Part shown: one piece after another, positions 1 through 64,000 of the stretch | Layout: every line of letters starts with the position of its first letter | Position numbering within the stretch: position 1 is the stretch's first letter | NCBI GenBank assembly: GCA_003141895.1 | Contig: PLNT01000016.1 | Location: 62,001 to 126,000, forward strand | Direction of reading: 5' to 3' | DNA from: Bacteroidales bacterium | GTDB taxonomy: Bacteria; Bacteroidota; Bacteroidia; Bacteroidales; VadinHA17 | Length of the DNA: 64,000 nt | The notes under the pieces: model-generated | Databases searched by the model: none | What the model was told of the DNA's origin: nothing | The model's input: only the letters and a program-made list of their open reading frames with translations | Program-made: the position numbers and the translations under genes

Positions 1-939
1 TGAAAAATCAGCCTTTGCAGCAAAAAACAGGTAATCGTGGTTTTCTGCATTCAGAACAGCATCAATTCCTTCAATAGTAGGGCATCCTATCGGACCAGGA
101 GGAAAACCGGAATGTTTGTAAGTATTATAAGGGGAATCAACTAGCAGATACTTTTTTAACACACGTGTAATTGTAAAATCATTCAGAGCAAACTTAATTG
201 TCGGACACGACTGCAGAGGGATCCCTCTTTTCAGTCTGTTAATGTAAACCCCGGCAATCCGTGGTTTTTCATCACGCTTAACGACTTCATCATCAATTAT
301 TGAGGCAAGAATTGATACCTCAATCTGAGTCATTCCTTCAGCTTTTGCTTTTGAAAGCCGGGTATCATTCCAGAATAATCTAAACTCCTTAAGCATCCTT
401 ATATATATACCTCTGGCGTCGGTATTCCAATAAAATTCATAAGTATTGGGAAGAAAAATTGAAATGATGTTTTCCTTTTTGAACCCATCATTCAAAAAAT
501 TCGAATCATCAGAGAAAAAACTTACAATCCGGGCTGAATCAGATTCCAATTGTTTTCCGAATTTCCCCGCAATGTCATTCAATGTCCTGACATTACTGAA
601 AGTTACTTTAACCGGTGACTGTCTTCCTGATCTCAATAGGTTTATCAGCCCGTTATAACTAAGTTTCTTTCCAACTAAATAACGACCCGGCCTTATCGCC
701 CCAGTATAGTTTTTCTTTCGCGCAATCCAGTTGAAGGCATTAATGTTTTTTATTGAGAGTTTTGATTTAAGGGTATCAAGTACCTGTGTATAAGAAGAAC
801 CGGTAGGAATAAAAATAACCTGATTTGCTTTATCCGATGTTATGTTTAAGCCAAAGATTATAGTGAATCCGATAATAAGCAGAACAATGCATAAAATTCC
901 TGCACAGGATAAAATAATAAGTATTTTTTTTCTTTTCAT
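1..939 (-). CDS. mltG: Endolytic transglycosylase MltG, C-terminus cut by the window edge
   Basis: Reading the minus strand from an ATG at 939 gives an open frame of 313 residues that runs off the window start without a stop. It begins with a short basic stretch and one membrane segment (about residues 5-30), then the YceG/MltG domain. Near the C-terminus are the family hallmarks: the ASI-x-x-x-E catalytic region (here ASIIDDEV), then AGVYINRL and LQSCPTIKFA, and late in the fragment FPPGPIGCP. In the family this inner-membrane-anchored lytic transglycosylase cleaves nascent peptidoglycan strands and so limits glycan length. Probably only a few tens of residues are missing. The first acidic position of the motif is Asp where the E. 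coli sequence as I recall it has Glu, while the second Glu is kept. Confidence 0.9.
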   Translation of the reverse strand, partial: MKRKKILIILSCAGILCIVLLIIGFTIIFGLNITSDKANQVIFIPTGSSYTQVLDTLKSKLSIKNINAFNWIARKKNYTGAIRPGRYLVGKKLSYNGLINLLRSGRQSPVKVTFSNVRTLNDIAGKFGKQLESDSARIVSFFSDDSNFLNDGFKKENIISIFLPNTYEFYWNTDARGIYIRMLKEFRLFWNDTRLSKAKAEGMTQIEVSILASIIDDEVVKRDEKPRIAGVYINRLKRGIPLQSCPTIKFALNDFTITRVLKKYLLVDSPYNTYKHSGFPPGPIGCPTIEGIDAVLNAENHDYLFFAAKADFS

Positions 940-1094
940 GGTCTGTTGTTCAACGCAAATTTAATCATAAAAATGGCTTACTGGCTTAAAGAGACAACGG
1001 TTTGACGGCAAAAATGTCTTTCCCTATTAAACCTTTGAGCCTTTATGCCTTTAAGCCAATTTTTAAATATTGCGAAGTTTACAAATTAAAGCTT

Positions 1095-1102
1095 TAATTT
1101 TG
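1095..1102 (+). promoter_or_regulatory. Putative Bacteroidota -7 box (TAATTTTG) upstream of the TauE-like gene
   Basis: TAATTTTG fits the TAnnTTTG -7 consensus of Bacteroidota sigma-A promoters and lies 28 bases before the ATG at 1131. No exact TTTG -33 box sits at the ideal distance, so this is a motif match only. Confidence 0.4.
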
Positions 1103-1130
1103 TAATAGTACATTAATAAACTAATATCCA

Positions 1131-1505
1131 ATGAAAATGTCGACATCTATAGTACTGATTCTTATAGTAATAGGAATAATAACCGGAATAATGGCCGGGA
1201 TGCTTGGGATAGGAGGTGCAATAATAATGATACCGGCCCTGGTTTTCTTACTGGGGATCAGCCAGCAGACTGCACAGGGAACCAGCCTCGCAGTTATGCT
1301 GCCACCAATCGGTGTAATTGCTGCCTACAACTATTATAAAGCGGGTTTTGTAAACATAAAATTTGCAATAATACTTGCGGTGTTTTTCCTTGTCGGTTCG
1401 TATTTCGGATCGAAGTTTGCGCTTAATATACCACAGAATATACTGAAAAAAATATTTGGTCTTCTTCTGCTGCTTGTTGCAGCTAAAATGCTGTTATCAA
1501 AATAA
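1131..1505 (+). CDS. Half-size TauE/SafE-type membrane permease
   Basis: A 124-residue, very hydrophobic protein with about four membrane segments. The glycine-rich start (GIMAGMLGIGGAIIMIPAL) and the following QQTAQGTSLAVMLP stretch are typical of the first repeat of TauE/SafE (DUF81) anion exporters. Full-length family members have about 250 residues made of two such repeats, so this is a single-repeat version that would have to dimerise. The substrate is not readable; family members move sulfite, sulfoacetate or other organic anions. The gene stands alone between the divergent mltG and a PIG-L gene. The frame ends cleanly, and I saw no second half downstream. Confidence 0.8.
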   Translation: MKMSTSIVLILIVIGIITGIMAGMLGIGGAIIMIPALVFLLGISQQTAQGTSLAVMLPPIGVIAAYNYYKAGFVNIKFAIILAVFFLVGSYFGSKFALNIPQNILKKIFGLLLLLVAAKMLLSK

Positions 1506-1522
1506 CTCCTTCCCTCTTTGTT

Positions 1523-1548
1523 TTACCCCCACCCCCCCCTTAGGGGGC
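1523..1548. repeat. Partial copy of the C/G-rich palindromic intergenic repeat
   Basis: A run of TTACCCCCACCCCCCC followed by TTAGGGGGCT resembles one half of the palindromic elements at 13657, 30296, 40032 and 44982. It is short and lacks the outer right arm. Confidence 0.5.
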
Positions 1549-1767
1549 TATAGGCGTCAGAATAACACCTAGTTCCATAATATAAACCTATTTAGTGGGG
1601 TTACCTCTTAGCGAACTTTGTGGTCAAATAACTTCCAATGCAGTCACCATTTCACTGTTGGATAAATATTTTTCAATAAAAGATTTTTACAGCAAATTAT
1701 AATAAATAATTACCTTAGTAGGATCAACATAATGGGGGAATTTATTAAGCATTAAATATCTTATTTT

Positions 1768-2658
1768 ATGAAATCAATTATTTCTATAATTCAGATCGCC
1801 TTGCTTTTAGTTGTGATGCCAAAACTGCAGGCGCAGGACAAACAGAATCAGAAATTGCACATTATTATTATCGGAGCACATCCCGATGATGCGGAAGAAG
1901 CTGGTGGAGTAGCCTGTTTATGGGCAAAAGCAGGAAATGATGTTCTGCTGGTTTCATTAACAAACGGTGACGCAGGACATCAGTCAATACCTGCAGAAAA
2001 ACTTGCAAAAATACGTCGTGAAGAGGCAAGGAAAGCCGGAGAGGTTATTGGTGTACGTTATATCACTCTTGATAATCACGACGGACAGCTAATGCCGACA
2101 TACGAAAACAGATTACAGGTAATTAAATTAATAAGAGAACAGAAAGCCGACATAGTTATCTTCCCGCGTCCGTACGATTACCACCCCGATCACAGGTATA
2201 CTGGTGTCCTGGTGCTCGACGCAGCCTATATGGTTACCGTACCAACTATTCTACCATCTGTTCCATTTCTTAAAAAGAATCCGATGTTTCTCTTTATGAG
2301 CGACAGATTCCTTCATCCTGAATCATTTAAAGCCGACGTTGCTATCGATATTGATGATGTAATTGAGAAGAAAATGGATATGTATCATCAGCATACTTCA
2401 CAGATGTATGAGTGGCTGCCATTCAACCAGGGTATTCTTGATCAGGTACCAAAATCAGACTCAGATCGCAGAAAATGGCTTGGTGAAACAAGAAAAGGAG
2501 AATGCGATGCAACACCATACCGAGACAAACTGATAGAAATATATGGACCTGAAAAGGGAGCTAAAATTAAATATTGTGAAGCTTTTGAAGATTCGGGTTA
2601 CGGGGCAAAGCTGACAAAAGAGAATCTTACATATTATTTCCCGTTTCTGAAAAAGTAA
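1768..2658 (+). CDS. Secreted PIG-L (LmbE-like) family deacetylase
   Basis: 296 residues with a signal peptide (about residues 1-22, ending in LQAQ). The zinc-site motif AHPDDAEE follows at residues 37-44 (His38 and Asp41 as ligands, Asp40 as the likely base), with the third ligand region at YHPDHR near residue 150. PIG-L/LmbE enzymes are zinc-dependent N-deacetylases acting on N-acetylglucosamine-type substrates such as GlcNAc-PI or mycothiol and bacillithiol precursors. An exported copy in a Bacteroidota genome more probably works on a periplasmic glycan or glycoside, which is inference. The C-terminal part (SGYGAKLTKENLTYYFPFL) is typical of the secreted Bacteroidota branch. A DUF4251 lipoprotein gene follows after 60 bases. 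Confidence 0.88.
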   Translation: MKSIISIIQIALLLVVMPKLQAQDKQNQKLHIIIIGAHPDDAEEAGGVACLWAKAGNDVLLVSLTNGDAGHQSIPAEKLAKIRREEARKAGEVIGVRYITLDNHDGQLMPTYENRLQVIKLIREQKADIVIFPRPYDYHPDHRYTGVLVLDAAYMVTVPTILPSVPFLKKNPMFLFMSDRFLHPESFKADVAIDIDDVIEKKMDMYHQHTSQMYEWLPFNQGILDQVPKSDSDRRKWLGETRKGECDATPYRDKLIEIYGPEKGAKIKYCEAFEDSGYGAKLTKENLTYYFPFLKK

Positions 2659-2718
2659 TAATTCCGAAATATGCATTATATGGCATGATATTTGAATTGT
2701 ATCTACTAAATATCTGTC

Positions 2719-3267
2719 ATGAAAAAGCTATTTATTATTCTTGTTTTCCCGATTGTTTTGTCATCATGTATGACCAGCAAAGATGCAACGTCCTCCAGGG
2801 CTGAGCTTCGAAAGGAGAAAAAGCTGACTACACAATTGCTCGTTAAGACTGCTGTAGATTCAAAGAAATATATAATTAAGTTAGACCGTCTTTACTTTTC
2901 TCGTGGCGGCATGATTGAGCTTGTCCCGAGAGCAAATTTTATTATAGTAGACGGTGAGAGAGCTGTAATAAGTACTGCCTATCTTGGAAGGCAATATGAT
3001 ATCAGAGGAATTTCAGGTATAGATATTCGTGGAAAGGCACAGGATTATGAAGTAACCTCCAAACTTTCAAAAGGCTCGTATGAGATTAAACTAAAGGTAT
3101 CAAATGGTCAGACAACCTCATTTGATGTTTATTTAACTATAAGCAAGAATGGTTTCTGTAATGCTTCCGTTTCAAGTATTAAAATTGATAATGTCAGATA
3201 TTCCGGGTACCTGGTACCCATTTCTGATGATCCCAATAAAGTTTTAGAAGAAGGAAATATGATCTGA
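2719..3267 (+). CDS. DUF4251-type lipoprotein
   Basis: 182 residues. A lipoprotein signal peptide ends at LSSCM (Cys17), followed by a charged linker and a domain from about residue 40 containing FIIVDGERAVISTAYLG and SVSSIKIDNVRYSGYLVPI. These resemble the DUF4251 family, common in Bacteroidota and without a known function. It is probably anchored in an envelope membrane. It follows the PIG-L gene on the same strand and may be co-transcribed with it. The DUF assignment rests on motif memory, not on a search. Confidence 0.7.
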   Translation: MKKLFIILVFPIVLSSCMTSKDATSSRAELRKEKKLTTQLLVKTAVDSKKYIIKLDRLYFSRGGMIELVPRANFIIVDGERAVISTAYLGRQYDIRGISGIDIRGKAQDYEVTSKLSKGSYEIKLKVSNGQTTSFDVYLTISKNGFCNASVSSIKIDNVRYSGYLVPISDDPNKVLEEGNMI

Positions 3268-3273
3268 TTTAAA

Positions 3274-3307
3274 GGCTCCAGGCAACGGGCGTCAGGCACC
3301 AGGCAAC
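3274..3307. repeat. Short tandem CAGGCA-type intergenic repeat
   Basis: Three imperfect copies of a CCAGGCAAC / TCAGGCACC word follow each other directly downstream of the DUF4251 gene. Other intergenic spaces in the window carry similar short tandem words. Confidence 0.6.
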
Positions 3308-3353
3308 TCATACTGAGGTTTTGATGCCTGAAGTCTTAAGCCACTGGAATTTA

Positions 3354-3719
3354 TCATTGATATTCAATGTATTGACTATTCAGTCGCAATTCAATGAAAT
3401 CTTCCCCTGTTTCACAATACCCATACTCAAAACAAAAATGGAATACATTTCCTTGTGATGTTTCTATTACATGAGTAAAAAAACTGAAATTATACCCCAG
3501 GGCAAAAAGAGCATCCTTATGAACTTTTAATTTACCCTCAGAATAGAAATCTGACAGAATCCTTCTGTTCTTTCTCAGCAGGCCATGGACATTTCTAACA
3601 AAATTATTAGAGTCGCGGTTCAGCCTGTTATTATAATTATTCCTGCACTGATCAGAACAGAATTTTTTATCGGTACGGCCTCGTAAGATGTCGCCGCAAT
3701 CGAGACATTTCTTTTCCAC
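3354..3719 (-). CDS. Small zinc-ribbon protein of unknown function
   Basis: 121 residues. The N-terminus holds a four-cysteine zinc ribbon, CLDC (residues 5-8) and CSDQC (residues 21-25), followed by NNYNNRLNRDSN. The remaining 90 residues are mixed alpha/beta with no motif I recognise. The ribbon resembles the DUF2116-type treble-clef found in small Bacteroidota proteins. There is no signal peptide, so it is cytoplasmic, and nucleic-acid or protein binding is plausible but unproven. It is a single gene, convergent with the DUF4251 gene. Confidence 0.65.
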   Translation of the reverse strand: MEKKCLDCGDILRGRTDKKFCSDQCRNNYNNRLNRDSNNFVRNVHGLLRKNRRILSDFYSEGKLKVHKDALFALGYNFSFFTHVIETSQGNVFHFCFEYGYCETGEDFIELRLNSQYIEYQ

Positions 3720-3981
3720 AGCACGAATGTTTTCATAAAGATATAAAAAATAGAAAATATAATCAATTGATATTGACCAGAAAAACAGTTTTCAACAGAT
3801 AAAACGACTAATAGATTTAGTCAGTTCACATATTAATAAATAACATTCTTAAAAAGACAGAAATTACAGTCTTCCTTTTTCCTTTATTATAAATCTTGAT
3901 TTTTGTATAATTTTTGCGGTTAACAGATTGATGATATCGTTGTAATAATTTCTGACAAAGATAATTTAATAACCTCTCATC

Positions 3982-4197
3982 ATGATGGCAAAAACTAAAC
4001 CTGCCATTAATGCATTTATTAAAACACTTGCAATTTTCTCCTTACTCCTTTTATACAGATTTGTATCGTCATTTGGTCAGGACAAAAAGCTGAATAACAA
4101 TGTCACAAACCTTGAAGACGGATGGTGGAAGCCTGTTCTTCAAAAGCATAAAATTGATTTAAATAAATTCAATTTGAGTTACCGTTTTTATTCATAA
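3982..4197 (+). CDS. Small exported hypothetical protein
   Basis: 71 residues. After a basic start there is one hydrophobic stretch (about residues 14-30, FIKTLAIFSLLLLYRFV) followed by a polar tail ending in NLSYRFYS. It may start at the second Met. I do not recognise a family. The AT-rich upstream region contains TATAATTTTTG, close to the Bacteroidota -7 box but with one extra base. It lies between a zinc-ribbon gene and a convergent barrel gene. A chance frame cannot be excluded. Confidence 0.4.
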   Translation: MMAKTKPAINAFIKTLAIFSLLLLYRFVSSFGQDKKLNNNVTNLEDGWWKPVLQKHKIDLNKFNLSYRFYS

Positions 4198-4206
4198 TTG
4201 GATTTA

Positions 4207-4989
4207 CTATAATTCAAATCCAATTCTCAATCCGAAGTTTACGAAAGGGTATAATGAGACATCAGATTCGGTGGTATTTGGATATTTAGGATATCCAGGT
4301 CGATTCCAGGACTCAGATATTTCGTGTATTGTGGCACTTATTGACCTGACCCTGAGTCCAAAACCCCCATACCAGTCTGTAATAAACTTGCCATAGCGGG
4401 ATTGGATTCCGAACATTACTCCAAGTCCAAAAACATGCGTTTTTTTTGATTCGGTCTGGTAATATGTAAAATCGCCACCTCCAGTACCATCCTTTTTTGT
4501 AAATGTCAGATTATTGTAATAAAGATATTTATACATCAGCTGAGGCGCAAAATAAGTCGAACGGTATGGTTCGCTATCGTCACTGCCCAAAATATGTTTA
4601 TATTTTCTGAATTCAATTTTAATATTAATCCCCCTATCATTATTATATGGACTTTTCCTGTACGATATCAAACCATCGCTTTTAGCCGTAGCCTCGGTTC
4701 CCTGTGTCTCAAAGATCTGCCCCATAAATGAATTTCTTGCATTAAAGATATAACCGATCTGGATTTGTAGACTTGATTTCCCCCGCTTGTAAATTTCAAA
4801 GGATACCGGCATCTCACAATATAAGATCTGAAATGGATTGATCTTTAATGTTCCATAGGCTCTCTTTTTAGGGATTGAATCCCCACTTGAACAGTCATCT
4901 AATTCTTTTTGTAAAACGCTGCTATTGTTGATACAAAAGCATTCTAAATTAATGTAAAGAAAACTTATAATAAAAAGTATCCTTTTCAT
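4207..4989 (-). CDS. Predicted outer-membrane beta-barrel protein
   Basis: An upstream Met at 5019 is possible, but the Met at 4989 begins a proper signal peptide (MKRILFIISFLYINLECFC), so I choose it, giving 260 residues. The mature part has alternating hydrophobic strands with aromatic ends and finishes FVNFGLRIGFEL, as expected of a small outer-membrane barrel. The stretch GTLKINPFQILYCEMPVSFE resembles the opening strands of Bacteroidota DUF3575-like barrels. Function and ligand are unknown. It is transcribed alone. Confidence 0.6.
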   Translation of the reverse strand: MKRILFIISFLYINLECFCINNSSVLQKELDDCSSGDSIPKKRAYGTLKINPFQILYCEMPVSFEIYKRGKSSLQIQIGYIFNARNSFMGQIFETQGTEATAKSDGLISYRKSPYNNDRGINIKIEFRKYKHILGSDDSEPYRSTYFAPQLMYKYLYYNNLTFTKKDGTGGGDFTYYQTESKKTHVFGLGVMFGIQSRYGKFITDWYGGFGLRVRSISATIHEISESWNRPGYPKYPNTTESDVSLYPFVNFGLRIGFEL

Positions 4990-5283
4990 AGTTGACAGGT
5001 ATAAAAGGTCATAATTCAAATTTAAATCATTTTAAGAACAAAGTCAATTCTTTGGTTATTATAAGACTATTTCAACCGAGTTACATTAAAAAACAATCAG
5101 CTTTTTGTAAATCTGTAAATTCTATAATCAATAGATACACACTTGGAAAGCCGTTTTCAAACGGATGCAAACGACTATAAATGACTGTGAATCGTGTATA
5201 AATGATTAGTAACCGGAACAGGTTAGAGGTATGATTTAAGTTTGTTATGAAATTAATTTTATGTCAAACTAAAACTTAAAATC

Positions 5284-5658
5284 ATGAACTCATTATCGAA
5301 CAGAGTCACTCTGATTGGAAATCTTGGTCAGGATCCGGAAACAAAGTCAACCGAAACCGGGAAAAAATTTGCTCATTTTACTCTCGCCACAAAAGACGGA
5401 TACAAAAACGCTGATGGTCAGAGAATAACAGAGACAACATGGCACAATATTGTTGCCTGGAACGGTTTGGCCGATATTGCAGAGAAGTTTCTGAAAAAAG
5501 GCAAGGAAGTTGCTGTTGAAGGGAGAATTGTCTATCGCAACTATGAAGACAAGAAAGGTGTGACAAAGTATATTACTGAGATTGTACTCAGTGACCTGGT
5601 CCTCCTAAGAAATGGCGAGAAATCTGCCAAGGGTCAACCGAAAAAAGATGAGGAGTAG
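5284..5658 (+). CDS. ssb: Single-stranded DNA-binding protein
   Basis: 124 residues with the full OB fold of bacterial SSB: start NRVTLIGNLGQDPE, then FTLATKD, TTWHNIVAWNGLADIAEKFLKKG, EVAVEGRIVYRNYEDKKG and the last strand TEIVLSDLVLL. The tail is short, charged and ends KKDEE, without the acidic DDDIPF tip through which the main replication SSB recruits partners. A second, longer SSB probably exists elsewhere and this may be an accessory copy; that is inference. The gene stands alone and ends at a strong intrinsic terminator. Confidence 0.93.
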   Translation: MNSLSNRVTLIGNLGQDPETKSTETGKKFAHFTLATKDGYKNADGQRITETTWHNIVAWNGLADIAEKFLKKGKEVAVEGRIVYRNYEDKKGVTKYITEIVLSDLVLLRNGEKSAKGQPKKDEE

Positions 5659-5692
5659 AGTCAGGGAAATGTCTCGCTGCATTTCCATGTAA

Positions 5693-5730
5693 AAGAGGCT
5701 GTCTATTAAAAAGACAGCCTCTTCTTTTTT
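5693..5730 (+). terminator. Rho-independent terminator of ssb
   Basis: A perfect 12-bp stem (AAGAGGCTGTCT / AGACAGCCTCTT, 5693-5704 and 5712-5723) with a 7-base loop is followed by CTTTTTT. It lies 35 bases after the ssb stop codon. Confidence 0.9.
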
Positions 5731-5793
5731 ACAACAAATTACTTTTTAACACCAGGGATCAATCATATTAAAGTTTTTAACCATTATGAGTTT

Positions 5794-5822
5794 GTAGGGA
5801 ACGGTCGGCGACCTTTCCCTAC
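5794..5822. repeat. GTAGGGAACGGTC palindrome
   Basis: GTAGGGAACGGTC and GACCTTTCCCTAC form 13-bp arms with one mismatch around CGG. Without a T-run it is not a typical terminator. Similar GTAGGGA...TCCCTAC palindromes are known as dispersed intergenic repeats in many environmental bacteria. Confidence 0.55.
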
Positions 5823-5853
5823 TTAATATTTCACATAGTGAATCTTTAATCTC

Positions 5854-7413
5854 TCAAATTGTATCCGGCACTTTACGTTTTTCAATTTCAGCAACCGACG
5901 CCATAACGATAGACTGGTCGGAAGGAGTCTTTTCAAGCATTTCGAAGAGGATATAACAAAGTTCGTTATATGAAAGAACAATTTTTTTCTGTTCAAGAAT
6001 CATTTCGACATACCGTATAGCCCTGTCAATCAGCTTATTGTTACTTGCTCTCAGATATGTCATTACATTCCCTTCATATCTTCCCAACCGGCCCATTATA
6101 AGTGTTGAATGAGTATTCATGATCATCTTAAGAATCAGATGCTTTAACAGGGGGCTTTCAAATGGTACAAAAAATTTATGGCTTTCGTCATCCAAAGTAA
6201 AATTAATCCCGTTATCGCTATCAAGAATTTTAAAAATGTGTTGTCTTATAGATTTTTTCTGACGCGCTCTCCTTGCCAGTACATTCACGCTGAAATCAAA
6301 TCCAAGTAATCTGTCTCGTGATGCTATACCATTAATGTCGGGCCATTCAAGAGTTCTTGGTTTTCTCCATAATAATTTTCCCCAGGCTTCTTCACTTGAC
6401 TTGCTTTCAGGCATAAACAGATAACATAATGAAAGATCGGCATCTTTTTCACTTACATTTTCAAAAGGGAACAGACTGAATGTAGGCGATCGTTCGGTTG
6501 TATCAGTAATCACAGTTATTCCCAGCTGATTATCTGATTCATATAATAAATAATCACCATGAAGATAGTAATCAGATTCCCTGAGGATGAACTTTTCAAT
6601 AAAACTTATATCTGCAGCCCACCAGAATTTAACAAAACTGTCAATCTCCTTCCTGATGTACTCATTATCAGAGTTGCAGTAAAAAAGTGCAGCTCCTGCA
6701 ACGGCCAGCAGTATAGTCGAAGATTGCATCCTGGTGCTCCCTGTAACTGCCATTGGCCCAACAGTGAGATTAATCTTTTCAATATTGTTATTCTCAATTA
6801 CTTTTTTCGACCTTTCAGCCACCTCACTTAAAATATCATCAGGATTACAGTATAGAAAGAATGGCTTTCTTTTCGAAATTTCAGGTGCCTTTTCTGTTGC
6901 ACCTATAACAAAAGGAGTCTCTCCTCCTTCCGTCGTTGCAACTAAAAGATCTCCATCTTTAAATCCTGATTCCACTAATTGTCTGGCACCATAAGCAGGA
7001 AAATCCTCAAAGTTTTCAATTGAGCGGATTAAAGCAACATCTCCACCCGACATGAAACTGAATACCCTGTTTTCAAATATTTTGGCATGTTGCACCTGTC
7101 GCCAGAGGGTTTCAATTGTAAGTGACAATCTTCCGGTGGCACCACATCCGCAAAAATAGACATCATTGCCATCGTTGAGTGTATCCCGGATCTTGTCCTT
7201 GAGATAGATAATCTGTGGTATTTTCTCTGATAATACTTTTAGTACAGCATTATCGAGTTCTTTCAGTTTTTGGATAGCCTCACCGGTATCATTTGTGGCA
7301 AGGTATGATAGGTCGCGGGTATACGGATGAGAAGATTCCGTAATAAGTTTACCAAGTTTGTATTGCGATGAGACTGAAAGAAATTTTTCTGCTTTTGCAG
7401 CCGATTCGTCCAT
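5854..7413 (-). CDS. Double-SIS protein of the MurQ/GckR type
   Basis: 519 residues and no signal peptide. A first SIS phosphosugar-binding domain is at about residues 60-260, with the nucleotide-sugar-type loop YFCGCGATGRLSLTIE, then SGGDVALIRSIENFEDF, TEGGETPFVIGA and AVTGSTRMQSST. These match the MurNAc-6-phosphate etherase / glucokinase-regulator family. MurQ proper is about 300 residues; the extra 220 residues here form a second sugar-binding half with an alpha-helical cap, as in GckR. It probably binds or cleaves a phosphorylated amino sugar or hexose in the cytoplasm. Etherase activity is possible, given the conserved first domain, but unproven. The gene is monocistronic. Confidence 0.75.
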   Translation of the reverse strand: MDESAAKAEKFLSVSSQYKLGKLITESSHPYTRDLSYLATNDTGEAIQKLKELDNAVLKVLSEKIPQIIYLKDKIRDTLNDGNDVYFCGCGATGRLSLTIETLWRQVQHAKIFENRVFSFMSGGDVALIRSIENFEDFPAYGARQLVESGFKDGDLLVATTEGGETPFVIGATEKAPEISKRKPFFLYCNPDDILSEVAERSKKVIENNNIEKINLTVGPMAVTGSTRMQSSTILLAVAGAALFYCNSDNEYIRKEIDSFVKFWWAADISFIEKFILRESDYYLHGDYLLYESDNQLGITVITDTTERSPTFSLFPFENVSEKDADLSLCYLFMPESKSSEEAWGKLLWRKPRTLEWPDINGIASRDRLLGFDFSVNVLARRARQKKSIRQHIFKILDSDNGINFTLDDESHKFFVPFESPLLKHLILKMIMNTHSTLIMGRLGRYEGNVMTYLRASNNKLIDRAIRYVEMILEQKKIVLSYNELCYILFEMLEKTPSDQSIVMASVAEIEKRKVPDTI

Positions 7414-7761
7414 ATTTTATTTTGTTTATTCCGGGTTATTTCAGTCCGATATCAAATCTTTTATTCGCCTTAATAAGTGCATCAACTACTCTGAGTGTGT
7501 TTCCCTGATGAACATTATTATCCATGTCTCGTGTTATGAGCAATAAATAACCTTTCAAATTTTTCGCAATATCCTGATTTTTTTTCACTTCTCCCTAAGA
7601 AGATCACATAAGAGTTGAACATGATAGAAATTTTTCGGCTGACTTAAAATCTGCTTTTTGAGCATTTACTTAGATTGAAATTAAAATAAAAATAAAAACA
7701 TCTTCATAGTATATTTTTTTAAATTTTACATTTGCGAAACCTAATCCTGTGAAAAATTATT
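7414..7761. other. Intergenic region between divergent SIS and porin genes
   Basis: 348 AT-rich bases between divergent genes, containing the likely promoters of both. A TAnnTTTG box for the porin gene is annotated separately. A small plus-strand frame at 7358-7546 has no coding features. I see nothing else. Confidence 0.5.
7727..7734 (+). promoter_or_regulatory. Putative -7 box (TACATTTG) of the porin gene
   Basis: An exact match to TAnnTTTG, 27 bases before the porin ATG, after a T-rich stretch. The -33 box is not clear. Confidence 0.5.
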
Positions 7762-8751
7762 ATGAAAAGGCTTCTTCCTGTCCTGCTGTTTTTAATCATA
7801 TTTGCTCAGATACTTAGTTCCCAGCCTGTGGTCAGTCAGGGCAAACCATTTATAGAGATCTTTACAAATTTTCATTACAATCTGGATGATACGTCAAAAA
7901 CAACCGGTTTTGGATTAGACAGGGTTTATGTGGGCTATAATTACACTCCTGAAGGCAATTTTTCTGCAATGATAATAGTTAATTTAGGTAACCCTGAAGA
8001 TCTTGCAGCCGGGTCAGTACCAAAACGATACGCTTATTGCAGAGAAGCTTCTGTTAAATATTCTAAGGACAGGTTTACATTGAATTTCGGGATGGTAAAT
8101 ACAAGGTTCGAAGATTTTCAGCAAGGATTCTGGGATAAAAGATACCTGGGACCTGAATATCAGGCGATATATGGTTATTGCCCTGTTGCTGACCTGGGAG
8201 TTGTGATTGATTATCAACTAAATGATCTTATCAAGGTGGATTTTTCATTGCTTAATGGTAAAGGATATACCAATGTTCAGGTAGATAACAGTCTGAAAAC
8301 TGGTGTCGGGATCATAATTCATGCTCCCTGCAATGCTGTATTTAAGATTTATGGTGATATTATTAAACCGGGTGGTGTGTGGCAATCCACAATGGTGGCA
8401 TTTGCCGGATTTAAAAATGATAAATTCAGCTTTGGAGCAGAAGCAAGTTACAAATCCAATCTGGATTTATTATCCGGACATAATGTTTGGGGAATATCGG
8501 GCACCGGATCTATCTTTCTGAATGAGAAATCGGAGATCTTTGGAAGGTATGATTATGCTGCCTCGGTTGTGATGCCTGGTGAGGATTTCCAATGGGACTA
8601 TGCTAAAGATGAAACATATTTTATCGTAGGTATTCAGCACATATTCAGTAATAATCTAAAAATGGCCCTGAATTACCGACGGACAAATCCTTATGAATCA
8701 GGGAGACCAACAACAAATGCAATTTATCTTAATGCATCTTTCAGATTTTAA
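7762..8751 (+). CDS. Outer-membrane porin-like beta-barrel protein
   Basis: 329 residues with a signal peptide (about 1-20, ILSSQP) and then a continuous series of amphipathic strands up to the C-terminal Phe of LNASFRF, the classic barrel-insertion signal. FTLNFGMVNTRFEDFQQGFW and YLGPEYQAIYGY resemble the phosphate-selective porin O/P type of Bacteroidota barrels. Substrate selectivity cannot be read. The stop codon lies inside the 3' end of the convergent iorB (11-base overlap), so the two transcripts oppose each other. Location is the outer membrane by inference from the barrel pattern. Confidence 0.75.
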   Translation: MKRLLPVLLFLIIFAQILSSQPVVSQGKPFIEIFTNFHYNLDDTSKTTGFGLDRVYVGYNYTPEGNFSAMIIVNLGNPEDLAAGSVPKRYAYCREASVKYSKDRFTLNFGMVNTRFEDFQQGFWDKRYLGPEYQAIYGYCPVADLGVVIDYQLNDLIKVDFSLLNGKGYTNVQVDNSLKTGVGIIIHAPCNAVFKIYGDIIKPGGVWQSTMVAFAGFKNDKFSFGAEASYKSNLDLLSGHNVWGISGTGSIFLNEKSEIFGRYDYAASVVMPGEDFQWDYAKDETYFIVGIQHIFSNNLKMALNYRRTNPYESGRPTTNAIYLNASFRF

Positions 8752-9325
8752 GGGCCATAGAGGACTCCCTTCCGGCGACAAGAGCCTTTAGATTGGCTTC
8801 AACAATCAAATCTCCTTTCCTGGCAAAGAGTTTTCGGACAGCATTTTCGAGATTACCGAATGGCATATCAATAAATGGGGAAGCCGCCCCGAGTATAACA
8901 ATGTTACCCGAGCGGGCTGATCCGGAAGCCTTTGCGATACCGTCTGCATCAATTATTATGTGATTTTTTATTTGTTTTATCTCAGTCAGGATATCATCTA
9001 AAGGAGGATAGTCAGGTATATTAATAAAAGGATTCGAATTGGTAACAAGCCAGCCCTTCTCTGAAAGCCATGGGAGATATCTCAACGATTCCATTGGTTC
9101 AACTGAAATGATCAGATCAGCTTTTCCGTAAGGAATCAGATCGGATAAAACAGGTTCATCGGAAATCCGCAGATGCGACTGGACATCACCTCCCCGCTGG
9201 CTCATTCCATGAACTTCTGATTGTTTCAGATAGAGATCATTTGAAAGGGCTGCTAATCCAATTGCTGCTGCGATCGACAATATTCCCTGTCCTCCTACTC
9301 CCGATAAGATAATATCACTCTTCAT
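8741..9325 (-). CDS. iorB: Indolepyruvate oxidoreductase subunit beta
   Basis: 194 residues matching the gamma-type domain of 2-oxoacid:ferredoxin oxidoreductases: start DIILSGVGGQGILSIA, then KQSEVHGMSQRGGDVQSHLRISD and the acidic turn IIIDADGIA. Together with IorA it oxidatively decarboxylates arylpyruvates (indolepyruvate, phenylpyruvate) to aryl-acetyl-CoA with reduction of ferredoxin, or runs in reverse for aromatic amino-acid synthesis in anaerobes. It lies 30 bases downstream of iorA on the same strand, clearly an operon. Length is normal for the subunit. Confidence 0.92.
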   Translation of the reverse strand: MKSDIILSGVGGQGILSIAAAIGLAALSNDLYLKQSEVHGMSQRGGDVQSHLRISDEPVLSDLIPYGKADLIISVEPMESLRYLPWLSEKGWLVTNSNPFINIPDYPPLDDILTEIKQIKNHIIIDADGIAKASGSARSGNIVILGAASPFIDMPFGNLENAVRKLFARKGDLIVEANLKALVAGRESSMALKI

Positions 9326-9355
9326 ATCTTACTATAGTATTATTATATCCTGTTA

Positions 9356-10951
9356 TTATTTTTCTGATTTCTTTCGTCTGGCGGCTGTCTGTATGCATTC
9401 CCGGGAAGCAATAATTACTGAAACCCCTTTATATTCAAACTCCTCTTTCATAATACGGACATTTTCGCCATGATTTTTACGCAATGGTATTATCACTCTC
9501 AAGTGTTCCCTGCTAACTCCAATACCTTCACATATCTTCTCAAGTCTCCCTGTTGCCTGCGATTTTTGGCCACCTGTCATCCCTGTAGTTGAATTATCAG
9601 ATATAATTATGGTGACAGGTGAATTTTTCACTACGGCATCGAGCAGGCCCGTCATACCTGAATGAGTAAATGTTGAATCACCGATTACCGCCACAGACGG
9701 GAACAAACCGGCATCAGCTGCTCCGATTGCCATTGTTACACTGGCACCCATATCAACGCAGGAATTTATTGAATTATATGGAGGCAGTGCTGCAAGAGTG
9801 TAACACCCGATATCCGAGAAAACATGACCGGGACCGCTTGATTTAATTGCCTCATTGAGAGAATTGAACATATCGCCATGTCCACATCCGTTGCAAAATG
9901 ACGGTGGTCTCATGCGGACAAGTGAAGGGATTTCCTGACCATAGCTGACAGGCAATCCGATTGCTTTTGCAACAATTGCCGGATTCAGCTCTCCATCGCG
10001 TGGTACAGTCCCGTCGATGCGTCCATGGATTTTTTTACTGTCGTCCAATATCCCTCTTACAGATTCCTCAATTACCGGTGCTCCTTCTTCAAGAATGAGA
10101 ATCTCTTCACAAGTGTCAATGATATTTTTAATAATATCTTTTGGAAAAGGATAAGCAGTAATTTTAAGAACAGGATATTCATTTAATGAATCTATAATAT
10201 TCTCTAACAGATAATTATAAGCTATTCCACATGTTATTATCCCAAGCTTTTTATTAAATCCGTCCTTATAGTTGTTATATTTTGAAATTCTGTTTTCACC
10301 TTTTAATGACTCATAAGATGAAAGCAAAATCTTATATTTTTTTCTTGCTATCGCAGGAAGAAGAACAAACTGAAGCGGATCTGCCGGGATAGAAAGATTT
10401 TTTTGCAGGAGTATTTCCTTTGTACTTACACTGGCCCTGGAATGAGCAAGCCTGGTGGTAACTCTGAAAAGTACAGGAACTTTGTATTTTTCTGATACTT
10501 CAAACGCATCAAAGACCATGTCATATGCCTCCTGTTGATTTGACGGTTCAAAACACGGGACAAATGCAAATTTCCCATAAAACCTTGAATCCTGTTCATT
10601 TTGTGAAGAATGCATTGAAGGATCATCTGCAGAAACAACAATAAGTCCGCCGTTTACACCGGTAATTGCCGAATTAATGAAACCATCGGCTGCCACATTC
10701 AGACCAACATGTTTCATGGCAACCATTGCCCTCTTCCCTGCGTAAGACATGCCAAGAGCTGTCTCAATTGCAGTTTTCTCGTTTGAGGACCATTCCTTAA
10801 GAACATTTTGTGCCGTACTCTGCTCTGATGATTGTATATATTCCATTATCTCGGTTGACGGAGTTCCGGGATATGCATACATTCCACTTAATCCGGCATC
10901 CAATGCTGCCTGTGCAATCGCTTCATCACCAAGCAATAAAAGTTTTTTCAT
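9356..10951 (-). CDS. iorA: Indolepyruvate oxidoreductase subunit alpha, lacking the ferredoxin tail
   Basis: 531 residues. The N-terminal pyrimidine-binding domain starts LLLGDEAIAQAALDAGLSG and YAYPGTPSTEI. The TPP/Mg-binding domain has PSFCNGCGHGDMF, DIGCYTLAALPPY and GDSTFTHSGMTGLLDAV with the downstream NSTTGMTGGQ. Archaeal IorA ends in a two-cluster 4Fe-4S ferredoxin domain of about 60-80 residues; here the protein stops after VSVIIASRECIQTAARRKK, so that domain is absent. Electrons must then pass to a separate ferredoxin. It catalyses CoA-dependent oxidation of aryl pyruvates with IorB. First gene of the iorAB operon. Confidence 0.92.
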   Translation of the reverse strand: MKKLLLLGDEAIAQAALDAGLSGMYAYPGTPSTEIMEYIQSSEQSTAQNVLKEWSSNEKTAIETALGMSYAGKRAMVAMKHVGLNVAADGFINSAITGVNGGLIVVSADDPSMHSSQNEQDSRFYGKFAFVPCFEPSNQQEAYDMVFDAFEVSEKYKVPVLFRVTTRLAHSRASVSTKEILLQKNLSIPADPLQFVLLPAIARKKYKILLSSYESLKGENRISKYNNYKDGFNKKLGIITCGIAYNYLLENIIDSLNEYPVLKITAYPFPKDIIKNIIDTCEEILILEEGAPVIEESVRGILDDSKKIHGRIDGTVPRDGELNPAIVAKAIGLPVSYGQEIPSLVRMRPPSFCNGCGHGDMFNSLNEAIKSSGPGHVFSDIGCYTLAALPPYNSINSCVDMGASVTMAIGAADAGLFPSVAVIGDSTFTHSGMTGLLDAVVKNSPVTIIISDNSTTGMTGGQKSQATGRLEKICEGIGVSREHLRVIIPLRKNHGENVRIMKEEFEYKGVSVIIASRECIQTAARRKKSEK

Positions 10952-11267
10952 ATAAATTAATTAACTTTTAACTGTTTTTTGGGTAAGCTGATTGTCTATT
11001 ATTAAATAATGAAAGAGCATTCGGCATTCCCACCTGCAAATATTGGAATATTTTCGAGATTTAAATATGAGATTTATCGTCACGAAAGCAATGAAGAAGC
11101 TGAGATTTAAATTTTGCCGCAAAGGTATGCAAAGGTTCTGCTAAACGATTCATGTCAGAATAACGTTGGTTACTGTGACTTTTACAAGTTAAAATATAGT
11201 TAAATGTTTATCCCAATACACTCAATAATGTTTATTTTGCATTGCTAAATATTTTATACGGATTCAA
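10952..11267. other. Intergenic region between divergent iorA and a CarboxypepD_reg-like gene
   Basis: 316 AT-rich bases. It carries a short GCCGCAAAGGTATGCAAAGG word (near 11115-11134) of the CTTTGCG type that recurs at 60863-61029, and GTTTATTTTGCA near 11230, an imperfect -7 box for the downstream gene. No gene is visible. Confidence 0.45.
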
Positions 11268-11966
11268 TTGAACAGGTTTTTTTATACGGCTACACTTCTA
11301 TTCCTATCACTGTCAGGATGTTTTGGGCAGATCATTGAGAATGTAAAATATGTTCAGGTGAACGGTATGATCACAGATGAGTCTTACAGACCAGTGCCGG
11401 GTGTTGCAGTTTTCTCTAGAAAGCTCAAAAAAGGAACGCTAAGTGAGAGATCGGGAATTTATTCAATTACAAGTACTCCGGGGGATACTATTTTCTTCAG
11501 GGCTTTAGGATTCAAAAGATATCATACAATAATACCGGAAAATTACACTGAAAAACATTGCGAAGTTGATATTCTATTGGCAATAGATACAATACTGATC
11601 AAAGAGGTAAATATTATGCCATGGAAGAATTACAGTGATTTTATTAAAGATATAACTAAACCCCGACCAGTTGACCCGATTATTGAAAATATGAATGACA
11701 ATATAGCTTCAATCTATGTGGCAATAGCAAATCAAAACAATACAATTTTCAGAGTCTCTCCTGAAGCCGGATACCGGTATGCAATGGAACAGAATTTCGT
11801 AGCTATGTCGACCAGGGAACAGTATCCGTACAACAATCTGCTGAATCCTTTTGCATGGTCAAAATTTATCAAGGGAATAAAAAACGGATTGTTTAAAAAT
11901 CAGAAGTTCACAAAACCTGAGAATGCAAAGGTGAGAAAGAAGATTAAGAAGGCGAAAAAAGATTAG
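11268..11966 (+). CDS. Exported protein with a carboxypeptidase-regulatory-like domain
   Basis: 232 residues starting at TTG, because no in-frame ATG/GTG lies nearby upstream and the TTG begins a good signal peptide (MNRFFYTATLLFLSLSGCFGQ). The Cys in SGCFGQ could alternatively be a lipobox. Residues 28-105 read as a CarboxypepD_reg-like beta sandwich (VNGMITDESYRPVPGVAVF, then GIYSITSTPGDTIFFRALGF), the same module that precedes SusC barrels. The rest has no recognised domain and ends in a very basic lysine-rich tail (KKIKKAKKD). Likely periplasmic or surface; function unknown. Confidence 0.7.
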   Translation: MNRFFYTATLLFLSLSGCFGQIIENVKYVQVNGMITDESYRPVPGVAVFSRKLKKGTLSERSGIYSITSTPGDTIFFRALGFKRYHTIIPENYTEKHCEVDILLAIDTILIKEVNIMPWKNYSDFIKDITKPRPVDPIIENMNDNIASIYVAIANQNNTIFRVSPEAGYRYAMEQNFVAMSTREQYPYNNLLNPFAWSKFIKGIKNGLFKNQKFTKPENAKVRKKIKKAKKD

Positions 11967-11979
11967 CTGATATACTCAC

Positions 11980-12558
11980 TTAAAAAGCATGATTATCAGG
12001 CGAATTCTTAAAAACAAATTCACTTATTGATTTCCTGGGTCTCCTGTTTTCATCTCTTTTCAGAAGCTCGGGAGACAACGAAGATCCATCGCCAAGGTAA
12101 CCCACTGCCATCATTGCCACAGGTTCAATATCATCACCCAATTTAAAATATTCTTTTACTTTTTCAACGGAATATCCCCCCATCTGATGAACAAATACAT
12201 CCAGAGCCATACCCTGTAATAATAGATTGGTTACTGCCATGCCTGTATCGTAAAATGCAAACCTGTTATGTTTTCCGCTAAAAGTGAATTTTGTCCTTGC
12301 CATGCTTATCACAAGTGCATAGGCCTGACTGGCCCATATTTTATTTCCATCTACAAGAAATCCAACAAAATCATTGAATACATCTTTTTCTTCCTTAGTT
12401 GCATGGACAAACATCCATGGCTGCTCATTATTACATGATGGCGCAAGACTTGCTGCCTCAAACATCGCCTTCAGTTTAAAAGATTCAACAGGAGAAGAAG
12501 AAAATGAATACGGGCTCCATCTTTCCTGGATGATTTCAAGAATTAATTCTTTTTTCAT
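11980..12558 (-). CDS. Nitroreductase-family flavoprotein
   Basis: 192 residues of the FMN-dependent nitroreductase fold: an N-terminal RWSPYSFSSSPV segment, LAPSCNNEQPWMFVHA (FMN-contact region), DTGMAVTNLLLQGMALDVFVHQMGGY and the late VAMMAVGYLGDG. Such enzymes reduce nitro compounds, quinones or dehalogenate with NAD(P)H; the substrate is not readable. The length is usual for the family. The gene is convergent with the preceding one and has its own promoter region upstream (12559-12792). Confidence 0.88.
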   Translation of the reverse strand: MKKELILEIIQERWSPYSFSSSPVESFKLKAMFEAASLAPSCNNEQPWMFVHATKEEKDVFNDFVGFLVDGNKIWASQAYALVISMARTKFTFSGKHNRFAFYDTGMAVTNLLLQGMALDVFVHQMGGYSVEKVKEYFKLGDDIEPVAMMAVGYLGDGSSLSPELLKRDENRRPRKSISEFVFKNSPDNHAF

Positions 12559-12792
12559 GATATTACTATATAGAATGGGAATAAATCAGTCCGGCAATCT
12601 TGCACTATATGGCACAATAATGTAAAACAATGAACTTAAGGCCTCAAAGTTAGTGAATTCTTTTTCATATGATCAGGTACCTTTTATCTTATGAAAGATA
12701 AAATATATATATTTCAAAACTAATGATAGATAAGCCTGTACTTATAAAATAAATAATACCAGCAACGATAATAATTTATAATTTCGCAGGGT

Positions 12793-13545
12793 ATGAGAAG
12801 GATTGATGGCAAACTGACCGGTATTCTGGGAACATTAATAATTCATCTGATTGCAGGTATAATATTCATATCGCTGCAATTGAGATCGTTAGAAAAGAAA
12901 ATAGCAACGAACTATGAGGTTGAGCTCGCCCCGGAACAGATAACTCCTCCAAAAACAGAAAAACCTGCCGAAACATCTCCTGCCACGGTTGAAAAAGTTC
13001 TTAAAGGAGATGAAGAAATGCTGAATATTGCCAGGAACCTTGCCAGCAAACCTACAGAAAAAATAAATCCTAAAGATTATATCGATAAAGTGAAGGAAGA
13101 GCTTATAAAGAGCGGAAAACTCGGTTCGGATAATTTTATTGATGAACAAAAGAAATCAAAGCAGAACGAAGGGACTGAAAACATTTCTTCTCAGAAGGAT
13201 TCTACAGTTAAAGACGTTAAAACTAAACCAGGACAGTCACAGGAGATGGCTGCAAATTATAAAGGTCTTACAAGAATCTATTATGATCTATTGGGCAGGA
13301 ACCACCTCTATCTCCCTATACCTATATATAAATGTCAGGGATCAGGCAAAGTGGTTCTTTCAATTGAAGTTGATCAGAATGGCAATGTGCAGAAAGCGCA
13401 GGTTATTGAGAGAGAAAGTACAGTTTCTGAACCATGTTTGATTGAAACAGCAGTAAGCACTGCACTGGTTTCAAGGTTTAATCCTGATGCAAATTCCCCG
13501 AGAATAGAGATTGGGACTATTACCTATCAGTTTGTGGCACAATAG
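12793..13545 (+). CDS. TonB-like energy transducer protein
   Basis: 250 residues with TonB architecture: a short cytoplasmic start, one membrane helix (about 8-28, LTGILGTLIIHLIAGIIFI), a Pro/Lys/Glu-rich periplasmic linker (QITPPKTEKPAETSP) and a C-terminal alpha/beta domain (about 165-250) with GSGKVVLSIEVDQNGNVQKAQVIE and AVSTALVSRFNP. In TonB-family proteins this last domain contacts the TonB box of outer-membrane transporters. The C-terminus is less canonical than true TonB, so it may be a dedicated or regulatory paralogue. No exbB/exbD is beside it. Confidence 0.72.
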   Translation: MRRIDGKLTGILGTLIIHLIAGIIFISLQLRSLEKKIATNYEVELAPEQITPPKTEKPAETSPATVEKVLKGDEEMLNIARNLASKPTEKINPKDYIDKVKEELIKSGKLGSDNFIDEQKKSKQNEGTENISSQKDSTVKDVKTKPGQSQEMAANYKGLTRIYYDLLGRNHLYLPIPIYKCQGSGKVVLSIEVDQNGNVQKAQVIERESTVSEPCLIETAVSTALVSRFNPDANSPRIEIGTITYQFVAQ

Positions 13546-13573
13546 CTTACTTAACCATGTCCATTTATATCCC

Positions 13574-13839
13574 AAGGAGATTCCTCGCTTCGCTGCTAAT
13601 GACAACTTAATTGAAACGCTGATTATCAGTCAGGTTACCAATTGTCTTTAAGTCTATTACCCCCTTCCCAACCTTCCCCCAGGGGGGAAGGAGCAAAACC
13701 ACCATTTCCCCTGTGGGGGAAATAAGAAAGGGGGTAAAAAGCCAATAGCCTAGTTGTCATAATCCATGATATGCAAAATTTTTGAATAAAAACTCGGAAT
13801 GACATTATGAATATGTTTTAGAGGGAGAGGAATCTCCTT
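13574..13839. repeat. Composite nested inverted-repeat element
   Basis: Perfect 13-bp outer arms (AAGGAGATTCCTC at 13574-13586 and GAGGAATCTCCTT at 13827-13839), each followed inward by ATGACA-type sequence, enclose a separate complete C/G-rich palindrome at 13657-13737. It fills most of the 327-base gap between the TonB-like gene and the SRAP gene and contains no coding frame. Confidence 0.7.
13657..13737. repeat. C/G-rich palindromic repeat, full copy
   Basis: Ends in perfect inverted arms TTACCCCCTT and AAGGGGGTAA, with an inner pair of hairpins CCTTCCCCC-AGGGGGGAAGG and TTTCCCC-TGTGGGGGAAA. Related copies are at 30296, 40032, 44982 and 63912. Confidence 0.85.
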
Positions 13840-13872
13840 GTCTTTTTAAGGGATTAAGGGTTAAGAAAAATA

Positions 13873-14598
13873 TTAGAATAACAAATTCTCTGCCTGATAA
13901 TTATATGGTTTGATCACATCCGGTGTGTTCAGATCTGCCGCCCTGGAATTAATAAGCTGGCTAATCGTATGAGCATGAAGAAATTCGGAAGGGCATGGAG
14001 TCAAAAGGTTGAGGGCATCAGTACGTGAAACTGAAAGATCTTTCCATCTGACTTCAGCACTTTTATCGAGGATTGCCGGCATACGTTTTCCCGAATTATG
14101 AATAACAGCCATCATCTCATTCGCTTCGGTTGTTATTATTGAGAAAGTGCTGAAAACTTCACCTGTTGTATTCTCTACCCAGTCATCATAAATTCCGGCG
14201 AGGGATATTATTTCATTTTCAGCGTTATAAATATACCAGGGGATTTTATCTTTCCCGACATGCTGCCATTCGAAAAATCCTTTAACAGGTATTATACATC
14301 GTTTTGACGGGAATGCAGAGGAAAATGATGGCTTTTTTCCCAGGCTTTCTGCTCTTGCATTAAAGGTCTTGTACCTGATAATATTTGCCTGCTCGCTATT
14401 TGGTGTGGATGATGGTATTAAACCCCATTTCAATAGTCTGATCCCTGATGTGTCCCCTGAACAGATAACCGGCATGGTGGGAAGAGCAAAAGCATGATAA
14501 TAATAACTTGGTCTGTAATTATCAGGATCAATTAATGTGGCACCGTAGCGGTTTTCCAGTTCTTCCCTGATCAGGTTCACATTTACAGTGAAACACAT
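13873..14598 (-). CDS. SOS-response-associated peptidase / DNA-abasic-site crosslinker (SRAP, YedK/HMCES)
   Basis: 241 residues. After Met1 removal, Cys2 becomes the catalytic N-terminal Cys that forms a thiazolidine with abasic sites in single-stranded DNA. Other active-site residues are visible: NARAE (Asn80, Glu84), the CIIPVKGFFEW strand with Glu110, and His167 before RMPAIL. The protein shields abasic sites at stalled forks in the cytoplasm. It begins 2 bases after the stop of the upstream serine hydrolase on the same strand, so the two are probably co-transcribed. Length is as in YedK. Confidence 0.93.
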   Translation of the reverse strand: MCFTVNVNLIREELENRYGATLIDPDNYRPSYYYHAFALPTMPVICSGDTSGIRLLKWGLIPSSTPNSEQANIIRYKTFNARAESLGKKPSFSSAFPSKRCIIPVKGFFEWQHVGKDKIPWYIYNAENEIISLAGIYDDWVENTTGEVFSTFSIITTEANEMMAVIHNSGKRMPAILDKSAEVRWKDLSVSRTDALNLLTPCPSEFLHAHTISQLINSRAADLNTPDVIKPYNYQAENLLF

Positions 14599-14600
14599 TA

Positions 14601-15968
14601 TTATCTTTTTGTGAGTTCTGTTAGAGAAGTCTTCAGAGGTACAGGAATAGAGTAATTAAAAAGGTCATCATCGGGCCAGGGATCAATTTTTGAGATAGCC
14701 TTATTCATCATATTGCTAATATAAGAATAGATTTCAGGCCCGTTCCATGCACTTGAATTAAAAAGCACAACCCACGATATTCCATCTGATTGCCGTTTCA
14801 TCATACCGGCGCTTCCTGGAAATGACCCGGTTCTCCACCAGGTTCCATTCATAACTGTTGCTTTCCATCCCACGGGAGCAAATCCATTGTTATTGTCTGT
14901 CATGAAACTAATACTCTGACGATTAAGAATGTCGGGGCGGGTACTGAATCCGTCAACAGCAAGAAGTAATCTCATAAGATCGGGAGAAGTAGCCACCCAT
15001 GCTCCTGCTCCTCCAAGAGCCCTGATATCGTTTCCTCCATAACTTGGGGTTACCATCTCCCCTGTTCCATAGATTGAAGGTTTAAGAGCGACATCTGATG
15101 GTTCATAATAAGTTACCTCAAAAGGGTTCTTTTCAGAAGGAAGATTCCCGGCAATTTTCATATCATAAATGCCAAGAGGCTCAAATATTGTTTTCCTGCA
15201 AAAATCATCATATGGCATACCTGTCACTTTTTCAATAATAAGTCCGAGTATACTGTAACCAAGATTCGAATAGGCTCTTGCTGTACCAGGTGTATAATTA
15301 AGTCTTTTACTCAGTGCAAATTTTACGATAGTTTTAGTATCTACAGGAGGTTTAACTCCCATTTTATCAGCTACTACCAAAGGCATAAACATCTGATCTC
15401 CATATCTCTGGGTCCATCCTCCTTCATGACTTAGCAGCTCTGCCACGGTAATATCGTAAACTCTTTTATCTTTAGGTTCACCATAAAAGGAATCATTAAG
15501 AATACCTCTGGGACCAAAAACGGTGTCATTAATTGATAACCGTCCTTCTTCCTGAAGTTTCATTATAGCAGTAGCTGTAACCAATTTTGAAATACTGGCT
15601 ATCCTGAACTGGCTATATGGTTCTGTCTCAGTTTTTAATGCTGTATCAGCATATCCGAATCCCTGTGCAAAGATCAGCTTCCCATCTTTTGCAATTGCTA
15701 TTGAAGCTCCGGCAATGGACCATCTATGCAAAAAAGAATTTACGACTTTTTCTATTCCGTTAAACTCGTTTCCAGAGGACATCTTATTGGTTAACCTGAC
15801 ATTATTTGGTACCAGCTTATCAACAAGAATAAATGTGTTTTCACTGGCCCCTGGGCCCGGATTAAAACTTACTAATAAAAATAACAGGGTTACAAATAAT
15901 ATTTTGCTTATCCGACCCACATTCTTTTCATTTTTCACAAGACAAAAATAAAAACTATTCCTTTTCAC
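14601..15968 (-). CDS. Serine hydrolase of the class C beta-lactamase / esterase family
   Basis: 455 residues. A membrane-type signal is at about 20-38 (ISKILFVTLLFLLVSF). The catalytic SxxK is Ser125-Ile-Ser-Lys128 in FRIASISKLVTATAIMKLQ, and the YxN motif is in RAYSNLGYSILG. The domain extends to about residue 420 (WWRTGSFPGSAGMM supplies the HxG/KTG-like strand). The family includes AmpC, D-Ala-D-Ala peptidases and esterases; nothing here specifies a drug-hydrolysing activity. Likely periplasmic, acting on peptides, esters or peptidoglycan fragments. It lies directly upstream of the SRAP gene. Confidence 0.85.
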   Translation of the reverse strand: MKRNSFYFCLVKNEKNVGRISKILFVTLLFLLVSFNPGPGASENTFILVDKLVPNNVRLTNKMSSGNEFNGIEKVVNSFLHRWSIAGASIAIAKDGKLIFAQGFGYADTALKTETEPYSQFRIASISKLVTATAIMKLQEEGRLSINDTVFGPRGILNDSFYGEPKDKRVYDITVAELLSHEGGWTQRYGDQMFMPLVVADKMGVKPPVDTKTIVKFALSKRLNYTPGTARAYSNLGYSILGLIIEKVTGMPYDDFCRKTIFEPLGIYDMKIAGNLPSEKNPFEVTYYEPSDVALKPSIYGTGEMVTPSYGGNDIRALGGAGAWVATSPDLMRLLLAVDGFSTRPDILNRQSISFMTDNNNGFAPVGWKATVMNGTWWRTGSFPGSAGMMKRQSDGISWVVLFNSSAWNGPEIYSYISNMMNKAISKIDPWPDDDLFNYSIPVPLKTSLTELTKR

Positions 15969-16166
15969 TAAGCAGGATTTTAATAAAATCTTTTATTTTG
16001 TTAATGTTTTTACAAACTAAATAATATTATTGATTATATAACTTAAATTATCATTATAAATTATGTCCGGCAAGACTTTGGCATGTCATTTGGTGCTGAA
16101 TCAAACAAATTCTATTTGAAATCATTAATATTCTCTAAATATTTTATCGAAAAAGATTCAAAAAAT

Positions 16167-16174
16167 TAACTTTG
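16167..16174 (+). promoter_or_regulatory. Putative -7 box (TAACTTTG) just upstream of the ankyrin-barrel gene
   Basis: An exact TAnnTTTG match ending only 6 bases before the ATG at 16181. If used as drawn it would give a nearly leaderless mRNA, so either the start codon lies further in or transcription starts close to the ATG. Confidence 0.4.
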
Positions 16175-16180
16175 TGATCT

Positions 16181-17632
16181 ATGCTGTCTACGAGACTACA
16201 AGATATACGGATTCTTTTCACCTTTGTGTTGATTTTAGTATCTCTGAATTTATTTGCCCAGCGTTCGGCTAATGATTCAATTACTTATGACACATCCGAA
16301 TATATTCCTGTAATTTATGATGGAGCTCTGGATTATAACCTGATGATAGCAGCGTCTCACGGATATATAGGTGAGATTAACAGGCTGGTAATGAAAGGGG
16401 CTGATATACTGGCTGAAACACAACAGGGTGTAACACCACTTATTTTTGCTGTTTCAAATAATCGTGTCGAAGCCTCAAAATTGCTTCTTGACTATGGATC
16501 AGATCCGGATAAAATGACTGCACACGGCGACAGGCCCTTGTTTATCGCGGTAAAAAATCAGAATGCAGAAATTACGGAAGCCCTGATAAGAGCTGGAGCT
16601 GAGGTTGATACCACCGACAAGTATAAGGCAACTCCGCTTCATTATACCTCAGTTTACGATTATTTTCAATTAGCTGATATGTTGCTTTATTATGACGCCT
16701 CAGTGGATAAAAAGACTATTGAAGGTACTACGCCGCTTCTGGCTTCAGTCTGGGCTGGAAATGCTGATGTTGCCGATCTTCTTATCCAGAACGGTGCTGA
16801 TCTGGAGGCAAGTGATAATGAAGGATTCACGCCGTTTCTAATGGCCGCCCTTAATGGAGATACTCTGATTATGGATCTGCTTATGAAAAAAGGCGCCAAT
16901 ATCTATGCATTAAACAAATTAAATCAGAATGCATTGTCATTAGCGATTATTTCAGATAAAACCGAAGCAACAAAATTCCTTCTGAGAAATGGAAACAAAT
17001 GGGTCACACAGGACGGGCAAGCTGTAAGTCCATATATTGTGGCATCAAAATATCAAAGAAAAGAGATACTTACCATTCTTCAGGAAAATAAGATACCCGG
17101 TAATATAAAATATGCAATAGATCAGGTAGATATAATGGTATCGAGCCGATTTTTTTTGCATGATGTTTATACAGGAGCAAGTCTTTCCTTTAAGGAACCT
17201 TTTCTTAATACAGGTATAATATTGGGATTTGATACCAAATTATGGTATACAAGGGTGTTGGTAAAACAATCAGAGCATCAACTGTATCAATACATGGATA
17301 AAGGATCGGTTGTTTATACAGGATTATTTAAAAACTTTACGCTAACCAATAATCCCTTCAGAGGAAATTTTGAATTATCAACATCACTTTCCGCTGGATA
17401 TCGCTTTGGTGATCTGCTAAAAGGCACCAGTTTTACACCTTCAAATAAGTTCATGATAATACCGGCGGTCTCCGTCGTATGGGCATTGAATGATCTGTCA
17501 CTCTCGCTTGGTGCCGATTACATGAATACCGGTTTTTATCACACCGGTCCGATTTGGTTGAGATTTGGTGTTTCGTATAATCTGTATTTTGACAAAGTCA
17601 GGCCAAAAAGGAAAATCCTTAAGTGGTATTAA
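16181..17632 (+). CDS. Exported ankyrin-repeat protein with a C-terminal barrel-like domain
   Basis: 483 residues. A signal peptide (to about residue 27, LNLFAQR) is followed by seven or eight ankyrin repeats (about residues 45-310), recognisable as GVTPLIFAVSNNRVEASKLL, GDRPLFIAVKNQNAEITEALI, ATPLHYTS, GTTPLLASVWAGNADVADLL and GFTPFLMAALNGDT. From about 320 to the end the sequence changes to alternating strands (GASLSFKEPFLNTGIILGFD, LRFGVSYNLYF) as in an outer-membrane barrel. The combination suggests an ankyrin solenoid in the periplasm tethered to the outer membrane. It lies 9 bases upstream of a lipoprotein gene, so they form an operon. Function unknown. Confidence 0.75.
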   Translation: MLSTRLQDIRILFTFVLILVSLNLFAQRSANDSITYDTSEYIPVIYDGALDYNLMIAASHGYIGEINRLVMKGADILAETQQGVTPLIFAVSNNRVEASKLLLDYGSDPDKMTAHGDRPLFIAVKNQNAEITEALIRAGAEVDTTDKYKATPLHYTSVYDYFQLADMLLYYDASVDKKTIEGTTPLLASVWAGNADVADLLIQNGADLEASDNEGFTPFLMAALNGDTLIMDLLMKKGANIYALNKLNQNALSLAIISDKTEATKFLLRNGNKWVTQDGQAVSPYIVASKYQRKEILTILQENKIPGNIKYAIDQVDIMVSSRFFLHDVYTGASLSFKEPFLNTGIILGFDTKLWYTRVLVKQSEHQLYQYMDKGSVVYTGLFKNFTLTNNPFRGNFELSTSLSAGYRFGDLLKGTSFTPSNKFMIIPAVSVVWALNDLSLSLGADYMNTGFYHTGPIWLRFGVSYNLYFDKVRPKRKILKWY

Positions 17633-17641
17633 TCAGGTACA

Positions 17642-18061
17642 ATGAGAAAATTAGCTAAATTATTACTATCAATTATAATTATTTTTTTCTTCTCGTGCGA
17701 GGATCAGGGACTGATTGTTAAATGTCCCGATTGCAGAACCGATGAGCCCAAACAAACAGATCTTGAAATCAAACTCGATTCAGAAACTTTTGGAACACCT
17801 GTCTTAATAAAGGTATACGAAGGCAACCTGGAGGACAGTGTATTATATAGTTCAATAAATGTATCGGCTTCTTCAACCACAATTTCTGTAACGATGAATA
17901 AAAAGTATACTGTTACAGCAACTTATCATCTTAATGATAATTATTATACAGCGGTTGATTCTGCAACACCCAGAGTCAGATTTGAAAAGGATCTGTGCGA
18001 TAATCCCTGCTATTTTGTATATGACAGGACTATTGACCTTAGGTTGAAATATACGAAATAA
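17642..18061 (+). CDS. Small lipoprotein of unknown function
   Basis: 139 residues. A lipobox ends a hydrophobic start (IIFFFSCEDQG, Cys about 19), followed by a CPDCRT pair of cysteines and a beta-rich domain resembling a small immunoglobulin-like or carbohydrate-binding sandwich (VLIKVYEGNLEDSVLYSS, KKYTVTATYH). Two further cysteines (CDNPC) near residue 120 could make disulfides. It starts 9 bases after the ankyrin-barrel gene and is probably its partner on the outer membrane. No family recognised. Confidence 0.62.
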   Translation: MRKLAKLLLSIIIIFFFSCEDQGLIVKCPDCRTDEPKQTDLEIKLDSETFGTPVLIKVYEGNLEDSVLYSSINVSASSTTISVTMNKKYTVTATYHLNDNYYTAVDSATPRVRFEKDLCDNPCYFVYDRTIDLRLKYTK

Positions 18062-18109
18062 GTCGAAAGTTGAAAGTACCATCTTTACAGACTTTACAGA
18101 CTTTTTTTA

Positions 18110-18117
18110 TATTTTTG
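18110..18117 (+). promoter_or_regulatory. Putative -7 box (TATTTTTG)
   Basis: An exact TAnnTTTG match 22 bases before the ATG at 18140, after a tandem ACTTTACAG word and a T-run. The -33 region has CTTTACAG, not a clean TTTG. Confidence 0.45.
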
Positions 18118-18139
18118 AAAGTAACCGATTTATTAAGCT

Positions 18140-18685
18140 ATGAAAAAATGTTTTGTGATATTACTTCTTATTCCCCTGTTCCTTTCATGCAAACAGAATG
18201 ATAAAAAAGCAGGATCAGAAAAATCAATTAAAAAAGAAGTATTGGATGTTGCAATCAAATATGCAAGGGGGAAATTTACCACATCAAAGGAAACTGTTGA
18301 CGCAAGTGGTGTAGTCACAGTACAGGACAGCATAGTAAATTTAATTCTCTCAAAAGCATACCAGGTAAAGTATGTAATTGACCCTTCAAAAATTAAATAT
18401 GGTCTCATTGATGATGACTCCACTACAGATGCAATTGTTTACATTTCAGATATTAATGCGCAAGACCTGGAATCTCCTGAACTTCTGATCCTGCTTAATA
18501 CGGATGGTAAATTCATATTAAACAGGTCTATTGAGTCCAGCATGAGAATAATTGGAATAAAAGACAGAATAATTACTGCAGAGGTTTATACACGGTCTAT
18601 TAATTCCCCGTTGCGTGATTGCCACTTATGTAAGGAGGTAGTAAAGTATAAATTCAAATCGGGTGATCTGGTCAGGGTCGATTAA
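18140..18685 (+). CDS. Lipoprotein of unknown function
   Basis: 181 residues. A lipobox ends the signal peptide (LIPLFLSCKQ, Cys about 17). The mature domain is alpha/beta and contains DDDSTTDAIVYISDINAQDLESPELLILLNTDGKF, a layout seen in small secreted proteins, plus a CHLC pair near residue 158. I do not recognise a family. It ends 24 bases from the stop of the convergent 1100-residue VCBS gene. Confidence 0.6.
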   Translation: MKKCFVILLLIPLFLSCKQNDKKAGSEKSIKKEVLDVAIKYARGKFTTSKETVDASGVVTVQDSIVNLILSKAYQVKYVIDPSKIKYGLIDDDSTTDAIVYISDINAQDLESPELLILLNTDGKFILNRSIESSMRIIGIKDRIITAEVYTRSINSPLRDCHLCKEVVKYKFKSGDLVRVD

Positions 18686-18709
18686 TTAACTGACTGATAA
18701 AGTTTCCAG

Positions 18710-21700
18710 TTACTTTTGTTCCTTATTAACATGTTCAAACACCTGAGCTTTAGCTCTGTTAAAACCTGCGACAACAAGTGAGGTGTCTCCTTTAAAATAA
18801 AGCAATGATTGTACCATTCCCTGCAAAAGCAAACCGCTTTGCGAAGGAGAAAGAACATCAAATACAGGTTGGCCCTTAACCTGATTTTTCCCTTTATTCA
18901 GTAATACTATTCCTTTGTTTGCATCCATATTCCCGAATGGCACATCAAATGTATAATCATTCCCTCCCAGTATTACATCGGGGTAACCATCACCGTTTAA
19001 ATCCTGAACTATAATTTTCGTAACCGGAGAGTTTTGAACGACAGGAGGTAGTTCCTCCCAGCGGAATTTTCCTTTTTCGTTCCATAAAATATAACTTGAT
19101 GTAGTATTTATATCAAGGCTGAATTCAAGTTCCTCTAAAGTTTTTGGTGTGAAAATATTTTTAATGGATGCGTAACTAAAGTAGGTATAATTCAGGAACA
19201 GTGTTTTAAAATAGACTGACTGAGCCTGGAGTTCATCAAGATAAGCAAGAGGATATTCGGTCATTTTACCATCTTTATCGGGCCAGTAACCTGTAATAAA
19301 CGGATCAATCGTTCCATCTTTATCAAAGTCGATTGCATATAGCTTCATGGGATATTTTGTGCTGGCAGTAAACATACTATTATTGCCCAGATTTCCTACA
19401 ATAAAATCTTCGTACCCATCCTTGTTAAAATCACCCGCGGCTATTGAATACCACATGCCACGCATATTCTCAAGTGCAGGAATGCTTTGAGGTTCCAATT
19501 GTTTACCATTTACATTTTTAAACAGAACCAGTGAATTCCAGTCTCTTGCAACAAGTAAATCCTGCCATCCGTCGTTATTATAATCAGTCCAGACAGCATC
19601 TGTTACCATTCCCAGATTCAATTTAAAAGCAGGATCAGCCTTTAATTTTCCTTTATCATTCAGAACTACCCATGAATGGTTAGCATAAGGAAACATGCCA
19701 AGTTTTACACGTGAGCCGACAAAAAGATCTGTAAATCCGTCATGATTAAAGTCACATGGTCTTACAACTGAAGCCGGAAATGGTGGAATAGGCATTTCAG
19801 ATCTTACAAATATGCCATTACGGTTTTCGTATACGTAATGCTTGTATTCATCCTCATTCTGGTTTTCATAACCGCCTGCAACAGCAACCACATCATTTTT
19901 GCCATCATTATTGATATCTACAATTGCCAGATCACTTTCCGAAAAGTTCTTTTTATCCGTTAAACCCTCAATTTTAGTTTCTTCAAATTTGTTGCCTTTT
20001 CTTAAAAAGACCTTTGTTGGCGATATATTGGTAGCTCCTATAATAATATCCTCTTTCCCGTCTCCATTCAGATCACCTTCAGCCATGCGCGGCCCAATCT
20101 GAGAAAATTTATGAGGAATAGTCTTTTGAGCGAGACCATAATCAATAAAATCTGTCTGTTCATGATTATAGTTGAAGAAGGTATCATTTTTATCAAATAA
20201 TAGGTTTTTTTGAGCTTTAGCAACCTCTTTTGCAGGACTGGAATCCTTTTCATTAATCTCAAGAGTCTGATTGGAAGGGATGTTCTTCAATATTGAAACA
20301 TATCCTGTTGCAGGCCAGATAATTTTAAGAGTATCAATTGTTGTGTTTGTACCCAGACCGAAATGAATAACAGGATCAACACTTGAAGCATAGCCTCTGG
20401 TCAGAAAGTTTTCAGTGTATTGATATTTGCCTTTGGCCCATAATTCCACCTTCGCCCCTATTGCCATTGTATTACCTTTGGTGCCGGTCAATTTTATCCT
20501 GATATAGTTAGCTTGTTTTCCTTCATTTTCAATAGTATAATTCCTGTAAATGAATGCTTCATCATTCAAATTATTAACAACATAATCGAGATCGCCGTCG
20601 TTATCAAGATCAACAAAAGCCGCTCCATATGAATATGAAGGGACCTGGGGCAGCCAATCGGTTCTCTTTTTAAAACCGGCTTCACCAATATTCTGAAAAG
20701 CAAGGTTGGGAATTTTTACAGAAGGAGCAGCTTCCATCAGGATCTGTTCGGAGGCATATGTTGCTGCAGTCACACTAAAGCGGGTCCAGTCCTTGTCGGT
20801 CTCATCAATAGGAAATCCATTAGAGATTATCAGATCTTTTTTACCATCGTTGTCATAATCGGCAAATAGTGGTGACCAGCTCCAGTCAGTTGCTGAGATA
20901 CCCATCATCTGCCCGACTTCGCTAAACGGTACCATATCGCCATTCAGGAAACCATTATGCATATGAAGCATGTTTCTTACATACTGATGCTCATATCCAT
21001 ATTTTTCATCATTTAAATAAAGGCGATAGCTGAAACCATTAATAGTCTGCTTCCTTTTATAATAAGATTCCGGAAGCATATCTAAAGTAAAAATATCAGG
21101 GTTCCCATCATTGTTAATATCTGCTATGTCATCACCCATAGATGAGCGGGACTGATAGGATAAATACTTTGCAATTTCATTTTTGAATGTACCGTCTCGC
21201 TGGTTAATATAAAGCAAATCATTAGACATGAAGTCATTGGACACATATATATCGGGGTACCCGTCTTTATTGACATCGCTGATGGCGAGTCCCAACCCGA
21301 ATCCTTCAATCACAATACCAGCTTTCTTTGTAACGTCAGTGAAAGTCCCGTCTCCGTTATTGTGATATAATTTATCATTATTTGGCGAGCTTCCGTCAGT
21401 TACTTTAGGGCGATAATTTGTGTTCATCCTCGAACTAACCGTATTATTTAAAACATACAGATCAAGATTTCCATCCCTGTCATAATCAAAGAAAGTAGCA
21501 TTAACGGAGAAACTTGTGTCGGCGATACCATATTTTTCGGCTTGTTCAGTGAAAGTCGGATCCATTCCATTCTTTACTCCACTGTTTATCCATAGCTCGT
21601 TTTTACGTTTTTGAGGATCTCTTTTGGCTGTTGCTGTAAGATAAACGTCAGGATATCCGTCATTATTTATATCAACAATTGTTACACCACTATACCATTT

Positions 21701-22012
21701 ATCATTGGTAAGACCGTGAAAGTTAGCAGTGATATCTTTAAATTTAAAATTACCCTGGTTAAGGTATATCCCTGGAGACACCTGGTTCCCTGCAAAAATA
21801 AGATCCTGCAAACCATCTTTATTCAAATCAGCAACACCTACACCGGCACCGTTATAGATATACTCGAACTTCATTACATTAAAGCTGTCAGATTCGGTAA
21901 TAGTGTTACTGAATTTAATACCTGTCTGTTTTGATGTTAATAACCTGTATTTTGTGGGATGTGAACAGGAAATCAGGAATATTGAACAAACGAATAAAAA
22001 ATACCTACCCAT
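18710..22012 (-). CDS. VCBS/FG-GAP repeat lipoprotein with ASPIC/UnbV domain
   Basis: 1100 residues. A lipobox (FLISCS, Cys16) anchors it to an outer-membrane face. The body is two propeller-type halves made of FG-GAP/VCBS blades with calcium-binding loops such as DLNKDGLQDL, DINNDGYPDVYL, DYDRDGNLDLYV, DLNGDGKEDI and DINNDGKNDVV. Between the halves, about residues 500-590, is an ASPIC/UnbV-like module (GNTMAIGAKVELWAKG, VIHFGLGTNTTIDTLKIIWP). It belongs to the Bacteroidota group often encoded beside SusC/SusD pairs. It follows susD on the same strand but is separated by a terminator, so it may have its own promoter. Ligand unknown; probably an adhesin or binding partner. Confidence 0.85.
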   Translation of the reverse strand: MGRYFLFVCSIFLISCSHPTKYRLLTSKQTGIKFSNTITESDSFNVMKFEYIYNGAGVGVADLNKDGLQDLIFAGNQVSPGIYLNQGNFKFKDITANFHGLTNDKWYSGVTIVDINNDGYPDVYLTATAKRDPQKRKNELWINSGVKNGMDPTFTEQAEKYGIADTSFSVNATFFDYDRDGNLDLYVLNNTVSSRMNTNYRPKVTDGSSPNNDKLYHNNGDGTFTDVTKKAGIVIEGFGLGLAISDVNKDGYPDIYVSNDFMSNDLLYINQRDGTFKNEIAKYLSYQSRSSMGDDIADINNDGNPDIFTLDMLPESYYKRKQTINGFSYRLYLNDEKYGYEHQYVRNMLHMHNGFLNGDMVPFSEVGQMMGISATDWSWSPLFADYDNDGKKDLIISNGFPIDETDKDWTRFSVTAATYASEQILMEAAPSVKIPNLAFQNIGEAGFKKRTDWLPQVPSYSYGAAFVDLDNDGDLDYVVNNLNDEAFIYRNYTIENEGKQANYIRIKLTGTKGNTMAIGAKVELWAKGKYQYTENFLTRGYASSVDPVIHFGLGTNTTIDTLKIIWPATGYVSILKNIPSNQTLEINEKDSSPAKEVAKAQKNLLFDKNDTFFNYNHEQTDFIDYGLAQKTIPHKFSQIGPRMAEGDLNGDGKEDIIIGATNISPTKVFLRKGNKFEETKIEGLTDKKNFSESDLAIVDINNDGKNDVVAVAGGYENQNEDEYKHYVYENRNGIFVRSEMPIPPFPASVVRPCDFNHDGFTDLFVGSRVKLGMFPYANHSWVVLNDKGKLKADPAFKLNLGMVTDAVWTDYNNDGWQDLLVARDWNSLVLFKNVNGKQLEPQSIPALENMRGMWYSIAAGDFNKDGYEDFIVGNLGNNSMFTASTKYPMKLYAIDFDKDGTIDPFITGYWPDKDGKMTEYPLAYLDELQAQSVYFKTLFLNYTYFSYASIKNIFTPKTLEELEFSLDINTTSSYILWNEKGKFRWEELPPVVQNSPVTKIIVQDLNGDGYPDVILGGNDYTFDVPFGNMDANKGIVLLNKGKNQVKGQPVFDVLSPSQSGLLLQGMVQSLLYFKGDTSLVVAGFNRAKAQVFEHVNKEQK

Positions 22013-22083
22013 ATTACATTTAATAAGTTGTTTTCAATATAATAACTACTGAATATACCGGATTAGTGTGTGCGTAAATGTAT

Positions 22084-22119
22084 AAAAAAAGTGGACTACA
22101 AAAGTATGTAGTCCACTTT
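22084..22119 (-). terminator. Intrinsic terminator of the susCD operon
   Basis: A perfect 12-bp stem (AAAGTGGACTAC at 22088-22099, GTAGTCCACTTT at 22108-22119) is flanked on the plus strand by a 7-base A-run, which reads as a T-run after the hairpin on the minus strand. It lies 24 bases after the susD stop codon and before the VCBS gene. Confidence 0.88.
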
Positions 22120-22142
22120 AGAATTAAGTTAATGATAAAATA

Positions 22143-24044
22143 TTATCTGTTCTGAACCAGTTTACCGTTACTGATGTCGATCTGACGTTGTGGTATCGGG
22201 AAGTTCATATCTTCTGGTCCGAATGTTGCACTTCCATAGAGGTTATTACCCCACTGCATGGTTTTCTCATAAGCTAAGGCTCTGTTGATTTCTGACGTTG
22301 CAGTTGCAACACCCCATCTCTGGAGGTCAAAATATCTGTGGCCTTCCAGTCCTAACTCGAGTCTTCTTTCCATCTGAAGAATTACTCTGGCGTCAGCCTG
22401 AGATCCTAATGTAGCATACTGGTTTATAACATAGTTAGCTGCAGGAGTGGTAGTACCATCTTCCATAACAAATCCAGCAGGATTTGCTGCTCTTGCTCTG
22501 ACTAAATTAATATTGGCAAGTGCAGCACTCAACTCAGGGGCAGGTTCTTCAATCTGGCATTCAGCAAGAAGAAGAAGAACATCAGCATAACGGATGAAAC
22601 GATAACCGTTTGCGGTGATCCCTGATGTCCAGTAACCAACTTCTGTATATGAACCAGTCTGTGATTTCTTATAAACTTCTTTCTTGGCATTGTATGGTGC
22701 CGAGTAAGTCACGTCACGAATCCAGTCTGCACCTGTATGAATACCCCAATCCCAGAAAGGAATACCTTTTCTACCAACTGTCCAGTCCAAACGTGGATCT
22801 AATTCGCCTGCATCTTCGGTCCATGTTGCAATCTGAGTCCATGCAGCAGCAGATGTTGCCGGAGGATTGCCAACATTTTCAGAGCCGGTTGCACCAGTCA
22901 GTGATTTATAATAAGTATCATGATGTTGATCAGCAGTAGTTATTGAAACAACTACATCCTTCAGATATTTTGTAGTAGCATTCCATGGGTTGGTTGCAGG
23001 AATACCTTCGTCATTAATAACTGGTATTGTATTTTCTGCAGCACCTAACAGAGGTAATCCGCCAACAGTTCTGAATGAATTTACTAGATCCTGGCTGGGA
23101 ATGAAGAATCCGCAGCAACCACCCGGGGAACCACCACTTTTGTAAGGGAAGTTCAGCTGTTCGCCGTAGCCGCCGTTCCATGCACCTGAACCGTCATTAA
23201 CAGAATACTGCACTGTATAAACTGATTCGGGACCATTACGGTTTTCAATTGCAAAGATTTCAGCATAAGTTGGAGCAAGACCGATTGCTGCGCCGTTTGG
23301 TTTTACACCAGTTGCAATAACATCAAGAAGCTGAGTTTTTGCACCTGCCCAGTCATGATTAATCTGCATAAGGGCTTTTGCATATACAACCTCGCTTACG
23401 GTTTTGTTCCATTTACCGATTGCTTTCATATTCAAAGGCAGTGTTGTACCTGCCTTAATGTCATCTAAAATCTTAGCAGTAACATCAGATGAGTTGTCAA
23501 CTTTAGCAGGATCGGTGGTTTCATCCATATACGGAATCTTTGTCCACATTCTCCATGCATCAAAATGATACCAGCCGCGAAGTACTTTTGCCTGAGCAAT
23601 GTACAAATCAGCAGCAGACTGATCAATCTTACCTGCAGTTAATGCCTTATTGGTAAGGGTTATCAGTGTGTTACACCTGGAGATAGCTTCATAAATTAAT
23701 CTCCATTTAACATTCAGGTATGCGTCGGTTGCTGTTTCAGTATATTGCTGAATCGGGTTGATGTCAGGTTGGTCACCTGAATCACTACCTTTACTAGCTT
23801 CCACACCACGGATTGAGCCCCAGAGCCAGTTTGTACCGGATGATTCCCATGAACCAATTTGACTGTCCGCACCATCTAACATCGAATAAGCGCCTACCAA
23901 AGTGGCATCAAGCCCTTTGGTTGTAAGAAGTAAGGTTTGGTCCAAACTCCCTGCCGGTGAGACACTTAAAAAGTCGCTCTTGCAGGAACCCCAGGTTCCA
24001 AGTATCGCAACGATTAATATTAATATAATATATTTCTTTTTCAT
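22143..24044 (-). CDS. RagB/SusD-family outer-membrane nutrient-binding lipoprotein
   Basis: 633 residues. Lipobox LGTWGSCKSD (Cys21), then the family start FLSVSPAGSLD and repeated TPR-like helices (WRLIYEAISRCNTLI, AKVLRGWYHFDAWRMW). The C-terminal block has YRFIRYADVLLLLAECQIE, INLVRARAA, LQMERRLELGLEGHRYFDLQRWG and the terminal NFPIPQRQIDISNGKLVQN. SusD proteins sit as a lid on the SusC barrel and capture glycans or peptides at the cell surface. It is 19 bases downstream of its susC. No glycoside hydrolase is nearby, so the ligand is open. Confidence 0.95.
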   Translation of the reverse strand: MKKKYIILILIVAILGTWGSCKSDFLSVSPAGSLDQTLLLTTKGLDATLVGAYSMLDGADSQIGSWESSGTNWLWGSIRGVEASKGSDSGDQPDINPIQQYTETATDAYLNVKWRLIYEAISRCNTLITLTNKALTAGKIDQSAADLYIAQAKVLRGWYHFDAWRMWTKIPYMDETTDPAKVDNSSDVTAKILDDIKAGTTLPLNMKAIGKWNKTVSEVVYAKALMQINHDWAGAKTQLLDVIATGVKPNGAAIGLAPTYAEIFAIENRNGPESVYTVQYSVNDGSGAWNGGYGEQLNFPYKSGGSPGGCCGFFIPSQDLVNSFRTVGGLPLLGAAENTIPVINDEGIPATNPWNATTKYLKDVVVSITTADQHHDTYYKSLTGATGSENVGNPPATSAAAWTQIATWTEDAGELDPRLDWTVGRKGIPFWDWGIHTGADWIRDVTYSAPYNAKKEVYKKSQTGSYTEVGYWTSGITANGYRFIRYADVLLLLAECQIEEPAPELSAALANINLVRARAANPAGFVMEDGTTTPAANYVINQYATLGSQADARVILQMERRLELGLEGHRYFDLQRWGVATATSEINRALAYEKTMQWGNNLYGSATFGPEDMNFPIPQRQIDISNGKLVQNR

Positions 24045-24063
24045 ATACTTACCTTATTAACAA

Positions 24064-27000
24064 TTAAAAATTTACATTGATTCCAAAGATCCACTGCTTA
24101 ACAAGAGGATAGTTTCCAGTGTCAGAACCAAATGCACGGTCATCACCTCCAAGTTCCGGATCAAGTCCTGAGTATTTGGTTATAGTGAAAAGATTGACAG
24201 CCTGTACATACACTCTCAGACTTTTAATACTCACTTTGCTCATAATGGATTCAGGAATTGTGTAACCAAGCTGAAGGGTTTTCATCCTTAAATAAGATCC
24301 ATCCTCAATAAAATAGCTGGTCATCTGGGTATTTGTTGAGAAGTTGGATACGTTGGTTGCTATCGGAACATTAGTGTTTGTTCTGTCGGGCGTCCAGCTG
24401 TCGTATAACAGTTTTTTACTCTTCTCTCCCTGGAATGAAGGCCAGAAATCGATCCACCATGCGTTCCAGTTATTTATTTTGTTACCCTGTGAACCATAAA
24501 GGAATGCAGTCAGGTCAAAATTCTTGTAATTGAATGCAAGGTTAAAGCCATAGGTGAATTTTGGAATCGGGCTTCCGATGAATGTTCTGTCTTCAGGGGT
24601 AATTACACCGTCACCATTGGTATCCTGGAATTTGAAGTAACCTGGAGCAGCTCCGTCCTGTGTTGGTGAAGAAGCAACATCAGAAGCAGACTGGAACAAG
24701 CCAATGACTTTGTAACCGAAGAATTCTGACATTGAATGGCCAACCTCGTTTCTGTTAGCGGCACCGATCCTTGTTGTACCACCATCATAATCAAAGAATG
24801 GAATACCCGGAGCGATTTCATCAATGTTATTCTTAACTGTAGTTACAACTAAACTACCATCAAAACCAAAATCTCCGAATTTCTGTTTATAACCGAGTTC
24901 CATATCAAGACCTTTATTGGTCATGGAAGCTACGTTAACATAAGGAACACTAGCTAAACCAGCAGTTGCGGGTAATTCAACAGGATACAACAGGTCTTTG
25001 GTCTTCTTGTCATAATAGTCGAATTTAATTGTAATTGCACTTTTCAGTAAAGCAGCTTCAAAACCGAAGTCCATAGTCTGGTTGGTTTCCCATTTAGCAT
25101 CGGGGTTACCGATACGGGTTGGGGAGAATCCCTGAACTGAGCCTGTAAATGCACCGTTTATATCATAAAATGATGAACCGGCACTTCCACCATATGAGTA
25201 GAATTGGTTTTGTGGAGAAACAGCAAGCTGGTTACCCATCTGGCCCCAGGAACCCCTTATTTTAAGGTCATTAATAACTGAAACACCCTGGAAGAACGGT
25301 TCATCGCTAACGCGCCAGCCAGCAGAAAATGATGGGAACACTCCGTAACGGTTAGTTGCTCCAAATCTTGAAGAACCGTCGCGACGTACTGTAGCGCTCA
25401 ACATATACCTGTCCATAAATGAATAATCAACTCTTCCAAATTCGGAAAGTAAAGTTGTAGCACTATTGTCGGTATTAATATCACTTCCAAATCTTGAGTC
25501 AGTACTAATAGTAGTTGACCCATTGCTTAATGTACGATAGTTAGGATCATCGGTAAAGTAATTACCGCGAACGCCTCTCATGATACGTCCAATACCATAT
25601 TTTACAGATTCATAACCGGCTACAGCCAGTATTTTATGTTGACCGAATGTTTTATCAAGAGTAAGAGTATTTGTCCATACCCAATCATTAGACCACTCTG
25701 CATTTTCTGTAAAACTATTCGAAGAGTTATTCTCAGATCTTTCATAAGTAAGGTATGAATAACTGTTCCAGAAATGGTTATAAAAAGTACCACCAAGAGT
25801 AGATCTGAAGTTAAGTCCCTGGAGTATTTTAACATCCACAAATGAACTTCCTATCATACGCGTATTAGCATCCTGATCATCTTTTGCTCTTGTCCTGGAA
25901 GCAACTTCGTTTTCAGCCTGGCCAAGGTTTGGAGCAATACCTGTTCCACCCCAGTCACCCGGAATGAAAGCATGTGACAGACCATTAGGAAGTGCCATAG
26001 TCATCACAACCGGAATTATTGGCTGGCTCCTGTAAGATGCCTGTTGAATTGGGCTACTTTCATTAAGGTTCACTCCGTCTCCAACACCATTCTGATTACG
26101 ATAAGCCAAAGTGATGTTCTCTCCAATTTTCACATGATCATTCAAAAATGTAAATTCGGAATTGAACCTGCCTGTATATTTATTAGCAAATGTGTAAAGC
26201 ACAATACCCTCCTGCTGAAGAACGCCGATGCCTGCAAAGAATTTTGCATTATCTGTTCCACCTGAAAGAGAAATGTCATGATTCTGTGTATGAGCTGTAC
26301 GGGTAATAGCCTTATACCAATTCGTATTTGCAGCCCAGGCGGGCATAGTCGGAGTTTGATTACCGATAGGTCCATAAACTGCATCAACTGCAGGTGTGCC
26401 GTCGGTGTTTATTGTCGGAGTATTGTCATTCCTGTAAACAAGCCAGCGAAGGTCTGCATATTCCTGTGCATTTAACAGGTTGGTCGGGCCCTTACCCGGA
26501 TCAACAATGCCATAATATGCACTATATGAAACCTTTGTACCTTTTGAACCTTTTTTTGTTGTAACAATGATAACCCCGTTTGATGCTCTTGATCCATAAA
26601 TAGATGCAGCACCAGCGTCTTTCAATACAGAGATTGATTCAACGTCATTTGGGTTCAATGAAGAAATGTCCTGTGTAGGAACACCATCAACAACATAAAG
26701 AGGGTCGTTGTTTTCAAATGAGCTGAATCCCCTGATCCTTACTTTTGATGTCTCACCAGGTTGGCCATTACCTATTACGCTTACTCCAGCTGAACGTCCC
26801 TGTAGTGAACTACTGACGTTACCTGTTGGAACAGCTGTAAGTTTAGCGGGTTCAACAACGCCGACAGCACCGGTAAGGTCCTTCCTCCTTTGAGTTGTAT
26901 AACCAGTCACTACAACTTCTTGCAGTGCTTTTACATCAGAAATGAGAACCATATCAATTACTGTCTGGGTGCCGACAACCATCTGTTTGGTCTGATACCC

Positions 27001-27264
27001 GATTGATGAAAATAAAAGTACCGATGTTGGAGCAGGCACTTTAATTGAATAGGCACCATTCAGGTCGGTAATCGCTCCGATAACCGTTCCCTGAACCGTA
27101 ACGTTTACACCAGGTAGAGGTCCCTCACCTTCAGCGGTGACCTTCCCTGTGATGGTTTTTTCCTGAGCAAAAATAATGCCCGAAGAAAGCACCATGCTGA
27201 GAAAAAACAGCGCAATGCGCCGTACATTGGTAGAAATTTGCATAGTCAGTCGTTTTTTAAACAT
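24064..27264 (-). CDS. SusC/RagA-family TonB-linked outer-membrane transporter
   Basis: 1066 residues; a start at Met8 (27243) is equally possible. A signal peptide (RRIALFFLSMVLSSGIIFAQ) is followed by the CarboxypepD_reg-like domain (TITGKVTAEGEGPLPGVNV), the short linker EVVVTGYTTQRRKDLTGAV, the plug (SLQGRSAGVSV, KVRIRGFSSF, YVVDGVPTQDI, ISVLKDAGAASIYGSRASNG) and a barrel ending WIFGINVNF. It imports a ligand captured by the adjacent SusD, energised by TonB. The carboxy-terminal aromatic residue is correct for barrel assembly. First gene of the operon. Confidence 0.96.
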   Translation of the reverse strand: MFKKRLTMQISTNVRRIALFFLSMVLSSGIIFAQEKTITGKVTAEGEGPLPGVNVTVQGTVIGAITDLNGAYSIKVPAPTSVLLFSSIGYQTKQMVVGTQTVIDMVLISDVKALQEVVVTGYTTQRRKDLTGAVGVVEPAKLTAVPTGNVSSSLQGRSAGVSVIGNGQPGETSKVRIRGFSSFENNDPLYVVDGVPTQDISSLNPNDVESISVLKDAGAASIYGSRASNGVIIVTTKKGSKGTKVSYSAYYGIVDPGKGPTNLLNAQEYADLRWLVYRNDNTPTINTDGTPAVDAVYGPIGNQTPTMPAWAANTNWYKAITRTAHTQNHDISLSGGTDNAKFFAGIGVLQQEGIVLYTFANKYTGRFNSEFTFLNDHVKIGENITLAYRNQNGVGDGVNLNESSPIQQASYRSQPIIPVVMTMALPNGLSHAFIPGDWGGTGIAPNLGQAENEVASRTRAKDDQDANTRMIGSSFVDVKILQGLNFRSTLGGTFYNHFWNSYSYLTYERSENNSSNSFTENAEWSNDWVWTNTLTLDKTFGQHKILAVAGYESVKYGIGRIMRGVRGNYFTDDPNYRTLSNGSTTISTDSRFGSDINTDNSATTLLSEFGRVDYSFMDRYMLSATVRRDGSSRFGATNRYGVFPSFSAGWRVSDEPFFQGVSVINDLKIRGSWGQMGNQLAVSPQNQFYSYGGSAGSSFYDINGAFTGSVQGFSPTRIGNPDAKWETNQTMDFGFEAALLKSAITIKFDYYDKKTKDLLYPVELPATAGLASVPYVNVASMTNKGLDMELGYKQKFGDFGFDGSLVVTTVKNNIDEIAPGIPFFDYDGGTTRIGAANRNEVGHSMSEFFGYKVIGLFQSASDVASSPTQDGAAPGYFKFQDTNGDGVITPEDRTFIGSPIPKFTYGFNLAFNYKNFDLTAFLYGSQGNKINNWNAWWIDFWPSFQGEKSKKLLYDSWTPDRTNTNVPIATNVSNFSTNTQMTSYFIEDGSYLRMKTLQLGYTIPESIMSKVSIKSLRVYVQAVNLFTITKYSGLDPELGGDDRAFGSDTGNYPLVKQWIFGINVNF

Positions 27265-27524
27265 GTTAGTTAAAAGGGTTTATAATATAAAACAAGCATT
27301 AACGAAGATTCTAACGATTGATGATAGGTTCACGGATAGCGAAGGTAGAAATAAAAACAACAACTGCAATATCAATTTACTATTTTTTTTCCTCCCTTAA
27401 AAAAAGTTGTTAATAACAATATCCAAAATATTGTCTATAAATATCATACAATAAGTTCATTTATGTGTCGATTCAAGCTAATTTAGAAACAAACCAAATA
27501 AGATTTATTAAAAATCGCTTCTGC

Positions 27525-27541
27525 TATATAATATAAGGTAT
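27525..27541. repeat. 17-bp direct repeat, copy 1
   Basis: TATATAATATAAGGTAT is identical to 28155-28171, the second copy sitting immediately before the response-regulator ATG. Confidence 0.6.
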
Positions 27542-27884
27542 ATCCAACGATTGAAATATTACTCTTCAACATTAATGAAATTATTCGAAAAATCATTCAT
27601 CCAGGTGTACATTATCACAATTTTGTTTAATCTGGTTTAAAAATTATTGAAAATTTATCCTTTTTTCAATAATTCCTTTCCTGTCTCTTATGATAACTTT
27701 ATTTGAGATTACCTTCGGCCGAAATAGTCCAGCAAGGCGGAACTAAGTTAGTGAGTTCGGTTCCTCATTATATCCCGATGATTCTGTATGTAATTACTAC
27801 TAGTACTAATTACTAATGACAACCTTCTGTAAACTTCACATTATCAGGTGAAAACGTTTTTTAAAGAATATAGAATGGGCCACT

Positions 27885-27962
27885 GGGGATCCCGAGCATC
27901 AGCGAGGGATCTCCTTATCTTTTTCAGTAACTATTGCGCTAATGCTCAATTGGCAATGACAC
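27885..27962. repeat. GATCCCGAG...GGGATC inverted element
   Basis: GATCCCGAGCATCAGCGAGG then GGATCTCCTT, and 25 bases later GCTAATGCTCAATTGGCAAT then GACAC. It is the same repeat class as the elements at 13574, 49988 and 62252, here with only one clear arm. Confidence 0.55.
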
Positions 27963-28107
27963 TTATTCAGGGGTTATTGATTCGCGAGTGATAATTGTCA
28001 GCCCCTGAAGCAAAAGATCACCTCATTCTCATATTAAGGATGGTGAAAATGAAAGGATATATATCATTCTGAAGTTGCTATCTATTAGCCCCATTTAATT
28101 AATAATG

Positions 28108-28115
28108 TATATTTG
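28108..28115 (+). promoter_or_regulatory. Putative -7 box (TATATTTG) of the two-component operon
   Basis: An exact TAnnTTTG match 58 bases before the response-regulator ATG. No convincing -33 TTTG. Confidence 0.45.
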
Positions 28116-28154
28116 CGTTCAGTTGGAGTCAGATAAGGCTTTACTCCGGCACAT

Positions 28155-28171
28155 TATATAATATAAGGTAT
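28155..28171. repeat. 17-bp direct repeat, copy 2, adjoining the response-regulator start
   Basis: The same 17 bases as at 27525-27541. Its end is 2 bases before the ATG at 28174, so it covers the ribosome-binding region. AAGG within it could serve as a weak Shine-Dalgarno. Confidence 0.55.
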
Positions 28172-28173
28172 TA

Positions 28174-28851
28174 ATGAAGATATTGATTGTTGAAGATGAA
28201 CCTAAAGTCGCATCATTCCTGAAAAAAGGACTCGATGAGAATAATTATGAGACTGAAATAGCCTATGATGGTTTGTCAGGCGAAAAGCTTGCCCAGCAGT
28301 ACAAATATGACCTGTTTATACTCGACATTATCATCCCCGGAATAAGTGGCCTGGAACTATGCAAACGAATCAAGAAATTAAATCCGAATATCCCGGTATT
28401 GATGCTTACAGCTCTTGGCACAACCGATGATAAAATTATTGGATTTGAAGCCGGAGCCAACGATTACCTTGTTAAGCCTTTTGAATTCAGGGAACTCCTT
28501 GCAAGAGTTAAGGTGTTATTGAGAAAAACGGAACAGCAGCCCGAAGTTTCGAACATTCTCACAATTGATGACCTTGAACTTGATCTTGAAAAGAAAGTTG
28601 CACGTAGAGGGAGTATATATATTGATCTGACTGCCAAAGAGTTTTCGCTATTGGAATATTTTATGCGAAATAGCGGAAGAGTTCTTTCAAGAATTGATAT
28701 CGCGGAAAAAGTATGGGATATCAAGTTCGATTTTGGGACAAATGTTGTCGATGTTTATGTAAACTTTCTTCGTAAGAAAATTGATAAAGGACATGATAAT
28801 AAACTGATCCATACAAGGGTCGGTTTTGGTTACGTGTTTGGAGATATCTAG
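28174..28851 (+). CDS. OmpR/PhoB-family response regulator
   Basis: 225 residues. The receiver domain (1-115) has the acidic pair Glu7-Asp8-Glu9, phospho-acceptor Asp51 (FILDIIIPG), Thr in LMLTALG and Lys in DYLVKPFEFREL. The winged-helix DNA-binding domain (about 128-223) has LTAKEFSLLEYFMRNSGRVLSRIDIAEKVW and the final TRVGFGYVF. It is encoded 1 base before the histidine kinase, so they form an operon. The downstream 18-kb gene cluster on the same strand is a possible target, which is inference only. Confidence 0.95.
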   Translation: MKILIVEDEPKVASFLKKGLDENNYETEIAYDGLSGEKLAQQYKYDLFILDIIIPGISGLELCKRIKKLNPNIPVLMLTALGTTDDKIIGFEAGANDYLVKPFEFRELLARVKVLLRKTEQQPEVSNILTIDDLELDLEKKVARRGSIYIDLTAKEFSLLEYFMRNSGRVLSRIDIAEKVWDIKFDFGTNVVDVYVNFLRKKIDKGHDNKLIHTRVGFGYVFGDI

Positions 28852-28852
28852 A

Positions 28853-30220
28853 ATGCAGATCAGAACCAGATTAACTTTGCAATTCCTCCTCCTCGGAGGA
28901 ATAATTATGATAAGTGCATCAGCTGCGATCTATATCTTTTCAGCGCGTTTCCGTATGGAGGATTTCAATAGCCGTCTCCGCGACAAAGCGGTAAACACAG
29001 CGAATGTGCTTTTCAGCACTGATCGCATCAATGCAAGCAAAATTCTGAAAATTGAAAACGAGACTCCTGATTTCCTTCAGAATAAAAAAATAATTATTAT
29101 TAATTTCAAAAACGATATTGTTTACAGTTCAGATGATAAGAAGGAAATAGAGATAAAGAACTACATCCTCGAACGAGTAAGGATGGGTTACAATGTGGTA
29201 TATAAACAAGGAAAGTTTAATGTTATTGTAACATTAGTTTACACAAATTATGACCGTTTCGTAATTATTGCGGCGGCGACTGATGTTGTCGGATCATTAC
29301 ATCTGGAGAAATTAAGAGTAATATTATTTATAGTATGCTTTGTTAGTCTGGCCTTGTTCTTTGTCGCCGGGTGGCTTTATTCGGGAAGAGCCCTTCGACC
29401 TATTTCTGCAGTTGTAAAAAAAGTGGAAGATATCTCAATTACCAGCCTGAATTTAAGAGTATTTGAGGGAAATGGCAAAGATGAAATTGGCAAGCTCGCC
29501 AAAACATTCAATAATATGCTTGAACGTCTCGAAACATCATTCAGCATGCAGAAAAATTTTATCGCAAATGCATCACATGAGCTGAGAACACCTCTTACTT
29601 CTATAAACGGACAGCTGGAAGTACTGATGATGAAAGAACGTTCAACCGATGAATATAAAACTGCTCTCGAATCGGTGCTTGACGACATCAGAGCTCTTAT
29701 CGATCTGTCTAACAGATTACTGCTGATCGCCAGAACCAGCGCTGAAGGTCCGGTTAATTTTAACAAAAAGATCAGGATCGATGAAATACTATGGCAGACC
29801 CAGGAAGAGATCTCAAGATTCAACAAAGATTACCACATAAATATTTCAATAGATGATTCCCTGACAGATTGTGACCAGATGATTATCGTTGGTGACGAAT
29901 ATCTGTTAAAGGTGGCAGTTTCAAATCTTATCGATAATGCGTGTAAATATTCTGATAACCATACAGTTAATATAGGATTTCATCATATCGATAAATTCAT
30001 TGAGGTTGTATTTGAAGATAGAGGTATCGGTATTTCAAAAGACGACCTGCAAAAGGTCTTTGAGCCTTTTTACCGCGGAACAAACACTATTTCACTTCCA
30101 GGTTCAGGCATAGGGCTTCCCCTTGTAAGCCAGATAATAAAGATTCATAACGGAATCGTGAAAATCTCATCACAGGTAGGAAAAGGGACCACCGTGACAG
30201 TTTTGTTGCCTACAGTGTAA
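28853..30220 (+). CDS. Membrane sensor histidine kinase
   Basis: An upstream Met at 28826 is open, but the Met at 28853 starts 1 base after the regulator stop and begins the basic, membrane-directed N-terminus (MQIRTRLTLQFLLLGGIIM), so I choose it, giving 455 residues. It has two membrane helices (about 8-30 and 155-175) enclosing a periplasmic sensor domain, a HAMP linker (about 180-230), HisKA with phospho-acceptor His242 in ASHELRTPLTSING, and a HATPase_c domain (N box LIDNACKYS, G1 EDRGIGISKDD, G2 PGSGIGLPL). The signal is unknown. Confidence 0.94.
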   Translation: MQIRTRLTLQFLLLGGIIMISASAAIYIFSARFRMEDFNSRLRDKAVNTANVLFSTDRINASKILKIENETPDFLQNKKIIIINFKNDIVYSSDDKKEIEIKNYILERVRMGYNVVYKQGKFNVIVTLVYTNYDRFVIIAAATDVVGSLHLEKLRVILFIVCFVSLALFFVAGWLYSGRALRPISAVVKKVEDISITSLNLRVFEGNGKDEIGKLAKTFNNMLERLETSFSMQKNFIANASHELRTPLTSINGQLEVLMMKERSTDEYKTALESVLDDIRALIDLSNRLLLIARTSAEGPVNFNKKIRIDEILWQTQEEISRFNKDYHINISIDDSLTDCDQMIIVGDEYLLKVAVSNLIDNACKYSDNHTVNIGFHHIDKFIEVVFEDRGIGISKDDLQKVFEPFYRGTNTISLPGSGIGLPLVSQIIKIHNGIVKISSQVGKGTTVTVLLPTV

Positions 30221-30805
30221 TAATCCGTTTGCTTCTTCATTATCATTCTTAACCCTTCTCCCCTTCCCTCTTCCCTTAAACAATAAGCAAGTTTATTACC
30301 CTCTTCCCATCCTTCCCCCAAGGGGGAAGGCGAAACAAACCTTTCCCCCTTGGGGGAAAATGAAAGGGGGTAAAAATCTATTTAAAACACCGTAATGGGT
30401 AGGGTTAAGTAATAAAAAGAGGTAATTCTAAACTTTAATTTCTTTTTAATCTTGTTTTAATGGGTGTTTAATAGCAATGGTTTACTATTGTGCAGGTCCG
30501 AATTCTTATTATTTGCATAGTCGGAATTCGTTTTTTAAAACATGGTTAAATTGTTAAGGTCAATCCTGACAGTTAAACAGATAGTTAGGTTTTACAAATT
30601 AAAGGGTTTACAGGTTCATTTAAAGAAAAATTGAAGAAGACAATTAGCTTCACTCTCCTGGGTTCACGACTTATTTGAAGCAATTAACAGATTTATTTTC
30701 AATTGTGAATTAGTGAGAATTATTATATTTACGGCCCTTGAATTTATTTTGCCTGATTTAATTTGACTGAAAGTATTAATACCCAATTATAAGATAACCC
30801 TAACC
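30221..30805. other. 585-base intergenic region upstream of the large gene cluster
   Basis: Holds a C/G-rich palindromic repeat (30296-30373) and AT-rich DNA before the first CRTAC1 gene. TTATTATATTTACGG (near 30720-30734) and TTTATTTTGCC (near 30745-30755) are imperfect -7-like boxes, so a promoter for the cluster is likely here but not defined. No gene seen. Confidence 0.45.
30296..30373. repeat. C/G-rich palindromic repeat, full copy
   Basis: TTACCCTCTTCCC at the left and GAAAGGGGGTAA at the right enclose hairpins CCTTCCCCC-AAGGGGGAAGG and CTTTCCCCC-TTGGGGGAAA. Confidence 0.85.
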
Positions 30806-32497
30806 ATGTTTGTAAAGAGTAATATGTTTTGCATCAAAGCAATTGAAATAAAGTTCCTCTCGTTGCTTTTCATCTTTTTGCTGGCACTTTCAGCATGCCA
30901 GTCTAATAAAAATTCGAAGAAATCAAAACTGACTCCTCCTCCTCCTGACAATGATTATTTTCAGGAAATCGGGAAAGAGATTGGTTTGGATTTTGTTCAC
31001 TCAATAGGTGACAAAGAACTCACAAATATCGTTGAATCAAGCGGTGCGGGTGCTGCATTTCTTGATTATGACCAGGATGGCTTCATTGATTTGTATGTCT
31101 GCAGCGGAACCTGGGTTAAAGGACTAAGCAGTGGTGATAAACCAGAGATCATGCCTGAAAATCATCTCTATCATAATCGTGGCGACGGGACTTTCGAAGA
31201 TGTAACCAAAAAAGCCGGAGTTGGCGGACCATGGTATAGTATGGGCGTTACTGTCGGCGATTTTAATAATGACGGTTACCCCGATATGTATGTTAGCAAT
31301 TACGGAACAAACGTACTTTATAAAAATAATGGTAACGGCACATTTACTGATGTCACAAAAAAGGCTGGTGTCGGCGGAAAAGAAACTGATTTCAGCACCG
31401 GAGCAGTCTGGTTGGATTATGATAATGACGGATTCCTCGATCTTTATGTAGGCAAGTACCTGAATTTTGATCCGAATTATAAATATTATTACGCACCGGA
31501 TGGTTTTCCGGGCCCATTAGCATATGATGCTCAGCCCGATGTCCTTTATCACAACAACGGTGACGGTACATTCACAGATGTAACTAAGGAAATGGGCATT
31601 AAAGACCTTGATGGAAGAGCCATGGGTGTCGGAGCAGCTGATTATGATGAAGATGGATTCGTTGATATATATGTTGCAAACGACCATTCTATGAACTATC
31701 TCTGGCATAATAACGCAGGGAAAAGTTTTACAGATATGGGCACTCCATCAGGAACAGCTTTCGGTCAGTCAGGAGAATCTGCTGTAAGTATGTCGGTGGA
31801 TTTTGCAGATTATACCGGTTCAGGTCGCATGGATATGTTTATTTCTGATGATAAATACTGCAGACTTTATGAAAACCTTGATAACGGAATCTTTGCAGAA
31901 AAATCATACCCTTCAGGAATTGCAATGCCTGCCGGACAGTATGTTGGCTGGTCATCTTCATTTATAGATTATAATAATGACGGACTGATTGATATTTATA
32001 AAGCCAATGGTGCATTGAAACATTTGTACGGACAGGAAGATCAGTTATTTGAAAATATGGGAGACGGAAAATTTAAAGATGTCTCCACCGAGTGTGGGAG
32101 CTACTTCCTTAAAGAACTTGTTGGACGCGGCGCATGCTTTGGCGACTACGATAACGATGGCGACATAGATGCTTATGTGGTCAATCTCAATGATCGTGGA
32201 TCCTTTCTGAGAAATAACAAGGGGAATCAGAACAACTGGATATTATTAAAACTTGAGGGGACCACCTCCAACCGGGACGGCATCGGTGCCAGAATCAGAC
32301 TTACCTGCGGGGGGAAGACCCAGTACACTCAGAAAAAAAGCACAACAGGATACCTTTCACAAAATGACCCAAGGATCCATTTTGGGCTTGCTAAAAATGA
32401 CATGGTTGAAAAAATTGAAATAAAATGGCCTTCGGGAAAAGTGCAGGTTTTAAATAATATCAAAGCCAATCAGATCCTAACTGTCAAAGAACCTTAA
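30806..32497 (+). CDS. CRTAC1-family lipoprotein (FG-GAP/VCBS plus ASPIC/UnbV)
   Basis: 563 residues. A lipobox follows a hydrophobic stretch (LLALSACQSN, Cys about 32). Residues 60-470 form a propeller of FG-GAP/VCBS blades with calcium loops DYDQDGFIDLYV, DFNNDGYPDMYV, DYDNDGFLDLYV and DYDEDGFVDIYV, each preceded by LYHN-GDGTF-DVTKKAG. The last 90 residues are the ASPIC/UnbV domain (GTTSNRDGIGARIRLTCGG, PRIHFGLAKNDMVEKIEIKWPSGKVQ). Named after human CRTAC1; bacterial function unknown, probably surface binding. First gene of a same-strand cluster; the next begins 11 bases later. Confidence 0.88.
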   Translation: MFVKSNMFCIKAIEIKFLSLLFIFLLALSACQSNKNSKKSKLTPPPPDNDYFQEIGKEIGLDFVHSIGDKELTNIVESSGAGAAFLDYDQDGFIDLYVCSGTWVKGLSSGDKPEIMPENHLYHNRGDGTFEDVTKKAGVGGPWYSMGVTVGDFNNDGYPDMYVSNYGTNVLYKNNGNGTFTDVTKKAGVGGKETDFSTGAVWLDYDNDGFLDLYVGKYLNFDPNYKYYYAPDGFPGPLAYDAQPDVLYHNNGDGTFTDVTKEMGIKDLDGRAMGVGAADYDEDGFVDIYVANDHSMNYLWHNNAGKSFTDMGTPSGTAFGQSGESAVSMSVDFADYTGSGRMDMFISDDKYCRLYENLDNGIFAEKSYPSGIAMPAGQYVGWSSSFIDYNNDGLIDIYKANGALKHLYGQEDQLFENMGDGKFKDVSTECGSYFLKELVGRGACFGDYDNDGDIDAYVVNLNDRGSFLRNNKGNQNNWILLKLEGTTSNRDGIGARIRLTCGGKTQYTQKKSTTGYLSQNDPRIHFGLAKNDMVEKIEIKWPSGKVQVLNNIKANQILTVKEP

Positions 32498-32508
32498 AAC
32501 AACAATCA

Positions 32509-33936
32509 ATGAACAGATTCAGAGCAACCATAGTCTTTTACCTTATTATGGCAACAGGCAGCCTTTTTATAATATCATGCCGTAGAAATTCAACTGAAGG
32601 TACCATAATTATTACCCGTACTTCCGGAAAAGTTTTAAATTTAAGTTTCTCTTCAGCAGATTCACGAAAAATTATTCTCCGTTCAGACATTGTTGAAGTT
32701 GAGATGGGAAAGCCTGAGGCATCTCCAAAGTTGCTGACCTCCTCTTTTTATTCAGCCAGGTCTCCCGAAATTTCCAATGACGGCCTTTTCATGATTTTTG
32801 CAGGCCAGAAAAAGGAGGGGGATACCTGGCAGATCTGGGATACTGATCTTGGAAACCTTAAGACAAGACAATTAACAAAGCTGAAAGAAGATTGCACCGA
32901 TCCAGCTTATCTGCCACTGGGACGTTTCCTTTTTACCAGTCATTCTGCCTCCGACTCATTAAAGTCAAATGAATCCATTTTTACGAGTAATATAGATGGC
33001 ACTGACCAAAAGAGGATAACTTACAATCCGGCTATTTATAGAACTTCTCATGTACTCAGTGATGGCCGGATCCTGACTATAGGAGTGCAGAAATTCCCTG
33101 AAACCGGCGATCAGAAGTTTATGATTATGAGACCCGATGGAACCAAGTCAGAACTGTTCTATAAGGGCAGCGAAGGCACGGTACTAAACGGTCCTGGATT
33201 TGAAACAAATAATGGCAGAATAATATTCATCGAATCGGAGAAGAGTAAACCTGGTAAGGGTAATCTCATCACAGTCAGTTATAATCGTCCAATGCACTCG
33301 CAGCTAAATTTGACTTCTGAAATTGAAGGTGATTTCCGTGCAGTCTTCCCACAACCCTCGGGAAAACTACTGGTCTCATACCGGAAAACTGAAACTGACA
33401 GATATGCACTTTACGAATTCGACACCGAAAGTAAGTCTCTTGGCAAACCAATTTTTAAAAGCAATGATTTCGATGTGCTTGAAGTTGTTGATGCAGTGAA
33501 ACATATCAGACCCAGAAAGCTACCAAGCGAAGTGAATGCTGTTATAAAGACCGGTCTCATTATGTGTCAGGATGTGAACATAACGAATGAGATAACGAAG
33601 ATTCCGCTAGTCTTGAATAAAAAGATTTTAAAAGTAGAGATAATGGGAACTGACTCATCCATGGGTACATTTAAGCCTTCTGCCGATGGGTCATTCTACC
33701 TCAAGGTGGTAGCCAACAAACCTTTCCAGATACGTACACTTGATGAAGAGGGAAAAGTTATCCGGAAATGCGACTGGATCTGGCTGCGTCCAAATGAACG
33801 ACGTGGATGCGTTGGGTGTCATGAGGATCAGGATATAGTCCCTGACAACCGGATTCCGCTTGCAGTTAAGAAAGCTTCTGTCGGCATCCCGGTCCACGTA
33901 AATAAGATTAAAGATAAAATGATAGACACTGAATAG
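32509..33936 (+). CDS. Lipoprotein beta-propeller with one c-type heme site, hydrazine-synthase-alpha-like
   Basis: 475 residues. A lipobox is at SLFIISCRRN (Cys about 24). The middle is a PD40/TolB-like propeller (SPEISNDGLFMIFAGQKKEGD, AVFPQPSGKLLVSYRK). The C-terminal part contains ERRGCVGCHEDQDIVPDNRI with a CXXCH at 434-438, for one covalent heme. This arrangement recalls the middle/alpha domain of hydrazine synthase and its many non-anammox relatives; I do not infer hydrazine chemistry. It is tightly packed between a CRTAC1 lipoprotein and a cytochrome-propeller gene (11 and 2 bases), suggesting that they work together in the envelope. Confidence 0.72.
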   Translation: MNRFRATIVFYLIMATGSLFIISCRRNSTEGTIIITRTSGKVLNLSFSSADSRKIILRSDIVEVEMGKPEASPKLLTSSFYSARSPEISNDGLFMIFAGQKKEGDTWQIWDTDLGNLKTRQLTKLKEDCTDPAYLPLGRFLFTSHSASDSLKSNESIFTSNIDGTDQKRITYNPAIYRTSHVLSDGRILTIGVQKFPETGDQKFMIMRPDGTKSELFYKGSEGTVLNGPGFETNNGRIIFIESEKSKPGKGNLITVSYNRPMHSQLNLTSEIEGDFRAVFPQPSGKLLVSYRKTETDRYALYEFDTESKSLGKPIFKSNDFDVLEVVDAVKHIRPRKLPSEVNAVIKTGLIMCQDVNITNEITKIPLVLNKKILKVEIMGTDSSMGTFKPSADGSFYLKVVANKPFQIRTLDEEGKVIRKCDWIWLRPNERRGCVGCHEDQDIVPDNRIPLAVKKASVGIPVHVNKIKDKMIDTE

Positions 33937-33938
33937 TT

Positions 33939-35966
33939 ATGAAGATATCAACTATAGTAATACGGTTATCCGGGATCATTCTTGTACTGGCTCTTCTCAT
34001 CTATTTTCCGGGACGAAAATGGGCCAGGGCGCATGTTAATGAAAAAACAGCAACTACTGATCATCCTCTTTTATGTACTTCATGCCATCTTTATATACAA
34101 AAGACAGGTCTCATTGCAAATCTTGTAAATGCCAGGTATATGTCACCAATTAACCTTACTGTTTCAGGAGACGGCAAAAGATTATATGTTGTTGCCCAGG
34201 AAAGTAATGCCCTGCTTATTGTTGACTCGGAGAGTAAGAAAGTAATTAATAAGATCGGTGTTGGCAACCAGCCTCATTCAGTTATACTCAGTAAAGATGG
34301 CCAGAAAGCTTATGTCAGTAATCAGTGGTCAGACAATGTTTTTGTAATTGACCTTTCAGCAGGAAGAGTAACTGATACGCTTAAAACAGGCAACGGACCT
34401 GCCGGCCTTGCATTGAGCGCAGATGGCAAAGCTCTTTATGTGGTTAACTCATTTTCTTCGGATGTAACAGTTATTGATCTTCAGTCAAAAGAAGAAATAA
34501 ACCGTATCACAGCGGGGAATAACCCTACCGGGGCAAAACTGTCTCCTGATGGGAAGTTTCTCTTTGTGACAAGCAGGCGCACAGTAAATGTTCCTTATGG
34601 AGAACCACTTAGTAGTGAACTCACAGTGATAAATGATAGCTCAAGGAGAATATCCGAATACAGGAAAATTGAATCCGCATATATGATGGAAAATGTCGCA
34701 TTTACTCCTAACGGAGATCTTGGATTCGTTACATTGATCAGACCTAAAAATTATGTGCCTTCCATTCAGGTTGAGCAGGGATGGATGATGACTCATGGGT
34801 TCGGGGTATTCCAACCCGGAAAAGGAGGAAGTGTAAATGAGTTGTTGATTGACGAACCTAATTCTTTTTATTCAGATCCTTTTGGCATCGCAATCACTCC
34901 AGACGGCAAAAAAGCCTTCATCTCAAGCGCTGGGACAGATTATATTACTGTAATAGACATTGACTCAGTGAGAGCACTTATTAACGGTTCAACTCCTGAA
35001 GTTAGGAAACTATACTCAAATAATCTTGGGATCAGCAGCCGCTATATTATAAAGCGTATTCACACAGGATCTAACCCGAAAGGTATTGCACTTTCGCCCG
35101 ACGGCAAACTGCTATATGTAGCAGAGATGCTTGATGACAATATAGGTGTTATAAGTACTGAGAGCCTGCAAAAAGTTTCATCGATTGATCTCGGAGGTCC
35201 TCGCAGAATAACTGTCGCACGGAAAGGTCGCAGACTCTTTAATAATTCTTCTCATACTTTTCAGAATCAGTATTGTTGCTATACCTGCCATCCGGATATG
35301 CATGAAGACGGACTTGTATATAATATGTCGGGCAAAGACATGGGACGGAATGTAACTAACACAATGTCTCTTAGGGATATAAGTGAAACTGCTCCATTTA
35401 AATGGTCAGGTACCAATCTGACTGTATATAAGCAGGACGGGATGCGATTCTCCACTTTCCTTACAAGAACAGAATCGTTCAGCTATAAAGATCTTGATGC
35501 TCTTACTTCATATATACTTACGGGAATAAAAAATCCACCTAATCTTCAGTACAATCCTAACGGGGAACTTACAGAAGCACAATTGCGCGGAAAGAAAATT
35601 TTTGAACGGACAAAGGATAGTTACGGAAATGAAATACCTGAAGCCAATCGGTGCATTACCTGTCATACACCACCTTATTATACAAACAGTAAGATGTCAT
35701 ATGTTCAGACCCTGGCTGCAACCGATGATTCAATCCTGTTTGATACTCCTCATCTTAATGATATCTATGCTTCTGCTCCATATTTGCATGACGGTCGAGC
35801 TGCCACTCTGGAGGAAATCTGGACCAAATACGGAAAAAATGATAAACACGGAGTGATAAATGATATGACAAAAATTCAGCTCAATGATCTTATTGAATAT
35901 CTGAAATCACTCAGGTCTCCACAATACGAATATGAGGATTTAAAGAAGAATCATGCTAAAAACTAA
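33939..35966 (+). CDS. YVTN beta-propeller fused to a c-type cytochrome domain (three CXXCH)
   Basis: 675 residues. A signal anchor is at about 8-22. The first heme site CTSCH is at 46-50. A YVTN-type seven-bladed propeller (about 65-430) follows with blades such as DGKRLYVVAQESNALLIVD, DGQKAYVSNQWSDNVFVIDL and DGKLLYVAEMLDDNIGVIS. The C-terminal domain has CYTCH (447-451) and CITCH (572-576) with APYLHDGRAATLEEIW, as in di-heme CcpA/MauG-type cytochromes. Such fusions are periplasmic oxidoreductases or electron-transfer proteins. The start lies 2 bases after the upstream stop. The substrate is unknown. Heme attachment would need a cytochrome c maturation system elsewhere in the genome. Confidence 0.85.
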   Translation: MKISTIVIRLSGIILVLALLIYFPGRKWARAHVNEKTATTDHPLLCTSCHLYIQKTGLIANLVNARYMSPINLTVSGDGKRLYVVAQESNALLIVDSESKKVINKIGVGNQPHSVILSKDGQKAYVSNQWSDNVFVIDLSAGRVTDTLKTGNGPAGLALSADGKALYVVNSFSSDVTVIDLQSKEEINRITAGNNPTGAKLSPDGKFLFVTSRRTVNVPYGEPLSSELTVINDSSRRISEYRKIESAYMMENVAFTPNGDLGFVTLIRPKNYVPSIQVEQGWMMTHGFGVFQPGKGGSVNELLIDEPNSFYSDPFGIAITPDGKKAFISSAGTDYITVIDIDSVRALINGSTPEVRKLYSNNLGISSRYIIKRIHTGSNPKGIALSPDGKLLYVAEMLDDNIGVISTESLQKVSSIDLGGPRRITVARKGRRLFNNSSHTFQNQYCCYTCHPDMHEDGLVYNMSGKDMGRNVTNTMSLRDISETAPFKWSGTNLTVYKQDGMRFSTFLTRTESFSYKDLDALTSYILTGIKNPPNLQYNPNGELTEAQLRGKKIFERTKDSYGNEIPEANRCITCHTPPYYTNSKMSYVQTLAATDDSILFDTPHLNDIYASAPYLHDGRAATLEEIWTKYGKNDKHGVINDMTKIQLNDLIEYLKSLRSPQYEYEDLKKNHAKN

Positions 35967-35974
35967 TCTATAAC

Positions 35975-37120
35975 GTGAAATCAATGAATAAAAGATTCCT
36001 TAAAAATAGCCTTCTGAGCGCAGTAGCATTGATCCTTACAGGTTTCAGTTTCCTGAACGGACAACCTTCAGTTAAATCCGATGCAATAGATGTCACTGAT
36101 AAGATGCCGGTATATGGCCATTGGCGTAACTTTACAATGAAGGATGGGCTCCCCTCCGATCATGTTTATTGTGTACGCATTGATGGTGACCGGGTTTTAG
36201 CCGGAACTCACGATGGTCTGGCAGTTTATGAAAATGGGAAGTGGAAAGCCTATACTACAAAAGACGGGCTTCCACATAACGGAGTGGTATCCATTGATGT
36301 CAGTGAAACAACCGGAGATGTATGGCTTGGCACCCTTGGCGGACTGAGCAGGTGGTCGGGAGGCAAATTTGAGAACTTTACACAGTTAAATAGCGGTATG
36401 CCAAATGACCTGGTTTACTGCGTCATATGCGACGGGAAAGACGTTTGGGTAGCTACAGCTGGCGGCGCAGGTCATTATGATACTTCAACAAGGCAATGGG
36501 AGATATTCACTGAAAAAAATGCCCCAATGCATGAGCCGTGGACCTATGGCGTTTCAGCCGGTGATGGCAAGATTTTTATTGCTGCCTGGGGAGGAGGTGT
36601 AATCGAATATACAAAGAAGACGAAACAATTCAAGGATTATACCGATCCTGATGGTGAAATGGAAATTGACTTACTCCCCGATGACGGAATAGTTCATGAT
36701 ATAACAACAGCTACTACCTGGGGAGCCGGATATCTGTGGGCATCAACCTACTTCGGGTTAAGCAGTTATGACGGTACACACTGGAAAGGTTACTTCAAGG
36801 AACATTGCGGCCTGGCAAGCAACTTTATCAATTTTGTCAGAGCTGAGGGACCTGTTGTGTTCATTTGCAGTGACAACGGGTTAAGCAGTACAAACGGGAA
36901 AAGCTGGATTACTTATAAGAAAAATGATAATGACAGCAATGGAAAGGCTATCATATCAAATTTCAGCCGCGACGATGATAAAACAGCCTATAAAACCACC
37001 AGGGAAATCCCCATGAGTCCTTCTATAGCTCACAATTTCGTTATCGGTGTCGATGCCGATAAAGATGTTCTTTGGGTTGCTACAGAAAAGGGTGTAAGCC
37101 GGGGAGAATTAATGAAATAG
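35975..37120 (+). CDS. Exported two-component-regulator-type propeller protein (Reg_prop)
   Basis: 381 residues. A signal peptide (about 1-30, ending SFLNGQ) is followed by Reg_prop-like blades: WRNFTMKDGLPSDHVYCV, AGTHDGLAVYENGKWKAYT, DGLPHNGVVSIDV, VWLGTLGGLSRWSGGKFENFT and VLWVATEKGVSRG. In hybrid two-component systems these repeats are the periplasmic ligand sensor, but here they stand alone with no membrane helix or kinase. It starts 8 bases after the cytochrome gene. It may be a free binding or scaffold propeller of the same secreted complex. Confidence 0.78.
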   Translation: MKSMNKRFLKNSLLSAVALILTGFSFLNGQPSVKSDAIDVTDKMPVYGHWRNFTMKDGLPSDHVYCVRIDGDRVLAGTHDGLAVYENGKWKAYTTKDGLPHNGVVSIDVSETTGDVWLGTLGGLSRWSGGKFENFTQLNSGMPNDLVYCVICDGKDVWVATAGGAGHYDTSTRQWEIFTEKNAPMHEPWTYGVSAGDGKIFIAAWGGGVIEYTKKTKQFKDYTDPDGEMEIDLLPDDGIVHDITTATTWGAGYLWASTYFGLSSYDGTHWKGYFKEHCGLASNFINFVRAEGPVVFICSDNGLSSTNGKSWITYKKNDNDSNGKAIISNFSRDDDKTAYKTTREIPMSPSIAHNFVIGVDADKDVLWVATEKGVSRGELMK

Positions 37121-37122
37121 AC

Positions 37123-37172
37123 AAAAATAAATAAATAGAAATAAAGGAAATAAATAAATATAAATAGAAATA
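37123..37172. repeat. AAATA-type low-complexity tandem repeat
   Basis: Fifty bases consist of AAATA/AAATAG units with no C and only four G. It separates the Reg_prop gene from the RidA-like gene and ends 9 bases before the latter's ATG. Confidence 0.7.
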
Positions 37173-37181
37173 TCGGTACTA

Positions 37182-37757
37182 ATGGGCGAGAAACAATTAT
37201 TGATAGATCTGTCAAAACTAACTGACGGAGAACGCATTGAAATGAAGAAACTTGGAATTTTATCCGGTGACAACAAAATTAGCGGGTATAGCTATCCTTT
37301 AGTTCATAGCAATCGTCCTCCGATAGAAAAACATGTTACACATGCTCCCAGGGTAATAAACGAAGCATATGACTACCAGAAACCTTCCTCCTTTTCACGT
37401 GCATTAAGACTTGATTTTGGTGGCCACAAGGTATTGCTGATCTCAGGTACAGCCAGTGTGAACGAAGAGGGCCAGGCTGAACATATCGGCGATTTTAAAG
37501 CCCAGCTTTGGAGAACATATGTAAATATTACCAATCTGCTGGATGCAGAAGGGATGACATGGCACGATGTCGTAAGAACAACTAACTATCTCAGGGATAT
37601 CGAAAGAGATTATGCCGAATTCAATAAGATCCGTACATCTTTCTACAATTGGATGAAACTCGATCCGCTCCCTGCCAGTACAGGTATACAGGCAAGATTA
37701 TGCTGGGAAACCCTTCTTGTGGAAATTGAAGTCTATGCAATCTGTAAATCAATTTAA
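37182..37757 (+). CDS. RidA-fold protein with a chorismatase-like GTAS motif
   Basis: 191 residues and no signal peptide. Residues 75-191 form a RidA/YjgF-type domain: LLISGTASVNEEGQAEHIGD, the helix TNLLDAEGMTWHDVVRTTNYL, FNKIRTSFYNWMKLDPLPAS and the end QARLCWETLLVEIEVYAI, which keeps the active-site Arg and Glu. RidA enzymes hydrolyse reactive enamines/imines. The GTAS...H.GD stretch is unlike ordinary RidA and more like the RidA-related half of FkbO/Hyg5-type chorismatases, but the protein is much shorter than those. A 70-residue N-terminal extension is unassigned. With a DAHP synthase two genes downstream, a role in aromatic precursor chemistry is an attractive inference. Confidence 0.7.
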   Translation: MGEKQLLIDLSKLTDGERIEMKKLGILSGDNKISGYSYPLVHSNRPPIEKHVTHAPRVINEAYDYQKPSSFSRALRLDFGGHKVLLISGTASVNEEGQAEHIGDFKAQLWRTYVNITNLLDAEGMTWHDVVRTTNYLRDIERDYAEFNKIRTSFYNWMKLDPLPASTGIQARLCWETLLVEIEVYAICKSI

Positions 37758-37766
37758 TTCACAATC

Positions 37767-39080
37767 ATGAAAAAAAGACTTTTTTTAGCAGCAGCATTTC
37801 TGATCGCATTTTTTCTGCCTGCTTCAATATTAAAAGCCCAGGAACAAAAACAAAACTATGGAAAAGCTCCTGATGAGCTTTTCCCGTATCAGAAATATGC
37901 GAAAGCTTATAAATACCATTTTCTTGAACCTATCCAGTTCTACGGAGCCGGACGTGAATTACGTGCGCCTTCTGATCTTAAGGAGGTAAGAATAGGATTT
38001 CTGGGGCCTCTTAGCGGTTCAGTAATGGTGCCTCAGGGAAAACAAATGCTTCAGGGTGCAACGCTTGCTATGGAAGAAGCAAACAAAAACGGAGGTTACA
38101 AGGGAACTCCCTTTGTTCTAATGCCACACAATGATGCCGGTTTGTGGGGTGCTGCAGCTAATGAAGTTGTTAAGATGGACGATGAAAAGGATTGGATCTT
38201 TATGGGTTCAATTGATGACATAGTTTCGCATGTGGCATTACGTGCTGCATTAAAACTTGAAATCTTTATGTTGTGTGTCGGAGATCCTGATCCCACTTTT
38301 ACTGAGACAAATATTCCGTGGCTGAATCGTGTTATCCCTGACGACAGACAAAGTGGTTATCAACTGGTTACAAGAATATACAAGAAGGACGGTCACTCCC
38401 GTGTTGCTGTTATCAGAGCCAACAACAGGTATGGCAGAGTGGGAATAAAAATCTTTTCTGAAAATGCTACACGTGTAGGACATCCAATGATCATAGAAGA
38501 AAGATTCAATGATGGAGAAACAGATTTTAAAACCCAATTGGAAAGGATCACGGTAACAAACCCCGATGCAATTCTTGTTTGGGGAAACGCAAAAGAGTCG
38601 GGACTTATTCTGAAACAAATGAGGGAAATTGGTCTAAAACAGCCGGTATATTTTTCCGACAGGGTTGTTAATCCTGAGTTTCTGAGTATAACCGGACCAT
38701 TAGCTGAAGGAATTGTTACAACATGCCAGTATAATCCAACAGCAGATAATCCCAAACTTAAAGCATTCCAGACTAATTATCTAAAGAGATTCGGCCAGGA
38801 ACCCGATGTATTTGCCGCACATGCATATGATGGTATGAATATTATTGTCGAGGCTATTAGGAAGGCCGGATTAAACAGGGTGCTTATCCGCGATCTCCTT
38901 ACCGACAGAAAGACTTTTCAGAATTATGACGGAGTTACAGGCAAGATAATATTGGACGGAAGCTGGAACAACATCAGAGATATTTTCATTGCCGAAGTTC
39001 ATAACGGGAAATTTGTATTTTCTCCTGCTCCCCCGCTTGATCAGAAATACAAACGTGGAAGTTCAACAGGAGGCTATTAA
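37767..39080 (+). CDS. Periplasmic solute-binding protein, LivJ type (Peripla_BP_6)
   Basis: 437 residues. A type I signal peptide (to about residue 24, ILKAQ) without a lipobox, a 50-residue tyrosine-rich leader, then a two-lobed binding fold (about 70-420): [68 protein letters not shown] and [20 protein letters not shown]. The usual ligands are branched-chain amino acids, amides or aromatics. No livHMGF permease or ATPase genes are in the window, so this is an orphan binding protein that may act as a sensor or chaperone. It is 9 bases after the RidA-like gene. Confidence 0.85.
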
Positions 39081-39099
39081 TAATATAAACGAAATAATA

Positions 39100-39981
39100 A
39101 TGGAAACAAATCCAAGCGATAAACCGGTAAAAGGCAAGTCGCCCATTCAATCAAAAGTGAGTCGGTATACAAAGCCTGACGACACGTTAGTGAATGTTAG
39201 CGGAATTCAGATCGGAGGCTCAGATATAGTAATTATTGCCGGACCATGTGCTGTTGAGAGCAGGGAACAACTTTTTTCTACATCAAGATCTGTTAAAGCC
39301 GGCGGGGCTGCTATTTTGAGAGGAGGCGCATTCAAGCCACGCTCCTCTCCCTATAACTTTCAGGGAATGGGAGAAGAGGGTTTAAAGTTACTCAGTGAAA
39401 TAAGAAAGGAAACCGGGTTACCTATAGTCACTGAAGTTATGGATACCCGACAGGTGGAACTAGTAGCTTCATATGCAGATATGTTACAGATCGGTTCGCG
39501 CAATATGCAAAACTACCCTCTTCTCAAAGAGGTAGGTATGTCGAAAAAACCCGTACTTCTTAAGCGAGGCATGATGGCAACCGTTGAGGAATTCCTTATG
39601 GCAGCCGAATATATCCTGAGCCAGGGAAATGGTCAGATAGTGCTGTGCGAAAGAGGCATACGTACTTTCGAAACTTCAACACGAAACACACTCGATCTGA
39701 GTGCTGTCCCAATGTTAAAAAGGCTGACTCATCTTCCGGTAATTATTGATCCAAGTCACGGAACCGGTTTAAGATGGATGGTTCCTCCAATGGCCAAAGC
39801 ATCTATTGCTGTCGGAGCTGATGGACTTATAATGGAAGTGCATTATAAACCTGAAGAAGCACTTTGCGACGGTTTTCAATCCCTCAGTCTTGATGAATTC
39901 GACCTGTTAATGGCCGACATGAAAAAAATAGCTAAAGCTATTGGCAGAGAGATAGCAGTGCCAAAGCATGCAACTGTCTAA
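39100..39981 (+). CDS. aroF: 3-deoxy-7-phosphoheptulonate (DAHP) synthase
   Basis: The open frame begins inside the upstream gene (38989), but the ATG at 39100 fits the coding start, giving 293 residues. It is of the AroAI-beta/KDO8P-synthase-like type: [67 protein letters not shown], and [10 protein letters not shown] with [20 protein letters not shown]. It condenses phosphoenolpyruvate and erythrose 4-phosphate, the first step toward chorismate. There is a 40-residue leader and no chorismate-mutase or ferredoxin-like regulatory domain, so feedback control is probably absent. A copy between two binding-protein genes is an unusual place for it. Confidence 0.93.
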
Positions 39982-40031
39982 AACATTTTTGTCAGTACGA
40001 ATAAGTGAGATTATTCATTATTCTGAAAAAG

Positions 40032-40124
40032 TTACCCCCTTCCTTCCCGATAACTATTGGGACTTCCCTCATGGGGGAAGGAAAAACAAACATTTCCCCC
40101 TTGGGGGAAAATGAAAGGGGGTAA
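40032..40124. repeat. C/G-rich palindromic repeat with an inserted TCCCGATA-type palindrome
   Basis: TTACCCCCTT and GAAAGGGGGTAA ends as in other copies, but the left half carries TCCCGATAACTATTGGGA, a second palindrome that also occurs (CCCGATAGCTATCGGG) at 60969-60984. Confidence 0.8.
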
Positions 40125-40182
40125 AACTATTGATGAAATAAATTAATTTCCGATAATATCACCTTCATCCAGATTTTGTCCG

Positions 40183-41295
40183 TTGAATAAATTGATATTC
40201 ATAATATTTCTCATGTCTGTCGGATTTATTGCCCCTGATGTAAATGCTCTGCAAATCACCGAACGACAAGACTCGACAATTAAAATAGGCCTTTTGATAC
40301 AGGATAATAACTCGTTTGCTGCAAGACAAGGAGCTGAGCTGGCCATCCTTAAAGCCAATGAAACAGGTGGATACCAAAGGAAAAAGTTCCAGCTGGTTGT
40401 ACGATCAATGGAAGGTCCATGGGGAACCGGGTCAAAACAGGCAGTGAATCTTATATTTGATGAAAAGGTGGCAGTTATAATGGGTTCACACGACGGAAGA
40501 AATGCACACCTGGTAGAGCAGGTTTCTACAAAAGCACGTTTAGTATTTTTATCCTGCTGGGCGGGGGATCCCACTCTTTCCCAGGCCTTCGTTCCATGGT
40601 TTTTCAGTTGCGTTCCGAATGATCTCCGTCAGGCCGATGCCCTCTTTGAGGAAGTCTACAATAGAAGAAAGCTAAACAAAATAGCTGCAATATCAGACAA
40701 TGGTTATGATTCAAAGCTGGCTATGGAAAGCTTTGTAAAAAAAGCAGAATCTAAAGGAAAAAATGTTAGCCTTCAGCTTCACTATGATTTTCAAAATAAG
40801 GATTTTAATGATATTGTCAGCCAGGTTCACAATGCCGTTATCGACGGAATTATTCTGTTTGGACAACCTTCAGCTTCACTGAAATTGAACCGGCAATTAG
40901 AGCAAAAGAAAATGAATCGGACCGTTTTTGGTACATTGTCCCTTCTTAATGAAGATGAGATGCAGGATAATAACCTTTCAGATTATAAGAACATGATATT
41001 AGTCTATCCGGGGAATTTATCCGGATCAAAGGGTTTAGCTTTTCGGGATGAGTACCTGAAAACATACGGTAAACTTCCGGGCGCTGTTGCTGCATATTCA
41101 TTTGATGGAATGAATATACTCATCGAAGCTATCAGAAAAGCAGGACTCGATCGTGAAAACATACAAAAAACAATTTCAAAAATGCGATTTGAAGGTGTTA
41201 CCGGATTAATTCAATTTGATGAAAAAGGGAAACGTACCGGTACACCAGGATTTATGGAGATAAAAAACGGGGTACAGGTTATTCCGGGTAAATAA
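40183..41295 (+). CDS. Second periplasmic solute-binding protein, LivJ type
   Basis: 370 residues. A signal peptide (MNKLIFIIFLMSVGFIAPDVNA) is followed by a binding fold: [95 protein letters not shown] and the final GVTGLIQFDEKGKR. It is a paralogue of the protein at 37767, sharing the [13 protein letters not shown] block, but has no long leader. Again no transporter genes accompany it. It follows the DAHP synthase after a 201-base gap filled by a palindromic repeat, so it may begin a new transcript. Confidence 0.85.
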   Translation: MNKLIFIIFLMSVGFIAPDVNALQITERQDSTIKIGLLIQDNNSFAARQGAELAILKANETGGYQRKKFQLVVRSMEGPWGTGSKQAVNLIFDEKVAVIMGSHDGRNAHLVEQVSTKARLVFLSCWAGDPTLSQAFVPWFFSCVPNDLRQADALFEEVYNRRKLNKIAAISDNGYDSKLAMESFVKKAESKGKNVSLQLHYDFQNKDFNDIVSQVHNAVIDGIILFGQPSASLKLNRQLEQKKMNRTVFGTLSLLNEDEMQDNNLSDYKNMILVYPGNLSGSKGLAFRDEYLKTYGKLPGAVAAYSFDGMNILIEAIRKAGLDRENIQKTISKMRFEGVTGLIQFDEKGKRTGTPGFMEIKNGVQVIPGK

Positions 41296-41393
41296 TTTTA
41301 AAGGCTGGATTCTATTAATTTCTTAAATTTGAGATATATATCAAGAACAAAAATCACTAGATGAAAATCGTTATTTATTAGAATTCAACTATA

Positions 41394-44300
41394 ATGAAGA
41401 ATTATAATTACTTATTAATAGTGGTGGTGTGTTTTCAATTCCTCTTCAGTTGCAAGGAAACTCCTAAGGATACCAAGCAAAGATCAGTAGAACTGATGAC
41501 AACCCAAACCCTTGGTCTTGCCTATCTTGAAGAATTTAAACTCGACGACGCTGAAAAACAATTCCTGAAGTTTATCAAGCTTGCACCTGATGAAAAACTG
41601 GGATATGCCAATCTGGGACTTGCATATTTAAGAATGGGTAAATATCCGGAAGCTAAAAAGCAGCTTGCAGTAGCAATAAAAATTGATCCTAAAGATCCTG
41701 ACATAAGATTATTGCTGTCTACTGTCTATCAGATGAATGATGAACGTGACAAAGCTATTACAGAACTCAGAGATGCTCTAAAATTTGCGCCTGACCATAT
41801 TAAAATATTATATGATCTTACTGAATTGTATTCTAATGCGACTGATGCTGATTCGAGGACCCAACGAAAGAATTATCTTCTTCAACTGGTTCAAAAAGCA
41901 CCATCAAATCTTGTTCCTAAGCTAAGTCTTACAGATATATATATACACGATGGAGAAACCGATAAAGCAATTGAGCAGCTCGAGATAATTCAAAAACAAT
42001 TCCCCGAGTTTCCGAAAGAAGCCATTGATTATTACAATAAAACACTTTCATTACTTAAAAGAAAGGATAAGGATAATGCTATAATTCAATATACCATATT
42101 TCATAATTATCTTAAAGTTACTTCCCCTTATCAGGCCGGAATTATGGATCTGAAAGGGCCTGGCGGTGCATTAATAGGATTTCCTTTAATTACATATGAC
42201 CAGCAACCGGTTACATCAACAAGCGAAAATAAATCGTTGCTCGACGTTATTAAATTCACCGATGCTACTGAATCAGCAGGATTGGGAATAGTCAGGAAAA
42301 ATAAAGAGGAAGCCAGCCGAAAATATTCCACTCATGTCGAAGCTGCTGATTACGATAGCGATGGAGATATTGATCTTTATGTTGGAAGTTATGATGAAAC
42401 AACATCAACCTACAAACATTACCTTTTTAATAATGAAATGAGCCGTTTTAAGGACGTCTCGGAAGAATCCGGAATAAAGCACTCGGGTAATGAATCATCT
42501 GCGTCATTTGCGGATTATGACAACGACGGATTTCTCGATCTTTATATAATTAAGGAAAGCGGAGATATTTTATACAGGAATGCCGGAAAAGGATTGTTTG
42601 AAAATGTCACAGACAAAGCTTTGATAGGAAGTAAAACTGGCGGCAATAAGTGCATATTTTTCGATATGGATCATGACGGTGATCTTGATCTGTATGAAAC
42701 ATGCTCTAATTCAAATCTGATGTTCAGAAATAACGGGGATGGCACATTCGTTGAAGAGGCAGAAAAAATGGGTGTTTCTCAAAAAGGTGCAAACAGCCAC
42801 GATGTTGTCTTTGGTGATTTTGATGATGATGGGGATATCGACTTTTTTGTCGCAAACGAAAACTCAAGTAATACGCTATTCTCAAATCAAAGACAAGGTT
42901 CTTTCAAAGATATTACTGAAGAATGTGGTCTTAAAAGTACCGGAGGATCTGTGTCTGTAGCTGCAGGAGACTATAATAATGACGGGTTCTCTGATCTGTT
43001 CGTTTGCTCAGTCAATGAAGGCAACAGTCAGCTGTACAGGAATAAAGGTAATGGAAGTTTCGAACCTGTGGTGAAATCAAAGGAAATGTTTTCAGCGGCT
43101 CAGAAGGTCAAAGTATATGATGCGAAGTTCTTCGATTTTGACAATGACGGATTCCAGGATCTGATACTTGCGGGAGAATCGGTGGAAAATGGCGGACGAG
43201 GTCTTCTCTTATATCATAACGATGGGAAAGGAGGCTTCGAAGATGTGTCAAGACTCCTGCCTGATGAGCCGAAATCTGGCAGACAAATTACTTTGTTTGA
43301 TTATAATAATGACGGGGATATAGATGTGGTAATTGCCGGTCTGAACGGCGGTGTTACCCTTCTACGCAACGATGGTGGTAACAATAACCACTATGTTACA
43401 ATGAAACTTGTCGGCCTGAGAGCCGGTAGTGCAAAGAATAATGATTTCGGCATTGGTGCAAAAGTTGAAATCCGGTCCGGTGATCTATATCAATCGATGA
43501 TTGTAACCGATCCAAATGTGCACTTTGGGTTAGGAAACAGATCCAAAGCTGAAACAATCAGAATCACATGGACAAATGGTGTCCCACAAAATATATTTGC
43601 TCCCGGGACTGATCAGGCTTTGATTGAAGCACAGACTCTTAAAGGATCATGTCCTTTTTTGTTCGCATGGGATGGCAAGCAGTACACTTTTGTGAAAGAC
43701 TTTATGTGGAGAAGTGCTCTCGGAATGCCACTTGGTATAATGGGGGGAAATACTGCTTATGCATTTCCTGATGCTTCTGACGATTGTATCAAAATTCCGG
43801 GCGAATCTTTGAAGCCTGAAAAAGGACAATATTCTATTCAGTTAACTTCAGAATTATGGGAGACACTGTATTATGATCAGGTTCAGCTTATTGCAGTTGA
43901 TCATCCCGAAAATATTGATGTCTTCGTTCCGGAACAATTCTCCCCTCCCCCCTTCCCGGGTGATAAACAATATCAGGTAGCCGAAAAACATGCTCCTGCA
44001 TCTGCTAAAGATTCAGAAGGAAATGATGTTCTGCAATTTATTTCTCAAAAGGATAACAATTATTTGTCTGATTTTACTCCGGGTAAATACCAGGGAGTTA
44101 CAGGAATGCATGATTTGATCCTTGACCCGGGGACGGTTGGTAAAGACAATAAGCTGTTTCTTTTCCTTGAAGGATGGATATTCCCAACTGATGCCAGCAT
44201 AAATGTTGCTATTTCCCAGTCATCAGGTACTATTGTAACCAGACCAATTCTCCAGGTTATAAATAAAAAAGGTGAATGGGAAACCGTAATTGAAAATCTT

Positions 44301-44945
44301 GGTTTTCCAATGGGCAAGGATAAAACTGTTATTGCTGACCTTTCAGGAAAATTTCTTTCAGCCGACCATCGTGTCAGAATCAGGACTAACATGGAAATAT
44401 ACTGGGATTATGTCTTTTTCTCGGATAATGTTTCAATAAATCAAGCTGTTACAACTACTCTGAATCCAGTTTCCGCAGATTTACATTACCGGGGATTTTC
44501 ACATGAATTTCGAAAAGGTGGCCGTTATGGACCTCATTGGTTTGATTATTCAAATGTAAACAGGAATACAAAATGGCGCGATTTAACTGGAAACTATACC
44601 CGTTATGGTGACGTTTTACCACTGCTTACCGAGTCTGATAATAAATACGTTATTTCAAATGCAGGTGATGAAACCTCGATTAAATTTGATTCGAGCGTAT
44701 TACCTGAACTAAAAAAAGGCTGGAAAAGGGATTTTCTTATTCATACAGTTGGGTGGGTAAAAGATGGTGATTTAAATACTGCTCTTGGAAATACAGTACT
44801 GCCTCTTCCATTTCACGGTATGAAAAGCTATCCGCCTTCTGAAAATGATGTCTATCCGCAGGATGCTGAACATCAGCAATATCTCAGGGAATATAATACA
44901 AGAGTTGTAACAACAGATAATTTCAGAAATGCATTGAAAAAATAA
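41394..44945 (+). CDS. Large TPR plus CRTAC1-type lipoprotein with an unassigned C-terminal region
   Basis: 1183 residues. A lipobox (LFSCKETP, Cys about 20) is followed by TPR repeats at about 40-210 (LGLAYLEEFKLDDAEKQFLK, ANLGLAYLRMGKYPEAKKQL). FG-GAP/VCBS blades with DYDSDGDIDLYV, DYDNDGFLDLYI, DMDHDGDLDLYE, DFDDDGDIDFFV and DYNNDGDIDVVI span about 300-670, and an ASPIC/UnbV module about 680-740 (GIGAKVEIRSGD, VHFGLGNRSKAETIRITW). The last 440 residues (FLFAWDGKQYTFVKDFMWRS, RGGRYGPHWFDYSNVN, KGWKRDFLIHTVGWVKDGDLN) match nothing I know. It is the second CRTAC1-type member of the cluster and by far the largest. Surface-anchored by inference. Confidence 0.82.
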   Translation: MKNYNYLLIVVVCFQFLFSCKETPKDTKQRSVELMTTQTLGLAYLEEFKLDDAEKQFLKFIKLAPDEKLGYANLGLAYLRMGKYPEAKKQLAVAIKIDPKDPDIRLLLSTVYQMNDERDKAITELRDALKFAPDHIKILYDLTELYSNATDADSRTQRKNYLLQLVQKAPSNLVPKLSLTDIYIHDGETDKAIEQLEIIQKQFPEFPKEAIDYYNKTLSLLKRKDKDNAIIQYTIFHNYLKVTSPYQAGIMDLKGPGGALIGFPLITYDQQPVTSTSENKSLLDVIKFTDATESAGLGIVRKNKEEASRKYSTHVEAADYDSDGDIDLYVGSYDETTSTYKHYLFNNEMSRFKDVSEESGIKHSGNESSASFADYDNDGFLDLYIIKESGDILYRNAGKGLFENVTDKALIGSKTGGNKCIFFDMDHDGDLDLYETCSNSNLMFRNNGDGTFVEEAEKMGVSQKGANSHDVVFGDFDDDGDIDFFVANENSSNTLFSNQRQGSFKDITEECGLKSTGGSVSVAAGDYNNDGFSDLFVCSVNEGNSQLYRNKGNGSFEPVVKSKEMFSAAQKVKVYDAKFFDFDNDGFQDLILAGESVENGGRGLLLYHNDGKGGFEDVSRLLPDEPKSGRQITLFDYNNDGDIDVVIAGLNGGVTLLRNDGGNNNHYVTMKLVGLRAGSAKNNDFGIGAKVEIRSGDLYQSMIVTDPNVHFGLGNRSKAETIRITWTNGVPQNIFAPGTDQALIEAQTLKGSCPFLFAWDGKQYTFVKDFMWRSALGMPLGIMGGNTAYAFPDASDDCIKIPGESLKPEKGQYSIQLTSELWETLYYDQVQLIAVDHPENIDVFVPEQFSPPPFPGDKQYQVAEKHAPASAKDSEGNDVLQFISQKDNNYLSDFTPGKYQGVTGMHDLILDPGTVGKDNKLFLFLEGWIFPTDASINVAISQSSGTIVTRPILQVINKKGEWETVIENLGFPMGKDKTVIADLSGKFLSADHRVRIRTNMEIYWDYVFFSDNVSINQAVTTTLNPVSADLHYRGFSHEFRKGGRYGPHWFDYSNVNRNTKWRDLTGNYTRYGDVLPLLTESDNKYVISNAGDETSIKFDSSVLPELKKGWKRDFLIHTVGWVKDGDLNTALGNTVLPLPFHGMKSYPPSENDVYPQDAEHQQYLREYNTRVVTTDNFRNALKK

Positions 44946-44981
44946 TTATAATATCCGGATTAATGATGCATTATAATTTTA

Positions 44982-45060
44982 TTGACCCCCTTCCAAACCT
45001 TCCCCCAGGGGGGAAGGCTTGCCATCTTTTCCCCCTTTGGGGAAATAAGAAAGTGGGTAA
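44982..45060. repeat. C/G-rich palindromic repeat preceding a CRTAC1 gene
   Basis: TTGACCCCCTT to AAGTGGGTAA with inner hairpins CCTTCCCCC-AGGGGGGAAGG and TTTTCCCCC-TTTGGGGAAA. It happens to be open in the frame of the downstream gene, creating a false 36-residue N-terminal extension. Confidence 0.82.
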
Positions 45061-45070
45061 AAAACATACG

Positions 45071-46717
45071 ATGACTTTAACATTCTTGTTTTACCTTTTG
45101 ACAATGATTTTCCCGTGTATCAGTTCTGCTCAGAAGAAAGTCATATTTACTGACATTACGAAAAAGGCAGGAATTCATTTCAACTTAAATTTCGGCGATA
45201 AATCCTACAAGAATATAATGGAAAGCAGCGGATCAGGGATTACAATATTTGATTATAACAACGATGGTTTAATGGATCTTTACCTGATGAACGGAACTTA
45301 TCTTGAAGGTATTTCTGATCCTGAAGGGAAAATCTATAAGAATTCACATAACGAATTATACAAAAATAACGGAGATGGGACATTCACAGAGGTATCTAAA
45401 ATTGCCGGAGTCGGAGGCCATCAATGGAGTATGGCCGCAGGTGCAATTGATCTGGATAATGATGGTTATAAAGATCTCTACGTTTTAAATTATGGTCCGA
45501 ATGTCTTCTACCATAATAATGGTAACGGAACTTTCAAAGACATAACTTCCTCATTAGGCCTGGCCGGACCTGATACTCTGAACGGTTTTACCAAATGGAG
45601 TATTGGTGTTTCTTTCTGGGATTATAATCATGACGGCCGGATAGATGCCATGGTAGGCAACTTCATGGCTTTTGACCCTGAATATGTTTCACCATCAACA
45701 CCTAATATGATGCCAAGTCCTGCTGAGTACAAGGGTCAGGCTTCTATGCTGTATGAACAACAACCTGATGGAAAGTTTATTGATGTCACCAGGAAAAACA
45801 ACTTATATTATCCAAATTCGAAATGCATGGGATTGACTGTCTTCGATTATGATGACGATGGGAAAATTGACATTTTTCAGGCAAATGATCACCAGCTGAA
45901 TTTCCTGTTCAGAAATGAAAATGGTACTTACAAAGAGGTCGGCGTTAAAAGTGGCGTTGCGGCAAACAGCCATGGTGTTGGAACCGGCTCTATGCATGCA
46001 TCTATTGGAGATATTGATGGAGACGGATTAATTGATATCCTTGTTTCCGATCTTGACTACGGTGCCCTTTATCATAATGAAGGGAACGGAATATTTGTTG
46101 ACATAACTGAGGAAAGCGGCGTTGCAGCTGCAATGGAAGGAAAAGGCAGCTGGGGTGCACAGCTTTTTGATTATGATAATGATGGTGATCTTGATATCGT
46201 TGTTGCAAACGGAACAGCTGAAGAACTGATCCCTCAATATCCGCTCTTGCTGGAAAATGACGGTAAAGGACATTTTAAGAATGTCGGAATGGAGCATGGC
46301 AGCTATTTCAAAACGAAACGATCAGGCAGAAGCCTGGCAGTATGGGATTTTGACAATGACGGCAATATGGATATTATTATTTCTCATCTTGATAAGAATG
46401 GAACACCTGTTCTCCTAAGAAATAATGGAGGAAACGGAAACCACTGGCTAGGTTTGACTCTCGCAGGAAAAGGTGGTTCGGAGATAAGTGCCAAAGTAAC
46501 CGTTACGGCTGGCGCGAAGAAACAGGTGCTGGTCAACCAGTTTGCAACAAGCTACCTGGCTAATAATGATCCAAGACTCCATTTCGGGTTAGGTCAGACA
46601 AAAGAGATCAATCTTCTGGAAATCAGCTGGTCAGATGGGAAGAAGGAAGTGTACAAGAATATCGATTCCGACCGTTATATAACAATAATAGAGGGCAAAG
46701 GAATTGTTAAAAAATGA
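45071..46717 (+). CDS. CRTAC1-family exported protein (FG-GAP/VCBS plus ASPIC/UnbV)
   Basis: The frame is open from 44963, but the first 36 codons are a palindromic repeat; the ATG at 45071 starts a true signal peptide (MTLTFLFYLLTMIFPCISSA), giving 548 residues. The propeller loops are DYNNDGLMDLYL, DLDNDGYKDLYV, DYNHDGRIDAMV, DYDDDGKIDIFQ, DIDGDGLIDILV, DYDNDGDLDIVV and DFDNDGNMDIII. The C-terminal ASPIC/UnbV domain has DPRLHFGLGQTKEINLLEISWSDGKK. There is no lipobox, so it may be secreted or bound through partners. Closely similar in plan to the protein at 30806. Probably co-transcribed with the large protein before it. Confidence 0.85.
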   Translation: MTLTFLFYLLTMIFPCISSAQKKVIFTDITKKAGIHFNLNFGDKSYKNIMESSGSGITIFDYNNDGLMDLYLMNGTYLEGISDPEGKIYKNSHNELYKNNGDGTFTEVSKIAGVGGHQWSMAAGAIDLDNDGYKDLYVLNYGPNVFYHNNGNGTFKDITSSLGLAGPDTLNGFTKWSIGVSFWDYNHDGRIDAMVGNFMAFDPEYVSPSTPNMMPSPAEYKGQASMLYEQQPDGKFIDVTRKNNLYYPNSKCMGLTVFDYDDDGKIDIFQANDHQLNFLFRNENGTYKEVGVKSGVAANSHGVGTGSMHASIGDIDGDGLIDILVSDLDYGALYHNEGNGIFVDITEESGVAAAMEGKGSWGAQLFDYDNDGDLDIVVANGTAEELIPQYPLLLENDGKGHFKNVGMEHGSYFKTKRSGRSLAVWDFDNDGNMDIIISHLDKNGTPVLLRNNGGNGNHWLGLTLAGKGGSEISAKVTVTAGAKKQVLVNQFATSYLANNDPRLHFGLGQTKEINLLEISWSDGKKEVYKNIDSDRYITIIEGKGIVKK

Positions 46718-46730
46718 GAAATAAGAACTG

Positions 46731-46806
46731 ACACAGAGGACCACAGAGAACTACAGAGAAAACAAGGATTCATGATCTGCGAAAATCTGCGTGATCTGCG
46801 GGAAAC
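46731..46806. repeat. CACAGAG and ATCTGCG tandem words
   Basis: Three CACAGAG/TACAGAG units are followed by three ATCTGCG units (GATCTGCGAAAATCTGCGTG then ATCTGCGGG). The reverse complement of the second word recurs at 58606-58632. Confidence 0.75.
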
Positions 46807-46836
46807 ATAATAATTAAACAATTAAAAATCAATTAT

Positions 46837-48165
46837 ATGAATAGTCAATACGTCAATAACGTTACGGATCTAACCAATCCTGAAAAGAATGTCATTTACA
46901 ATATGACGCACGAAGAAGCCGTGAATTTAGTAAGAACAGGCAATGTTGAGGCGGTCCGTACTATCGATGGTCAGTTCTCCCTTGTGTCAGTGGAAGGAAA
47001 AACGATAAGGATGGCAAGGTCAATCGGACGTCCTATCCGCTATTTTATTGCAAAACGGCCAGCCGGGCCTGAACTGGTAATTGCCGAACGTATTGATGTA
47101 ATATACAATTACCTGAAGAAGGAAGGACTCGATCATCAGTTCCATCCTTCATATACCAGGATGGCTCCCGCACATTATATAACTAAGATCGAACTACTGG
47201 GCTGTCCCGATCCTAATCCCGTTTATAACAGGTTCTTTACTCCGGAGCGCAATAAATTTACAGGCGAAAACCCTGCAAAAATCGGTGAAAAATATATTGG
47301 AACCTTATACAATGAAATTAAAAAATGGCTTCTCTTTCGTGCTAAAACAGGTCCTATTGGAGTAACCTTTTCTGCAGGGATTGACAGCGGCTCTGTATTT
47401 CTTCTTACTTATCAAGCGCTCAGAGAACTTGGGGAGAGTCCTTCCAGATTAAAAGCTTTCACTCTTTCGATTGATGGGGACGGAGCTGATCTGCTCCAGG
47501 CCAGGAAATTTCTTGAAAGTCTTAATCTGGGCATGTTCCTTGAACCTGTTGAAGTCAGTTTTTCATCCCTGAACTGGAAAAAAGCAGTAAAAGTAGTTGA
47601 GGACTATAAAGCTCTTGATATTCAATCAGCCACTATGAATCTGTCACTTCTTGAGGGCATAAGGGCGAAATATCCCAACTGGAAATATTTAATCGACGGT
47701 GACGGAGGTGACGAAAATCTGAAAGATTATCCAATAGAGGAAAACCCTGAACTTACGATTCGGAGTGTTCTGAATAATTTAATGCTCTATCATGAAGGGT
47801 GGGGAGTTGAATCAATAAAACATTCCTTAACCTATTCCGGAGGTTTGAGCAGAGGTTATATGCGCTCTTTTGCCACTTCCGATCTGTCGGGTTTCGAGGG
47901 ATTCAGCCCTTATACCTTACCGAATGTTATCGAAATTTCAGAAGGTATCCCATACATTGACATGACAAACTGGGATCATGAGAAACTCTATGAACTTAAA
48001 GGTAAAATTGTCTCAGCCGGAGTTAAGACAGTTACCGGTCTGGAAATGCCGGTCTTTCAGAAACGAAGATTCCAGCATGGTGCAACCTCTGATCGCGACT
48101 TCAGCAGACATTTTCCTGTGAAAGAGATAGATTACCGGAAAGAGTTTCTTTCGAGCTATGAGTGA
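46837..48165 (+). CDS. Asparagine-synthase-like amidotransferase/ligase without the N-terminal Cys
   Basis: 442 residues. The N-terminal 130 residues are a shrunken Ntn-hydrolase-like domain (TIDGQFSLVSVEGKTIRMA, RPIRYFIAKRP, VIAERIDVI) but there is no Cys2, so glutamine hydrolysis should not occur there. The synthetase domain has the PP-loop SAGIDS (179-184) in GVTFSAGIDSGSVF, and DGDGGDENL and later DMTNWDHEKL. Such enzymes adenylate a carboxylate and couple it to an amine or ammonia. The 3' end overlaps the radical SAM gene by 8 bases, indicating translational coupling. True asparagine synthesis is unlikely; a substrate tied to this cluster is inferred. Confidence 0.82.
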   Translation: MNSQYVNNVTDLTNPEKNVIYNMTHEEAVNLVRTGNVEAVRTIDGQFSLVSVEGKTIRMARSIGRPIRYFIAKRPAGPELVIAERIDVIYNYLKKEGLDHQFHPSYTRMAPAHYITKIELLGCPDPNPVYNRFFTPERNKFTGENPAKIGEKYIGTLYNEIKKWLLFRAKTGPIGVTFSAGIDSGSVFLLTYQALRELGESPSRLKAFTLSIDGDGADLLQARKFLESLNLGMFLEPVEVSFSSLNWKKAVKVVEDYKALDIQSATMNLSLLEGIRAKYPNWKYLIDGDGGDENLKDYPIEENPELTIRSVLNNLMLYHEGWGVESIKHSLTYSGGLSRGYMRSFATSDLSGFEGFSPYTLPNVIEISEGIPYIDMTNWDHEKLYELKGKIVSAGVKTVTGLEMPVFQKRRFQHGATSDRDFSRHFPVKEIDYRKEFLSSYE

Positions 48166-49132
48166 AAGCTCTGACCATCTGATCGATGACAGGATGATAA
48201 TCTCACTTAGGGGTAACAAAAATTCTGTTGATCCTAAAATGCCTTATGGATGGCTGGTTGAAAAAGAACGAACCAGCTCAGGTAAAATCGAAGAGACAGG
48301 TATAATTTTTCTTACAAACCGGGAATGTCCTTTTCATTGCCTGATGTGTGATTTGTGGAAGAACACAACAGATGACACTATTGCTATTGGTGATATTCCA
48401 CGTCAGATTGAGTGGGCACTGGAAAAAATGACGTCTGTAAAACATCTGAAACTTTACAACAGCGGAAGTTTTTTTGACAAAAGAGCGATTCCTGAGGAAG
48501 ACTATCAGGAGATTGCCTTGTTGCTGAAAGGTTTTGAAACCGTTATTGTTGAAAGCCATCCAAGGCTGATCAACGAAAAATGCCTTAAATTCAGAGATAT
48601 GCTCGAACCTGAATTGCAGATCTCTATGGGTCTTGAAACTGTGCATCCTGAAATTCTAAGGAAACTTAATAAACAAATGTCTGTAGAGGACTTTGCTAAA
48701 GCGGCCAGCTTTCTTAAAAGCCAGGGAATCCCATCAAGGGCATTTATACTGCTCAGACCTCCCTGGTTGAATGAATCAGAAGGTATTTTATGGGCTGAAA
48801 GCTCGATCGACTTTGCTTTCAATGCAGGAGTGGAATGCTGCACGGTCATACCTGTGAGAGCCGGAAACGGCGCAATGGATTTCTTAATGAATAATGGAGA
48901 ATTCACACCCCCTGATATTCACTCCCTGGAAATGGTTCTGGAATATGGAATAGGCTTAAAGAAGGGGCGCGTATTTGCAGATACATGGGATCTTAGACTT
49001 TTCTCAAAATGTGAAAAATGCCTCGATAAAAGAACCAGCCGTCTTATTGAAATGAATCTGACCCAACAAATAGTTCCGGAGGTTGAATGTGAATGCACCA
49101 AGCACCAAGCACCCTGCACCAAGCAACTTTAG
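48158..49132 (+). CDS. Radical SAM enzyme
   Basis: 324 residues. The 4Fe-4S cluster motif is CPFHCLMC (Cys57, Cys61, Cys64) in IIFLTNRECPFHCLMCDLW. Barrel features follow: VKHLKLYNSGSFFD (GGE-like position), LQISMGLETVHPEILRKLNK and AFILLRPPWLNESEG, then a late cysteine set, CEKCLDKR and VECEC. It resembles small Elp3-like/TIGR01210-type radical SAM proteins and needs S-adenosylmethionine. The extreme C-terminus (CTKHQAPCTKQL) is encoded by a tandem CACCAAG word and looks like a recent extension. It overlaps the AsnB-like gene by 8 bases and the convergent truA by 4. Confidence 0.85.
   Translation: MSESSDHLIDDRMIISLRGNKNSVDPKMPYGWLVEKERTSSGKIEETGIIFLTNRECPFHCLMCDLWKNTTDDTIAIGDIPRQIEWALEKMTSVKHLKLYNSGSFFDKRAIPEEDYQEIALLLKGFETVIVESHPRLINEKCLKFRDMLEPELQISMGLETVHPEILRKLNKQMSVEDFAKAASFLKSQGIPSRAFILLRPPWLNESEGILWAESSIDFAFNAGVECCTVIPVRAGNGAMDFLMNNGEFTPPDIHSLEMVLEYGIGLKKGRVFADTWDLRLFSKCEKCLDKRTSRLIEMNLTQQIVPEVECECTKHQAPCTKQL
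49095..49127. repeat. Tandem CACCAAG word inside the 3' end of the radical SAM gene
   Basis: Four imperfect GCACCAAG/GCACCCT units make up the last codons of the gene. The same kind of word is normally intergenic in this window. Confidence 0.7.
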
Positions 49133-49905
49133 ATATTTATTACTGGTCTTGTCTCGTAGGAAATTTCTTCATCCTTATAGTAGACTTTCTCAAGAAACAA
49201 TCCACTTGGAGGAGCTGTTAACTTTGCAGGAATATCTGTTTTAATTTTAAAGAATGTAGCAACATCAGCAGGTGAAAGCTTTCCTCTTCCGACTTCCACA
49301 AGAACACCGGTCATACGTCTTACCTGTTTCCAAAGAAAATGAGAGCCAATAATATGAAAAACAAGCATGTTACCGAAATCAATTACTTTGGCATGTAAAA
49401 TCTCAACCTTGGTGGATGACTGCTCCCCTTCTTCATCGGTAAAATATCTGTAATCTTTTAATCCGGGAAAATGTTTAGCAGCTTCGTTCATCAGATTTAT
49501 ATCAAGAGGATCTTTTATCCACCACACAAATTTTTTTCCAAAAGCAGTACGTCTTCTGCTGATCTGATAGATATAACTCCTGGCATTGGCATCGAACCGG
49601 GCATGAAATTTAGGATGAGCTTCTTCAACATTAATAATACAGATATCGGGTGGGAGTCTGTCGTTTATACCATATTTTATTTTCAAAGGTGCAAGATCAG
49701 TATCAACTTCCAGATGAGATACCTGACCTAAAGCATGCACTCCCCCATCAGTTCGTCCTGCGCCTGTGATATCAAGCTTTTCTGTCCCGAATAGTTCCCT
49801 GGAAGCATCAAGTATCTCTCCCTGTATCGTTTTTCCGCCTTTCTGCATCTGCCAGCCGGTATAACGGGTACCTTCATATTCTATTGTCAGTTTAAATTTG
49901 CTCAT
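49129..49905 (-). CDS. truA: tRNA pseudouridine synthase A
   Basis: 258 residues with all TruA hallmarks: FKLTIEYEGTRYTGWQMQ, TIQGEILDASRELFG, catalytic Asp53 in ITGAGRTDGGVHALGQVSH, YIYQISRRRTAFG, and near the end HIIGSHFLWKQVRRMTGVLVEVGRG. It isomerises uridines 38-40 of tRNA anticodon arms. Length is normal for the family. Its 3' end overlaps the convergent radical SAM gene by 4 bases. Monocistronic. Confidence 0.95.
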   Translation of the reverse strand: MSKFKLTIEYEGTRYTGWQMQKGGKTIQGEILDASRELFGTEKLDITGAGRTDGGVHALGQVSHLEVDTDLAPLKIKYGINDRLPPDICIINVEEAHPKFHARFDANARSYIYQISRRRTAFGKKFVWWIKDPLDINLMNEAAKHFPGLKDYRYFTDEEGEQSSTKVEILHAKVIDFGNMLVFHIIGSHFLWKQVRRMTGVLVEVGRGKLSPADVATFFKIKTDIPAKLTAPPSGLFLEKVYYKDEEISYETRPVINI

Positions 49906-49987
49906 CCTCTTTTAAATTAATCTGTAAATGTACCAAAATTTGTCTCCCTAATAAGCACTACATATAATAGGTGTTGTAGATGTGAAT

Positions 49988-50084
49988 TAAGATTGCTTCG
50001 CTTCGCTCGCAGTGACGGTGGAGGCAAGGTAATTACATGGTCATTGCGAGGATCCCGATAAAATCGGGAGACGAAGCAATCTTA
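49988..50084. repeat. Inverted repeat element with AAGATTGCTTCG arms
   Basis: TAAGATTGCTTCG (49988-50000) and CGAAGCAATCTTA (50072-50084) are perfect 13-bp inverted arms. Inside are GCAGTGACGG, GGTCATTGCGAGG and a small CCCGAT-AAA-ATCGGG hairpin. It takes up a third of the 302-base gap after truA. Confidence 0.8.
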
Positions 50085-50139
50085 TAGTAACAGACAAGAG
50101 TCTATAATATGCAATATGAACATTATTAACACGATTCTG

Positions 50140-50169
50140 TTTGTCTCATACTTTCATTTAGTACTTTTG
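50140..50169 (+). promoter_or_regulatory. Bacteroidota promoter (TTTG / TACTTTTG) of the sulfur locus
   Basis: TTTG at 50140-50143 and TACTTTTG at 50162-50169 have an 18-base spacer, very close to the TTTG-N19-TAnnTTTG consensus. The downstream ATG at 50208 leaves a leader of about 30 bases. Best promoter match in the window. Confidence 0.65.
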
Positions 50170-50207
50170 TACCGGAAGGAATTATTTATAACCTGAAGTC
50201 TGGAATA

Positions 50208-50717
50208 ATGAAAAAGAAATACATGAATCCTTATATGGCAGGTACTATGCTGGGGATAGTACTTCTACTGGCAATGTTCCTTGCGGGACGAGGATTAGGG
50301 GCAAGCGGAGGACTTAAATATTGTGTGGTATCTATTGTTGGAGCAGTAGATCGTTCTCATGCTGACAAATCGATTTATTACAGCAAGTATTTTGAAGATG
50401 GGAAGAAGCCTCTCAAGAACTGGCTTACCATTGAAATATTCGGGGTAATTGCAGGAGGATTTTTGTCCGGAGCTCTTTCTAAAAGATTAAAGTTCAAGAT
50501 TGAAAAATCACCAAATATTTCGAACACACGTCGGCTGATATTTGCATTCCTTGGTGGTGTCTTTTTTGTATACGGAGCACAGCTTGCACGCGGATGTACA
50601 AGTGGCGCAGCACTCTCGGGAATGGCTGTTCTTTCTGTTGCAGGATTTGTTACCATGATTGCAATTTTCGGTTCAGCGTACATGTTTGCATGGTTTTTCA
50701 GGAAGAACTGGATTTAG
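50208..50717 (+). CDS. YeeE/YedE-type sulfur transport protein, first half
   Basis: 169 residues with about four membrane segments and the conserved Cys motif QLARGCTSGAALSGMAVLS characteristic of YeeE/YedE (thiosulfate transporter, DUF395). Canonical YeeE is one chain of about 350 residues; here the function is divided between this gene and the one at 50782. Likely imports thiosulfate or another reduced sulfur species across the inner membrane. It stands at the head of the plus-strand sulfur operon behind a good promoter. The spacing to the next gene (64 bases) is taken up by tandem words. Confidence 0.85.
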   Translation: MKKKYMNPYMAGTMLGIVLLLAMFLAGRGLGASGGLKYCVVSIVGAVDRSHADKSIYYSKYFEDGKKPLKNWLTIEIFGVIAGGFLSGALSKRLKFKIEKSPNISNTRRLIFAFLGGVFFVYGAQLARGCTSGAALSGMAVLSVAGFVTMIAIFGSAYMFAWFFRKNWI

Positions 50718-50718
50718 G

Positions 50719-50779
50719 CAAAGAGCTCAGGGCACAGGGCTCAGAGGCAAATGTAAAACGATAAACGATAAACGATAAA
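50719..50779. repeat. CAGGGCTCAGAG and CGATAAA tandem words
   Basis: AGAGCTCAGGGCACAGGGCT followed by three CGATAAA units that end 2 bases before the ATG at 50782. Related CTGTGCCCTGTG occurs at 58653-58674. Confidence 0.7.
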
Positions 50780-50781
50780 AT

Positions 50782-51384
50782 ATGGGACCAATATCATCAC
50801 TAATATCAATGCCTGAATGGCTGGATTTGCTTATCGCTCTTCTGATAGGCGTGGGTTTCGGGTTCGCACTGGAACAGGCAGGATTCTCTTCAAGCAGAAA
50901 GCTTGCAGGTATGTTTTATGGTTATGATGCCACAGTAATAAAGGTATTTTTCACGGCAGCAATTGTTGCACTTGTAGGATCACAACTATTAAGCTACTTT
51001 GGTTTGCTTAATCTAAATATGGTTTTTGTAAATGAGTATTATGTTGCTGCATCAATAATAGGCGGAATAATTATGGGTGCAGGTTTTATTATGGGTGGGT
51101 TTTGCCCGGGAACCGGGTTATGTGCTCTTTCAATAGGAAAAATAGACGCAATGATCTTTTTCCTTGGCGGTTTAACAGGAGCATTCCTGTTCGCAGAAAC
51201 ATATCCTTCAATTCAGAAACTTGCCAATGGATACTATAAAGGTCCTGTTAAAATAAATGAGGTAATGGGTATTTCTCCAGGGCTCTTCACTTTTCTTTTA
51301 ATAGCAGCAGCTGTTGTGATGTTCTGGATTGCAGAACTTGCAGAAAAGAGATTCGCCCGGCCTGATATAACAAATGAAATTTAA
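50782..51384 (+). CDS. YeeE/YedE-type sulfur transport protein, second half
   Basis: 200 residues with five membrane segments and the second conserved motif, MGGFCPGTGLCALSIGKIDAM, including the Cys that in YeeE takes part in thiosulfate passage; also GFALEQAGFSSSRKLAGMFYG. It pairs with the 169-residue protein upstream to form a complete carrier. A rhodanese-like gene follows 11 bases later, which supports sulfur import and delivery. Confidence 0.87.
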   Translation: MGPISSLISMPEWLDLLIALLIGVGFGFALEQAGFSSSRKLAGMFYGYDATVIKVFFTAAIVALVGSQLLSYFGLLNLNMVFVNEYYVAASIIGGIIMGAGFIMGGFCPGTGLCALSIGKIDAMIFFLGGLTGAFLFAETYPSIQKLANGYYKGPVKINEVMGISPGLFTFLLIAAAVVMFWIAELAEKRFARPDITNEI

Positions 51385-51395
51385 AAAATAATAAG

Positions 51396-52007
51396 ATGAA
51401 TACCAGGCAAAAATTTTCGGCTGGGCTTTTAATTATCGGGTTCATACTTGCCCTATTGCCACTTTCAGGAAGCAGATCTTTTACTGTCAGACCACAAAAA
51501 TTACTCGGTGAAGTTCTGGATAGCAACACCTGGTTTACCGTTGATCAGGTAGCAAGATTTATCGTTACAGAGGATAGTTCTGTTCAAATTATTGACCTCA
51601 GAACCCCTGAAGAATTTAAGACCGTAAATATTCCGGGTTCAATAAATCTTCCTTACAACAAATTTCTCGATATAGATCCGGCCAGACTATTGAGTAACGG
51701 AAAAACCAAAAATATTTTCTATTCGAATGGTGATTTTGATTCAAATTTTGCACTTGCAATTGCCAGGGGTCTCAATCTTAAAAACACTTTCGTCATGAAA
51801 GGTGGTTTGAATGAGTGGTTCAACACAGTGATGAACAGCACATTTACCGGGGAGAGGATCTCTGCAAGGGAAAATGCACTTTTTGAAACCAGGACAAGGG
51901 CAAAAAAGATGTTTTCAGAAATGAATAGCATGCCCGACAGCCTGAAATTGAAATTCATTCAATCTACACATCTTGCCGCAAAAAAACTTGATGGAGGCTG
52001 TGAATAG
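51396..52007 (+). CDS. Membrane-anchored rhodanese-like protein lacking the catalytic Cys
   Basis: 203 residues. One N-terminal membrane helix (about 8-25) is followed by a rhodanese domain (about 45-150): VQIIDLRTPEEFKTVNIPGS with the CH2A-type motif, NLPYN, and the active-site loop region KTKNIFYSNGDFDSNFALAI where Ser stands in place of the catalytic Cys. The C-terminal tail ends GGCE, leaving one Cys outside the fold that might act instead. A binding or carrier role is more likely than sulfur transfer. It is operonic with the YeeE halves. Confidence 0.75.
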   Translation: MNTRQKFSAGLLIIGFILALLPLSGSRSFTVRPQKLLGEVLDSNTWFTVDQVARFIVTEDSSVQIIDLRTPEEFKTVNIPGSINLPYNKFLDIDPARLLSNGKTKNIFYSNGDFDSNFALAIARGLNLKNTFVMKGGLNEWFNTVMNSTFTGERISARENALFETRTRAKKMFSEMNSMPDSLKLKFIQSTHLAAKKLDGGCE

Positions 52008-52067
52008 TCAATTACGAATTACGAATTAAATATTAGAATAGATATAAGCGATCAGATATCAGGAATC

Positions 52068-52550
52068 ATGAATATTAAATTGGTCAACATGGTAAAAAAA
52101 AACAGAGAAGTAATTGTTATTGTTCTGATATTACTGCTACTTATTCTGTTCAGGGAAACTGGTAAGAATCATTTTAAAAGTGACGCCAAAAAATGGGCTG
52201 AATCATCAATAAATAAATCAGATATAATTATCACTGAAAAACTGGGATTATCTGACGGAAAAAATCTCCTGATAAATCTTGATAAAGATACCAGCAGACT
52301 GAAAAAGAATAACTCAGAATTATTAAACATATCACCTGACTCAATACTCAGTAAAAAATACATTAATTCTATAATGAAACATGATGGGCCTGTGCTCCTC
52401 TTTTCTACGAATCCGGGAGTTTCAGCAAGGGTATGGATGCTTCTAAGTCAGATGGGCAGGAAAAAATTATATATCCTATCAGATAAGGCTGACGATGAGG
52501 TTCCGAAGTATAAATTCAAACCTGATAGTGTACCAGATAAGAATCTGTGA
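52068..52550 (+). CDS. Membrane-anchored, degenerate rhodanese-like protein
   Basis: 160 residues. A single membrane helix (about 15-28, VIVIVLILLLLILF) is followed by a periplasmic part whose second half, MKHDGPVLLFSTNPGVSARV then WMLLSQMGRKKLYILSDKAD, follows the rhodanese pattern of strand, active-site loop, helix and next strand. The loop begins FSTNPG, so Ser occupies the Cys position. The first half of a rhodanese fold is not clear. It is the last gene of the plus-strand sulfur operon. My assignment is moderate. Confidence 0.55.
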   Translation: MNIKLVNMVKKNREVIVIVLILLLLILFRETGKNHFKSDAKKWAESSINKSDIIITEKLGLSDGKNLLINLDKDTSRLKKNNSELLNISPDSILSKKYINSIMKHDGPVLLFSTNPGVSARVWMLLSQMGRKKLYILSDKADDEVPKYKFKPDSVPDKNL

Positions 52551-52584
52551 TTATCTAAACACTTAAGTTGCCGTCGGCGGCAAT

Positions 52585-52618
52585 AAAAAAACCGGTCCAG
52601 CATAAAATGCCGGACCGG
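52585..52618 (-). terminator. Intrinsic terminator after the double-rhodanese gene
   Basis: CCGGTCCAGCAT (52592-52603) and ATGCCGGACCGG (52607-52618) form a 12-bp stem with one mismatch and an AAA loop. The plus-strand A-run at 52585-52591 is a T-run after the hairpin on the minus strand. It is 28 bases after that gene's stop codon, and may also slow the opposing plus-strand transcript. Confidence 0.85.
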
Positions 52619-52646
52619 AACCCAAAAGTCTCAAAATAAATAGAGT

Positions 52647-53687
52647 TTATTTTACAGTTTCAAAATCATTAACCTCAGCTGTGGTAAATGGAAGCCATGA
52701 TAATGCAGTTCTCTGCTTAACCATTTTATCATACATAAATCCATTGTTGCCATATTTCAGAGTATGTGCATCATATCCAAAAAACCTCAGATAGGCAGTT
52801 GCAAAAGCGGAATTATGCCCCGTAGCACAATAAACGACTACCGGTTTATTTACAGGAATCGAACCCATCTCCTCAGGATATCCCAGAGTACCTTCCGGTT
52901 TGTATCTTACAGCTCCGGGCACATGCCCGTCTTCGTATTTATCTTTCCTGTCCAGATTAATCACATAATATTTCTGTGGATCACTGAAAACATCAGCTGC
53001 AGTTATAAGGATATTATCAGCACCTTCTTTAAATAACTCATGGAATCTTGCCGCTCCTATTTCAGTACCTGTCTGTAATCCTGTTTTAAGCTCAGGCAGC
53101 ACAAGATCTGTTGGTCTCTCATTTCCCTTGTTCTCAAGATTCGATTCGTATTTCCCTGATACTCCTTTAAGCCACGACTCCTGAGCAAAATTTTTATTCC
53201 AGGCACTCATTCCCCATCTCATTGAATATACATTTCCGTATCCCATTAATCTTAAGAGGCATGTTGTGTAACTTGATATCTGGCCATCATCACTCACCAT
53301 AATAATCTTGTCAAATTCAAATGGTTTAATACCCGTTTCGAAGTAGGCCGGGATGTCTTCAAATTTTTTATTCACAGCTCCCTTAATATGCCCTTCGGAG
53401 AATTGCTTCTGAGGTCTCATATCGACGATCAGAATGTTTTTGCCCAGACTTTCTTTTACTATTGAGGCTTTAATCAGAGATGGATATGCTTTACTATTCA
53501 CATAATCACCGTTCTCTTTAAGGTCTTTCAGCAAAAGAGCAGTTTCATTTCCAATAGTAACTGACTTAGCCTTAACAACTTCGCTAACTACTTCGGGTTT
53601 GCTCTCCTGTTTTTTCCCTTTACAACCTGATAATGAAAAGAAGCAAAGAAGAATTAAAAAGAAAAATAAACAATATATTCTTTTCAT
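52647..53687 (-). CDS. Double-rhodanese sulfurtransferase lipoprotein
   Basis: 346 residues. A lipobox is at LSGCKGK (Cys about 22). Two rhodanese domains follow. In the first (about 75-175), VDMRPQKQFSEGHIKGAV is kept but the loop reads IIMVSDDGQISS, without Cys. In the second (about 215-330), YVINLDRKDKYEDGHVPGAV and VVVYCATGHNSAFATAYLR carry the catalytic Cys. This is the thiosulfate-sulfurtransferase plan of inactive plus active domain. Anchored to a membrane, it faces the periplasm. It is divergent to nothing but convergent with the YeeE operon, and 7 bases downstream of a lipoprotein gene. Confidence 0.85.
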   Translation of the reverse strand: MKRIYCLFFFLILLCFFSLSGCKGKKQESKPEVVSEVVKAKSVTIGNETALLLKDLKENGDYVNSKAYPSLIKASIVKESLGKNILIVDMRPQKQFSEGHIKGAVNKKFEDIPAYFETGIKPFEFDKIIMVSDDGQISSYTTCLLRLMGYGNVYSMRWGMSAWNKNFAQESWLKGVSGKYESNLENKGNERPTDLVLPELKTGLQTGTEIGAARFHELFKEGADNILITAADVFSDPQKYYVINLDRKDKYEDGHVPGAVRYKPEGTLGYPEEMGSIPVNKPVVVYCATGHNSAFATAYLRFFGYDAHTLKYGNNGFMYDKMVKQRTALSWLPFTTAEVNDFETVK

Positions 53688-53694
53688 AAAAACA

Positions 53695-54771
53695 CTATTT
53701 CAGAGATGCTAATTTAACAGGATTGTTATCCTTGTCGAATGTTAGTGTTTCAATACGGTTTCCAATTTCATCGTATTTGTATGCTGTAATTGCAACACCA
53801 TTGTCAGCGCTGTTAATCAAATTCCCATCTTTATCCATATTTCTGGTCTCAATAAGCGCTCCATGACTATCGTATTTAGACTGAGAAAAAGGAATCAACT
53901 TCCCTCCAACAGGTTCATTATCCTGATCGTACATCCTGACCTCGGTTGAATAGCCATTTTCATCGTATTTGCTTATCCGTTTTGACCATCCCCAGTAGAG
54001 ATTTGACATCTGGCCTGTCACGTTAAAAACAGAGAAAGTTTCCAGATCACCTGCCGCATTTGGAGAAAATACAAAATAAGATACTCCGATATCACCACAG
54101 TTTTCTGCTGTGCAGTTATAGAGGGTATCGGCTTTGAAATTTGCCATTCTTACCGGGTATCCTTTGTCGTTGTAAGTAAAACGTAATTCATAAAATGGAC
54201 AGAACGGATTCATAACTGTTTCTTCTCCTTTAAGATTATAACGCAGTTCCCTGACCATACCATCAGGAAGTTTATTCCAGACCCATGAATGTATCCTGTT
54301 CCTGTTTTCGACCATCGATCCGTCTTTACCGAGATTCATTAATCCCACGCGATTTCCTTCAGTGTCAAGGGCATATTCGGAGGCGAACACTCCCCCGGCT
54401 TCTATAGGTTGATTATTTTTATCGAAATAATGCCTGGTTTGCTTCCTGTCAGTATATTCATATGTAATTTTAGCGGCTCCCTGCAATGAAGAATAATCAA
54501 GAAGTACATTATTCCTTACATATTCAACAGATAAAAGCTTTCCGGAATTATCATACGTAAATTTATAGGCATTAATAGTTTTTGCCTGATCAGAGGTAAT
54601 GGGATGAATTCCTTTTTCAATGTCATATGGTGTTTCATTGAATAAAAGGTTCCTGTAATACTCAACACCTGTATGCATATTTTTATTTGTGGTCTTTCCG
54701 GTACAGGAAATCATAACTATTCCAGCAACAATTGCCACTAATAGCGGAAAAATAAGTTTGTTTAATTTCAT
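53695..54771 (-). CDS. Lipoprotein with YD/RHS-like repeats
   Basis: 358 residues. A lipobox is at MISCTGK (Cys about 23). The mature chain has irregular repeats of the type YKFTYDNSGKLLSVEYVRNN, ITYEYTDRKQTRHYFDKNNQ, SKYDSHGALIETRNMDKDGN and YKYDEIGNRIETLTFDKDNN, like short YD repeats but with no RHS core or toxin tip. The strands would wrap as a beta solenoid or shell. Function unknown. It precedes the double-rhodanese gene by 7 bases, so they are co-transcribed and it may serve as its surface partner. Confidence 0.7.
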   Translation of the reverse strand: MKLNKLIFPLLVAIVAGIVMISCTGKTTNKNMHTGVEYYRNLLFNETPYDIEKGIHPITSDQAKTINAYKFTYDNSGKLLSVEYVRNNVLLDYSSLQGAAKITYEYTDRKQTRHYFDKNNQPIEAGGVFASEYALDTEGNRVGLMNLGKDGSMVENRNRIHSWVWNKLPDGMVRELRYNLKGEETVMNPFCPFYELRFTYNDKGYPVRMANFKADTLYNCTAENCGDIGVSYFVFSPNAAGDLETFSVFNVTGQMSNLYWGWSKRISKYDENGYSTEVRMYDQDNEPVGGKLIPFSQSKYDSHGALIETRNMDKDGNLINSADNGVAITAYKYDEIGNRIETLTFDKDNNPVKLASLK

Positions 54772-54974
54772 GTGTTTAACTGTTTTGGTTTAAAATAATG
54801 GTCAAAAATATCGATTATTTACACAGGTTAGCGTATTAAACAAATAAAATGAAGCATTTGTTTAGAAACAGGTACCCAATTTGTAATTGAGTTACCGCTC
54901 ACATGCATACCGCAAACCTCATACCGCACACCGTTAAGAATTAGTACCTTTATCCAATTATAAATTACGCTATT

Positions 54975-55574
54975 ATGGAACACTCTTTCTTTGATTCTAC
55001 CTTGTTCAGTTACATTTTGATGCCCATCCTGATATTCCTTGCAAGGATATGCGATGTATCTATAGGTACGATGCGAATAATCTTTGTTTCGAAAGGGAAA
55101 AGGAACATTGCTCCAATTCTCGGTTTTTTTGAAGTTTTGATATGGATAACTGCAATAAGCAAAATAATGGAAAACCTCGATCATTATATCAATTTTATTG
55201 CTTACGCAGCGGGTTTTGCAACCGGGAATTTTGTAGGAATGATTATTGAAGAAAAACTTGCAATGGGTATCCTTATGGTTAGAGTCTTTGCGTATGAAAA
55301 AGGAAATGAGATGGTACAAAATCTGAATGAACAGGGTTTCGGAGCAACAGTTGTCGAAGCTCACGGTGCCAGGGAAAAAATTGATCTTATTTATTCTATC
55401 GTTAAGAGAAATGAACTCTCTCATGTTTTGAGTATAATTACCAACCTGAATCCAAAGGCATTTTATACCATCGAGGATGTAAAATCTGTAAATGAAGGCA
55501 TTTTCACGCCGAAAAAACCAAATAGCATTTTCCCTTTCAGCTATGTACTAAGAAATTGGAGAGGGGGAAAATGA
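54975..55574 (+). CDS. UPF0316 membrane protein (DUF5698 plus DUF2179)
   Basis: 199 residues. Three membrane helices in the first 100 residues contain the signature ARICDVSIGTMRIIFVSKGKR, followed by GFFEVLIWITAISKIMEN and GFATGNFVGMIIEEKLAMG. The C-terminal soluble domain (about 110-180) is DUF2179-like, VFAYEKGNEMVQNLNEQGFG and AHGAREKIDLIYSIVKRNEL. The family function is unknown, with suggestions of small-molecule sensing. A long minus-strand open frame over the same bases is a shadow. Monocistronic. Confidence 0.88.
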   Translation: MEHSFFDSTLFSYILMPILIFLARICDVSIGTMRIIFVSKGKRNIAPILGFFEVLIWITAISKIMENLDHYINFIAYAAGFATGNFVGMIIEEKLAMGILMVRVFAYEKGNEMVQNLNEQGFGATVVEAHGAREKIDLIYSIVKRNELSHVLSIITNLNPKAFYTIEDVKSVNEGIFTPKKPNSIFPFSYVLRNWRGGK

Positions 55575-55625
55575 GGGTAAGGATAAGGTTAAGGTTAAGA
55601 AAACTCAGCCTCAACCTCAACCTAA
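55575..55625. repeat. GGTTAAG / CTCAACC inverted tandem words
   Basis: GGGTAAGGATAAGGTTAAGG, extended by TTAAG, is followed by CCTCAACCTCAACCTAA: several units of one word on one side and of a near complement on the other, able to form a long imperfect hairpin right after the stop codon. Confidence 0.65.
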
Positions 55626-55650
55626 GATTGTTAAATAATAAACATAACTT

Positions 55651-56748
55651 ATGATATACGTAAAACGTATTTTTATGATTGCTGGAGGAGCCGTCCTACT
55701 TCTTTTGTTTGCTCTGATTGTTATTATTCTGGTCAATAGCCCTGGTAAACCGAGTCCGTTTCTAGATAAGGAAGGAAATAAAGTACCCACCAGCATTGCA
55801 GTTACAGAAACTGTAAACATTAATGGCCTGAACCAGAGAATGATAATTCGAGGGAGAGATACCACAAAACCTGTTTTGCTTTATCTCCATGGCGGACCCG
55901 GCGATCCGGAATTTCCTTTTGTTCATTACTTTAATCCCGGTATTGAGGATATGTTTGTGGTTTGTTACTGGGATCAGCGTGGAGCCGGATTGTCATATTC
56001 AAAAGATATTCCTCCTGAGACAATGACCCTTTCTCAATTTGTTGATGATGCAGGCAAAGTTTCAGAATACCTGATTAATAAATTTAACCGCGAAAAAATA
56101 TATCTTCTAGGACATTCATGGGGAACAATGCTTGGTTCATTTTCTGCAAATAAATACCCTGATTATTATTATGCTTTCATTTCTGTCGGTCAGGTAGCTG
56201 ACCAGAAACATTCTGAAAAGATTTCGTACGATTTTGTTCTTTCGAGGGCAAGGGAATTAAAAGACAGGAAGGCTGTGAGAGAGCTTGTAAAAATTGGGTC
56301 ACCCCCATACGCCGATCCGGAAGAGGCTCTGAAAAAAATGATCGTGGAAAGAAAATATGTAATCAGATACGGAGGTGCGGTTAAAAAAGGTAATTTCTAC
56401 CCGGATGCAATAAAACCACTGATTTTTTGCAGGGAATATAGCCTTACTGATAAATTCAATTATCTGAAAGGTATGAGGTTCACAAAAAAATATTTATGGG
56501 ATGTCATTATGAAAACCAATCTTTTTAATACAATACCTTCTCAGGAAATCCCAATATATATTTTACAGGGTTCCTTTGATTATGAAACTTCTTTTGTTAT
56601 TTCGAAAGCTTACTTTGACAGCCTGCAGGCTCCGGTAAAAAAGTTTTATACCTTTGAGAATTCAGCCCACTCTCCGATTTTTGAAGAACCTGATAAGTTT
56701 AACAGGATATTAAATGAAATTCTTTCCGAACAAAGAGATAGAAAGTAA
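55651..56748 (+). CDS. Alpha/beta hydrolase, proline-iminopeptidase-like
   Basis: 365 residues. An N-terminal membrane anchor is at about 8-26 (AGGAVLLLLFALIVIILV). The oxyanion-hole segment is LYLHGGPGDPEFPF, the nucleophile elbow LGHSWGTMLGSF with Ser156, the acid in LQGSFDYET and the His in ENSAHSPIFEEPDKF. Close relatives cleave N-terminal proline or act as esterases; the exact substrate is not readable. The membrane anchor suggests a periplasmic location. A multi-pass membrane protein gene follows, with its own -7 box. Confidence 0.87.
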   Translation: MIYVKRIFMIAGGAVLLLLFALIVIILVNSPGKPSPFLDKEGNKVPTSIAVTETVNINGLNQRMIIRGRDTTKPVLLYLHGGPGDPEFPFVHYFNPGIEDMFVVCYWDQRGAGLSYSKDIPPETMTLSQFVDDAGKVSEYLINKFNREKIYLLGHSWGTMLGSFSANKYPDYYYAFISVGQVADQKHSEKISYDFVLSRARELKDRKAVRELVKIGSPPYADPEEALKKMIVERKYVIRYGGAVKKGNFYPDAIKPLIFCREYSLTDKFNYLKGMRFTKKYLWDVIMKTNLFNTIPSQEIPIYILQGSFDYETSFVISKAYFDSLQAPVKKFYTFENSAHSPIFEEPDKFNRILNEILSEQRDRK

Positions 56749-56755
56749 TATTACC

Positions 56756-56763
56756 TAAATTTG
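56756..56763 (+). promoter_or_regulatory. Putative -7 box (TAAATTTG)
   Basis: An exact TAnnTTTG match 22 bases before the ATG at 56786, just after the hydrolase stop codon. No clear -33 TTTG. Confidence 0.45.
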
Positions 56764-56785
56764 CGAACAGTAAAATTCTAATTTC

Positions 56786-57718
56786 ATGAACCAGTTCGAC
56801 AACCATCCGTTATACAGAAAACATACCATTGATAGCGCATTTAGCTCTTTATGGGAATTTTATAAAAAGAAATTCGTTTCATTATTCATAATGTCACTTG
56901 TCGTTTCCCTTGGCACTCAATATGCTTCTTCGCTTGTAAATATGAAAGAGTTATCAACAATCACTGATCCTATGTTAATGCTCGAAAAGATGAAAGGATT
57001 ATTGGTCCCTATTGTTGTTGTTTCACTTATCAGTCTTCTCTCAACAACTATTCTTCAGTACTATATAATTTTTAACCCTGTAAACAGTGAGAACTCAATC
57101 CTTAAATCGGTAGTCAGATCCCTTAAATATTTTATTCCATATCTTATTATAATGATCTTGCTTGCTTTTGCAGGAACAATTGCAATAGTTTTGGGAATAT
57201 TTGTACTTATTATCGGTGCCTTTTTTGCAATGTTGTATGTAGTAACAGTCTATCTGTTTATTTTGCCAGTAATGATGGCTGAAGAGACAAATATCGGGGC
57301 TACTATTTCGCGTACTATTTCTCTCACAAACAAGAACTTCTGGTCAAATATTGGCTGGGTATCCGTTTTTATTATAATAATGCTCGTTATTTCTGTAGTA
57401 TTATCAGGATTAATACTGCTTCCATTTAGCGGAAGTTTTATTAAGACCATTGTTCATCCTGAAGATGCATCAACATTAATTGACGTTACAAATAAACCAG
57501 CGTTCATAATCCTTTCAGCAATAGCGGGTGCACTTACTATTCCTGTAATGCCGATTTTCGCATGTGTTCTTTATTTTAACGGGAAGGCAGGAGAGGAACA
57601 ACATGTTCAAGCGCCTTTAACTTATAATCCGGAGGACTATAAGGTGCGTGTTGAAGATCTTTATGCCAAGCCATATTCAGATGATCATCCTGAAAATCCT
57701 GACAAGAAGGAAAAATAG
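56786..57718 (+). CDS. Multi-pass membrane protein of unknown function
   Basis: 310 residues with about six membrane segments (about 35-55, 75-95, 115-150, 150-170, 200-220, 245-270). The amphipathic start (TIDSAFSSLWEFYKKKFVSLF) and the segment MAEETNIGATISRTISLTNKNFWSNIGW resemble the DUF7544/glycerophosphoryl-phosphodiesterase-membrane-domain type of membrane proteins. The last 40 residues are acidic and cytoplasmic. Function unknown. Confidence 0.7.
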   Translation: MNQFDNHPLYRKHTIDSAFSSLWEFYKKKFVSLFIMSLVVSLGTQYASSLVNMKELSTITDPMLMLEKMKGLLVPIVVVSLISLLSTTILQYYIIFNPVNSENSILKSVVRSLKYFIPYLIIMILLAFAGTIAIVLGIFVLIIGAFFAMLYVVTVYLFILPVMMAEETNIGATISRTISLTNKNFWSNIGWVSVFIIIMLVISVVLSGLILLPFSGSFIKTIVHPEDASTLIDVTNKPAFIILSAIAGALTIPVMPIFACVLYFNGKAGEEQHVQAPLTYNPEDYKVRVEDLYAKPYSDDHPENPDKKEK

Positions 57719-57776
57719 TCTTGCGGTCTTGCGGTCCTGCAGCCTTTGGTCTTAAAGTTGCAGGTTTATGAAAAAA

Positions 57777-58571
57777 TCATATATCATTTTCCCCTTTCAC
57801 ATATCCGAAATTAGCGAGTATCCCACCGTCAACATAGAGGATATGCCCGTTTACAAAATTGCTGGCCTTTGAAGCCAGGAAAAGTGCTGCATTTGCCACA
57901 TCTTCGGGTTCACCCCACCGACCTGCCGGCGTACGGGTCATAACAAGATCATTAAAAGGATTTCCTTTTTCGCGCAACGGTGAAGTCAGAGAAGTAGCAA
58001 TATAACCCGGACCAATCCCATTAATCTGAATATTATATTTCGCCCATTCACAAGTCATGTTTTGAGTTAGTAGTTTTAGCCCCCCTTTCGCTGCAGCATA
58101 TGCTGATACTGTATTCCTTCCGTACACACTCATCATTGAACACATGTTAATGATCTTACCGCTTCTCTTTTTTATCATTTTAGGCACTACCCGCTTTGAA
58201 ATAATCAATGGAGCCAGGAGATTTACATCAATAATCTGCCTGTAGTCTGTTAATGGCATATCAAGTATCGGAGTTCTCTTAATTATTCCGGCATTATTTA
58301 CCAGAATGTCAACATTACCAACGTTTTTTTCTATAAGTGTAATTCCATTATCTACCTCATCCTCATCAGTAACATTGAATTTGGAAGTAAAGACGCCAAG
58401 ACCTTCTTTTTTGAAAATATCTTTGCAACTTTCAAGTTTTGTATCATTATGCCCATTAACACAAACCTTAGCACCAGCCTTTGCAAGTAATAGTCCTATG
58501 GCAAGACCAATTCCCTGTGTGCCACCGGTTACCAGGGCAACTTTTCCGGATAAGTCAAATAAATCTTTCAT
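57777..58571 (-). CDS. kduD: 2-dehydro-3-deoxy-D-gluconate / gluconate 5-dehydrogenase (SDR)
   Basis: 264 residues of the short-chain dehydrogenase fold: TGGTQGIGLAIG (cofactor loop), NNAGI, MCSMMSVYG with the catalytic Ser, and YAAAK (Tyr and Lys), then IGPGYIATSL. The closest plan is KduD or gluconate 5-dehydrogenase. Because kduI lies immediately upstream on the same strand, I infer KduD: reduction of 3-deoxy-D-glycero-2,5-hexodiulosonate to 2-keto-3-deoxygluconate with NAD(P)H. Cytoplasmic, as part of uronate breakdown. Confidence 0.88.
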   Translation of the reverse strand: MKDLFDLSGKVALVTGGTQGIGLAIGLLLAKAGAKVCVNGHNDTKLESCKDIFKKEGLGVFTSKFNVTDEDEVDNGITLIEKNVGNVDILVNNAGIIKRTPILDMPLTDYRQIIDVNLLAPLIISKRVVPKMIKKRSGKIINMCSMMSVYGRNTVSAYAAAKGGLKLLTQNMTCEWAKYNIQINGIGPGYIATSLTSPLREKGNPFNDLVMTRTPAGRWGEPEDVANAALFLASKASNFVNGHILYVDGGILANFGYVKGENDI

Positions 58572-58605
58572 AAAATTTTTGTTTTTTGCATTTTATTTTC
58601 CCCCC

Positions 58606-58674
58606 TCAGATCTCGCAGATTAACGCAGATTTAAATTTTTTTTGCACTGAGCTCTGTGCTCTGTGCCCTGTGCA
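58606..58674. repeat. CGCAGAT and CTGTGC tandem words
   Basis: CAGATCTCGCAGATTAACGC then AGATTT is the reverse complement of the ATCTGCG word at 46779-46804. It is followed by TGCACTGAGCTCTGTGCTCT and GTGCCCTGTGCA, with a hairpin TGCAC...GTGCA. Confidence 0.7.
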
Positions 58675-58700
58675 TTTTTTAGCTCCTTTTGACATTTGAC

Positions 58701-59537
58701 TTATTTCAAAGTATCAGCTTGACGAATATCCATATCCCCGTAATCAAGATTCTCCCCGGCCATCCCCCAAACAAATGTATAATTGGATGTTCCTGCGGCA
58801 CTATGTATACTCCATGAAGGTGAAAGTACTGCCTGCTCGTTCTTCATCCAGATGTGTCTGGTTTCATCAGGGTCACCCATAAAATGACAGATAGATTGTT
58901 TCTCCGGCACTTCAAAGTAAAAATAAGCTTCCATACGCCGGTTATGAGTATGAACCGGCATGGTATTCCAGACACTTCCAGTCTTGAGCTCTGTCATTCC
59001 CATTTGCAGCTGACATGTCTTGATAACAGTATTTACCAGAAGCTTATTAATGGTCCTGTGATTAGATGCTTCCATAGTTCCCAGTTCAACAACCTCTGCT
59101 TCTGACCTTGTTACTTTACGTGAAGCATATTCATGGTGTGCAGGTGCTGAATTAATATAAAGTTTCGCAGGATTGCTTTTGTCAGCAGAGCTGAATATCA
59201 CATTCCTTGTTCCTTTCCCAAGGTATAAGGCTTCTTTGAATGCTAATTTATAAAGGGCACCATCAGTCTCAATCAAAGCCTCGCCACCTGCATTAATAAT
59301 CCCCATTTCGCGCCGTTCCAGAAAATTTTCGGATTTAAGTTCTTCTGCACTCTCAAGAAATAACTTCTTTTTGACCGGCATGGCACCACCGACAATATAT
59401 CTGTCGTATAAAGAATATACCAGAGATATATCATCAGGTATAAATATGTTTTCGATGAGAAATTCTTTTCTAAGTCTTGAAGTGTCCCAGGTCTTGACAT
59501 CCTCAGGGTGAGCAGCATATCTAAGTTCAATTTTCAT
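58701..59537 (-). CDS. kduI: 5-dehydro-4-deoxy-D-glucuronate isomerase
   Basis: 278 residues with the cupin core of Kdu[21 protein letters not shown] at the start, [22 protein letters not shown], and the metal-binding stretch [19 protein letters not shown] with the histidines and Glu, then [20 protein letters not shown] and [21 protein letters not shown]. It converts 5-keto-4-deoxyuronate, released from unsaturated pectin fragments, to 3-deoxy-hexodiulosonate, the substrate of KduD downstream. Cytoplasmic. Full length. Confidence 0.95.
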
Positions 59538-59621
59538 AATAATATCCTGATTAAATAAATCTAATTAAATAAACGGCGTCGGGAATCGGCTACCTGAATC
59601 CTGTTGCCTGAAGCCTGAAGC

Positions 59622-60821
59622 CTATTTTTTGAATAAAGCAATAAGAACATCCTGATTTATTTTACATTTTTCAAATTTCACATTATCTGCCAGTTCCATA
59701 AATGTTGCTTTTGCCTCATCAACTGATGGTTTAGGTCCTTTCCCCGACCAGTAATCGACCACTTTCTGATATCCCGCTGGCTTTGTTATTGTCATTAAAC
59801 TGCTTTCTGAGCCTATTTTTTTGATCGTCCACCATGACCAGCCTATATTATTTGTCTCAAATAAATTCACAGCACCTTTAAACCACTCATTGTTATTTTC
59901 GCCCGATTCTCCCATCCAAATCGGTATATTGTATTTCTCTCTTAAATCCAAATATTTCTGAATAGTCTCAACAGTAGTCGGGTTCCAGTATTTATGAAAG
60001 CTGTATGCCATGTTTTTATCCCAAGGAGGAGTCAGACCGGTATAATCATTAGCAAACTGATTACCTTCAATGAAAATAATGTGATTCTTATCAATACTCC
60101 GGATCCCCGCAGTTATTTCGGAAAAAAGTTTCTTTAGAAGCTCATTACCTTCAAGCTTATAGTTGGTTTCATTAATAAGATCATAACCACCGATCCATTC
60201 TTCATTCTTATATCTTTCCGCCAGTTTTTTCCAGAGTTCAACCGTTTTTTTCTGATTTGCCTCACTTTGCCAGAGTCTGGGCTTAAGGGTATCAATATCA
60301 GCAATTGGCCGGTCGTTACCCTGCCCCCCGGGTGTTGCGTGTAGATCGAGAATCAGGTATATTTTATTTTTCCTGCACCACGAAAGCAGGTTATCGGTCA
60401 GCTTAAAACCGGTTTCCAGCCAGGTATTCTGACCTTTTACAGGCTCATTCTCAACTGGAAGCGTGAAAAGATTATAATGCAGGGGAAGCCTGATAGAATT
60501 AAATCCCCAGCTCTTGAGGGCATCAATATCTTTTTCAGTTATCATATTATTCAGAAATCGGGTATAGAATTCATCACAATTTTTCCTCCCGACCAATTCA
60601 GTGATCTTTGCTTTTATTTCAGTCTGGGTACCAGCTGCTTCAGAAAGCTGAAACATATAAGGTTCCTGTAACATCCAACCGCCAAGGCCTATACCACGGA
60701 GTAAAACATTTTCACCTTTCCCGTTTACAATCTTTTTTCCATCTGCTTTCAGGAAACCTTGTCCCTGGGCCACTGAGACTAAGATTAAAAATGTAATAAC
60801 TACCAATAAGTGTTTTTTCAT
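59622..60821 (-). CDS. Glycoside hydrolase family 5 enzyme
   Basis: 399 residues. A signal peptide (MKKHLLVVITFLILVSVAQG) is followed by a GH5 barrel: VNGKGENVLLRGIGLGGWM, WGFNSIRLPLHYN, LDLHATPGGQ, the acid/base in YDLINETN, SFHKYWNP and the nucleophile in IWMGESGENNNEW. Exported, probably periplasmic. GH5 covers cellulases, mannanases, xylanases and beta-glucosidases; the subfamily is not clear. It is encoded beside the uronate genes, so the polymer may contain both glucose/mannose-type and uronic residues. Confidence 0.9.
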   Translation of the reverse strand: MKKHLLVVITFLILVSVAQGQGFLKADGKKIVNGKGENVLLRGIGLGGWMLQEPYMFQLSEAAGTQTEIKAKITELVGRKNCDEFYTRFLNNMITEKDIDALKSWGFNSIRLPLHYNLFTLPVENEPVKGQNTWLETGFKLTDNLLSWCRKNKIYLILDLHATPGGQGNDRPIADIDTLKPRLWQSEANQKKTVELWKKLAERYKNEEWIGGYDLINETNYKLEGNELLKKLFSEITAGIRSIDKNHIIFIEGNQFANDYTGLTPPWDKNMAYSFHKYWNPTTVETIQKYLDLREKYNIPIWMGESGENNNEWFKGAVNLFETNNIGWSWWTIKKIGSESSLMTITKPAGYQKVVDYWSGKGPKPSVDEAKATFMELADNVKFEKCKINQDVLIALFKK

Positions 60822-60862
60822 CGTCTTAATATATTAAATCATGATTTTTTTCTTCATTTTTC

Positions 60863-61029
60863 TAACCGCAAAGGTCGCACCCCCCAACCACCCAAGGGGG
60901 GGCATTATGTTTTGTAACCTAATGAAATTCTTTTAAAGAACAGTTTTAGTCCCCCTTTAGGGGGACATCCCGATAGCTATCGGGAGCGCAGCGGCAGGGG
61001 GTGCGCCAACTTTGCGTACTTTGCGGTTA
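60863..61029. repeat. Composite inverted-repeat element with TAACCGCAAAG arms
   Basis: Outer arms TAACCGCAAAG (60863-60873) and CTTTGCGGTTA (61019-61029) are perfect. Next inside are CGCACCCCC and GGGGGTGCG, then TCCCCCTTTAGGGGGA and the perfect palindrome CCCGATAGCTATCGGG (60969-60984). It fills most of the gap between the GH5 and GH88/105 genes. Confidence 0.82.
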
Positions 61030-61044
61030 ATGGATTTCGTCTTT

Positions 61045-62202
61045 TTATCTTTCTTTCAGAATTCCTTTTTCAATCAATCTTGAAATCTCGGTTCCCGCCA
61101 GCAGAAATCCTCCAACACCATAAACTTCAGTCATTTCTCTAGTAACTTTCTTCGGATCGGAACCAATTGGTTGAATATATCCCACTTTACCATCAGGCCA
61201 AACAGATGTAACCATTGATTTCCAACCCTTAACTATTGCCGGAAGATATGCCGCCTTGTCGAGATATCCATTATTCACGCCCCAGGCCATACCATAAACA
61301 AAAAAAGCAGTTGCACTCATTTCAGGGCTCGGGTAACTTGAAGGATCAAGAAGGCTGGCGTGCCAGAATCCATCAGAAGACTGCAATGAGAGAAGCCTTG
61401 CTGCCATTCTTTTATATATTTTTACGAAATAATCTTTATGCTTATAGTTCGCCGGAAGTTCTCTAATTATTATCGGCAACCCGGCAAATGCCCATCCATT
61501 CCCCCGTCCCCAGAATACCTTTGCCCCATTTGCTTCTTTTTTCGTGAAATAATTGGAATCCCTGAAATAGAGGTCTTCATCCTTATCATACAGATAATCA
61601 TTAGTGGCATTATATTCTTTGTACATAAAGTCGAGGTATTTTTTTTGTCCGGTTACATTTGCCATTTTTGCCCATACAGTGGGCCCCATGAAAAGGGCAT
61701 CGCACCATGACCAACGGGAAGTTGACCAGTAAGTGTCAGTGTCTACAAATTTTAGGCCGTCTGTAGCCGGATTCGCAATAATACTGTCAAAATATGATTG
61801 CATTGGTTTGATCATACTATCTTCCTTATATTTACGATACAGTTCAATATAAGTCTGACCTACGCAGTAATCATCAGCTATATATCTCCCGAGAGGATTA
61901 TCTCTCTTCATATGAGACCACCCTGTCTTCTCACAAAGTCCTTTCAACCATTCGAAATATGAATTATCACCTGCAATTCCTGCCCACTCAACCATACCGG
62001 AGTAAAGTGCTCCATTCGTCCAATCTGCAAGTTCATGTGTAAGGGGTGTTCTTATTTGCCAATCCGCAACAGCTTTCAAAATTGTTTTAACATCAGATTT
62101 ATTTAAATCGGATTTAAATGAGGAAGAATGCTCTTCCTGAGAATAAACAACAGTACAGCCTGTTAGCAGAATACAAACAATAATGAATTTGATGATTTTC
62201 AT
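61045..62202 (-). CDS. Unsaturated glucuronyl/rhamnogalacturonyl hydrolase (GH88/GH105)
   Basis: 385 residues. A lipobox (LLTGCTVV, Cys about 16) suggests surface or periplasmic anchoring. The alpha/alpha barrel has TNGALYSGMVEWAG, RWSWCDALFMGPTVWAKM with the likely catalytic Asp, WGRGNGWAFAGLPIIIREL and DGFWHASLLDPSSYPSPEMSATAFF. The family uses water addition to remove 4,5-unsaturated uronic residues from lyase-generated oligosaccharides, feeding KduI and KduD. The rhamnogalacturonyl (GH105, YteR-like) type fits best. It is upstream of GH5 on the minus strand and divergent from uxaC. Confidence 0.9.
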   Translation of the reverse strand: MKIIKFIIVCILLTGCTVVYSQEEHSSSFKSDLNKSDVKTILKAVADWQIRTPLTHELADWTNGALYSGMVEWAGIAGDNSYFEWLKGLCEKTGWSHMKRDNPLGRYIADDYCVGQTYIELYRKYKEDSMIKPMQSYFDSIIANPATDGLKFVDTDTYWSTSRWSWCDALFMGPTVWAKMANVTGQKKYLDFMYKEYNATNDYLYDKDEDLYFRDSNYFTKKEANGAKVFWGRGNGWAFAGLPIIIRELPANYKHKDYFVKIYKRMAARLLSLQSSDGFWHASLLDPSSYPSPEMSATAFFVYGMAWGVNNGYLDKAAYLPAIVKGWKSMVTSVWPDGKVGYIQPIGSDPKKVTREMTEVYGVGGFLLAGTEISRLIEKGILKER

Positions 62203-62251
62203 GGTTTCATTATTACGTTTAATGCGTTTTATTAGTACTCATTTTATATTC

Positions 62252-62405
62252 GGAGATTCCTCATTTCGCTGCGCTTCATTCGGCATGACAGTATGTTTAG
62301 GGTCATGGAAGGGTTAAAGTTGGCGATTTGCTGTGCAAATCGCCAACTCTAACCCTTCCTCCCACAAATACTCTATGTCATCCCGAGCGTCAGCGAGGGA
62401 TCTCC
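62252..62405. repeat. Composite nested inverted-repeat element before uxaC
   Basis: Outer arms GGAGATTCCTC (62252-62262) and GAGGGATCTCC (62395-62405) match at 10 of 11 positions and carry CATGACAGT / ATGTCATCCCGAG next to them. A 49-base hairpin sits in the middle. It fills about half of the 314-base gap between the divergent GH88/105 and uxaC genes. Confidence 0.75.
62309..62357. repeat. 49-base near-perfect hairpin
   Basis: AAGGGTTAAAGTTGGCGATT, extended by TGC (62309-62331), and GCAAATCGCCAACTCTAACC, extended by CTT (62335-62357), pair over 23 bp with one mismatch around a TGT loop. No T-run follows. It lies between two arms of a repeat element, not next to a stop codon. Confidence 0.8.
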
Positions 62406-62516
62406 ATCTAATAATCACAGAATTTTTCTTGATAAATCAATTTGTAATTCATAATTTCGTGATCGTTAACGAAGTATTTTCCAAATTTAGAAATTTTTAT
62501 AACTTCTTTCAAGGAT

Positions 62517-63914
62517 ATGAAGCCATTTATTCATGAGAATTTTCTTCTGAATAATAAAAAAGCAGAAAAATTATATCATAATTATGCTGAGAATCAACCT
62601 ATTGTTGATTTTCATTGCCACCTTTCGCCAGCTATGATAGCCAATGACTATCAATTTGAAAATCTAACCCAGGCCTGGCTTAAAGGTGATCATTACAAAT
62701 GGCGGGCAATGAGAATGAATGGTATCAATGAAATATATTGTACCGGAGAAGCACCTGACAAGATTAAATTTGAAAAATGGGCTGAAACTGTTCCGGCAAC
62801 AGCAGGTAATCCTCTTTATCACTGGACTCATCTTGAACTTGCCAGATATTTCAATATTACCAATCTGCTTTGTCCTTCCACCGCTGATGAAATTTATAAT
62901 CTAACTTCTATCCTGCTGCAGACTAAAGAATTCAGCATAAGGTCGCTGATCAGAAAAATGGATGTTGAGATCATCTGCACAACGGATGATCCAACCGATA
63001 CCCTTGAATATCATCAAAAACTTAAGACTTCGTTTGAAATAAGAATACTGCCCACCTTTCGTCCTGATAATATCATTAAAACCGACGATCCTGAAATTTT
63101 TGTTTCATACATAAGGAAACTTGAACAGGTATCTGGAACTGAAATTCAGGACTTCGATTCACTTGTTGAGGCAATCGATAAAAGGCATTTGTTCTTCGAT
63201 CAAATGGGTTGCAGACTTTCAGATCACGGACTTGATAGATTTTATTTTTCAGGATTTACATTTACCCAAATTGATACTATCTTCAGTAAACTGCTCGGAG
63301 GTGAAAATATTTCCGCTGACGAAACTGAAAAATACAAAACGGCGATATTGCTTGAAATCTGCAGATTGAATCATAAAAGAAACTGGACACAGCAATTTCA
63401 TATCGGTGCATTAAGAAACAATAATGCCCGGATGTTCAGGCAGATGGGCCCTGATACAGGATGGGATTCTATCGGATCAACACAGGATCCAAAAAAAATA
63501 TCTGATTTTCTTAGTTTGCTCGATAATGATGACACGCTTGCCAAAACCATTCTTTATAACCTTAATCCTGCTGATGATGCAATGATGATAACAATGGCGG
63601 GTAATTTTAATGATGGTTCATCTGCCGGTAAAGTTCAGTATGGTCCTGCTTGGTGGTTCCTCGATCAGAAAAATGGAATGGAAAAGCATTTCAAAGATGT
63701 CGCATCTCTTGGATTATTAAGAAGATTTGTCGGAATGGTCACTGATTCAAGGAGCTTCCTCTCCTACCCTCGCCATGAATATTTCAGGCGTATTCTTTGT
63801 AATTTTATTGGTGATGAAGTTGAAAAAGGGCTAATCCCGGATGATGAAGAACTGCTCAAAACATTAATTGAAGGTGTTTCATATAAAAATGCAAAGGAAT
63901 ATTTTGGATTCTAA
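62517..63914 (+). CDS. uxaC: Glucuronate isomerase
   Basis: 465 residues, full length. The amidohydrolase-type metal site starts with VDFHCHLSP (His33, His35). Other family stretches are HYKWRAMRMNGI, WTHLELARYF, CTTDDPTDTLEYH, HIGALRNNNARMFRQMGPDTGWDSIG, FNDGSSAGKVQYGPAWWFLDQ and FVGMVTDSRSFLSYPRHEYFRRILC. It isomerises glucuronate to fructuronate and galacturonate to tagaturonate, the entry to uronate use. It is divergent from the GH88/105-GH5-kduI-kduD group and completes the locus. AAGGA precedes the ATG almost without spacing. Confidence 0.97.
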   Translation: MKPFIHENFLLNNKKAEKLYHNYAENQPIVDFHCHLSPAMIANDYQFENLTQAWLKGDHYKWRAMRMNGINEIYCTGEAPDKIKFEKWAETVPATAGNPLYHWTHLELARYFNITNLLCPSTADEIYNLTSILLQTKEFSIRSLIRKMDVEIICTTDDPTDTLEYHQKLKTSFEIRILPTFRPDNIIKTDDPEIFVSYIRKLEQVSGTEIQDFDSLVEAIDKRHLFFDQMGCRLSDHGLDRFYFSGFTFTQIDTIFSKLLGGENISADETEKYKTAILLEICRLNHKRNWTQQFHIGALRNNNARMFRQMGPDTGWDSIGSTQDPKKISDFLSLLDNDDTLAKTILYNLNPADDAMMITMAGNFNDGSSAGKVQYGPAWWFLDQKNGMEKHFKDVASLGLLRRFVGMVTDSRSFLSYPRHEYFRRILCNFIGDEVEKGLIPDDEELLKTLIEGVSYKNAKEYFGF

Positions 63915-63955
63915 CCCCCATCCCAACCTTCCCCAGATGGGGGAAGGAGTGGTTG
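63912..63955. repeat. Left half of a C/G-rich palindromic repeat after uxaC
   Basis: TAACCCCCATCCCAACCTTC and CCCAGATGGGGGAAGGAG match the left half of the copies at 13657 and 44982. It starts within the uxaC stop codon. No right half is visible before the window ends. Confidence 0.7.
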
Positions 63956-64000
63956 ATGATAAAAGATATTTTTATAGACAAAATAGAATAAAAGTCCCTC

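Follow-up and report, generated by a model that had tools for sequence, protein, structure and literature searches.

A rhodanese-fold protein with a conserved C-terminal cysteine beside split YeeE genes in Bacteroidota: a candidate sulfur-carrying arm

Sulfur carriers and YeeE-type transporters

Sud, the polysulfide sulfurtransferase and carrier of Wolinella, is a periplasmic rhodanese with a single cysteine that delivers sulfur to Psr. Its structure is PDB entry 1qxn. The available part of PMC5317093 holds no mention of Sud. SoxY, of SoxYZ, is a sulfur-pathway protein in which a cysteine among glycines ends a flexible C-terminal arm; its sulfur-binding sequence is given as GGCGG in the accessible portion of PMC6067878.

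Sulfur import is called poorly understood in PMC11582611, the accessible text of which also describes split PmpA/PmpB pairs and treats one cysteine per half as the counterpart of Cys91 or Cys293 in TsuA of S. thermophila. A characterised YeeE requires YeeD, according to what is available of PMC11073785, and YeeD is presented in the same portion of PMC11582611 as a cytoplasmic protein. The YTD cluster comprises YeeE/YedE, TusA, DsrE and hypothetical proteins, as far as the accessible parts of PMC12998232 and PMC13047784 go.

The window, a stretch of 64,000 nucleotides from a Bacteroidales genome, contains a locus in which two genes, YA and YB, each represent one half of a YeeE-type protein such as YeeE/TsuA, SoxT or PmpA/PmpB. 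Whereas the neighbour of TsuA is the TusA-like YeeD, that of YA and YB is R1, a rhodanese-fold protein with a GGC-ended arm, and the halves are in the order C-then-N. As in the YTD cluster, a YeeE-type transporter gene adjoins sulfur-carrier genes, but the YTD partners are TusA and DsrE-like and, in the accessible accounts, occur mainly in Desulfobacterota and Nitrospirota. R1 resembles SoxY in having a flexible C-terminal arm that ends with a cysteine among glycines. However, it is built on a rhodanese fold, to which a membrane helix is added, and has no match to the SoxY family (PF13501) at E up to 1, and its tail reads GGC, GGCx or EGC, without the trailing GG. Like Sud, it is rhodanese-related and linked with operons of polysulfide reductase type, a linkage that for R1 is genetic alone; unlike Sud, it lacks the loop cysteine, has a tail cysteine and is linked to YeeE halves. 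No description of a GGC-tailed rhodanese beside YeeE was found in the titles, abstract openings and passages searched, most subscription papers lying outside that literature.

The locus and its rhodanese-like modules

YA (50208..50717, plus strand) matches PF04143 at positions 174-308 (E 3.7e-21), and YB (50782..51384, plus strand) at positions 10-158 (E 1.3e-16). The two YeeE halves proposed from the sequence alone are thus real, but they lie on separate proteins in reversed order, with the C-terminal half first and the N-terminal half second. Each has a conserved cysteine, within ARGCTSG in YA and GGFCPGT in YB; ARGC is present in 60/60 aligned YA and GGFC in 59/59 aligned YB of the order set. 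Their likening to the PmpA/PmpB and TsuA cysteines follows the description in the accessible part of PMC11582611. Of 80 named loci, 71 have a complete YA-YB-R1 set.

R1 (51396..52007, plus strand) consists of an N-terminal membrane helix, a rhodanese-fold domain at about residues 33-147 and a disordered tail. It matches PF00581 with 47.7 bits, above the cut-off of 22.2. In the AlphaFold2 model, mean pLDDT is 82.4, falling below 50 at residues 187-201, and residues 39-147 superpose on 3tp9 with Z 15.7 and rmsd 1.7 over 101 residues (VIA-align). With confidence, the model predicts a rhodanese fold for the domain and disorder for the tail. Net charge averages +1.6 before the helix and +0.6 over the next 15 residues (75 proteins), and this short positive N-terminus points weakly to a periplasmic location of the domain.

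The catalytic loop cysteine, the hallmark of rhodanese sulfurtransferase enzymes, is missing from R1. The loop reads FYSNGD, with Ser110 (codon 51723..51725, plus strand) at the cysteine position. R2 has Ser113 (codon 52404-52406, plus strand) in FSTNPG, and the double rhodanese DR has serine in its first domain (MVSDDG) and cysteine only in its second (VYCATG), so all four loops are as the sequence-only reading had given them. At this position in R1, the close clade of 21 loci (the window and 20 others) has serine in 20 and alanine in one, and the window-type genomes G008, G017 and G058 have serine in 3/3. Cysteine occurs there in none of the 80 named loci (79 Ser, one gap). Over 90 rows, the position holds serine in 69, glycine in 10, alanine in 8, cysteine in 2 and threonine in 1; in the phylum sample the residue is often glycine or alanine, and the loop seems to have no strict role. 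For these counts, a row was taken as R1 at a score of at least about 80 bits, and 30 loci were read out of 50 places matched in the phylum sample. Of 183 relatives 80 were kept; loci were read in part of those matched, and G008, G017 and G058 were added later.

That the cysteines are missing through decay or misassembly peculiar to this genome is extremely improbable. R2 lends the idea some colour, as it has no cysteine and neither the D nor the R found in the core motif of R1. However, the 21 close loci from different genomes have identical genes, order and residues, and the features of R1 span the phylum sample. The conservation of serine in R1 and in window-clade R2, found on aligning the homologues, leaves isolated decay unsupported, and for R1 these comparisons refute it.

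R2 (52068..52550, plus strand) is membrane-anchored, shortened and probably degenerate. Its rhodanese nature, assumed in the sequence-only reading, is supported by an hhalign match to the R1 profile (probability 98.1, E 7.8e-14), while structure and family searches gave little: no Pfam or NCBIfam match at E up to 1, no significant PDB match for the profile, and a poor single-sequence model (pLDDT 65.9) with no Foldseek match at E 0.001, although the top Foldseek rows are rhodaneses at E 0.05 or worse. R2 is very probably derived from a rhodanese, judging by the profile match. The cysteine position holds serine in 21/21 sequences of the close clade and in 3/3 from G008, G017 and G058. The window R2 is indeed entirely without cysteine, as had been claimed, and in the window clade the protein, having lost both thiol and tail, looks degenerate.

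DR (52647..53687, minus strand) is convergent with R2 and matches PF00581 in two stretches (91.2 bits, also above the cut-off); its N-terminus is lipobox-like by eye (LSGC). A terminator-like hairpin of 12 pairs (52592..52618, listed on the minus strand) lies between R2 and DR; the region has two hairpin-type sites against a mean of 3.0 in shuffled sequences, a count that is weak by itself. The loop cysteine of domain 2 is present in 35/35 sequences, and in 21/21 close loci. In domain 1, the position is occupied by 12 S, 8 C and 1 N in the close loci, by S, C and C in G008, G017 and G058, and by C 20, S 12, D 2 and N 1 across the 35 sequences, with six changes on the tree. A conserved serine in domain 1 can thus be rejected as a design of the protein.

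The C-terminal cysteine of R1

R1 is not the protein without cysteine that it was first taken for. It ends in KKLDGGCE (codons 51981..52004, plus strand), in which the single cysteine (codon 51999-52001) lies two codons ahead of the stop. The sequence (G/E/D)GC, or the same with one further residue, forms the C-terminus of 156 of 159 distinct R1 relatives, usually preceded by a basic stretch, and G200, G201 and C202 are invariant in 39/39. The tail cysteine is the only one in R1 in 75 of the 80 named loci (76 single-cysteine proteins were counted, from which the tail-less L273 was removed). YB-R1 fusions keep the tail in 14 of 15 cases, the 17 fusions selected by length having included two merely over-long ORFs (L158, L179).

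Such an end is rare elsewhere. Among control ORFs, cysteine falls within the last two residues in 14/499, and G.?C in 1/499. In a control of 30 loci, 13 rhodanese-type proteins were placed outside the R1/R2/DR family, L312 with its DR score of 101 among them; none of the 13 has a GGC tail, and one (L320) has a penultimate cysteine. The family rows in the same control have the tail in 14/17, a total in which L323 and L332 are one gene; it is absent from the window DR, L322 and L336. A genome-wide GGC[EQ] tail tag was rejected in six genomes, where frames of more than 60 codons with this pattern and a stop belong to genes of this operon. A 139-codon frame in G070 is the sole exception in those six genomes.

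It was first proposed that the serine-type modules, lacking a thiol, bind sulfur species or present them while domain 2 of DR does the chemistry. Serine is conserved in R1 and window-clade R2, and the cysteine of domain 2 is constant, as this proposal would have it. However, the conserved tail cysteine rules out R1 as a thiol-free protein, the R1 loop is frequently glycine or alanine in the phylum sample, and serine is variable in domain 1 of DR; we consider the proposal quite unlikely. The wider idea of a relay with the YeeE halves fares better, and fits the gene order, the YB-R1 fusions and the operon contexts; R1 as its inactive presenter does not survive.

In 21 related operons, the R1 tail is shared with R2, DR or both, in a sequence specific to each operon. 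Tail identity is 0.63 within operons against 0.20 between them, a value not reached in 10,000 permutations; the comparison retained pairs that are nearly identical, L147/L148 and L103/L107 among them, and omitted rows without a GGC tail (the whole window clade, L102, L105, L094 R2 and L098 DR). Synonymous-codon identity in the tails is 0.545, near the 0.477 expected from codon usage, which argues that the common tails are not simply recent copies. Recent gene conversion as the only source of the likeness was rejected on this ground, older conversion being still possible. The pattern is not general, since R2 and DR of the window have no arm, and the window clade keeps it on R1 only.

The tail cysteine might instead be structural or redox-active, forming a disulfide with YA, YB or another R1, binding metal or sensing redox state, and carrying no sulfur. 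A terminal cysteine is capable of mixed disulfides, and an extra cysteine, found in YA of 20/20 readable window-clade loci and of L102, could pair with it. However, this extra cysteine is present in 0/38 other loci, and the tail cysteine generally stands alone in R1; the only constant partners would thus be the channel cysteines. The occurrence of sulfur-reductase contexts also favours sulfur chemistry, and a purely structural or redox role appears unlikely.

A proposed route for sulfur

The current thinking is that R1 is a membrane-anchored scaffold made from a dead rhodanese, with a SoxY-like tail-cysteine arm that hands sulfur to the YeeE pair, an interpretation to which we give about even weight. 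The serine-type domain, periplasmic and catalytically dead, would serve for docking, and the reactive thiol would be carried, in the manner of SoxY, on the flexible basic arm ending in GGC. The arm cysteine may be loaded with sulfur as a persulfide or thiosulfonate. Probable donors would be the active cysteine of DR domain 2, or thiosulfate or polysulfide supplied by a neighbouring reductase where one is present. We infer that the arm would then present the sulfur to YA/YB, the conserved cysteines of which would pass or admit it into the cytoplasm. R2 and DR bear the same arm in many related operons, the window clade having kept it on R1 only. For the YeeE-type SoxT, the accessible text of PMC11582611 calls passage of sulfur from the SoxY cysteine along the channel cysteines conceivable, but doubts direct cysteine-to-cysteine transfer, given how the channel cysteines are spaced. 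It also counts against the proposed route that the partner needed by a characterised YeeE, YeeD, is cytoplasmic and no periplasmic carrier.

Upstream of YA, 14/20 wide regions have ORFs that agree in size and order with PhsA-like, FeS and NrfD genes, so the arm could serve a reductase instead. Family-level matches confirm the large ORF in L289 and L301, FeS in L289, and NrfD in L209 and L289. When the closest ORF upstream with 130 residues or more is taken, 65 of the 80 named loci have a member of one cluster, its L209 member being the NrfD, and a protein of the octaheme tetrathionate reductase family adjoins the cluster in L295, L298 and L302. The arm might then feed, as Sud does, a respiratory reductase of the PhsA/PsrA-like or octaheme tetrathionate type, with YeeE only clearing or importing products. 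Against this, the only R1 match in each of G000, G015 and G026 is a window-type R1, and these draft assemblies gave neither a PhsA-like match at a strict E of 1e-120 nor an octaheme reductase at 1e-20; the YB-R1 fusions also tie R1 to YeeE. A reductase as the main recipient is therefore possible but doubtful.

Reductases differ between loci or are missing, whereas YA-YB-R1 is mostly complete. In the window genome, no reductase of PhsA/NrfD type and no octaheme tetrathionate reductase was found at these thresholds. A SoxY-type Sox carrier was rejected there too, none being found at E 0.001. R1-type matches occur in 80/146 relatives at E 1e-6 and, with E 1e-15 as the limit, in 47/296 phylum-sample genomes, a distribution that counts against a universal role.

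With its cysteine at the end of a flexible tail, as in nearly all its relatives, R1 may have a sulfur-carrying arm of an unusual kind. Tail-GGC rhodaneses dedicated to split YeeE may represent a second, independently evolved periplasmic carrier arm in Bacteroidota, with up to three proteins per operon bearing one arm, of a sequence specific to the operon, read by a common partner; the case for this is evenly balanced. The finding bears on how sulfur reaches YeeE-type transporters from outside, and the near-universal tail cysteine, on a protein encoded beside the transporter or fused to it, offers a one-residue handle on that question. If the proposal is true, a fold can persist even when its reactive cysteine leaves a loop for a flexible tail, and rhodaneses without a loop cysteine should not be assumed to be dead.

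Residues at the rhodanese cysteine position

YA (50208-50717) and YB (50782-51384), both on the plus strand, are a split YeeE pair. YA matches positions 174-308 of PF04143 and YB positions 10-158, so that one YeeE/YedE protein is divided over two genes with the C-terminal half encoded first. They are followed on the same strand by R1 (51396-52007), a single rhodanese domain, and R2 (52068-52550), for which a family profile search gave no matches, and on the minus strand by DR (52647-53687), which has two rhodanese domains.

Several other features surround these genes. Beside DR, on the minus strand (53695-54771), is a protein that by eye resembles a lipoprotein; it matches YD-repeat and, weakly, RHS/DUF4595 families. 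Upstream of YA (49988-50084), a 13-base sequence occurs twice in opposite orientations, on the minus strand at 49988-50000 and on the plus strand at 50072-50084. The latter copy ends just beyond a 43-base stretch with inverted ends (50041-50083); the sequence looks like a dispersed repeat. Of the tandem putative proteins at 46837-49132, one resembles, by eye, an asparagine synthase and the other a radical-SAM protein (CxxxCxxC).

The sequence-only reading reported Ser at the catalytic cysteine position of R1, R2 and DR domain 1, and Cys in DR domain 2, and these residues are as claimed. Its further proposal, a sulfur relay of inactive modules with the YeeE halves, is partly right. In a close set of 21 loci (the window and 20 others), R1 has Ser in 20 and Ala in one, and R2 has Ser in all 21. 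Three more window-type genomes have Ser in both proteins (3/3 each). The order and phylum samples together give 90 R1-type rows (the window is represented twice), with S in 69, G in 10, A in 8, C in 2 and T in 1. A further 80 named genome contigs, which may overlap the first set in some genomes, were collected with two query stretches that included neither loop nor tail; of these, 79 have Ser and one has a gap. In R2 proteins that do not belong to the window's clade, the position is occupied by S, G, A, Y, H or C. By these alignments, Ser is kept in R1 and in window-clade R2, and this part of the proposal stands. The Ser of DR domain 1 does not fit it. That domain has 12 Ser, 8 Cys and 1 Asn in the close set, Ser, Cys and Cys in the three additional genomes, and C 20, S 12, D 2 and N 1 across 35 DR proteins, and six changes are needed on the tree; this Ser is therefore a variable change. 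DR domain 2 has Cys throughout (21/21 and 35/35).

The C-terminal cysteine of R1

The decisive feature of R1, overlooked in the sequence-only reading, is its C-terminal end and not its loop. The window R1 ends in ...KKLDGGCE, a tail Cys that the relay idea had left out. G200, G201 and C202 are invariant in a 39-sequence R1 alignment with members down to 22% identity with R1. Cys is last or penultimate in 88 of the 90 rows, the other two being L105 and L149, a protein cut by the contig end. The tail is found in 79/80 named contigs (the exception is L273), and in 75/80 named loci its Cys is the only one in R1. For comparison, 499 further ORFs (150 residues or longer) in these loci include 14 whose last or penultimate residue is Cys and one with G.?C. 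When the R1 proteins are pooled, with distinctness judged on the last 150 residues, 156/159 have the tail Cys, as GGC (110), GGCx (31), EGC (14) or DGC (1). Net charge over the 20 residues ahead of it averages +4.8 and runs from 0 to +12. The pool includes 15 YB-R1 fusions, 14 of which keep the tail.

In an AlphaFold2 model of R1, made from an alignment with 45 relatives, mean pLDDT is 82.4; residues 3-20 form a helix, the rhodanese domain is confidently predicted, and residues 187-201 score below 50. The model aligns with experimentally determined rhodanese-type structures, at best with a Z of 15.7 and an rmsd of 1.7 over 101 residues, and Foldseek agrees. R1 is not classed as a rhodanese enzyme, since it has the fold but lacks the catalytic Cys, nor as a SoxY, since the SoxY domain is absent. 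R2 matches the R1 profile with 98.1% probability (E 7.8e-14), but its own model is weak, so that a rhodanese fold is only probable.

Arms shared within operons

Outside the window's clade, the GGC-type arm is also present on R2 (20/22) and DR (10/14). All three proteins share KKKEVEGGCG in L091, HKKKKQAAAGGCE in L096 and VPVKKKQVGGGCE in L097; in L106 and L108 the resemblance is looser. Over the ten residues ahead of GGC in 21 operons, tail-less rows excluded, identity is 63% between different genes of one operon (37 pairs). Across operons it is 20% when the genes differ (752 pairs) and 21% when they are the same (436 pairs). None of 10,000 permutations reached the within-operon value. The R1 and R2 bodies pair only slightly (mean score 123 within vs 114 between operons). 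For the tails as a whole, recent copying is rejected because 188/345 pairs of identical residues share a codon (0.545), near the 0.477 that codon usage predicts. Old gene conversion is a possible source of the shared arms; the simplest reading is co-evolution with a common partner. DR paralogues outside the main operon (L310 and L326, genome G142) have a GGC end as well.

The window's clade differs: neither R2 nor DR carries an arm (0/21 each), DR is convergent in 21/21 loci, and YA has an extra Cys (KYCVVS) in all 20 readable loci. This Cys is also found in L102 and in 0/38 other loci. The loci with the extra Cys, L102 included, are those where R2 and DR lost the arm. Convergent DR, arm loss and the extra Cys probably had a joint single origin.

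Apparently optional reductases and a possible SoxY-like role

YA-YB-R1 is complete in 71/80 named loci and partial in nine. In 65/80, the first upstream ORF with 130 residues or more falls in one cluster, whose L209 member is NrfD. The profile of this cluster finds a member in 34/40 non-window-type loci (L091-L110, L131-L150) and none in L111-L130 or the window. In 14/20 wider regions, ORFs of 735-776 and 177-184 residues and an NrfD-type ORF precede YA; the L293 region stops inside the NrfD gene, and L092 carries on from there. The large ORF is PhsA-like in L289 (454 bits, under the curated cut-off of 694), where a ferredoxin-type and an NrfD-like ORF follow, and a molybdopterin enzyme in L301; reductase-type ORFs of the other wider regions were assigned from size and order. 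Five regions have another arrangement, with an octaheme tetrathionate reductase family protein above cut-off in L295, L298 and L302, and additionally cytochrome b561 in L295 and L298. A Pfam search with the small ORF of L302 gave no matches, and L294 and L296 were assigned from size.

L307 is the one window-type region among the 20. Searches of the window genome for PhsA-like proteins (E 1e-120), SoxY (E 0.001) and octaheme reductases (E 1e-20) gave no matches, with the same outcome in G015 and G026, genomes whose sole R1 is window-type. Since reductase types differ between loci or, as in the window genome at these thresholds, go undetected, YA-YB-R1 looks like the constant unit, with reductases optional.

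Downstream of R1, 13 named loci have an ORF cluster whose L209 member (4652-5236) is a MobA-like NTP transferase, which would suit an upstream molybdopterin enzyme. In six named loci, the ORF directly following R1 belongs to a cluster whose L219 member (4728-5129, 133 residues) has no Pfam match. Two genomes, at G096:C158 and G102:C489, encode a DR-type protein no more than about 1 kb from a match to octaheme tetrathionate reductase.

A parallel for the R1 arm is SoxY, in which, according to passages of two papers, the Cys of a C-terminal GGCGG binds sulfur substrates (PMC6067878; PMC5336275). For SoxT, a YeeE relative, passages of PMC11582611 deem sulfur passing from the SoxY Cys via channel cysteines conceivable, but regard a direct Cys-to-Cys handover as questionable, given the distance. 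They also record split PmpA/PmpB halves, and pmpAB genes of Hyphomicrobium close to a gene for a fused Sox(YZ), with no evidence of a role in sulfur oxidation. No description of a GGC-tailed rhodanese-type arm was recognised in the parts of the literature searched. The short positive N-terminus ahead of the R1 helix and the lipobox-like start of DR (by eye) suggest that R1 faces the periplasm. There, its arm Cys would carry sulfur, which YA/YB would take over, and R1 may work like SoxY.
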